A stretch of DNA of 36,092 nucleotides, taken from positions 1 to 36,092 of the forward strand of contig JAFAOG010000627.1 of the NCBI GenBank assembly GCA_019237945.1, given 5' to 3'. Under the pieces are notes generated by a model. It saw nothing but the letters and a program-made list of their open reading frames with translations. It did no database searches and was not told the DNA's origin. Positions 1 to 36,092 of this stretch are shown piece after piece (position 1 is the first letter of the stretch; each line of letters starts with the position of its first letter). A program made the translations under genes and the position numbers. The DNA is from Deltaproteobacteria bacterium. GTDB lineage: Bacteria; Myxococcota_A; Polyangia; Haliangiales; Haliangiaceae.

Positions 1-10
1 GCCGCGCAGT

Positions 11-39
11 TCGATATCTTCCAATAATCCGGGTATGGT
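11..39 (+). promoter_or_regulatory. Putative promoter of the pdh operon, leaderless
   Basis: A TATGGT -10-like hexamer (34-39) lies exactly 6 nt before the GTG at 46, and TCGATA (11-16) sits 17 nt upstream as a weak -35. Transcription would begin at or next to the start codon. The same spacing recurs at many genes in this window, which supports both the promoter and the choice of start. Confidence 0.45.
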
Positions 40-45
40 CGCCGC

Positions 46-1065
<1,020 letters not shown>

Positions 1066-1069
1066 TGGC

Positions 1070-2053
1070 GTGCCCGTCATCAGCTACCGCGAGGCCCTCA
1101 ATCAGGCGATGCGCGAGGAGATGGAGCGCGACGCGAGCGTCTTCATCATGGGCGAGGAAGTCGGCCACTACAACGGCGCGTACAAGGTCACCCAGGGCCT
1201 GCTGCAGCGGTTTTCCGAGCGGCGCGTGATCGATGCGCCGATCGCGGAGATGGGATTCGCGGGCGTCGGCGTCGGAGCGGCGATGGTCGGCCTGCGCCCG
1301 ATCATCGAGTTCATGACGTTCAACTTCTCGCTCGTCGCGATCGATCAGATCGTCAACAACGCGGCGAAGATCTATCAGATGAGCGGCGGGCAATTTAACG
1401 TGCCGATCGTGTTCCGCGGCCCGGGCGGCCCCGCCGTCCAGGTCGGCTCGCAGCACAGCCAGGCCCTCGAGAGCTTCTACGCGCACGTGCCGGGCCTCAA
1501 GGTCGTGATGCCGTCGACGGCGTACGACGCGAAGGGCCTGCTCAAGACCGCGATCCGCGACGACAACCCGGTCGTGTTCATCGAGGGCGAGACGCTCTAC
1601 AACACGACGTGGGACGTGCCCGATGGCGAGGAGCTGCTGATCCCGTTCGGCAAGGCCGACGTCAAGCGCGAGGGCTCCGACATCACGCTGATCGCGTGGT
1701 CGAAGATGGTGTGGACGTGTCTCGAGGCGGCGAAGCAGCTCGAGGCCGACGGCATCAACGCCGAGGTCGTCGACGTGCGCAGCCTACGGCCCCTGGATGT
1801 CGACACGCTCGCCAATTCGGTGACCAAGACGGGCCGCTGCGTGATCGTCGAGGTCGGCTGGCCGGTCTCGGGCTTCGGCGCCGAGGTCGCGTATCAGGTG
1901 CAGCGCGCGTGTCTCGATGCGCTCGACGCGCCGATCGAGCGCGTCACCAGTGACGACGTGCCGATGCCGTACGCGAAGAACCTCGAGGACGAGGTGCAGC
2001 CGCAGGTGAAGGACGTCGTGGCCGCCGTTCGTCGTGCTCTCTACCTGGATTGA
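1070..2053 (+). CDS. pdhB: Pyruvate dehydrogenase E1 component, beta subunit
   Basis: Transketolase-like beta subunit that completes the E1 active site with PdhA. The pyrimidine-binding domain fills the N-terminal half (MGEEVGHYNGAYKVTQGL, then RVIDAPIAEMGFAGVGVGAA) and the transketolase C-terminal domain follows (EVVDVRSLRPLDVDTL, then EVGWPVSGFGAEVA). The 327-residue length is normal for the family. The start is a GTG 4 nt after the pdhA stop, so the two are probably translationally coupled; an ATG at 1065 overlapping that stop is in another frame. Pyruvate specificity is inferred from the family and context; a branched-chain oxoacid enzyme is the alternative. Confidence 0.93.
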   Translation: MPVISYREALNQAMREEMERDASVFIMGEEVGHYNGAYKVTQGLLQRFSERRVIDAPIAEMGFAGVGVGAAMVGLRPIIEFMTFNFSLVAIDQIVNNAAKIYQMSGGQFNVPIVFRGPGGPAVQVGSQHSQALESFYAHVPGLKVVMPSTAYDAKGLLKTAIRDDNPVVFIEGETLYNTTWDVPDGEELLIPFGKADVKREGSDITLIAWSKMVWTCLEAAKQLEADGINAEVVDVRSLRPLDVDTLANSVTKTGRCVIVEVGWPVSGFGAEVAYQVQRACLDALDAPIERVTSDDVPMPYAKNLEDEVQPQVKDVVAAVRRALYLD

Positions 2054-2056
2054 CCT

Positions 2057-3525
<1,469 letters not shown>

Positions 3526-3529
<4 letters not shown>

Positions 3530-4986
3530 GCGACGTACCCCGCGGCGAAGCCGCGAATCAAAAAAAAGCCGACCAGCACGAAGTGCTGGACGTCGTCGTC
3601 ATCGGCTCGGGACCCGGTGGCTATGTCGCCGCGATCCGCTGCGCGCAGCTCGGCCTCAAGACCGCGTGCATCGAGCGCGCCGAGCTCGGCGGCATCTGCC
3701 TGAACTGGGGCTGCATCCCGACGAAGGCGCTGCTCAAGTCGGCCGAGGTGCTCGAGTACGCGCACCGCGCGAAGGAGTTCGGCATCGTCATCGAGGGCGC
3801 GCGACCGGACTTCCCCGCGATCATCAAGCGCTCGCGCGACATCAGCGACAAGATCAGCAAGGGCGTCGGCTTCCTCTTGCGCAAGAACAAGATCGAGCAC
3901 GTGCCGGGCACGGCGAAGCTCGCCAAGCGCGACGGCGCGTGGAAGCCGCATCGTATCGAGGTCGCACTGACCGCCGGCGGCTCGCGCACGATCGAGACCA
4001 AGCACGTGATCATCGCGACGGGCGCGCGCGCGCGTTCGCTGCCCGGCATCGAGCTCGACGACAAGCGGATCATCGAGTACCGGCGCGCGATGACGCTCCC
4101 CGAGCAGCCGAAGACGATGGTCGTGCTGGGCTCGGGCGCGATCGGGGTCGAGTTCGCGTCGTTCTACAAGGCGCTCGGCGTCGACGTCACGATCGTCGAG
4201 TACCTGCCGCGCCTTGTCCCGAACGAGGACCCCGAGGTCAGCAAAGAACTGCAGCGCAGCTTCGACAAGCGCGGCATCAAGATCCTGACGGGCAGCAAGC
4301 TCACCGGTGCAAAGAACGCCGGCGATCGCGTGACGATGACCGTCGAGCCCGCGGCCGGCGGTGCCGCGCAGACGCTCGAGGCGGATGTGCTGCTCGTCGC
4401 CGTCGGCATCCAGGCGAACACCGAGAACCTCGGGCTCGAGCATCACAAGATCGCGCTCGAGCGCGGCTTCATCAAGGTCGACAAGGACTGCAACTGCGGC
4501 GACGGTCTGTGGGCGATCGGCGATGTCGCGGGGCGCGGTCTCGCGCACGTCGCGTCGGCCGAAGGCGTGTTCGTCGCCGAGAAGATCGCCGGCACGCACG
4601 CCGAGCCGGTCCGCTACGACGCGATTCCGGCGTGCACGTACTGCCATCCCGAGATCGCATCGGTCGGGCTGACCGAGGAGAAGGCGACCGCGCAGAACAT
4701 CCCGATCAAGGTCGGGCGGTTCCCGTTTCGTCCGCTGGGCCGTGCGATGGCGGCCGGCGAGACGACCGGGTTCGTCAAGGTCATCTACCACGCGGAGAGC
4801 GGCGCACTCGTTGGGGCACATATGATTGGGCCCGCTGTAACGGACCTCATCGCCGAGCTGACGCTGGCGAAGACGACCGAGGTGAACGCGGAATCTCTCG
4901 TCTACACGATTCACGCACACCCGACGTTCGCCGAGGCGATCAAGGGCGCGTCGGAAGAGGCGTTCGGGCACGCGATCGACCTGTGA
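3526..4986 (+). CDS. lpdA: Dihydrolipoyl dehydrogenase (E3)
   Basis: FAD- and NAD-dependent disulfide oxidoreductase that reoxidises dihydrolipoyl-E2. The FAD-binding Rossmann motif GSGPGG is at residues 27-32, the redox-active disulfide is C58-x4-C63 in GGICLNWGCIPTK, a second Rossmann motif (VLGSGAIGVEF) serves NAD, and the C-terminal HPTFAE (H465, E470) supplies the active-site base. The ATG at 3526 overlaps the E2 stop (ATGA), which fixes the start: about 486 residues with a short hydrophilic N-terminal extension and no lipoyl domain. It could also serve 2-oxoglutarate dehydrogenase or the glycine cleavage system, as E3 often does. Confidence 0.95.
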
Positions 4987-5041
4987 GCGCGGTTGTCGAA
5001 GCACGACCGCTCGACGTGCGTTAACGCGCTGAGATGATTCC

Positions 5042-5057
5042 CGGGCGCATCCGCCCG
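5042..5057 (+). terminator. Hairpin downstream of lpdA, possible terminator
   Basis: A perfect 6-bp GC stem (CGGGCG / CGCCCG) with a 4-nt loop, about 55 nt after the lpdA stop. No T-tract follows, so intrinsic termination is doubtful. The rest of 4987-5149 holds no gene that I can see, only this hairpin and the promoter at 5083. Confidence 0.25.
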
Positions 5058-5082
5058 CCTGCGGTCAAGTGATGGAATCTGT

Positions 5083-5111
5083 TTGCAGCACACGATGTGG
5101 GCGCCTGTAAT
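5083..5111 (+). promoter_or_regulatory. Putative sigma-70-type promoter for the zinc-ribbon / GGDEF pair
   Basis: TTGCAG (5083-5088), 17-nt spacer, TGTAAT (5106-5111, five of six matches to TATAAT). The expected start point near 5118 leaves a leader of about 30 nt before the ATG at 5150. Confidence 0.4.
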
Positions 5112-5149
5112 TTCGCGTAGTCGGCACATGCCTTGAACTGTTCGCGGGC

Positions 5150-5353
5150 ATGGGCGTCGTCAGGCACACCACCCCGAGCGTGACTCGCGAGGCAGCTGTA
5201 AGGGACCGCGCGCTCAGCGCGTCGGCTGACCCGAAGGCGTGCGTTGTGTGCGGGGAAATTACGCGCACAACGGCAATGTGCACCGAGTGCGCCGAGCGTG
5301 CGCGCCCTTACCAGATCGATGACCCCTATGACGATATCGGGGGCGAGAACTAA
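5150..5353 (+). CDS. Small zinc-ribbon-like protein (67 aa)
   Basis: A 67-residue protein with a CX2CX9CX2C arrangement (CVVCGEITRTTAMCTEC, about residues 35-51) that looks like a single zinc ribbon, followed by a short acidic tail. No family is recognised. The stop is 3 nt before the GGDEF gene start, so the two are probably co-transcribed and coupled, and a promoter-like sequence lies upstream. Third-position GC is lower than in neighbouring genes but codon choice is still plausible. The start is uncertain because several downstream GTG codons would also keep the zinc motif. A binding or adaptor role towards the adjacent signalling protein is only a guess. Confidence 0.55.
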   Translation: MGVVRHTTPSVTREAAVRDRALSASADPKACVVCGEITRTTAMCTECAERARPYQIDDPYDDIGGEN

Positions 5354-5356
5354 GCA

Positions 5357-6655
5357 ATGTCGTCGGCCCTGATCATCGCGGCGGCGCGCCAGGACGCGCT
5401 CGAAGCCGCGCTGCGCGACGCCGGTTGTACCGATGTCGACACCGCGCCCTTCGATGAAGCGTCGGCCCTCCTCGCTGTCGAACGCCGCGCGCTCGTCGTC
5501 GCGGATATCGTCGAGGCCGAGGACGCCGATCGCCTCGCCCCGCTCGCCGATGGCCTGCGCGGCACGCCGCTGCTCGCGATCGCACCCGAGCACTTGCTCG
5601 AGGCTGCGTTCGAAGCCGGCGCGACCGACTGCATCGCGACCCCGATTCGTGGCGCCGAGCTCACCGCTCGCCTGCGCGCCGCACTTCGCTGCAAGACGCC
5701 GTCGCATCGCCGCTCGCGCCGCGAACGCCGGCTCACCGAAGAGCTGCACGAGCTGCAGCGCCAGAAGCAGGAGCTCGAGCGCATCGCGTGCGTCGACTCG
5801 CTGACCGGAATCGCGAACCGCCGCCACGCGCTGAGCCTGCTCGACGCCGAGTGGAAGCGCTCGGCCCGCGACGGCACGCCACTCTCGCTCGTGATGGTCG
5901 ACCTCGACTGCTTCCACGCGTTCAACGAGCACTACGGTCACCTCGGCGGCGATCGATGTCTGCGCCAGGTCACCGATTGCATGGTGCGCTGCCTGCGACG
6001 CCCGTCCGACTTCCTCGGCCGCTACGGCGGCGAAGAATTCTTCGCCGTCCTCGCCGGCACCGACGCCGAAGGCGCCGCGATCGTCGCCGAGCGCATGCGC
6101 GCCGCGGTCGAGTCGCTCGGCATCCCGCACGAGAAGTCGCAGTGCGCGAAGGTCGTCACGATGTCGGTCGGCTTCGCGACCTGCCGCCCCACGCTCAACG
6201 GCAACGCCGAAGCGCTCGTCAACGCCGCCGACCATGCGCTGCTCGCCGCCAAGGCCGACGGCCGCAACCGCATCCAGGGTCAGGCCCCCACCCGCACCGA
6301 ACGCCCGCGCCTCGCGTCCACCCCGTGGCGCCGCTTCCCGCCGGTGATCGCCGACCCGTGGTTCGCCGACCGCATCCCGCCGTTCCTCGCCTCGACGCGC
6401 GACGAGATCACGCGCCTGCGCGACGCGACGACCGCCGGCACCTTCGATCGCATCCGCGCGCTGTCGCGCCGCCTCCGCGTCTCCGCCGGCGAGCACCAGA
6501 TCGAGACGATCGCGGAGCTGGCGGGCATGCTCGAGCGCGCGGCCCGCGCCGGCGACGCCGAGTCGCTCTATCGCGTCCTCGACGAGCTCGACGCCTACGT
6601 CGCCCACGTCCAGGTCACCTACCGCCGCCCGATCGAGCTCGAACGCGCTGGCTGA
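5357..6655 (+). CDS. Receiver-like / GGDEF / degenerate HPt protein, probable diguanylate cyclase
   Basis: 432 residues in three parts. Residues 1-112 resemble a receiver domain but lack the N-terminal acidic pair, and the usual KP near the end reads TPIR. A coiled linker (about 113-145) leads to a GGDEF domain with an intact active site GGEEF (224-228) and an inhibitory-site motif RPSD (215-218) exactly five residues upstream. This indicates synthesis of c-di-GMP from two GTP with product inhibition. Residues about 340-425 look like an HPt four-helix domain, but where the phosphorylated histidine should be (AHxLKGSAG) the sequence reads SRRLRVSAG, with R371 in the His position. It is encoded 3 nt after the zinc-ribbon gene. 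Catalysis is well supported; control by phosphotransfer is unlikely from sequence. Confidence 0.88.
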   Translation: MSSALIIAAARQDALEAALRDAGCTDVDTAPFDEASALLAVERRALVVADIVEAEDADRLAPLADGLRGTPLLAIAPEHLLEAAFEAGATDCIATPIRGAELTARLRAALRCKTPSHRRSRRERRLTEELHELQRQKQELERIACVDSLTGIANRRHALSLLDAEWKRSARDGTPLSLVMVDLDCFHAFNEHYGHLGGDRCLRQVTDCMVRCLRRPSDFLGRYGGEEFFAVLAGTDAEGAAIVAERMRAAVESLGIPHEKSQCAKVVTMSVGFATCRPTLNGNAEALVNAADHALLAAKADGRNRIQGQAPTRTERPRLASTPWRRFPPVIADPWFADRIPPFLASTRDEITRLRDATTAGTFDRIRALSRRLRVSAGEHQIETIAELAGMLERAARAGDAESLYRVLDELDAYVAHVQVTYRRPIELERAG

Positions 6656-6700
6656 TCAGCTGGCTGGCCATTTCGCGCCCCCTGCGGTAAAGCGTGGGGG

Positions 6701-7639
<939 letters not shown>

Positions 7640-7654
7640 CGACGCCGTCCATCA

Positions 7655-8239
7655 CTAGTTGTCGTGACCGAGCACCGACGCGGCGATGCCGACCGCGAGC
7701 GCCGACGCCAGCACGCCCACGACGACGCCGGCAACGCTGTTGGTCGACACACCGCCGGCGAGCGCGACCTCGGTCGCCGACGGAGCGGTGCCGCGTCCTG
7801 TGTCGTGCATCAGCTCGGCGCCGAAATCGAAGTGGTCGGTTCGCAGATGCACGCCCGCCGTCGCGACGAACCCGGTCTCCGGCGCGAGTGGGAGCGCGAC
7901 CGATACCCGCGGGCCGATCCGGAGGTCGGGACTGAGATCGCCGTCCGCTTCGATCTCGGCGCCCGTGCTCGAGTAGCTGTTGTTGCCGCCGGAGTAGCTG
8001 CGACTGCCCGACTCGATGAGCGCGCCGCCACGCAGGTCGTACTCGCCGAGCGCCGTGCACACGCGCCCGACGTAGCCGGCGGATGCGCGCACGACCGCCG
8101 TCGTCGAGTTTCCGACGCCGTACCAGCCGAGCGCCTCGAGGTAAGGATGGTTCGGGCGGGTGCCCGGAGCGCTCTGGCTCGCGCAGCCAGCACTCGCGGC
8201 GGCGAGCGCGCAGCTCCGGAAGACAACGACCCACCGCAT
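7655..8239 (-). CDS. Putative outer-membrane lipoprotein, unknown function
   Basis: 194 residues. The N-terminus is a lipoprotein signal ending ASAGC with the lipidated cysteine at 19. The middle alternates short hydrophobic and polar stretches rich in Gly, Ser and Tyr (SYSGGNNSYSST, then GPRVSVALPLAPETGFVATAGVHL), as in a small beta-barrel or beta-sandwich. The C-terminus is one hydrophobic helix (about 166-190). I do not recognise a family. It lies 62 nt downstream of the TSUP gene on the same strand and may share its transcript. The ATG start is the one that gives the lipobox; the longer open frame upstream runs antiparallel through the TSUP gene and is not used. Confidence 0.6.
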   Translation of the reverse strand: MRWVVVFRSCALAAASAGCASQSAPGTRPNHPYLEALGWYGVGNSTTAVVRASAGYVGRVCTALGEYDLRGGALIESGSRSYSGGNNSYSSTGAEIEADGDLSPDLRIGPRVSVALPLAPETGFVATAGVHLRTDHFDFGAELMHDTGRGTAPSATEVALAGGVSTNSVAGVVVGVLASALAVGIAASVLGHDN

Positions 8240-8301
8240 CGCGCCCACACTCGCATGCGTCGCGCGCACGCCGCAAGACAGGCGCAGCAGCTTGCCAGCG
8301 G

Positions 8302-9048
8302 TTACCGCACGAGGTCGTAGACCAGCTTCGCGATCAGCGCGCCCGACACGAGCAGCACCATCGCGCGCACGACCCGCGCGCCGCCGCGCATCGCGAAGTG
8401 GGCGCCGACGATGCCGCCGAGCAGCTGGCCGAGCGCCATCGGCAGCGAGACCGTCCACAGGATCGCGTGGTGGAAGCTGAAGACGGTGACCGCCGCGATG
8501 TTCGATGCGAAGTTGACGACCTTGGCATCGGCGCTCGCGTGGACGAGCGAGCGGTCGCACAGCGCGACGAAGCCGACGATCAGGAACGTGCCGGTGCCCG
8601 GGCCGAAGAAGCCGTCGTACGCGCCGATCGTGAACGCGAGGAGCGCGGCGATGCCCCAGTGCGGATCGGGCGCGTCGTCGGCGCGCGCCGGCTTGCGGAT
8701 CAGGAGCAGCGCGGCCGCGCCGATCAGCATGCCGATCACGATCGGGCGGAGCGCGGCGGGCGAGATCGCCGAGACGAGCGCGGCGCCGCACGCGGAGCCG
8801 AGGAGGCCGAGCGGGAATGCGTAGAGGGCCTGGCGGCGGTCGACGCGGCCGGCGCGCCAGAACGCGGCGAGCGCGGCGCCGGAGCCGAAGACGGACTGGC
8901 CCTTGTTCGTGCCGAGCGCGAGGTGCGGCGGGAGGCCGGTTGCGAGAAGTGCTGGGACTGTGATCAGTCCGCCGCCGCCCGCGATCGCGTCGACAATGCC
9001 TGCGAACAACGCTGCGGCGACGAGCGCGAGCGTGGTCGAAAGAGGCAC
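8302..9048 (-). CDS. TSUP family (TauE/SafE) membrane permease
   Basis: 248-residue multi-pass inner-membrane protein of the TauE/SafE sulfite/sulfonate exporter family. The N-terminal signature (GIVDAIAGGGGLITVPALLATGLPP, then LGTNKGQSVFGS) and the internal second half (GAYDGFFGPGTGTFLIVG) form the two family repeats. The translation start is GTG at 9048, with TACGTT on the minus strand ending 6 nt before it. The substrate cannot be told from sequence; sulfur oxyanions or organosulfonates are usual in the family. It is divergent from the DAO-type oxidase, with only 29 bp between the two start codons. Confidence 0.9.
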   Translation of the reverse strand: MPLSTTLALVAAALFAGIVDAIAGGGGLITVPALLATGLPPHLALGTNKGQSVFGSGAALAAFWRAGRVDRRQALYAFPLGLLGSACGAALVSAISPAALRPIVIGMLIGAAALLLIRKPARADDAPDPHWGIAALLAFTIGAYDGFFGPGTGTFLIVGFVALCDRSLVHASADAKVVNFASNIAAVTVFSFHHAILWTVSLPMALGQLLGGIVGAHFAMRGGARVVRAMVLLVSGALIAKLVYDLVR

Positions 9049-9054
9049 GCGGCG

Positions 9055-9071
9055 AACGTAGCAGCTATGCT
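9055..9071. promoter_or_regulatory. Back-to-back -10 hexamers of a 29-bp divergent promoter
   Basis: On the minus strand TACGTT (9060 to 9055) ends 6 nt before the GTG at 9048; on the plus strand TATGCT (9066-9071) ends 6 nt before the GTG at 9078. The two hexamers are 5 bp apart. Both messages would be leaderless and each core promoter would extend into the opposite gene. Confidence 0.45.
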
Positions 9072-9077
9072 GGAGGT

Positions 9078-9998
9078 GTGCAGTGCACGGTTGTTGGCGC
9101 TGGCGTGATCGGATTGTCGACCGCGCTCGCGCTCGAGGAGCACGGGCACGAGGTGCGGATCGTCGCGGAGAGCGTCGGCGCGGCGACGACGAGCGCGGTG
9201 GCGGGCGCGGTGTGGTTTCCCTACAAGGCCGGGCCGCCAGCGCGCGTGGCGGCGTGGGCGGTGCGCACGCGGCAGTGGCTCGAGGAGCTCGCGCGCACGA
9301 CGCCGGAGGCCGGGGTCGACGTGCTCACGGGGTACGAGATCACGCCCGACGACAGCTGGCCGTGGTGGGCCGAAGGCGTCAGCGAGCTCGTGCGCGCGCC
9401 CGCGCCGGTGAAGGGCTCGCCGATCGCGTGGAAGTTCACCGCGCCGCGCGCGCAGCCGAGTCTGTTCTTGCCGTGGTTGCAGGGGCGGCTGAAGGCGCAC
9501 GTCGAGCAGCAGCGCATCACCGAGCTTGCCGACGTGCCCGGCGACGTCGTGATCAACTGCACCGGGTTGGCGGCGCGCGAGCTCGCGCACGACGACGCGA
9601 TGTATCCGTTGCTCGGGCAGCTCGTGATCGCGGCGGTCGGCGGCGCCGATCTATCGGCGAGCATCACCGACGATCGCGATCCCGACAGCTTCTTCTACAT
9701 CATCCCGCGCCGCGACGAGCTCGTGCTCGGCGGCTGCTCGCTGCCGCGCGCGTATGGCTCGCGTGCCGAGCTCGATGCGGCGATCAAGGCGCGGATCATC
9801 GCGCATGCGGCGCGCCTCGGCATCGAGATCGGCGAGCTGCGTGGCGAACGCGTCGGGCTGCGGCCGTATCGGCCGGAGGTGCGGCTCGAGCGCGACCCGG
9901 CGAACCCGCGCATCGTCCACAACTACGGGCATGGCGGCGCTGGGTTCACGCTCAGCCGCGGCTGCGCGGAGGACGTGGCAGCGCTCATCGCAAGCTAG
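9078..9998 (+). CDS. FAD-dependent D-amino-acid oxidase family protein
   Basis: 306 residues with an N-terminal Rossmann motif GAGVIG (7-12) followed by the acidic end of beta2 (VRIVAES). An internal NCTGLAAREL matches the segment of the DAO family near the flavin, and the C-terminal HNYGHGGAGFTLSRGCA is the DAO signature around the flavin. It would oxidise a D-amino acid or related amine to the imino acid with release of H2O2. D-amino-acid oxidase is more likely than glycine oxidase or the Asp/Glu-specific enzyme, but specificity is not readable here. The GTG at 9078 is the only suitable start. The final TAG overlaps the stop of the converging kinase gene in the palindrome CTAG. Confidence 0.88.
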   Translation: MQCTVVGAGVIGLSTALALEEHGHEVRIVAESVGAATTSAVAGAVWFPYKAGPPARVAAWAVRTRQWLEELARTTPEAGVDVLTGYEITPDDSWPWWAEGVSELVRAPAPVKGSPIAWKFTAPRAQPSLFLPWLQGRLKAHVEQQRITELADVPGDVVINCTGLAARELAHDDAMYPLLGQLVIAAVGGADLSASITDDRDPDSFFYIIPRRDELVLGGCSLPRAYGSRAELDAAIKARIIAHAARLGIEIGELRGERVGLRPYRPEVRLERDPANPRIVHNYGHGGAGFTLSRGCAEDVAALIAS

Positions 9999-11392
9999 CC
10001 GATGATGCCGCCGAGGTAGAGACCTCCGGCGGTGGCCAACGCGAGCAGCACGACCGCGATCGCGATCATCACCGGCAGCGGCAGCGACTTCTTGTCGGTC
10101 GACGGCGTCGCCTTGACCTTGAACGTCACCTGCGGCTCGGTCTTCGCGTCGATCTTCTCGGGGATCGTGTCGGGCCCGACGGCCGCGTTGGGGCCGGACT
10201 TCGGGCTCATCATCAGCGTCGGGTCGTCGTCGCCGACGCGCTTCTTCGTGCCTTCGATGACGGCGGGGGCCGTGGCCGGTTGCGGCGGCGGGGGCGCGGG
10301 CGGCTGCGCCTGCTTGAGCGGCGCGGGGACCGGATCGATCGCGGTCAGCTCCTGCGACTGCGAGAACGCGCTGATCGGGCGCTGCATGCCGGGACGCGGC
10401 TCGTGCATGCGCGCCGGCGCCTTGTCGTGTGGGATCTCGTCCATCGCGAGCACGGCCGGGTGGACGATGCCCTGCGTGAGGCAGACGTCCCACGCCTCGC
10501 GCAGCGCGGCCTCGGCCTCGCCGGCGTCCTTGAAGCGCGCCTTGTCGCTCGGCTGCAGCGCCGTCATCGTGATCTGCGCGAGCGGACCGGGGATCGACGG
10601 GTCGTGGCGCGTCGGCGGTGGCGCGTTGCCCTGCACGACGTAGCCGTTCGTCGTCTTGGTGTCGGGACCTTCGTACGGGATGCGGCCCGACATCAGCTCG
10701 TACATCACGGCGCCCCACGCGAACACGTCGGCTTGCGGTGTGTAGCGACCCTCGCGGATCGCCTCGGGCGGCGAATAGCCCGGCGTGCCCATGAAGATAC
10801 CGACCTGGGTGAGGTCGCTATCGGGCAGGCGCGCGATGCCGAAATCGGCGAGCTTCCAGCGGTTGTCGCCGGCGTGCAGCACGTTCGCCGGTTTGACGTC
10901 GCGATGCACGATGCGCTGGCGATGCGCGAACGACAGCGCGCTCGCGAGGTCGAGGCCGATCTGCACGCAGCGCGCGAGCGGCAGGCGCACGCGATCGAGG
11001 CGATCCGCGAGCGATTCGCCCGGCAGGTACTCGAGCACCATGAACGGCGCGCCGCTGTCCTCATCGACGCCGACGTCGAAGATCGTCACGATCGCCGGGT
11101 GCGACATCTTCGCGGCGGCCTTCGCCTCGCGCTGGAACCGCTCGAGGAACGCGCTGCGCACGCGGCGGCCCTGCTGCTGGGGCGACATGATCGTCTTGAC
11201 CGCGACGACGCGGTCGAGCAGCGGGTCGCGCGCCTTGTAGACGACGCCCATCGCGCCCTTGCCGATGGTCTTGATGACCTCGTAGCGGCCGATGGTCTTG
11301 CGGCCTTCCTCGCCGACCAGCCCCAGGCCCGGCGGCGCTTCGGCGCGCAGTCGCGTGTTCGTACGCGGACGTGCTTGGGCGTCTTCGGCCAT
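9995..11392 (-). CDS. Membrane-anchored Ser/Thr protein kinase (Hanks type)
   Basis: 465 residues. The kinase domain (about 37-300) has the glycine loop GKGAMG, catalytic K66 (VAVK), HRDVKPANV with D165, and DFG at 183-185, so it should be active. A Pro/Ala-rich linker (about 310-435) ends in one C-terminal transmembrane helix (about 437-460) with only a few residues beyond. The kinase therefore faces the cytoplasm and has no extracellular sensor. It is the last gene of the peroxiredoxin - hydrolase - cysE operon, 21 nt after cysE. Its 3' end overlaps the oxidase stop. Regulation of the neighbouring enzymes by phosphorylation is conceivable but not shown. Confidence 0.93.
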   Translation of the reverse strand: MAEDAQARPRTNTRLRAEAPPGLGLVGEEGRKTIGRYEVIKTIGKGAMGVVYKARDPLLDRVVAVKTIMSPQQQGRRVRSAFLERFQREAKAAAKMSHPAIVTIFDVGVDEDSGAPFMVLEYLPGESLADRLDRVRLPLARCVQIGLDLASALSFAHRQRIVHRDVKPANVLHAGDNRWKLADFGIARLPDSDLTQVGIFMGTPGYSPPEAIREGRYTPQADVFAWGAVMYELMSGRIPYEGPDTKTTNGYVVQGNAPPPTRHDPSIPGPLAQITMTALQPSDKARFKDAGEAEAALREAWDVCLTQGIVHPAVLAMDEIPHDKAPARMHEPRPGMQRPISAFSQSQELTAIDPVPAPLKQAQPPAPPPPQPATAPAVIEGTKKRVGDDDPTLMMSPKSGPNAAVGPDTIPEKIDAKTEPQVTFKVKATPSTDKKSLPLPVMIAIAVVLLALATAGGLYLGGIIG

Positions 11393-11413
11393 CGCTCCCG
11401 CGAGTAGTTTAGC

Positions 11414-12361
11414 CTATTTCTGCGTCCGACTCGAACCCGATATCTTGGTGCCGGCGGCCACCGACGACGTGATGAACGCGTTGCCGCCGATGACGGCCCC
11501 TCGCCCGATCACGGTGTCGCCGCCCAGGATCGTCGCGTTCGCGTAGATCACGACGTCGTCCTCGATCGTCGGGTGCCGGCGCTTGCCCGGCTCGGGGCGC
11601 GTAGCCCCCTGGGGCACGGTCAGCGCGCCCAGCGTCACGCCCTGGTAGATGCGCACGCCCTTGCCGATCAGCGTCGTTTCGCCGATCACGACGCCCGTGC
11701 CGTGATCGATGAAGAACGGCACGCCGATCTCGGCGCCCGGGTGGATGTCGATGCCGGTGCGCCGGTGCGCGAGCTCGGTCATCATGCGCGGGATCACGAC
11801 CGCACCCTCGCGGCACAGCGCGTGCGCGATGCGATAGACGGTGATCGCGTAGTTGCCGGGATACGTCAGCAGGATCTCGTCGACACCCGACGCCGCCGGA
11901 TCGCTCGCATACGCCGCATGCAGATCGGCCGACAGCTGCGCCCGGAGCTCCGGCAGGTGCGCCATGAAGCGCTCCGTGACGTCGTCCGCCTTGCGCGTGC
12001 AGTCCGCGCACTCGAGGTCGTTGCGCCCGAGCGCCTGCTGCCGCTTGTGATGGAGCGCGCGATAGACCTGGCGATGCAGCGCGGTCCGCAGCTCCTGCAG
12101 ACGGCCGAGCACGAGCTCGCGCAGCTGCTTCTCGTCGGCGCGCGCGACATCGGGCCCCGCGTATCCCGGGAACAGCAGCGCGCGGCACATCTCCACGACG
12201 CGCTCGACCTGCGCATCGCTGGGCAGCTCGTAGCTGCCGATGTGCTGCATCTCGTGCGCCTTCGGATCGAGATACGCGTCGAGCAGGTCTTCCGCGACAC
12301 CCGCGAGCGGATCGCGGGCCTCGCCCTGAACCCGCAGCGGACGCCGTTCCGACATTCCCAA
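11414..12361 (-). CDS. cysE: Serine O-acetyltransferase
   Basis: Makes O-acetylserine from serine and acetyl-CoA, the committed step of cysteine synthesis. The C-terminal third is a left-handed beta-helix of hexapeptide repeats ([41 protein letters not shown], then the [12 protein letters not shown] type). The catalytic His/Asp region is in [12 protein letters not shown]. The alpha-helical N-terminal domain is longer than in the E. coli enzyme (315 residues in all) and contains a CADC pair near 130. This resembles the EpsC/SAT group with an extended N-terminus. The start is 3 nt after the hydrolase stop; a second ATG two codons on is equally good. The product links to the pyruvate/acetyl-CoA theme upstream only through acetyl-CoA. 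Confidence 0.9.
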
Positions 12362-12364
12362 CGT

Positions 12365-13339
12365 CTAGCACGTAACGGTCGCGCTGACGCACGCGGCCCG
12401 ATCCGGTGCATCCGCGCGGGCGAGCGAGCGGCCGCCGCCGTCGAGAATCTCGCTCGTTCCGTCGAAGTGCAGATCGAGGACGCGCCCGACGAGGTGCGCC
12501 GTCACGCCGAACCGCGCGAACGGCGTATCGCGCAGCGAGCGCAGCGTACCCGGCAGGCCCTCGGCCTCCCACTGGTCGACGCGCACGCGGTCATCGAACG
12601 GCCAGCGCTCGCGCCACGGCCATGGGTTGGCGGCCGGGTTCGCGACGACGGTGACGCCTCCGCGCGCCGCGATCGTCGGGGCGACCGGGACGAAGCGTTC
12701 GAGCTTGGTGTGCGCGCAGCGAAAGCCGTCGTAGCAGATTAGCGTCGCGAGCGTGCCGAACGGCGTCTCGACGATCGGGATGCGCTCGGCATCGCCGCGG
12801 AACAGGCCGAGGCCGCCCTTCGCACCGTCCTCGATTCCGGGGATCAGGTTGACCTTGTCGGTCGTCGCGACGAGGCGGCCGTCCGGATCGAACGTCAGCG
12901 ATGCATTGTGCAGCTCGCCGCCGGGCGACAGCCGGAAGTGCGAGCCGGCGACGATGTACGCGCGATGCTGCTTCGCCAGCGGCGCGAAGACGCTCTTCCA
13001 CCAGCGCTCGGCGTCGGGGGCGAGCGCGGCGAGCACGGCGCTGCGAGGCTCGAGGACGCGCGCGGTGGCGGCCCCGCGCAGCACGGCGAACGGCCGGCGC
13101 ATCGCCTCGGAGGCGAGCGCACCGGCGAGCGTCTTGGCCTTCTGCGCGCGGGCGCCCGCGAGCGCGAGCAGCGCGAGGTGACCGGAGACCTCCGGAAGCA
13201 CGACGAGCCGCGCATCGGCGGGACCGGCCGTATCGACGGCCCGCGCGACGGCGGCGGCGAGGTGACGCTGATACGCGTCGCTCGAGGCGAGCACGTCGGC
13301 GGTCACCTCGAGCTGGACGGCGACGAGCGCGAGCTGCAA
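12365..13339 (-). CDS. Nitrilase-superfamily carbon-nitrogen hydrolase
   Basis: 324 residues with the complete Glu-Lys-Cys triad of the superfamily: E50 in VVLPE, K162 in TTDKVNLIPG and C202 in LICYDGFR. These enzymes cleave amides or nitriles through a cysteine thioester. The substrate is unknown; the relatively divergent sequence around the Cys (CYDGFRCAH) does not match the well-known amidase, NAD synthetase or Lnt subfamilies. No membrane segment or glutaminase partner is visible. The ATG directly follows the peroxiredoxin stop with no gap and the stop is 3 nt before cysE, so it is translated from a polycistronic message. Confidence 0.85.
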   Translation of the reverse strand: MQLALVAVQLEVTADVLASSDAYQRHLAAAVARAVDTAGPADARLVVLPEVSGHLALLALAGARAQKAKTLAGALASEAMRRPFAVLRGAATARVLEPRSAVLAALAPDAERWWKSVFAPLAKQHRAYIVAGSHFRLSPGGELHNASLTFDPDGRLVATTDKVNLIPGIEDGAKGGLGLFRGDAERIPIVETPFGTLATLICYDGFRCAHTKLERFVPVAPTIAARGGVTVVANPAANPWPWRERWPFDDRVRVDQWEAEGLPGTLRSLRDTPFARFGVTAHLVGRVLDLHFDGTSEILDGGGRSLARADAPDRAACVSATVTC

Positions 13340-13975
13340 CTAGCCCTTGGGCTGAGCGACGACGCGCAGGTACGGCTTGAGCGTCTTCCAGCCGTTCGGG
13401 AACTGCGACTTCGCGTCGGCGTCGCTGACCGACGGGACGATGATCACGTCCTGGCCCTGCTTCCAGTCGACGGGCGTCGCGACCTTGTGCTTCGCGGTCA
13501 GCTGCAGCGAGTCGATCACGCGCAGCAGCTCGTCGAAGTTGCGGCCGGTCGACGCCGGGTACGTCAGCGTCAGCTTGATCTTCTTGTCGGGTCCGATCAC
13601 GAACACCGAGCGCACGGTGGCGGTGTCGCTCGCGTTGGGGTGGATCATCCCGTAGAGGTTCGCGACCTTCTTGTCGGGGTCGGCGATCAGCGGGAAGTTG
13701 AGCGCGTGGCCCTGGGTCTCCTTGATGTCGCCGATCCAGCCCTTGTGCGACTCGAGCGAGTCGACCGACAGGCCGATCACCTTCGTGTTGCGCTTCTCGA
13801 ACTCGCCCTTGAGCGCCGAGACGCGGCCCAGCTCGGTCGTGCAGACCGGCGTGAAGTCCTTCGGATGCGAGAACAACACGCCCCAGCTGTTACCCAGCCA
13901 CTGATGGAAGTGGACCGTTCCGTCCGTGGTCTCCGCCGTGAAATCCGGTGCTTCGTCTCCGAGTCGCAGTGACAT
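13340..13975 (-). CDS. 1-Cys peroxiredoxin (Prx6 type)
   Basis: 211 residues of the AhpC/TSA fold. The peroxidatic cysteine C45 lies in HPKDFTPVCTTELG. It is the only cysteine in the protein, so there is no resolving Cys and the enzyme must be recycled by an external thiol. The C-terminal dimerisation domain (about 160-211, VATPVDWKQGQDVIIVPSVSD) is typical of Prx6. It is the first gene of a four-gene minus-strand operon. Unlike most operon leaders here it has a proper leader: a promoter at 14008-14036 and a GGAG Shine-Dalgarno site (13983-13986) 7 nt before the ATG, consistent with strong expression. Confidence 0.95.
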   Translation of the reverse strand: MSLRLGDEAPDFTAETTDGTVHFHQWLGNSWGVLFSHPKDFTPVCTTELGRVSALKGEFEKRNTKVIGLSVDSLESHKGWIGDIKETQGHALNFPLIADPDKKVANLYGMIHPNASDTATVRSVFVIGPDKKIKLTLTYPASTGRNFDELLRVIDSLQLTAKHKVATPVDWKQGQDVIIVPSVSDADAKSQFPNGWKTLKPYLRVVAQPKG

Positions 13976-14007
13976 GGTCGTTCTCCGTGATAATGGTCTC
14001 GCCGGCC

Positions 14008-14036
14008 GTTATAGCGGATGACGGCACGCCCGGCAA
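14008..14036 (-). promoter_or_regulatory. Promoter of the peroxiredoxin operon
   Basis: On the minus strand TTGCCG (14036-14031), a 17-nt spacer, and TATAAC (14013-14008, five of six consensus). The predicted start near 14001 gives a leader of about 25 nt containing GGAGAA before the ATG at 13975. It is the best sigma-70-like promoter in the window. No OxyR-like dyad was evident around it. Confidence 0.6.
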
Positions 14037-14053
14037 GCGACGATATGCACGGA

Positions 14054-14971
14054 TCAGCGCGGGGTGGGCTCGGGCGCGTCGTTGATCTTCTGGATCACGG
14101 CGTCGAGCTTCTGCTCCGGAATCGTCACGCGCGTCGGCATGCCGCCTCCGAGCTCGAACAGCTGCACGAAGTCCCAGCCCGACTCGAAGCCGGCCGCGAT
14201 CGTGAGCATCCCCGAGTCGCGCACGATCGAGACCGGCGCCCTCTCCTGCCCCGCGAGCAACAGGTCGGTCTTGTCGAACTGCCCCGCGAGTCCCTCTGTA
14301 TCGACGACGGCCACGCGCCCACGGATCGTGAATCGCCGCGACAGCTCGCGCGTCACCGCGTCCTTGCGCTCGAACTCGGCGGCCGCCTCCGCGATCAGAT
14401 CATCCTGGACGCCCTTGCCCATCCCGCCGACGAGCCACTGCACGACCGCACGCTTGAGCTGGTCATCGCGAAACTTCGCGCGCAGCGCCCGGTCTATCCG
14501 AGTCGCAATGGCGCCCGGCGTGCCGATCCGCGTGTCGACCGCGCGCGCATCGTCATCGGCGCCCTTGTACGGCTGCTTGCCGTCGAGGATCCACTTCGCG
14601 GCCGCGTAGAGCCCGTCGAGGTCGACGTGCGTGACGATCGCATCGATCGGCCCGGTGGTCCGCACGAGCTCCTCGGTGACCATCTCGGGACACGCGCCAT
14701 GCTCGGCCTTCGTCGACAGCACGAACCGCGGATCGCGCGCGAACTCGGCGTGCCGCTCGTGATCGTGATGATCGACCCACGCGGCGAGCCGATCGCCGAG
14801 CCCCTTGATGAACGGCTGCGTCGTCAGCTCGAACGAGACACTCGTGCCCACCGTCGCCGCGAATGCGATGTCGAGCACGACGACGCGCCCGGGGACCTTC
14901 TCGGCCTTCGGCAACAGGCGCGGCGACGCAAACGCGAGGTGGGGCAAACGCACGTGTGGGAACCGTAGCAT
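14054..14971 (-). CDS. DHH-type phosphoesterase with permuted motif order
   Basis: 305 residues. The sequence VVVLDIAF (D34), then WVDHHDHERH (D67-H68-H69) and finally THVDLDGLYAA (H115, D117, D119) contains the metal-binding motifs of DHH phosphoesterases. In the NrnB/RecJ superfamily, however, the HxDxDG motif comes first, followed by the single Asp and then DHH. Here the order is Asp, DHH, HxDxDG. The C-terminal part (about 250-295: VSIVRDSGMLTIAAGF, then LGGGMPTRV) resembles a DHHA1 substrate-binding domain. Expected activity is metal-dependent hydrolysis of short oligonucleotides, cyclic-nucleotide products or similar phosphoesters in the cytoplasm. The gene stands alone, divergent from 14990 across 18 bp; the start was chosen as the only ATG near the fold's beginning. 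Confidence 0.72.
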   Translation of the reverse strand: MLRFPHVRLPHLAFASPRLLPKAEKVPGRVVVLDIAFAATVGTSVSFELTTQPFIKGLGDRLAAWVDHHDHERHAEFARDPRFVLSTKAEHGACPEMVTEELVRTTGPIDAIVTHVDLDGLYAAAKWILDGKQPYKGADDDARAVDTRIGTPGAIATRIDRALRAKFRDDQLKRAVVQWLVGGMGKGVQDDLIAEAAAEFERKDAVTRELSRRFTIRGRVAVVDTEGLAGQFDKTDLLLAGQERAPVSIVRDSGMLTIAAGFESGWDFVQLFELGGGMPTRVTIPEQKLDAVIQKINDAPEPTPR

Positions 14972-14977
14972 CCCGTG

Positions 14978-14984
14978 TACGATC
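14978..14984. promoter_or_regulatory. Overlapping -10 hexamers of an 18-bp divergent promoter
   Basis: Plus strand TACGAT (14978-14983) ends 6 nt before the GTG at 14990. On the minus strand GATCGT (14984 to 14979) ends 7 nt before the ATG at 14971, although this hexamer matches TATAAT poorly (three of six). Only 18 bp separate the two start codons, so the two promoters must share this spot or lie inside the opposite gene. Confidence 0.35.
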
Positions 14985-14989
14985 GGTGC

Positions 14990-16420
14990 GTGAGGAGGCT
15001 CGCGGTTGTCGTCGTCGTGGCCGCCTGTGGTCGGATCGGCTTCGATGGCACGACCTCGCGCGTGAATGACGCGACCCGCGACACCGCGAGCGATGTCCGC
15101 GGCGATGCCGCCCTCCTGCACACCGAGCTGACGCCGAGCAACGCCAATGGCGGCGATCTGTTCGGCAACGCACTCGCGCTCTCGCGCGATGGTTTGACGC
15201 TCGTCGCCGGCGCGCCTCGCGAGGACAGCAGCGCGACGGGCATCAACGGCAACGAGTCCGACAACTCGCTGACGGACGCCGGAGCCGCGTACGTGTTCGT
15301 GCAATCGGCGTCGGGATGGTCGCAGCAGGCGTACATCAAAGCATCGGTCAACCGATCGCTTCCGCCCGGCAACTTCGGCGAGACCGTCGCGATCTCCGCG
15401 GACGGCAACACGCTCGCGGTCGGCCAGAGTCTCTGCGACACGAGCGCGCTCGCCACCGGCTGCGTCGAGGTCTTCACGCGCAGCGGCACCACGTGGACGT
15501 TCCTGCAGCGGGTGACCGCGATGTTCGCCGACCAGGACGACCTGTTCGGAATCTCCGTCGCGCTCTCCGACGACGGCACGACGCTCGTCGTTGGCGCGGA
15601 GCAAGAATCGAGCTCCGCGACCACGATCAACGGGAACCAGCAGGACAACTCGTCGATCGCCCAGGGCGCCGCGTTCGTGTTCGTGCGCAGCGGCAACGTC
15701 TACGCGCAGCAGGCCTATCTGAAGGCGCCCAACGGCGAGAATCACGACGGCTTCGGCTCCAAGGTCGCGTGCAGCGGCGACGGCAACACCGTCGCGGTCG
15801 GCGCCATCAGCGAGGCGAGCGGTGTCCCGACCGATCCGACCGACAACTCGCGTCCGCAGGCGGGTGCGGTCTACGCGTTCACGCGCCAGGGCGTGGCGTG
15901 GACGTTCGGCGCGTACATCAAGGCGCCGATGATCACGACCGGAGACTTCTTCAGCTCCTCGTTGAGCCTCTCGGGCGACGGCACGCGGCTCGTCGTCGGC
16001 GCGCCGGGCAGTGATGTGGCGGTCTCGAATGGCGGAGCGGTCGATGTCTACACGCTCGGCACGACCGCGACCCTCGAGACGACGCTGACGGCGAGCATCC
16101 CGGGCGACACCGATCAGCTGGGGGTCAGCGTCGCGATCTCGGGCGACGGCACCACGATCCTCGCCGGCGCGGCTCTCGAGGACAGCGGCTCGACCGATCC
16201 GAACGACAACAGCGCGGCCGATGCAGGCGCCGCGTATCGCTTCGTGCGCTCGGGCACGACGTGGACGCAGACCGAGTACATCAAGCGCGCGACACCGGTC
16301 GCCGGCGACAACTTCGGCTATCCGCTCGCGATGTCGCAGGATGCCAGCGTGATCGCGATCGATGCCGGCCTCGCCAATGCGGCCGCGGGCGTCGTGACCT
16401 TGACCTACTTCGGGCAGTGA
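14990..16420 (+). CDS. Seven-bladed FG-GAP-type beta-propeller lipoprotein
   Basis: 476 residues. The GTG at 14990 gives a short lipoprotein signal ending VVAAC followed by GRIGFDG; a GTG 15 nt upstream is in frame but would weaken the signal, and TACGAT sits 6 nt before 14990. After a variable stretch come seven repeats of the form FGxxVALSxDGxTLVVGA, each spaced by about 55-70 residues with Asp-rich loops (for example INGNESDNS and NDNSAADAGAAYRF). This is the layout of a seven-bladed integrin-alpha/FG-GAP propeller that binds calcium in its loops. It would sit on the outer membrane facing out, for adhesion or ligand binding. The last 16 nt overlap the converging TPR gene. Confidence 0.8.
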   Translation: MRRLAVVVVVAACGRIGFDGTTSRVNDATRDTASDVRGDAALLHTELTPSNANGGDLFGNALALSRDGLTLVAGAPREDSSATGINGNESDNSLTDAGAAYVFVQSASGWSQQAYIKASVNRSLPPGNFGETVAISADGNTLAVGQSLCDTSALATGCVEVFTRSGTTWTFLQRVTAMFADQDDLFGISVALSDDGTTLVVGAEQESSSATTINGNQQDNSSIAQGAAFVFVRSGNVYAQQAYLKAPNGENHDGFGSKVACSGDGNTVAVGAISEASGVPTDPTDNSRPQAGAVYAFTRQGVAWTFGAYIKAPMITTGDFFSSSLSLSGDGTRLVVGAPGSDVAVSNGGAVDVYTLGTTATLETTLTASIPGDTDQLGVSVAISGDGTTILAGAALEDSGSTDPNDNSAADAGAAYRFVRSGTTWTQTEYIKRATPVAGDNFGYPLAMSQDASVIAIDAGLANAAAGVVTLTYFGQ

Positions 16421-18966
16421 ACCGTGACGCTCCAGCCGTCGTGCAGGTAGACCTGCCGGACGGTGCCGCGATCGCCGCACTGCGCGGCGCCAGGGCCGAG
16501 CAGGCACAGCGTGCGTTCGCCGCCGTCGGCAACGAGCGCGGAGCGACGACCCGGGGCGACCTGGCCGATCTGCGCACCGTCGATCCAGACGTCGATCGGA
16601 TCGGGGCAGCGCGTGTTGTCGACGAAGAACGTCGAGCGTGGCTTCGCGCGCGGCGGCGCGTGCGTCGGGATGTCCTCGGGCTTGTCTTCCTCGATCACGC
16701 GATAGCGCATCGGATCGGCGACCGCGGCCGCGAGCAGGCGATCGCCGCAGCCGGCCTGGCGCAATTCGGGCTGCAGGCCCCTCGCCCACTCGGCGCGCAG
16801 CTCTCCGATGTCGGCGAGCGTCGCGCGAAAGCTCTTCTTCGCGTCGGCGACCGCGGTGCGGCCGTTCGGCAACAGGCCCTGCGTCAGCCCGAGCTCGTCG
16901 TGCTTCATGATGAAGCGGTACTCGGCCTCGAGCTCGACGCCGAGCTTCTCGTAGCGCTGCAGCGCGGCCTGCGCGGCGGCCCACGACGGCGCGAGCTTGC
17001 CGACCGGGCACGTGCGCGGCGGCTTGCCCTTCGCGAGCGGACCCGAGCCGAGGTTGCCGAGCAGCGCGAGCAGGTGCGCCTGGTATTCGACGCGCACGGT
17101 CGCGATCGTCGACGCGAGCACGTTGTACGAGTCGAGCGAGGCTTGCAGCGCGTTGCCGTCGCCCCACGGGCGCACGAGCTCCGGCTTGTAGTCGAGCGCG
17201 GGCTGCGCGCCGGCGGCGAGCGCGGCCTGCGCGGACTGCGCGGCCGGCATGCCGGGATGCTTCGCGAGCGCGGTGGTGAGCTCCTCGCGTGCGGTCGTGT
17301 CGTCGTTGTCGAGGTGGTGCGCGATCGCGGCGAAGTAGTGGAGCGTCGCGTCCTCGGGCCACGCGGCGAGCGCGGGCTCGAGCTGACCGAGCGCGGCGGC
17401 GGCATCCTTGCGCATCAGCTCGGCGGCGATCACGTCGCGGCGGATCTCGAGGATCCGCGGCTCCTCGCGCACGGCCTTGCGCAGGTACCACGCGGCGTCG
17501 TCGGCCTTGCCCTGCAGGAGCGCGATCACGCCGAGGGCCTGCTCGGCGAGCGGCAGGTCGGCGGCGTACTTCTGCAGCAGCGTGTATGCGCGGCTCGCCT
17601 CGGCGAGCTTGCCGGCATCGACGTACGCCTGCGCGATCGCGAACCCCGGCAGCGACGACTCCGGCGCGAGCTTGCCGGCGCGGCCGTACCACGCGAGCGC
17701 ACCGTCGAGGTCGCCCGTCTTGCGATGCGCGTCGCCGATGCGCACGAGCAGTGCGAGGTCGTTCGGGCGCTTGTCGGCGACCTGCTCGAGCGCCTTGATC
17801 GCGTCGGGCCACCGGCCGAGCGCGCCGTACGCGGTCGCTAGATCGCCTTTGACCTCGAGATCGTCGGGCGCGCGGATCGCGATCGCCTCGAGCTCGCGGA
17901 CGAGCTTTGGCGTGTCGCTGCGCGAGGCGTGGATCAAGACGAGCACGCGGCGCGCCGGCAGATGGGCCGGCTGGTGCGCGGTGACCTGCTCGAGCTGCTT
18001 CTCGGCGCGGTGGGCATCGCCGAGCTGCCACAGCGTCGCGCCGAGCTGATAGCGCGCGTCGAGATCCCACGGACGCAGCCGCACGAGCTTCTGCCACAGC
18101 TCGAGCGCAGGCTCCCACTTCGCCTGCGCGGTCGTCGCGTAGGCGGCCGCGCGCAGCGATGCGATGTCCTCGGGCGCGAGGTCGGCGGCGTAGTTGAACT
18201 TGCCAGCGGCCTTCGCCGCCATCTTCGGATCGGTCGGCGCCTCCGCCATGTACAGCTCGCCGATCAGGCGCTGCGCCTCGTACAGCTTGGGATCGAGGAA
18301 CACCGCGCGCTCGAGATCGTGCTCGGCGGCCTTGAGGTCGGGGCCCTTGCCGTCGCCCGCCATCGCCGACAGCGCGCCCGTGAAGTAGCCGAGGCCGCGC
18401 CCCATCATGAACGTCGGATATTGATCATTTGCGAGCGTGCGGCCGAGCCGCTCGGCGCGCGCAACATCGACGGTGACGCCGACCTTCTGCCACGCCTCCC
18501 CCATCGCATCGCCGAGGATGCGGTGGTAGCTCGCCGGCGGACCGCCCTTGAGCGACTGCGCGACGACGCTCGCCTTGCCCTTGTCCATTTTCCAGATCAA
18601 CACCGCGATGCGCAGCACGTCGCCGGGGCGATCGAACCAGCCGGTGACCACGTAGTCGGCGCCGGTCTTGATGCCGTACGCGGCGACGGTATCGGGCTCC
18701 GCCGGCACCGCCTCGCCGGGCACGAACAGCGGCGCGCCGGTCGCGTCGAGGCCGAGCACGCCCTGCGACTTCTCGGCGATCTCGAACGGCGCCTCGGCGA
18801 TGATCCACTCGAGCGACTTGCCGTTCGCGACGTGGTTCTCGAACGGCGTCACGGCGACGGTCGGCGGCCCGGGCTGCCAGTCCGGAATATCGGCCGTCTC
18901 GTCTGCCTCCGCCAGGCGACAGAGCGCGCACACGACGAACGCGTGCGCCAGGAGCCGAGGCCGCAT
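16405..18966 (-). CDS. Large exported TPR-repeat protein
   Basis: 853 residues with an N-terminal signal peptide (cleavage likely after LCRLAEA, about residue 20), so it acts outside the cytoplasm. Residues about 25-190 form an alpha/beta domain (TVAVTPFENHVANGKSLEWI, then ADYVVTGWFDRPGDVLRIAVLIWKM), reminiscent of the TolB-N/FlgO-like domains that often precede TPRs in such proteins. From about 200 to 600 there are roughly ten degenerate TPRs (for example LEQVADKRPNDLALLVRIGDAHRKTGDLDGALAWYGRAG). The C-terminal 200 residues include four or more cysteines and no recognised domain. A scaffold role for envelope complexes is likely. It diverges from the PBP gene by only 15 bp. Confidence 0.82.
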   Translation of the reverse strand: MRPRLLAHAFVVCALCRLAEADETADIPDWQPGPPTVAVTPFENHVANGKSLEWIIAEAPFEIAEKSQGVLGLDATGAPLFVPGEAVPAEPDTVAAYGIKTGADYVVTGWFDRPGDVLRIAVLIWKMDKGKASVVAQSLKGGPPASYHRILGDAMGEAWQKVGVTVDVARAERLGRTLANDQYPTFMMGRGLGYFTGALSAMAGDGKGPDLKAAEHDLERAVFLDPKLYEAQRLIGELYMAEAPTDPKMAAKAAGKFNYAADLAPEDIASLRAAAYATTAQAKWEPALELWQKLVRLRPWDLDARYQLGATLWQLGDAHRAEKQLEQVTAHQPAHLPARRVLVLIHASRSDTPKLVRELEAIAIRAPDDLEVKGDLATAYGALGRWPDAIKALEQVADKRPNDLALLVRIGDAHRKTGDLDGALAWYGRAGKLAPESSLPGFAIAQAYVDAGKLAEASRAYTLLQKYAADLPLAEQALGVIALLQGKADDAAWYLRKAVREEPRILEIRRDVIAAELMRKDAAAALGQLEPALAAWPEDATLHYFAAIAHHLDNDDTTAREELTTALAKHPGMPAAQSAQAALAAGAQPALDYKPELVRPWGDGNALQASLDSYNVLASTIATVRVEYQAHLLALLGNLGSGPLAKGKPPRTCPVGKLAPSWAAAQAALQRYEKLGVELEAEYRFIMKHDELGLTQGLLPNGRTAVADAKKSFRATLADIGELRAEWARGLQPELRQAGCGDRLLAAAVADPMRYRVIEEDKPEDIPTHAPPRAKPRSTFFVDNTRCPDPIDVWIDGAQIGQVAPGRRSALVADGGERTLCLLGPGAAQCGDRGTVRQVYLHDGWSVTVHCPK

Positions 18967-18979
18967 AGACTCTAGTCTA
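18966..18979. promoter_or_regulatory. Symmetric bidirectional -10 element between TPR and PBP genes
   Basis: TAGACT-CT-AGTCTA is a perfect 6-bp inverted repeat with a 2-bp centre. Read on either strand it gives TAGACT, a -10-like hexamer. On the minus strand it ends 7 nt before the TPR ATG (18966); on the plus strand it ends 10 nt before the TTG at 18982. The element fills nearly the whole 15-bp gap. A repressor operator is the alternative reading. Confidence 0.45.
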
Positions 18980-18981
18980 CC

Positions 18982-21633
18982 TTGGACAGGGCCAAGCGCA
19001 GGCGACGCGACCGCATCGCGGGCATCTTCTGGATCCTCGGCGGTCTGGTCGTGGTCGCGCTCGGCGGCGTGCTCGTCGCGACGTCGATGATGGATCCCGA
19101 CGCGGCGGGTCCGCTCGCGAAGCGGTCGCTGCAGTACACGCTCGTCGTGCTCGGCCTCGCCGCGATGCTGCGCGGGCGCGCGCTCTGGCTGCGCCACCGC
19201 CGCGGGCTGGGACGCGTCGTCCCGCTGCGGCTGCTCGTCCTCGGCCTCGTCTACGGGCTGTCGCTCGGCGCGGCCGTCTTCTACTACGCGATCACGTCGA
19301 TCAATGAAGACCTGCCGCCCGACCTGACGAAGCTGCTCGACTACCAGCCGAACCGCAAATCGATCGTGCTGTCGAGCGACGGCGAGGAGGTCGGCACGTT
19401 CTCGATCGAGAACCGGCGCATCGTCCCGCTCGAGCGCATGCCGTCGCACGTGCCGGCCGCGTTCATCGCGACCGAGGACCACCGGTTCTTCGAGCACCAC
19501 GGCTTCGATCCGGTCGGCATCGTGCACGCCGCCGTCGACAACCTGCGCTCGGGCCGCACCAAGCGCGGAGGCTCCGGCATCACGCAGCAGATCATCAAGC
19601 AGACGCTGCTCAACGAAGAGGAAGGCGACGTCTCCGACCTCGGCTGGTCTCCCGAGCGCATCGCGGAGGAGAAGAAGACGCAGAAGTGGAAGCGCAAGCT
19701 CAAGGAAGTCATCCTCGCCGTTCGCCTCGAGCGCGAGCTGACGAAGGCGCAGATCCTCTCGATCTATCTCAACCACGTCTATCTCGGGCATGGCGCGTAC
19801 GGCGTCGGCGCGGCGGCCGAGGCGTACTTCGGCAAGGAAGTGGAAGACCTGACGATCGCGGAGGCAGCGATGCTCGGCGGCCTCGTCGCGTCGCCGACGA
19901 AGTACGCCCCGACGCACGACATGAAGCTCGCGCGAGAGCGGCAGACGCACGTGCTCGAGCGCATGCGCGACGACCACTACATCTCGGAGGCCGAGTACCA
20001 GGCCGCGCTCGTCGAGCCGATCGCGCTCGTCGACGAGAGCGACGTCAACCACCTCGCGTCACCCTACTTCGTCGAGCACGTGCGCCGGCTCGCGACCGAG
20101 CGCTACGGCAACTCGACGCTCTTCAAAGGCGGCCTGCGCTTCTACTCGACGCTCGACTCGCAGATGCAGTCCGCCGCCGAGGGCGCGCTGCGCAAGGGCC
20201 TCGAGGCGCTCGACCGCAAGCTCGGCTTCCGTGGCCCGATCGGAACGGTCTCCGTCGAGCAGCGCGGCGCATGGACCGGCGCCCCCGCGCACCCGCTCTC
20301 CGGCGCCAACGACGACACGAGCGCGCTCGCCGACCAGCTGCTGCCCGAGCAGCGCTACGGCGCGATGGTCGTCGACCTGACGAAGCAAGGCGGCGTGATC
20401 GTCGACCTCGGCCCCAAGCGCCTGCCGCTCGCCGACGCCGACGCGAAGGACGTCCGCAACTGGACCGACGAGAAGACGCACAAGACGCTCGCGCTCGGCG
20501 ACCTGTTGCCCGTGCGGCTCGGCCCCGACGGCACGACCGCGACGGTCGCCCAGCGCCCCGCGCTCCAGGGCTCGATGATCGTCATGGATCCGCACACCGG
20601 CCGCGTGCTCGCGCTGGTCGGCGGCTACGACTGGACCGCGTCGCAGTTCGATCGCGCGACGCAGGCGCATCGCCAGGTCGGCTCGTCGATCAAGCCGTTC
20701 ATCTACTCGGCGTACCTCGAGAGCGGGCGCACGCCCGTCGAGCACATGCACGACGGTCCGTTCAGCGTGACGACGGCGACCGGCGTGTGGACGCCCGCGA
20801 ACTACGACAACAAGTACATGGGCGACGTCACGCTGATGACCGCGCTCGCGTTCTCGCTCAATACGATCAGCGTGCAGATCGCGGTGCAGGTCGGCCTCGA
20901 TCGGATCATCGAGATCATGCGCGGCTTCGGAATCACGTCGCCGATCCCGCGCCACATCTCGATCTCGCTCGGCACGCCTGACCTCACGCCGCTCGAGGTC
21001 GCGACGGGCTACGCCGGCATCGCGAACGGCGGCCGCCGCGTCACGCCGCGCTTCTTCGATCTCGTCACCGACACCGCGGGTAACGTCGTCGAGGATCTGC
21101 GCAGCACGCCGCAGGGCCCGCAGATCATCTCGCCCGAGGTCGACTACGTGCTTGTCAACCTGATGAAGGGCGTCGTCGCGCGCGGTACCGCTCGCTACGC
21201 GCTCGCGCTCGGCCGCCCGACCGCCGGCAAGACCGGCACGAGCGCGAACTACAAGGATGTGTGGTTCAACGGCTTCACGACGGATCTGTTGTGCTCCGTC
21301 TGGGTCGGCCGCGACGACTCGCAGTCGATCGGCGACAAGATCACCGGCGGCGGCGTCAGCGTGCCGATCTGGCTCGACTTCATGCAGAAGGCACATCCGC
21401 GGACGAAGATCCGCGACTTCCCGGTGCCGCCGAACGTCAGCTTCGCGCGCGTCGAGCCGTGGAGCGGCGATCCGGCGAGCCCGTCGCCCGACGCGGTGTG
21501 GATGCCGTTCGTGCGAGGCACCTTGCCCGGCAATTTCCTCTCGGGCACCGCCGTGAAGAGCTTCGACGACCTCGTCCCGCCGCCGCCCGCACCACGTCCG
21601 CCTGCGAAGTGCAGCACGCTGAATTGCTTGTGA
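18982..21633 (+). CDS. Class A penicillin-binding protein (glycosyltransferase/transpeptidase)
   Basis: 883-residue bifunctional peptidoglycan synthase. A basic N-terminus (DRAKRRRRD) precedes hydrophobic segments at about 12-35, 50-62 and 82-100, so there may be more than one membrane helix instead of the usual one. The GT51 domain (about 135-320) has catalytic E165 in ATEDHRFFEHHG. The transpeptidase domain has SSIK (S568, K571), SLN (625-627) and KTGTS (K750), all intact. An insertion between about 395 and 525 is rich in Asp and Lys. The tail is proline-rich and ends with two Cys. The start TTG at 18982 is inferred, since the next ATG lies beyond the first membrane segment. It acts at the periplasmic face of the inner membrane. 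Confidence 0.93.
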   Translation: MDRAKRRRRDRIAGIFWILGGLVVVALGGVLVATSMMDPDAAGPLAKRSLQYTLVVLGLAAMLRGRALWLRHRRGLGRVVPLRLLVLGLVYGLSLGAAVFYYAITSINEDLPPDLTKLLDYQPNRKSIVLSSDGEEVGTFSIENRRIVPLERMPSHVPAAFIATEDHRFFEHHGFDPVGIVHAAVDNLRSGRTKRGGSGITQQIIKQTLLNEEEGDVSDLGWSPERIAEEKKTQKWKRKLKEVILAVRLERELTKAQILSIYLNHVYLGHGAYGVGAAAEAYFGKEVEDLTIAEAAMLGGLVASPTKYAPTHDMKLARERQTHVLERMRDDHYISEAEYQAALVEPIALVDESDVNHLASPYFVEHVRRLATERYGNSTLFKGGLRFYSTLDSQMQSAAEGALRKGLEALDRKLGFRGPIGTVSVEQRGAWTGAPAHPLSGANDDTSALADQLLPEQRYGAMVVDLTKQGGVIVDLGPKRLPLADADAKDVRNWTDEKTHKTLALGDLLPVRLGPDGTTATVAQRPALQGSMIVMDPHTGRVLALVGGYDWTASQFDRATQAHRQVGSSIKPFIYSAYLESGRTPVEHMHDGPFSVTTATGVWTPANYDNKYMGDVTLMTALAFSLNTISVQIAVQVGLDRIIEIMRGFGITSPIPRHISISLGTPDLTPLEVATGYAGIANGGRRVTPRFFDLVTDTAGNVVEDLRSTPQGPQIISPEVDYVLVNLMKGVVARGTARYALALGRPTAGKTGTSANYKDVWFNGFTTDLLCSVWVGRDDSQSIGDKITGGGVSVPIWLDFMQKAHPRTKIRDFPVPPNVSFARVEPWSGDPASPSPDAVWMPFVRGTLPGNFLSGTAVKSFDDLVPPPPAPRPPAKCSTLNCL

Positions 21634-21653
21634 ACCGTGCTAGGTTCCGCGCC

Positions 21654-22124
21654 ATGCGTCAGGGGACTCTGCTGATCGCGCTGCTGTTCGCGACGGCCTG
21701 CAAGATCGACCTCGACCACGCGCCCGATGCGAACACCGGCTGCCAGATGAGCACCGCCGCGTCGTGCGTCGATGCGACCGGCCACACCGACCTCACCTGG
21801 ATCCAGGCCAACGTGTTCACGAAGCAGTGCACGTTCTCGGGCTGTCACAACGGCGACAACACGAAGCAGGGCAAGATCGATTTGCGCGCGGGCCATAGCT
21901 TTGCCACGCTCGTCAACGGTGACAGTGCATTGATGTCGGGAGCGAAGCTTGTCGTCCCCGGGGACCCCAACTCGAGCTACCTCGAGGTCATGCTCGGCAC
22001 CGTGCCGGGCACGATCGACCGCACCGTCGGTCTCATGCCGCAGAACACGGGCGGCTCGCTGCTGTGTTGCCAGAAGCTCGACGCGATCAAAGGCTGGATC
22101 GCGGCGGGAGCGCCGAATAACTGA
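21654..22124 (+). CDS. Cytochrome c-like lipoprotein with CX4CH motif
   Basis: 156 residues with a lipoprotein signal ending FATAC (lipidated C16). The core resembles a small class I cytochrome c: WIQANVFTKQC, then C59-x4-C64-H65 (CTFSGCH), and near the end GLMPQN followed by IKGWIAAGAPNN. The Met of the MPQ segment and the WIxxGA helix are where the sixth heme ligand and last helix of such proteins lie. The canonical CXXCH is replaced by CX4CH, so covalent heme attachment is not certain; many myxobacterial and planctomycete surface proteins share this variant. Extra cysteines (C30, C38 and a CC pair near 138) could form disulfides. A TAGGTT hexamer ends 7 nt before the ATG. Confidence 0.7.
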   Translation: MRQGTLLIALLFATACKIDLDHAPDANTGCQMSTAASCVDATGHTDLTWIQANVFTKQCTFSGCHNGDNTKQGKIDLRAGHSFATLVNGDSALMSGAKLVVPGDPNSSYLEVMLGTVPGTIDRTVGLMPQNTGGSLLCCQKLDAIKGWIAAGAPNN

Positions 22125-22158
22125 AACGCCGATCCCGGTCACTAAGTCCCTGGTTTGC

Positions 22159-22188
22159 TTGACGGGACTCTTCTGCGACCGATACAAA
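22159..22188 (+). promoter_or_regulatory. Promoter of the TolQ/TolR-like operon
   Basis: TTGACG (22159-22164), 18-nt spacer, TACAAA (22183-22188). The predicted start near 22195 leaves an 18-nt leader with a GAGGA Shine-Dalgarno site (22205-22209) just before the ATG at 22213. This is one of only three genes in the window with a clear leader and ribosome-binding site. Confidence 0.5.
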
Positions 22189-22212
22189 TTGAAGGCATAG
22201 AAACGAGGACCG

Positions 22213-22881
22213 ATGAGCTGGCTAAGTGACGTTTTCCAAAAGGGCGGGCCGTTCTTCATCGTCAACACGTTCTTCTTGGCGGTTGTCATCGGCCTGATCG
22301 TCGAGCGCGCGATCTACTTCCTCGGTCGCGGCCACCTCAACGCGAAGGCGTTCCTCGAGCAGCTCCGCAAGCTGCTCTCGGCGAACAACGTCGACCGCGC
22401 CAAGAAGCTGTGTGACGCCACGACCGCTCCGGTCGCCCGCGTGGCGAAGGCGGGTCTCAACCGCCTCCACCGCGGCGAGGCCGCCGTCGCCCAGGCGATG
22501 GAAGAGACGATGACCGACACGCTGCCCGAGGTGAAGACCCGCATCGGCGCACTGTGGTCGCTCGCGAACATCTGCACGCTGGTCGGCCTCCTCGGCACGA
22601 TCACCGGCCTCATCCGTACGTTCTCGTCGATCGGTGACGCGAACCCGGCCGAGCAGCGCGAGAAGCTGTCGCGCGGCATCTCGGAAGCCATGTACAACAC
22701 CGCGTTCGGCCTCTCGATCGCGCTGCTCTGCATGATCGGCCACCTGCTGCTGTCGGCCGCCATGAAGAAGGTCGTCTCCGATCTCGAAGCCTTCAGCCTG
22801 CGCTTCGAGAACCTGCTCGCGGACAGCGGCTCGGCAGCAGCGGCGCGTGCGCCCGCGGCTCCGACCGAGGACCTCGAGTAG
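22213..22881 (+). CDS. MotA/TolQ/ExbB family proton channel protein
   Basis: 222 residues with three membrane segments: one near 15-32 (FFIVNTFFLAVVIGLIVERA), then a large cytoplasmic loop, and two helices at about 115-140 and 158-185. The helix 2 region IGALWSLANICTLVGLLGTITGLIRTF is the MotA/TolQ/ExbB signature. With the two ExbD/TolR proteins that follow it would form a proton-driven motor in the inner membrane that transmits force to the periplasm. A TolQ, TolR, TolR gene order also occurs in the myxobacterial Agl gliding motor. No TonB, TolA or TolB gene follows, so the output partner is unknown. Confidence 0.92.
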   Translation: MSWLSDVFQKGGPFFIVNTFFLAVVIGLIVERAIYFLGRGHLNAKAFLEQLRKLLSANNVDRAKKLCDATTAPVARVAKAGLNRLHRGEAAVAQAMEETMTDTLPEVKTRIGALWSLANICTLVGLLGTITGLIRTFSSIGDANPAEQREKLSRGISEAMYNTAFGLSIALLCMIGHLLLSAAMKKVVSDLEAFSLRFENLLADSGSAAAARAPAAPTEDLE

Positions 22882-22887
22882 TCACCC

Positions 22888-23724
22888 ATGGAGCTCTCGG
22901 CACAGAGAGTTCGCTCGAAAACGCGCAACGCCGTCCGGCGTCGCGAAGATCAGATCGAGCAAGAGGAGATCGAGAGCGGCGAGCTCAATCTGATCCCCTA
23001 CCTCGACATGGTGACGAACCTGATGCTGTTCCTGCTGTTCTCGATCAGCGCGGGCATCATCTTCACCCAGATCGACACGACGCTCCCCGACAAGGCGCCG
23101 CCGTCGACGAACGTCGCGCAGCAGCCGACGCAGCCGAACCCCGACGACCAGCCGCTCAAGATGGTCGTGTCGATCACCAAGGACAAGATGATCCTGTGGT
23201 CGATCACGGGCATCGAGGGCACGCTGCCGGCGCCCAAGGCGATCTTCCCGCGCACCGGCCACGACGGCGACTCGTGCGACGGCCCGTACATGTGCGAGAG
23301 CGGCTACTGCAACAACAGCCTCAAGTGCGCGCAGTCGCCGAGCGTGAACAACGCCCCCGTGCCGACGCCGGTCTACGACTACCGCGCCCTCTCGGCCGCG
23401 CTGTTCGAGATCGCGAACCGCCACTACAACGGCAAGATCCGCAAGCTCGAGACCTATCAGATCATCCTGATGGCCGACGGCACGACGCCCTACGCGACGA
23501 TCGCGTCGACGATGGCGGCGATGCGCTGCAAGCTCGCCGACTTCGACAAGGAGCCCAAGCCCTGCGCGATCCCGACCGAGGACGAAGAGTCGCTCAAGCG
23601 CATGCGCGCGAAGAAGATCTCGGTCTCGCCGGATAACACCGTCCTCGATCCCGAGACCGCGCCGTACGACCCGAACAAGATGGCGCTGTTCTCGACGATC
23701 CTCTTCTCGTCAGGATTCGAGTGA
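22888..23724 (+). CDS. ExbD/TolR-like protein with a Cys-rich periplasmic insertion
   Basis: 278 residues, nearly twice the length of ordinary ExbD/TolR. A long charged cytoplasmic N-terminus precedes one membrane helix (about 41-60), which starts just after the conserved proton-pathway Asp D40 in IPYLDMVTNLMLF. The periplasmic domain is interrupted near residues 125-150 by a four-cysteine loop (C130, C136, C141, C147: CDGPYMCESGYC), like the small disulfide knots in myxobacterial surface proteins. A usual TolR-like fold resumes (YRALSAALFEIANRHY). The gene follows the TolQ gene by 6 nt and its stop overlaps the next start (TGATG). The insertion suggests a dedicated binding partner outside the membrane. 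Confidence 0.88.
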   Translation: MELSAQRVRSKTRNAVRRREDQIEQEEIESGELNLIPYLDMVTNLMLFLLFSISAGIIFTQIDTTLPDKAPPSTNVAQQPTQPNPDDQPLKMVVSITKDKMILWSITGIEGTLPAPKAIFPRTGHDGDSCDGPYMCESGYCNNSLKCAQSPSVNNAPVPTPVYDYRALSAALFEIANRHYNGKIRKLETYQIILMADGTTPYATIASTMAAMRCKLADFDKEPKPCAIPTEDEESLKRMRAKKISVSPDNTVLDPETAPYDPNKMALFSTILFSSGFE

Positions 23725-24299
23725 TGGGGTTCACGCAGCGCGAAGCGCGCACCCTGGTCCGCAAGGCGGTCGCCCGCGTCCCCGAGGGCGAGTCGATCCG
23801 TCACCTCAACATCATGCCGATGATGGACATGATGACGATCCTGCTCGTCGCCTTCATCTTCCAGATGGCGACATCGTCGCTCGAGGTCACCGCGGGCACC
23901 GTCAACCTGCCGCGCACCGAGTCCGACGCCCCGCTCCCCGAAAAAGCGTGGACGCTCGTGATCACGCCCAACGGCATCGTCGTCGAGGGCCAGCCGATCG
24001 TCTCGGTCGCCAACGGCGACGTCGACCCGGCCGAAAAAGAGGGCGGCTCGCTCGGCGTCAAGATCCCGCGGCTCACCAACTTCCTCGCCAAGCTCCACGA
24101 GGAAGAGGTCAAGCAGGTCATGAAGTCCGGCGGCGACCCGAACAAGCAGCCGCCGCCCGAGCTGCTGATCATCGCCGACCGCGTGACCCCGTATCGCCTG
24201 CTCCTGGAAGTGATGTTCTCGGCCAAGCAAAAAGAGGCCGGGTACAAACATTTCCGACTGATCGTCCAGAAGAACTTCCCCACGAAACCGCAGAAGTAG
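23724..24299 (+). CDS. ExbD/TolR-like protein, second of the pair
   Basis: 191 residues (counting from the ATG at 23724; GTG one codon upstream is possible). The conserved Asp D35 lies in MPMMDMMTILLVAFIF at the start of the single membrane helix, and the periplasmic domain (about 55-190) has the TolR/ExbD fold segment RVTPYRLLLEVMFSAKQ near its end. It lacks the cysteine loop of its neighbour. The ATG overlaps the preceding TGA, so translation is coupled. Two different TolR-type subunits per TolQ implies either a heteromeric motor or alternative partners. Confidence 0.9.
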   Translation: MGFTQREARTLVRKAVARVPEGESIRHLNIMPMMDMMTILLVAFIFQMATSSLEVTAGTVNLPRTESDAPLPEKAWTLVITPNGIVVEGQPIVSVANGDVDPAEKEGGSLGVKIPRLTNFLAKLHEEEVKQVMKSGGDPNKQPPPELLIIADRVTPYRLLLEVMFSAKQKEAGYKHFRLIVQKNFPTKPQK

Positions 24300-24348
24300 G
24301 CGCCAGCTAGGTGATCGACAGGCCCCTGGCTGGCCTCTCCCCGCGCGC

Positions 24349-24354
24349 TATAGT
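24349..24354 (+). promoter_or_regulatory. -10 element, leaderless start
   Basis: TATAGT ends exactly 6 nt before the ATG at 24361. The -35 region is weak (CTGGCT 17 nt upstream). The gene may therefore have its own promoter in addition to read-through from the motor operon. Confidence 0.4.
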
Positions 24355-24360
24355 GGACGC

Positions 24361-25080
24361 ATGAAGCTCGTCGGCGAACGCCGTGCCCTGTCGGCGGTCA
24401 TCTTCGCGTTCTACTTCCTCGTCTACCTGATCATCGCGCTCCAGTCGCTGGTGCCGGATCTCGACAAGGCGTTCTACGCGCTCGCGTTCGTCTACGGCCT
24501 CGCCTTCTTCTCGCTCGTCGCCGGCTACTTCTGGGCGCGCTGGTACTCGGTCGGCGTGGGCCTCTACGGCGTGATCACGACCGCAGTCGGCATGTGGCAG
24601 CTCGGTCCCGAGCCGATCCTCGTCTTCGTCGGCGGCACGCACCTCGCGGCGACCCTGATGCTGTGGGGCCACGCGATGTCCGAGGGCTACGACGGCCAGA
24701 CCGCGTGGCGCGAGCGCTTCCACATGGACGACCACGCCGTGCAGCGCCTCGGCCGCTCGGTGATCCGCGCCGGCGTCTCGCTGCCGATGGTCCTGCTCTA
24801 CGCGTTCGCGCCCAAGCCCGGCTCGACGGAGACCGCCCTCGCGGGCGTCGCGCTCCTGCTCGCCGCGTTCGGCCTCCGCGCGCTGGTCCGCCTCCGCACC
24901 TGGGGCGTCCTCGCCCTCGGCGCCGCGGGTGGCCTCCTGCTGACCCTCGCGTCGGTCGACCTCGCGTCGCACTCGACGCTGTTCGTCCTCAAGCCCGCCC
25001 TCGCCGGCGCGCTGCTCGTGAGCGCCGCAACGCCGTGGCTGCGCCCGGCCGTCGCGTTCCTCGGCCTCCGCCGCGTTTGA
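24361..25080 (+). CDS. Multi-pass membrane protein of unknown function
   Basis: 239 residues with about seven hydrophobic segments (near 12-32, 39-60, 68-82, 88-108, 140-155, 160-176, 184-205 and into 215-235) and one short hydrophilic loop at about 112-135 containing FHMDDHAVQR, which carries two His and two Asp. No signature of a transporter or enzyme is recognised. It sits 61 nt after the TolR-like genes and has a probable leaderless promoter of its own. The HxDDH loop could bind a metal, but this is a guess. Confidence 0.7.
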   Translation: MKLVGERRALSAVIFAFYFLVYLIIALQSLVPDLDKAFYALAFVYGLAFFSLVAGYFWARWYSVGVGLYGVITTAVGMWQLGPEPILVFVGGTHLAATLMLWGHAMSEGYDGQTAWRERFHMDDHAVQRLGRSVIRAGVSLPMVLLYAFAPKPGSTETALAGVALLLAAFGLRALVRLRTWGVLALGAAGGLLLTLASVDLASHSTLFVLKPALAGALLVSAATPWLRPAVAFLGLRRV

Positions 25081-25099
25081 TCGGCGCGGGCCGCCGCGT

Positions 25100-25105
25100 T
25101 ACCGT
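25100..25105 (+). promoter_or_regulatory. -10-like element, leaderless start
   Basis: TACCGT ends exactly 6 nt before the ATG at 25112. No clear -35 was found. The spacing matches the other leaderless starts in the window. Confidence 0.3.
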
Positions 25106-25111
25106 TGGGGC

Positions 25112-25675
25112 ATGGGTCTCAAGCCGTGGGGCGCGCTCTGCGTGGCTCTCGCCTTCGCGTTCGGTTCGGCTGCGTGTCAACCGCTGTACGGCGGCAAGCC
25201 GGAGCATCTGAAGAACCCGGAGAAGAAGAAGCGACCGCCGGAGGCGGATGTCGCGGCGGCGCCGGTGTCGTACGTCGAGGACTGCAGCGCGAGCTTCGGT
25301 GACGACCCGAAGAAGCACCATCCAAACGGCGTGGCCGCGCGGCAGAACGTCGATGCGGGCGATACGGCGCTGTCGAGCGCCGAGCATGCCAAGGACGATC
25401 AGCAGCGCGTCGGGCTGATCAAGGAGGCGATCGCGAAGTATCGCGAGGCGCTGATCAAGGACAACTGGAACGTCGATGCGACGATCAAGCTCGCCGTCGC
25501 GTACGACAAGTCGATGCGCAAGGGCTGTGCGATCGCGATGCTCAAGCGCCTGTCGCAGATGGCGGGACACAAGCTGTTCACCGCCGAGGCGACGCGCAAG
25601 CTCGACGACATCGATGCGAACGGCGCGTGGTTCAAGGGCTATCGCAAGGACGCGATGGCAGCGGTGGGTCGATGA
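25112..25675 (+). CDS. TPR-like lipoprotein (first of two tandem paralogs)
   Basis: 187 residues with a lipoprotein signal ending GSAAC (C22), then a Lys/Pro-rich stretch and a conserved cysteine in VEDCSASFGDD. The C-terminal half has TPR-like helix pairs (AIAKYREALIKDNWNVDATIKLAVAYDKS, then KGCAIAMLKRLSQMAGHKLF). The downstream gene has the same layout and residues: AL..D...V.AT..LA.AY.K followed by C.I..L.R..QM..H. The two are probably an ancient duplication. The shared Cys pair may form a disulfide. The function is unknown; a periplasmic scaffold near the TolQ/TolR motor is suggested only by position. Confidence 0.75.
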   Translation: MGLKPWGALCVALAFAFGSAACQPLYGGKPEHLKNPEKKKRPPEADVAAAPVSYVEDCSASFGDDPKKHHPNGVAARQNVDAGDTALSSAEHAKDDQQRVGLIKEAIAKYREALIKDNWNVDATIKLAVAYDKSMRKGCAIAMLKRLSQMAGHKLFTAEATRKLDDIDANGAWFKGYRKDAMAAVGR

Positions 25676-25695
25676 GGAGAGCGAACGAAGTGAGC

Positions 25696-25716
25696 GGGGT
25701 GTTGGGGGTGGGTGGG
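25696..25716 (+). other. Putative G-quadruplex motif between the two TPR lipoprotein genes
   Basis: Four G-runs (25696-25699, 25704-25708, 25710-25712, 25714-25716) with loops of 4, 1 and 1 nt lie on the coding strand, 35 nt before the ATG at 25752. On either side are purine-rich near-repeats of the type GAGCGAA/GAAGTGAGC. If transcribed with the upstream gene it would fold in the leader of the second. Confidence 0.5.
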
Positions 25717-25751
25717 CTTGCATCGGAGGCCGAGCGAAGCGAGGACCACCG

Positions 25752-26369
25752 ATGATGACGAAGTGGCTGCTCGTTCTCGCGCTCGCCGGCTGCCACGAGA
25801 AGCAAGAGGTCACGCCGCCTCCGCCGCCGCTGCGGCCGCAGTCGGAGCCGCCGCAGAAGACCTCGGCCGCGGCAAAGGACTGCGAGCCGACGGATCCGCA
25901 GGCCGAGCTCAAGCCGTACTCGTTCGACCAGCGCTCGATTCCGGAGAGCACGAAGCTCGCGGATCAAGCGACCGCCGAGCTGAAGACCGCGAATGGCGGC
26001 GAGGTCGATCGCCGGACGCACGAGGAGATGCTGACCCAGGCGGTCCAGCACTTCATCGATGCGCTGAAGGCCGACCCGTATGACGTCAAGGCGACGTACG
26101 GGCTCGCGGCCGCGTACGCGAAGATCGGCCGCACGCAGTGCAGCATCAACCTGCTGACGCGCATCCTCCAGATGCGGCCTCACCAGAGCAAGCATGCCGA
26201 GGTCGAGGCGACCCTCGATCGGCTGCTGGGTCGCAAGCAGGTCCTCGATCCCGATTTCGCGGACATGCGCGGCGATCAGCGGTTCCGGGAGCTGATCAAG
26301 AAGATGTGCGAGGGCACGAACGATCCTAACTGCGTGTACGGCGGCCAGGCCGAGGGTCGCGAGCGCTAA
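25752..26369 (+). CDS. TPR-like lipoprotein (second tandem paralog)
   Basis: 205 residues. The lipoprotein signal ends ALAGC (C14) and is followed by a proline-rich spacer (PPPPPLRPQSEPP). A cysteine in AKDCEPTD matches the one in the upstream paralog, as do the helices QHFIDALKADPYDVKATYGLAAAYAKI and TQCSINLLTRILQMRPHQSK. A further Cys pair (MCEGTNDPNC) near the C-terminus is absent from the first copy. The ATG is chosen because it gives the lipobox; there is no recognisable -10 nearby, so it is probably transcribed from the upstream gene through the G-rich spacer. Two hairpins follow the stop. Confidence 0.75.
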   Translation: MMTKWLLVLALAGCHEKQEVTPPPPPLRPQSEPPQKTSAAAKDCEPTDPQAELKPYSFDQRSIPESTKLADQATAELKTANGGEVDRRTHEEMLTQAVQHFIDALKADPYDVKATYGLAAAYAKIGRTQCSINLLTRILQMRPHQSKHAEVEATLDRLLGRKQVLDPDFADMRGDQRFRELIKKMCEGTNDPNCVYGGQAEGRER

Positions 26370-26370
26370 G

Positions 26371-26403
26371 GCCAGGCAGCAGCCTGGTTAGGCCTGACAG
26401 GCC
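26371..26403 (+). terminator. Two adjacent hairpins after the TPR lipoprotein pair
   Basis: The first is CCAGGC-AGCA-GCCTGG (26372-26387), a perfect 6-bp stem. The second is GGCCTG-A-CAGGCC (26391-26403), a 13-bp palindrome. Only a short GTTTGG follows, so it is a weak intrinsic terminator at best and could instead protect the mRNA end. The next promoter starts at 26411. Confidence 0.4.
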
Positions 26404-26410
26404 GTTTGGC

Positions 26411-26439
26411 TTGAGGTCCGGCGGGGGGCCGGGTATGAC
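26411..26439 (+). promoter_or_regulatory. Promoter of the secreted protein gene
   Basis: TTGAGG (26411-26416), 17-nt spacer, TATGAC (26434-26439). The -10 ends 9 nt before the ATG at 26449, so the leader would be at most a few nucleotides. Confidence 0.45.
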
Positions 26440-26448
26440 TCGGACCTC

Positions 26449-27312
26449 ATGCGTTTCGCGCTGATCGCCACCGTTCTCGTTGCCCCCGCTCTCGCGTTTG
26501 CCGCCCCCAAGAAGGGCGCGGCGGCTGCGGCGGGAGGGCCACCGACCGGGAAGGCCGCGCCGGCGTGCGGGGTGAAGATCCTGCCGCTGGTCGAGGGCAA
26601 CTCGTGGACGTACACCAACGTCGCCGCGCCGCAGGCGCCCGAGGATGCGGTCAAGCGCATCGCTCCGGACCCGGCGAAGGAAGTCACGATCACCGTGAAG
26701 TCCGTCGACGCGAAGAAGGGCGCCGATACCGTCGTCACGCTCGAGGAGAAGATCACGCGCGATCTGACGAAGGATCCCAAGAAGCCGGTGCTCGACGAGC
26801 ACACGATCACGACGACGATCACGTGCAGCGACAAGAAGTTCGTGATCTCGCCCGACAGCTTCTTCTTCGCCGGCGAGCCGGGCGGCTACATCGGCCTGAA
26901 GGTCGATTCGATCGAGCATCCGAAGCCGGCGACCGCGAACAGCTGGGTGCTGACCAAGGGCGGCATCGGCGACGCGCCGTGGCGCGAGGAGCTCGTCGTG
27001 CACTGGTCGCGCGTCCCGAGCGAGGGCTCGGAGGCCAAGCTCGGTAGCGGCAAGCTCGAGCTCGAGCGCAGCTACACGCCGCAGCAGCCCGAGCCGATCA
27101 CGACGAAGCTCGGCATGTACAAGGCCGAGAAGCTCGGCATGATCACGACCGGCCGCGTGACGCTCGACAACCCGCTCGCGCCGCAGGACAAGCCGGCCGA
27201 GCTGCCGGCGAACTGGCTGACGACGCAGTGGATCGCCGAGGGCGTCGGCGTCGTGCAGTCGCTCAACAGCTACGCGCACGAGTATCAGCTCTCGGCCGCG
27301 ACGCTGAAGTAG
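26449..27312 (+). CDS. Secreted protein of unknown function
   Basis: 287 residues with a cleavable signal peptide (MRFALIATVLVAPALAFA, then AP). A short Ala/Gly/Lys stretch precedes a beta-rich domain that begins ILPLVEGNSWTYTNV, a pattern seen at the start of many exported proteins that sense or bind small molecules, though I cannot name the family. Two cysteines only (about 39 and 125, the latter in TTITCSDKKF). The stop overlaps the next GTG (TAGTG), so the rRNA methyltransferase behind it is probably translated from the same message. Confidence 0.7.
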   Translation: MRFALIATVLVAPALAFAAPKKGAAAAAGGPPTGKAAPACGVKILPLVEGNSWTYTNVAAPQAPEDAVKRIAPDPAKEVTITVKSVDAKKGADTVVTLEEKITRDLTKDPKKPVLDEHTITTTITCSDKKFVISPDSFFFAGEPGGYIGLKVDSIEHPKPATANSWVLTKGGIGDAPWREELVVHWSRVPSEGSEAKLGSGKLELERSYTPQQPEPITTKLGMYKAEKLGMITTGRVTLDNPLAPQDKPAELPANWLTTQWIAEGVGVVQSLNSYAHEYQLSAATLK

Positions 27313-28478
27313 TGGCGACCCGGCGCGCGAGCTGGCGCGTCACGAAGCCGCTGCGCGACCGCGTCGCGGCGGGGCATCCGTGGATCTACGACCGCGCGCT
27401 CGGGCCTCCCGGCGACGTGCGCGCTGGCGAGATCGTGACGCTCGTCGACGAGCGCGGTCCACTCGCCGCGGCGCTCGCGGATCCTGCATCGCCGCTGCGC
27501 GCGCGCGTGCTCGATCGCGATCCGACGGCCGCGTGCGACGACCGGTGGGCCGGCGGCCGGGCCGAGCTCGCCGCTGCGCGTCGCGTGCGCGATCCGTTGC
27601 TCGTCGGCTGCACGGGCTGGCGCGTGATCCACGGCGAGGCGGACGCGCTACCCGGCCTCGTGATCGACGTGTACGCGGGCTGCGCGGTCGTCGTGTTCGA
27701 CGGGCCGGCCGCGAGCGCGTTCTGGCGCCCTCGCCTGCCCGCGGTGCTCTCCGGAATCGAGCGCGCCGGGATCGAGCTTGCGCACGTGTGGCTGCGCGGC
27801 GAACGGGGAGCACGCGCCGATGGCGAGGCGATGCGCGGGAATCCGCCGGCCGAGGTCGTGATCGCGGAGGACGAGGCGCGCTTTGGCGTCGACGTGCGCC
27901 ACGGGCAGAAGACCGGGTTCTTTCTCGACCAACGCGACAACCGCCGCACGATCCGGCGCCACGCGGCCAGCGCCAGCGTGCTGAACCTCTTCTGCTACAC
28001 CGGCGGCTTCTCGCTGCACGCCGCGCTCGGCGGTGCGACGCGCGTCACATCCGTTGACCTCGCCGCTCCCGCGATCGCCGCGATCGAGAAGAACCTCGCG
28101 CTGTCGCAGCTGCCGGCCGATGCGCACGAGCGCATCGTTGGCGACTGCTTCGATGTCCTCGCGCGCGCCCAGCGCGAACGCCGGCGCTGGGACCTCGTCA
28201 TCGTCGACCCGCCGAGCTTCGCGCCCAACGAGCGCAGCAAGCCCGCCGCGCTCAAGGCGTACCAGCGGCTGACCGATGCGGCCCTCGAGGTCGTCGAGCC
28301 CCAGGGGCGGTTCGCCCTCGCGTCGTGTTCGTCACACGTCACTGAATCCGATCTGCTGGGGATCGTCCCGGGCGAGCTCCGGCTGCGACACGTCGCGGGC
28401 GCTGCCAGCGATCACCCGGTTCTGCCGGCGTTCCCGGAGGGTCGCTACTTGAAGTTCTTACTGTTCGACCGTGGCTAG
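27312..28478 (+). CDS. RlmI-type class I rRNA methyltransferase with PUA domain
   Basis: 388 residues. The N-terminal PUA-like domain (about 1-75, HPWIYDRALGPPGDVRAGEIV) binds RNA. A central RlmI-type domain follows, and then a Rossmann SAM-binding domain with NLFCYTGGFSLHAALGG (SAM loop, motif I) and VIVDPPSFAPNERSK (motif IV, DPPSF). The likely reaction is 5-methylation of a cytosine in 23S rRNA, though position specificity cannot be read from sequence. The GTG start overlaps the preceding stop by one base. An RNA hairpin spans its own stop codon. Confidence 0.88.
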   Translation: MATRRASWRVTKPLRDRVAAGHPWIYDRALGPPGDVRAGEIVTLVDERGPLAAALADPASPLRARVLDRDPTAACDDRWAGGRAELAAARRVRDPLLVGCTGWRVIHGEADALPGLVIDVYAGCAVVVFDGPAASAFWRPRLPAVLSGIERAGIELAHVWLRGERGARADGEAMRGNPPAEVVIAEDEARFGVDVRHGQKTGFFLDQRDNRRTIRRHAASASVLNLFCYTGGFSLHAALGGATRVTSVDLAAPAIAAIEKNLALSQLPADAHERIVGDCFDVLARAQRERRRWDLVIVDPPSFAPNERSKPAALKAYQRLTDAALEVVEPQGRFALASCSSHVTESDLLGIVPGELRLRHVAGAASDHPVLPAFPEGRYLKFLLFDRG

Positions 28479-28490
28479 TCGAGTAGCCAC
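28471..28490 (+). terminator. Hairpin spanning the methyltransferase stop codon
   Basis: GTGGCTA (28471-28477) and TAGCCAC (28484-28490) form a perfect 7-bp stem with a 6-nt loop, and the TAG stop (28476-28478) is partly in the stem. No T-tract follows. Confidence 0.35.
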
Positions 28491-28523
28491 TGCCAACAGT
28501 AATTTGCGGGTAGAAATCGCCAG

Positions 28524-28552
28524 TTGACCCGGGTCGTACACTTCGCTACAGA
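28524..28552 (+). promoter_or_regulatory. Promoter of the Cys/Asp-repeat lipoprotein gene
   Basis: TTGACC (28524-28529), 17-nt spacer, TACAGA (28547-28552). The -10 ends 9 nt before the ATG at 28562, again predicting little or no leader. Confidence 0.45.
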
Positions 28553-28561
28553 CGCGGGCCT

Positions 28562-30814
28562 ATGCGCTCGATCCGGTGGCTCCTCATCGCTTCCGCAGTC
28601 CTCACCTTCACGGCTTGCGGCGGCGGCATGAACAACGGCCACGGCAAGACGCAGTGTAGCGACGGCAAGGACAACGACGGCGACGGTCTGATCGACTTCC
28701 CCGCCGATCCGGGGTGCACGAGCCTCGAGGACGACAGCGAGGACAGCCAGCCCGCGCCGCAGTGCAACGACGGCCGCGACAACGACGGCGACGGCAAGAT
28801 CGACTATCCCGACGATCCGGGCTGCTTCGCGCCGAACCAGGACGACGAGAAGGACAACTGTCCCGACGGTGCCGACTGCCCGCAGTGCGGCAACGGCAAG
28901 GACGACGACATGAACGGGCTCACCGACTACCCGAACGATCCGGGATGCACGGCGGCCTCGGATACGGACGAGTACACGGAGAACCCGCTCGCGTGCGGCG
29001 CGAACGTGATGATCAAGAAGCTGCCGCCCGACGGTCACGTCATGGGCACGTTGACGAGCGCGACCTCGCAGCTCAACTCGATGATGTGCGGCGGCCCGGG
29101 CGCCGAGGACGTCTACGAGCTGCGCATCATGCACCCCAAGGTTGTCGTCGCGACGACGGACATGGGCGCGACCACCGCCGACACCGTGCTCTACATCCGC
29201 GGCGCGCAGTGCTCGATGCAGTCGAGCGAGCTCGCGTGCAACGACGACATCAGCACGGCCGACCACAACTCGAAGGTCACCTACTCGATCGCGACGCCGG
29301 GCACCTACTACCTCGTCGTCGATACGAAGAGCTCGGCCGGCGGCAGCTACGATCTCAACGTGCAGTTCCTCGTCGGCGAAGGCGACCCGTGCCAGACCGG
29401 CGACGACTGCGGCCCCGGCCTCGTGTGCCGCGTCCCGCTCGGCGGCAGCGCGAAGGTGTGCGCGAAGCACGTGTGCCAGGACGGTGTCGACGATGACGGC
29501 GACGGCAAGCCGGACTACCCGACCGACCCGGGCTGCGCGAGCCCGACCGACGACGACGAGACTGACGACTGCCCGAGCGGCCCGAACTGCCCGGAGTGCG
29601 GCGACGGTCGCGACAACGACGGCGACGGCCACATCGACTACCCGGCGGACACGCAGTGCCAGGCGGCGTCGTCGACGTCCGAGGCGTGCGCGACGCACGA
29701 GATCGTCCCCGCGATCACCGCGGCCGCGACGATGGGCGACACGACGAACGCCGTCGATGACTTCTCGCTGACGTGCGGCGGCACCGGCGACCCGGACCTC
29801 ACCTACCGCATCGACGTCCCCGCGCTCGCGACGCTCAACGTCTCGGCGACGACGACGACCGGCTGGTTCCCGACGCTCGCGCTGTTCGACTCGACGTGCG
29901 GCGGCACCGCGCTCGCGTGTACGACGACCATCGCGCAGGCGAACGTCGCGGCCGGCACGTACTACCTGACGATCGACGGCGAGTTCAGCGGCGAGAAGGG
30001 CCCGTTCACGCTCAACGTCTCCGGTCAGATCAAGATCGGCCAGAGCTGCGAAGGTGCGCTCGCGGTTGCCGGCGCGCTGACGTGCGTTCCCGGCTCGGCG
30101 TGCGCCGGTACGGCGGGCTCGCGCACGTGCCAGCCGGCGGCGTGCAACGACGGCATCGACAACGACCACGACGGCAAGATCGACTATCCGAACGATCCGG
30201 GCTGCGATAGCCCGAGCGACAACGACGAGGCGAACCCGGCGACGCTGCCCGTGTGCAGCAACATGATGGACGACGACGCCGACGGCACGACCGACTGGCC
30301 GAACGACTACGGCTGCTCGTCGGCCGCGGGCACGAGCGAGGTGTTCTGCTCGACCGAGCACGATCCGACGGCGAAGATCACGACGAAGGTCACGACGGGC
30401 ACGACGACGGGCAAGGCGGCCGACGAGGTTCCGACCCTGTGCGCGACGAGCTCGACCGCGTCCGACGTCGCCTACGGGCTCCAGCTGCCGGTGCCGGTCG
30501 CATCGCTGACGATCGACCTCGCCGGCTCGGCCTACGACACCGTGCTGTACGTCAAGGACACCCAGTGCGGCACCGAGCTGTACTGCAACGACGACAGCAA
30601 CAGCACGCTGCAGTCGGCGCTGACGCTGTCGAACCTGAACGCGGGCGGCTACGCGATCATCGTCGACGGCTACAGCACGAACAACGGCGCGTACACGCTG
30701 ACGGTGCACGGCACGGTCGATGCGGGCGTCGCCTGCACGTCCCCGCTGTTCTCCGGCGGCGCGAACGCGGTGCTGTCCTGCCCGACGAGCTGCGTCAGCG
30801 GCGTCTGCCACTGA
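28562..30814 (+). CDS. Lipoprotein with seven DNDGDG Cx19C repeats and PPC-like domains
   Basis: 750 residues. The lipoprotein signal ends TFTAC (C19). Seven copies of a repeat begin and end with Cys exactly 20 residues apart: 32-52, 68-88, 109-129, 305-325, 346-366, 528-548 and 565-585. The consensus is C-x-D-G-x-D-N-D-G-D-G-x-x-D-Y-P-x-D-P-G-C, an EF-hand-like calcium loop closed by a disulfide. Between and after them are three beta-sandwich domains (about 143-270, 376-488, 595-720) of the bacterial pre-peptidase C-terminal type, recognisable by DTVLYI/DTVLYVK, CNDD and GTYYLVVD. No catalytic domain is present. It probably sits on the cell surface or outer membrane, using calcium for stiffness. 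It converges on ybeY with 1 bp between stops. Confidence 0.87.
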   Translation: MRSIRWLLIASAVLTFTACGGGMNNGHGKTQCSDGKDNDGDGLIDFPADPGCTSLEDDSEDSQPAPQCNDGRDNDGDGKIDYPDDPGCFAPNQDDEKDNCPDGADCPQCGNGKDDDMNGLTDYPNDPGCTAASDTDEYTENPLACGANVMIKKLPPDGHVMGTLTSATSQLNSMMCGGPGAEDVYELRIMHPKVVVATTDMGATTADTVLYIRGAQCSMQSSELACNDDISTADHNSKVTYSIATPGTYYLVVDTKSSAGGSYDLNVQFLVGEGDPCQTGDDCGPGLVCRVPLGGSAKVCAKHVCQDGVDDDGDGKPDYPTDPGCASPTDDDETDDCPSGPNCPECGDGRDNDGDGHIDYPADTQCQAASSTSEACATHEIVPAITAAATMGDTTNAVDDFSLTCGGTGDPDLTYRIDVPALATLNVSATTTTGWFPTLALFDSTCGGTALACTTTIAQANVAAGTYYLTIDGEFSGEKGPFTLNVSGQIKIGQSCEGALAVAGALTCVPGSACAGTAGSRTCQPAACNDGIDNDHDGKIDYPNDPGCDSPSDNDEANPATLPVCSNMMDDDADGTTDWPNDYGCSSAAGTSEVFCSTEHDPTAKITTKVTTGTTTGKAADEVPTLCATSSTASDVAYGLQLPVPVASLTIDLAGSAYDTVLYVKDTQCGTELYCNDDSNSTLQSALTLSNLNAGGYAIIVDGYSTNNGAYTLTVHGTVDAGVACTSPLFSGGANAVLSCPTSCVSGVCH

Positions 30815-30815
30815 C

Positions 30816-31273
30816 TCAGGCGGCGCGCACGCGACCGGACCGGCGCGCCTCGCGGCGCAGTGCCGCCGCGCGTGCGTTCATCACGCGCTCCTCCTCGTCA
30901 TCGCGGTGGTCGTAGCCGAGCAGGTGGCAGAGGCCGTGGGACGCGAGGTGCACGAGCTCGGCGTAGAGGCCGCGCCGGGCCTGGCGCTTCGCGGTGTCGA
31001 GCGAGATCACGATGTCGCCGAGCAGCCCCGCATCGGCGGCGGCGGCCTCGCGCTGCGCGAATGCGAGCACGTCGGTCGGCTTGTCCTTGCCGCGCCAGTC
31101 GCGGTTGAGGACGTGGATCGTCGCGTCGTCGGTGATGCGCAGCGCGACGTCGAGGTCGCGACGGCCTTCGGCGAGCGCGGCCGCCTTGACCATGCGCGCG
31201 ACCTCGCGGCGGACCTGGGCACGCAGCTTCGCCGGCAGCGCGACGCCGGCATCGATCGCGAGGTCGAGAGCCA

Positions 31274-31274
<1 letters not shown>
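30816..31274 (-). CDS. ybeY: Endoribonuclease YbeY
   Basis: 152-residue single-strand-specific metallo-endoribonuclease needed for 16S rRNA 3' maturation and ribosome quality control. The zinc site H113-x3-H117-x5-H123 lies in HGLCHLLGYDH, and the conserved arginine is R61 in NRDWRGKDKPTDVLAF. Length and order are typical. The ATG at 31274 overlaps the stop of the HD-GYP gene by one base, so the phoH, HD, ybeY genes are a coupled operon. The longer open frame upstream lies inside the HD-GYP gene and is ignored. Confidence 0.96.
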
Positions 31275-33230
<1,956 letters not shown>

Positions 33231-33253
<23 letters not shown>

Positions 33254-34244
33254 CGGGGGCCATTCTATCACGAGCTTCGGACCGGGCCCGGTCGCGCGCG
33301 TCATAGGCGCGGATCAGAGCGGCGACGAGCGGATGCCGCACGACATCAGCGTCGGTGAAGTGAATCACGCCAATACCCCGGATGCCCTCGACGAGATCCA
33401 GCGCATCTCGCAGGCCGCTGCGCTGCCCGGGCGGCAGGTCGGTCTGCGTGATATCGCCCGTGATCACGACCTTGGCGCCGTAGCCCATGCGCGTGAGGAA
33501 CATCTTCATTTGCGCGGGCGTCGTGTTCTGCGCCTCGTCGAGGACGATGAAGCTCTCGTTGAGCGTCCGGCCGCGCAAGAACGCCAGCGGCGCGATCTCG
33601 ATCGTGTGGTCCTCGACGAGCCGCTGCGTTCGCTCGAGCTCGAGCATGTCGTACAGCGCGTCGAACAGCGGGCGCAGGTACGGATCGATCTTCTCCTCGA
33701 GCGTGCCGGGCAGAAAGCCAAGTCGCTCGCCGGCCTCGACCGCCGGCCGCGTCAGGATGATCCGCCGGATCTGCTTGTCGAGCAGCGCGCGGACCGCCAT
33801 CGCCATCGCGAGGTAGGTCTTGCCGGTACCCGCCGGCCCCGTCGAGAACACGATGTCATTGCTGCGGATCAGGTCGACGTACTTCTTCTGCGTCGCACCC
33901 TTGGGCGCGATCGGGCGGCCGACCCGCGGCGTGACGATCGTATCGCCGAACACCTGCGCCACCGTCTGCTCGCCGCCCTGCAGCAGCTTGACCGCGCGCA
34001 CGACGTCGTCGCTCGACAGCGGCTTGCCCTCGAGCGCCATGTCGTACAGCTGCTCGATCGCGTTCTTGGCCGTATCCGCCGCCGCCTGCTCACCCTCGAT
34101 CGTGATCTCGTTCCCGCGAAGATGCACCTCGGCCCCCGCGGTCCGCTCGATGAGCTTCAACCGGCTGTTGTTGCTCCCGCAGAGCGCTTGCAGCGCCTCG
34201 GGATCATCGAATGCGAGTTTCTCGCGGATGATCGACTTGGCCAC
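33231..34244 (-). CDS. phoH: PhoH-like ATPase / RNA helicase-like protein
   Basis: 337 residues. An N-terminal KH-like region (about 15-65: [23 protein letters not shown]) is followed by the P-loop GPAGTGKT (136-143) and a Walker-B-like segment (FIVLDEAQN). PhoH proteins bind RNA and ATP and work with YbeY, which is encoded downstream. The GTG at 34244 was chosen because the codons upstream are not plausible starts and it gives the usual family beginning [17 protein letters not shown]. On the minus strand TATACC lies 12 nt upstream. It is divergent from mazG across 27 bp and its 3' end overlaps the HD-GYP start. Confidence 0.93.
33262..33267 (-). promoter_or_regulatory. -10-like element inside phoH for the HD-GYP gene
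   Basis: On the minus strand TAGAAT (33267 to 33262, five of six consensus) ends 8 nt before the ATG at 33253. It would give a second, leaderless transcript for HD-GYP and ybeY. The -35 is weak (CGGGCC). Confidence 0.35.
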
Positions 34245-34256
34245 GACGGAGACGGC

Positions 34257-34264
34257 GGTATAGC
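34257..34264. promoter_or_regulatory. Overlapping -10 hexamers of the phoH / mazG divergent promoter
   Basis: GGTATAGC contains TATAGC on the plus strand (34259-34264, 7 nt before the mazG ATG) and TATACC on the minus strand (34262-34257, 12 nt before the phoH GTG). The four central bases TATA are shared. The whole gap between the start codons is 27 bp. Confidence 0.5.
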
Positions 34265-34271
34265 ACGTGAC

Positions 34272-35063
34272 ATGCCGCCCGGAGCCTCCCTGTCCCGCCT
34301 GGTCGAAATCATGGACCGCCTGCTCGCCCCCGGCGGCTGCCCGTGGGACCGCGAGCAGACGCTCGAGTCCCTGCGCCCGTTCCTCGTCGAGGAAACGTAC
34401 GAGGTGCTCGACGCATTGTCGCAGGGCAGCGCCGAGCACCACTGCGAGGAGCTGGGCGACCTCCTGTTCCAGATCGTGTTCCAGTCCGCCTTGCGGCGCG
34501 CCGCGGGCGAGTTCGACATCGACGCCGTGATCGCCGGCATCTCCGACAAGCTCGTGCGCCGCCACCCGCACGTCTTCGGCGACACCGCGGGCGTCGACAC
34601 CGCCGACAAGGTCCTCAAGCAGTGGGACGAGATCAAGGCGGCCGAGAAGCCGGGCCGCGCGGACAAGCGCGTGCTCGACGGCATCCCCGCCGGCCCCGCG
34701 CTCGCGCGCGCCCAGAAAATCGGCTCGCGCTGCGGCAAGGTCGGCTTCGACTGGCCCGGCTGGGAAGGCTCCTTCGACAAGGTCCAAGAAGAGGTGCACG
34801 AAGTGCGCGCCGCGATCGCCGGCGGAAACGCGCACGAGATCCACGACGAGATCGGTGACCTCTTGCTCGCGGTCGTGAACCTAGCTCGCAAGGTCGGCGT
34901 CGACGCAGAAAACGCGCTCGTCGACGCGACGACAAAGTTCACGCGCCGCTTCGAGGCGGTCGAAGATCGACTCGCGGCTGCAGGAAAAACTCCGCAGCAG
35001 TCGAACCTCGAAGAGATGGACGCGCTGTGGAACGAGATAAAGAAAACCGCCGCACAAAAGTGA
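34272..35063 (+). CDS. mazG: Nucleoside triphosphate pyrophosphohydrolase
   Basis: 263 residues with two MazG domains. The first has [13 protein letters not shown] (metal-binding EExxD-type motif), the second [15 protein letters not shown], linked by a segment beginning [19 protein letters not shown]. The N-terminal [26 protein letters not shown] is the family signature. It hydrolyses (d)NTPs, especially non-canonical ones, to monophosphate and pyrophosphate, and lowers ppGpp in some bacteria. Length is normal. The ATG at 34272 has TATAGC 7 nt before it. An AT-containing stretch with T6 follows the stop at 35067-35072, but no strong hairpin precedes it. Confidence 0.95.
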
Positions 35064-35096
35064 CGCTTTTTTGAGCAGCCGCGATCGAGTGGCAGA

Positions 35097-35111
35097 GATC
35101 TCGCCGAGATC
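35097..35111. promoter_or_regulatory. 15-bp palindrome upstream of rpsT, possible operator
   Basis: GATCTCG-C-CGAGATC, perfect 7-bp arms around a single base. A direct repeat GATCGAG occurs at 35083-35089 and again at 35108-35114, overlapping its right edge. It lies about 115 nt upstream of the rpsT -35, in the intergenic stretch 35064-35279, which has no gene that I can see. Confidence 0.35.
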
Positions 35112-35140
35112 GAGCGCCCAAGCCCCAATCTGCCCGCAAC

Positions 35141-35149
35141 TTATCCACA
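35141..35149 (+). promoter_or_regulatory. Single perfect DnaA box
   Basis: TTATCCACA matches the strict DnaA box. It is the only one I noticed in the window and lies about 80 nt upstream of the rpsT promoter. There is no AT-rich unwinding region or box cluster, so it is more likely a regulatory or titration site than an origin. Confidence 0.5.
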
Positions 35150-35227
35150 GAACCGGTGTGTACTCCCGTAATCATCCTCGGTGAATGCGATGCACGGGGG
35201 CTACGAACCGCCCTCAGACGCCAGCGC

Positions 35228-35257
35228 TTGACAGGCTCTCCCGAGGCGGGGTAAACG
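35228..35257 (+). promoter_or_regulatory. Promoter of rpsT
   Basis: TTGACA (35228-35233, perfect -35), 18-nt spacer, TAAACG (35252-35257). The start point near 35264 gives a short leader with AGGAGA (35269-35274) 5 nt before the GTG. It is the strongest -35 in the window, as expected for a ribosomal protein gene. Confidence 0.55.
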
Positions 35258-35279
35258 CTCCACCCTCCAGGAGATTTCT

Positions 35280-35534
35280 GTGGCGAATATCAAGTCGGCG
35301 GAGAAGCAGAACCGCAAGATGATCAAGCATCGCACCCGCAACCGCGCGGCGATGGCATCCCTCCGCACGGCCGTCAAGTCCGCCCGCACCGCGGTCGACT
35401 CCAAGGCCGCGAACGCGAACGACCTCGTGAAGAAGGCCGTGTCGATCATCGACTCCGCCGTCACGAAGGGCATCCTCAAGCGTCAGACCGCGTCGCGCTA
35501 CGTCTCGCGTCTCGCGGCGCGCGGCCGCGCCTAG
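35280..35534 (+). CDS. rpsT: 30S ribosomal protein S20
   Basis: 84-residue basic protein of the small subunit that binds the 5' domain of 16S rRNA. The sequence ANIKSAEKQNRKMIKHRTRNR, then SLRTAVKSARTAV and the C-terminal KGILKRQTASRYVSRLAAR fit the S20 family throughout. The GTG start has a good Shine-Dalgarno site. S20 autoregulates its own translation in some bacteria; no obvious leader structure is visible here. A GNAT gene begins immediately after its stop. Confidence 0.97.
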   Translation: MANIKSAEKQNRKMIKHRTRNRAAMASLRTAVKSARTAVDSKAANANDLVKKAVSIIDSAVTKGILKRQTASRYVSRLAARGRA

Positions 35535-35535
35535 C

Positions 35536-35985
35536 CTGCTCCTCCGCGCCGCCCGCCCCTCCGACGCGCCCGCCCTCGCGCGCGTCTACGCCGCCGCCGA
35601 GAACGCGCTCCGCGCTGCACTCGGCCTGCCGCTCACCCGCGAGCCACCGCCCGCGTGGTTCGACAACGCTCGGCTCGCCACGATCACGCTCGCAACGCCG
35701 GCGGGCGACCTCGCCGGCCCGTGCGATGTGATCGGCTTCATCGAAGTCGCGGGCGACCAGCTGCGCGCGCTCTACGTCGACCCGCGATTCTGGGGCACGG
35801 GCGTCGCCACCGCGCTGCATCGCCGCGCCGCCGCCTGCACGCAGCTCGAGGTGATCGCGGCGAACGCGCGAGCGCGCCGGTTCTACGAGCGTGAAGGCTG
35901 GACGCTCGCCGGCGAGGGCGAGCCGCACGACTTCGACGGCAGGCTCGTGCCGTTCGTGCGGTACGCGCGCGCGCCGCAGGGGTAG
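35536..35985 (+). CDS. GNAT-family N-acetyltransferase lacking an ordinary start codon
   Basis: The reading frame from 35536 gives a complete GNAT fold of about 149 residues: beta1-alpha1 LRAARPSDAPALARVYAA, motif A LYVDPRFWGTGVATALHRRAA (acetyl-CoA loop, about 79-98), motif B AANARARRFYEREGW, and a closing VPFVRYAR. No ATG, GTG or TTG in this frame lies between the in-frame stop at 35428 and 35728. The first in-frame start is the GTG at 35728, which would cut away half of the fold. The likely real start is the CTG at 35536, directly after the rpsT stop, by coupling; a base-call error or a frameshift from rpsT are alternatives. The substrate is unknown. Confidence 0.65.
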   Translation: MLLRAARPSDAPALARVYAAAENALRAALGLPLTREPPPAWFDNARLATITLATPAGDLAGPCDVIGFIEVAGDQLRALYVDPRFWGTGVATALHRRAAACTQLEVIAANARARRFYEREGWTLAGEGEPHDFDGRLVPFVRYARAPQG

Positions 35986-35987
35986 CC

Positions 35988-36092
35988 GCAATCGCGTCGG
36001 CAACCGCAACCGCAACGGCAGCCGCAACCGCAGCCGCAACCGCAACAGCAACCGCAGCCGCAGCCGCAACCGCAGCAGCAACCGCAACCGCA
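35988..36092 (+). repeat. Hexanucleotide tandem array (GCAACC / GCAGCC)
   Basis: About 17 six-base units beginning in degenerate form at 35988 (GCAATC, GCGTCG) and regular from 36000: mostly GCAACC and GCAGCC, with single variants GCAACG, GCAACA and GCAGCA. The array starts two bases after the GNAT stop and is cut by the window edge. Any frame stays open because the unit is a multiple of three, so it may be the end of a gene on either strand (Ala-Thr, Gln-Pro, or Leu-Arg type repeats). Confidence 0.8.

Follow-up and report, generated by a model that had tools for sequence, protein, structure and literature searches.

Can a DHH phosphoesterase carry its metal-binding motifs in a permuted order and still assemble an active site? 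The question is raised by a gene on the reverse strand of contig JAFAOG010000627.1 from a Deltaproteobacteria bacterium (the window, 36,092 nucleotides in all). Strand order 21345, with the DHH motif on the fourth strand, is stated to be common to all members of the DHH superfamily (PMC4846377), and the canonical plan runs beta1(HxDxDG)-alphaA-beta2-beta3(D)-beta4(DHH)-beta5-helix-motif IV. Translation of the open reading frame gave, in this order, VVVLD34IAF, D67-H68-H69, T114-HVDLDG-LYAA124 and GGGMPTRV (residues 275-282), confirming, together with the homologs, the motif order and positions listed in a first-pass annotation of this DNA, which had read the protein as a permuted DHH enzyme. 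That list did not include a fourth metal motif, for which D146 in ARAVDTRIG is the most likely residue. The order in all homologs is II-III-I-IV, against the canonical I-II-III-IV. We consider it very probable that the gene encodes a phosphoesterase of the DHH/DHHA1 superfamily, a predicted enzyme, with a circularly permuted catalytic domain, laid out as follows:

14054-14971, reverse strand: gene of the putatively permuted DHH/DHHA1 protein, 305 aa (coding 14057-14971; stop codon 14054-14056).
14870-14872, reverse strand: D34, the Asp of motif II, located where canonical strand beta3 ends (VVVLDIAF); invariant in 160/160 homologs and aligned with VLDVS of the NrnB-like family.
14765-14773, reverse strand: D67-H68-H69, motif III (DHH), located where canonical strand beta4 ends; invariant in 160/160 homologs; model strand 62-67.
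14612-14629, reverse strand: H115-V-D117-L-D119-G120, motif I; H, D, D and G invariant in 160/160 homologs.
14564-14650, reverse strand: putative displaced beta1-alphaA unit, residues 108-136 (PIDAIVTHVDLDGLYAAAKWILDGKQPYK); similarity to NrnB-like proteins is regained when it is put before residue 10.
14534-14536, reverse strand: D146, probable motif IV Asp (ARAVDTRIG); invariant, assigned by position, with a spacing like that of NrnB-like proteins and DrNrnA.
14057-14353, reverse strand: DHHA1-like C-terminal domain, residues 207-305, with DKTxLLLxGQ and GGGM; Foldseek matches to AlaRS C-terminal domains; DKT, Q242 and glycines conserved.

The reading frame between 14054 and 14971 held, but the ATG at 14971 is probably a false start. 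In relative L001 the corresponding reading meets a stop at codon 4, and other homologs start ~6-10 residues after the equivalent of this ATG; from these sequence comparisons the true start is therefore probably the GTG near 14953. With a doubtful first ATG and a single draft contig, one could suspect that a frameshift, a misassembly or a wrong start hides an N-terminal motif I. The homologs speak against it, as the same order is found in 160 of them and is kept across many assemblies, one complete genome among them. An in-frame stop lies 20 codons or fewer upstream of the match start in 17 of 50 homologs, and no HxDxDG-like motif was found in the remaining upstream open frames of these 50; homologs with a normal N-terminal HxDxDG, which the first-pass annotation had named as evidence that would count against it, were thus looked for upstream and not found. 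Given the 160 homologs and the upstream stops, the order II-III-I is old and widely kept rather than a sequencing error, and we rejected the artefact reading, to which we attach practically no probability.

The homologs were gathered with an HMM, because filtering strictly on the motif DHHDHE lost members that carry DHHDS and related variants. Full-length homologs (160/160 in the HMM alignment) all retain D34, D67, H68, H69, H115, D117, D119 and G120, and equally D70, C94, D141, D146, R148, D233, T235, Q242 and G277, and the position of the GGGH motif reads GGGM (Met in 158/160). A scan of GTDB contigs yielded 72 loci, all in Myxococcota or in MAGs labelled Deltaproteobacteria or Proteobacteria; phyla beyond Myxococcota were searched by exact peptide patterns alone, so that distant members may exist there. 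Within the class Polyangia the gene is near-universal (69 of 74 searched genomes, one copy each), and outside it three genomes of one family also carry it. Members L207 and L208, from one lineage outside Polyangia, have DHHDS in place of DHHDH and would be useful to date the permutation. No relative was found among the viral contigs, phages and plasmids searched.

Existing family models do not recognize the protein. Searches of Pfam, NCBIfam and PDB sequences returned no family match; PF01368 did not match above its cut-off (best value among 51 members, E=0.26), and PHROGs gave one weak match to an unnamed family. The canonical RecJ (L093) and an NrnA-like protein (L094) of the same genome are both recognized by PF01368. 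No permuted DHH protein is described in the literature searched for the superfamily, and within that scope this branch is undescribed.

If the catalytic domain is permuted, undoing the move should restore similarity to canonical relatives. Some Myxococcota encode canonical NrnB-like proteins (L135, L137 and L143-L151; FNGDADG...LVTGVKRD...TVLDVS...DHH...GDN...GGGR), a family found in only 10 of the 189 searched genomes of the phylum. In its natural order, our protein scored 14.9-20.4 against this family in hhalign, and the alignment covered only a piece of the C-terminal domain. Placing residues 108-136 before residue 10 raised the score to 27.5-29.2 (P 0.003-0.007; the profile P-values as a whole, 0.003-0.008, are of modest significance), and the alignment paired HVDLDG with NGDADG, LAFASPR with LVTGVKRD, VVLDIAF with TVLDVS and DHH with DHH, to which the longer alignment added GGG with GGG. 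The same block at 25 other insertion sites scored 20.0-23.0, while 120 random block moves averaged 20.4 (sd 1.5). A single random move exceeded 25, and it placed residues 105-149 before residue 20, nearly the same junction as the proposed one. With 159 sequences, NrnB-like templates again favoured the moved over the natural order (28.8 vs 15.6, and 26.7 vs 22.1). A mixed template gave 32.6 vs 24.8, yet here a control with block 108-136 before residue 20 scored higher (37.9). Moving the block brought no gain against NrnA-like profiles, including an NrnA-only template with 159 sequences, and neither the permuted single sequence nor a permuted 12-row profile had a significant match in Pfam or PDB. 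A rearranged-profile search, of the kind suggested in the first-pass annotation, succeeded against the NrnB-like family, supporting the permuted order, and failed against NrnA-like profiles, Pfam and PDB. The annotation's idea that the first strand moved behind the DHH motif is supported too, with the site refined: the strand did not go to the end of the DHH domain but follows the post-DHH helix and precedes motif IV.

The NrnB-like family is the best profile match once the permutation is undone. It comprises the Myxococcota proteins and plasmid relatives from Vibrio and Paraburkholderia (L155, L156 and L159), and shares motifs I, II (VLDVS) and III and the DHHA1 GGG with our protein. It differs in its N-terminal motif I (NGDADG), in reading GGGR where our protein has GGGM, and in having 24 instead of 33 residues between motif II and DHH. 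L155, a Vibrio plasmid relative, adjoins a class IV adenylate cyclase gene.

Structure prediction points to the same superfamily. AlphaFold with 51 homologs modelled the full chain at pLDDT 93.0 and pTM 0.89, with strand 11-16, strand 30-33 (followed by D34), helix 47-61, strand 62-67 (DHH), helix 72-77, strand 83-85, helices 94-106, strand 111-115 (HVDLDG), helix 118-128, helices 138-181, a linker helix 188-211 and an alpha/beta DHHA1-like domain. The DHH motif follows the third predicted core strand, against the fourth in canonical DHH proteins; placing residues 111-128 first gives beta1-alphaA-beta2-beta3-alpha-beta4-beta5-alpha-helices, which is the DHH plan. All 28 Foldseek matches of the full chain in the PDB at E≤1e-3 were DHH proteins, led by 7d62 (PggH, 3.4e-6) and 8a8k (archaeal PAP phosphatase, 6.9e-6). 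AlaRS C-terminal (DHHA1-type) domains were also retrieved, and the named top matches among viral models were NrnB- and DHH-type phosphohydrolases. Superfamily membership, as first proposed, is thus supported by the fold of the model.

These matches could nevertheless owe much to the C-terminal half. Modelled alone, core 1-185 had a pLDDT of 95.4 and a pTM of 0.91 and found no significant match in Foldseek, which aligns in sequence order (the best DHH protein, 8ioo, ranked second with E=0.38, and other DHH proteins lower), so the linker and DHHA1 may account for a large share of the full-length score. This failure is as expected for a permuted core, though no proof of permutation. It would also suit a fusion of a DHHA1-type domain to some other Rossmann-like metal enzyme with convergent DHH-like motifs, as would sequence profiles that were never strongly significant. 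We think such convergence improbable. After moving the unit, the protein agrees with DHH enzymes in all motif residues including a fourth Asp, in spacing, in the succession of secondary-structure elements and in the linker; VVLDIAF resembles TVLDVS, the NrnB-like motif II; and the whole-chain TM of 0.53 with 8a8k_A would exceed what a DHHA1 domain alone should give.

We compared motif spacings with two NrnB-like proteins. With the move undone, motifs I and II are 42 residues apart in our protein versus 44 in both of them, and DHH and D146 (motifs III and IV), less the inserted unit, 50 versus 48; in DrNrnA the distance from DHH to motif IV is ~51 (PMC11229311). The interval between D34 and DHH (II-III) is longer, 33 versus 24. 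Residue covariation was computed by a mean-field method on 132 sequences (77 effective), and its values are unstable, varying widely among subsamples. The pairing of strand 110-116 with strands 11-17 and 29-35 reached the 92nd percentile of blocks, that with the DHH strand the 29th, and that with strand 82-88 the 10th. Beta1 thus covaries most with beta2 and beta3 and least with beta5, as strand order 21345 predicts (PMC4846377), and this sequence signal is suggestive, at most, of a beta1 that still sits between beta2 and beta3.

The permuted domain would read, by element, beta2-beta3(D34)-beta4(DHH)-beta5-helix-beta1(HVDLDG)-alphaA-motif IV(D146)-linker-DHHA1, with the protein now beginning at the canonical beta2. 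We propose that beta1 returns to its place between beta2 and beta3 within the parallel sheet, where H115, D117, D119, D34, H68 and D146 would bind two divalent metals, probably Mn2+. H69 would contact the scissile phosphate and the GGG loop of DHHA1 may hold the nucleotide. Closure of the active site, metal binding and catalysis are thus all predicted features of the permuted protein.

The metal ligands of NrnA are H20, D24, D26, D80, H103 and D156 (PMC5593865), and every one has an invariant counterpart in the permuted homologs, which makes an active two-metal phosphoesterase likely as judged from sequence. The replacement of the GGGH histidine by Met might instead indicate a permuted but inactive protein whose role is structural or regulatory, like that of Cdc45. 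However, Cdc45 has lost three metal ligands (PMC4846377), while here the presumed ligands are invariant in 160/160 homologs, and we regard a dead protein as very unlikely.

The protein shares with NrnA and RecJ the two-metal motifs I-III and, as judged by position, probably IV, together with DHHA1 and a helical linker, while these have the canonical strand order 21345, and GGGH where ours has GGGM. Bacillus-type NrnA carries RxRxR in DHHA1; the corresponding region of our protein reads SGMLTIAAGFESG and has no RxRxR. PggH, a pGpG-specific phosphodiesterase of Vibrio cholerae (7d62), gave the best Foldseek E-value (3.4e-6) and is of similar length, but identity is 12% and the rmsd in sequential alignment is ~9 A. 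The second fold match by entry, MtPAPP of Methanothermococcus thermolithotrophicus (8a8k; TM up to 0.53), is like ours a stand-alone DHH-linker-DHHA1 protein in a sulfur-metabolism setting; its folding order is reported to be the same as in NrnA and RecJ (PMC10322725), and it has no detectable sequence similarity to our protein. By fold the protein groups with the DHH/DHHA1 enzymes and it probably works like them, yet it departs from the motif order that defines them.

What would such an enzyme hydrolyse? The first-pass annotation proposed linear dinucleotides or nanoRNA (pGpG, pApA) and a link to nearby c-di-GMP genes. In favour of the substrate, PggH is the top fold match, NrnA and NrnB are stand-alone DHH-DHHA1 nanoRNases (PMC12709177), and Orn was not found in several gene-carrying relatives of other families. 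Against it, the genome of the window already has Orn (present in its genus) and an NrnA-like protein, and our protein lacks RxRxR and has GGGM instead of GGGH. We therefore see a permuted enzyme acting mainly on these substrates as possible but rather unlikely. The c-di-GMP link was not supported: by regex and Pfam, the window holds one such gene, a GGDEF diguanylate cyclase whose C-terminal domain is Hpt-like (5357-6652, forward strand; weak Hpt match, E=0.003), which lies 7.4 kb away and is absent from the conserved neighbours, in a genome with Orn, an NrnA-like protein and RecJ. An FG-GAP repeat protein (14975-16420, forward strand) is divergent from the DHH gene and also outside the conserved neighbours.

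The recurrent partner is another gene:

11414-12361, reverse strand: serine O-acetyltransferase (CysE-like), downstream of the DHH gene; TIGR01172 E=2.8e-46, below the curated cut-off.

Among the 65 loci with enough downstream sequence to reveal CysE, 27 (the window included) have a same-strand CysE gene on the downstream side of the DHH gene. The two are often immediate neighbours, and the pairing extends to families with as little as ~57% DHH identity; L054 has a CysE homolog upstream. In the window, peroxiredoxin and nitrilase-type genes separate the two, with CysE 1.7 kb downstream. The neighbour CysE has a long N-terminal extension (window and loci L001-L030 and L054), and a serine/threonine kinase-like ORF directly downstream of it (9998-11410, reverse strand) is kept in ~20 loci. 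In a few loci an adenosine deaminase gene directly follows the DHH gene.

The frequent CysE gene and the presence of a DHH PAP phosphatase among the two closest folds make 3'-phosphoadenosine 5'-phosphate (pAp -> AMP) our best single guess at the substrate, a tentative one in which we have low confidence. The archaeal MtPAPP works in sulfate assimilation (PMC10322725). Some relatives carry the DHH gene without PF01507 reductases, which weakens the case for a pAp role linked with sulfate assimilation. Genes of the inositol-phosphatase superfamily, to which CysQ belongs, are widely distributed.

Taken as a whole, the reading that we favour, with some reservation, is that of a first circularly permuted DHH family: an active two-metal enzyme with beta1-alphaA between DHH and motif IV, fixed in an ancestor of Polyangia, near-universal there and dedicated to cysteine or adenine-nucleotide (pAp) metabolism. 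Searches for DHH families assume the common strand order, and a permuted branch missed by Pfam and NCBIfam means that counts of DHH enzymes are too low. The two-metal site may accommodate a shift in the position of the strand that bears motif I, and the permuted family would offer a natural system for studying the origin of circular permutation in an ancient nuclease fold. For Polyangia, it provides a first annotation for a gene found in nearly all of their genomes.
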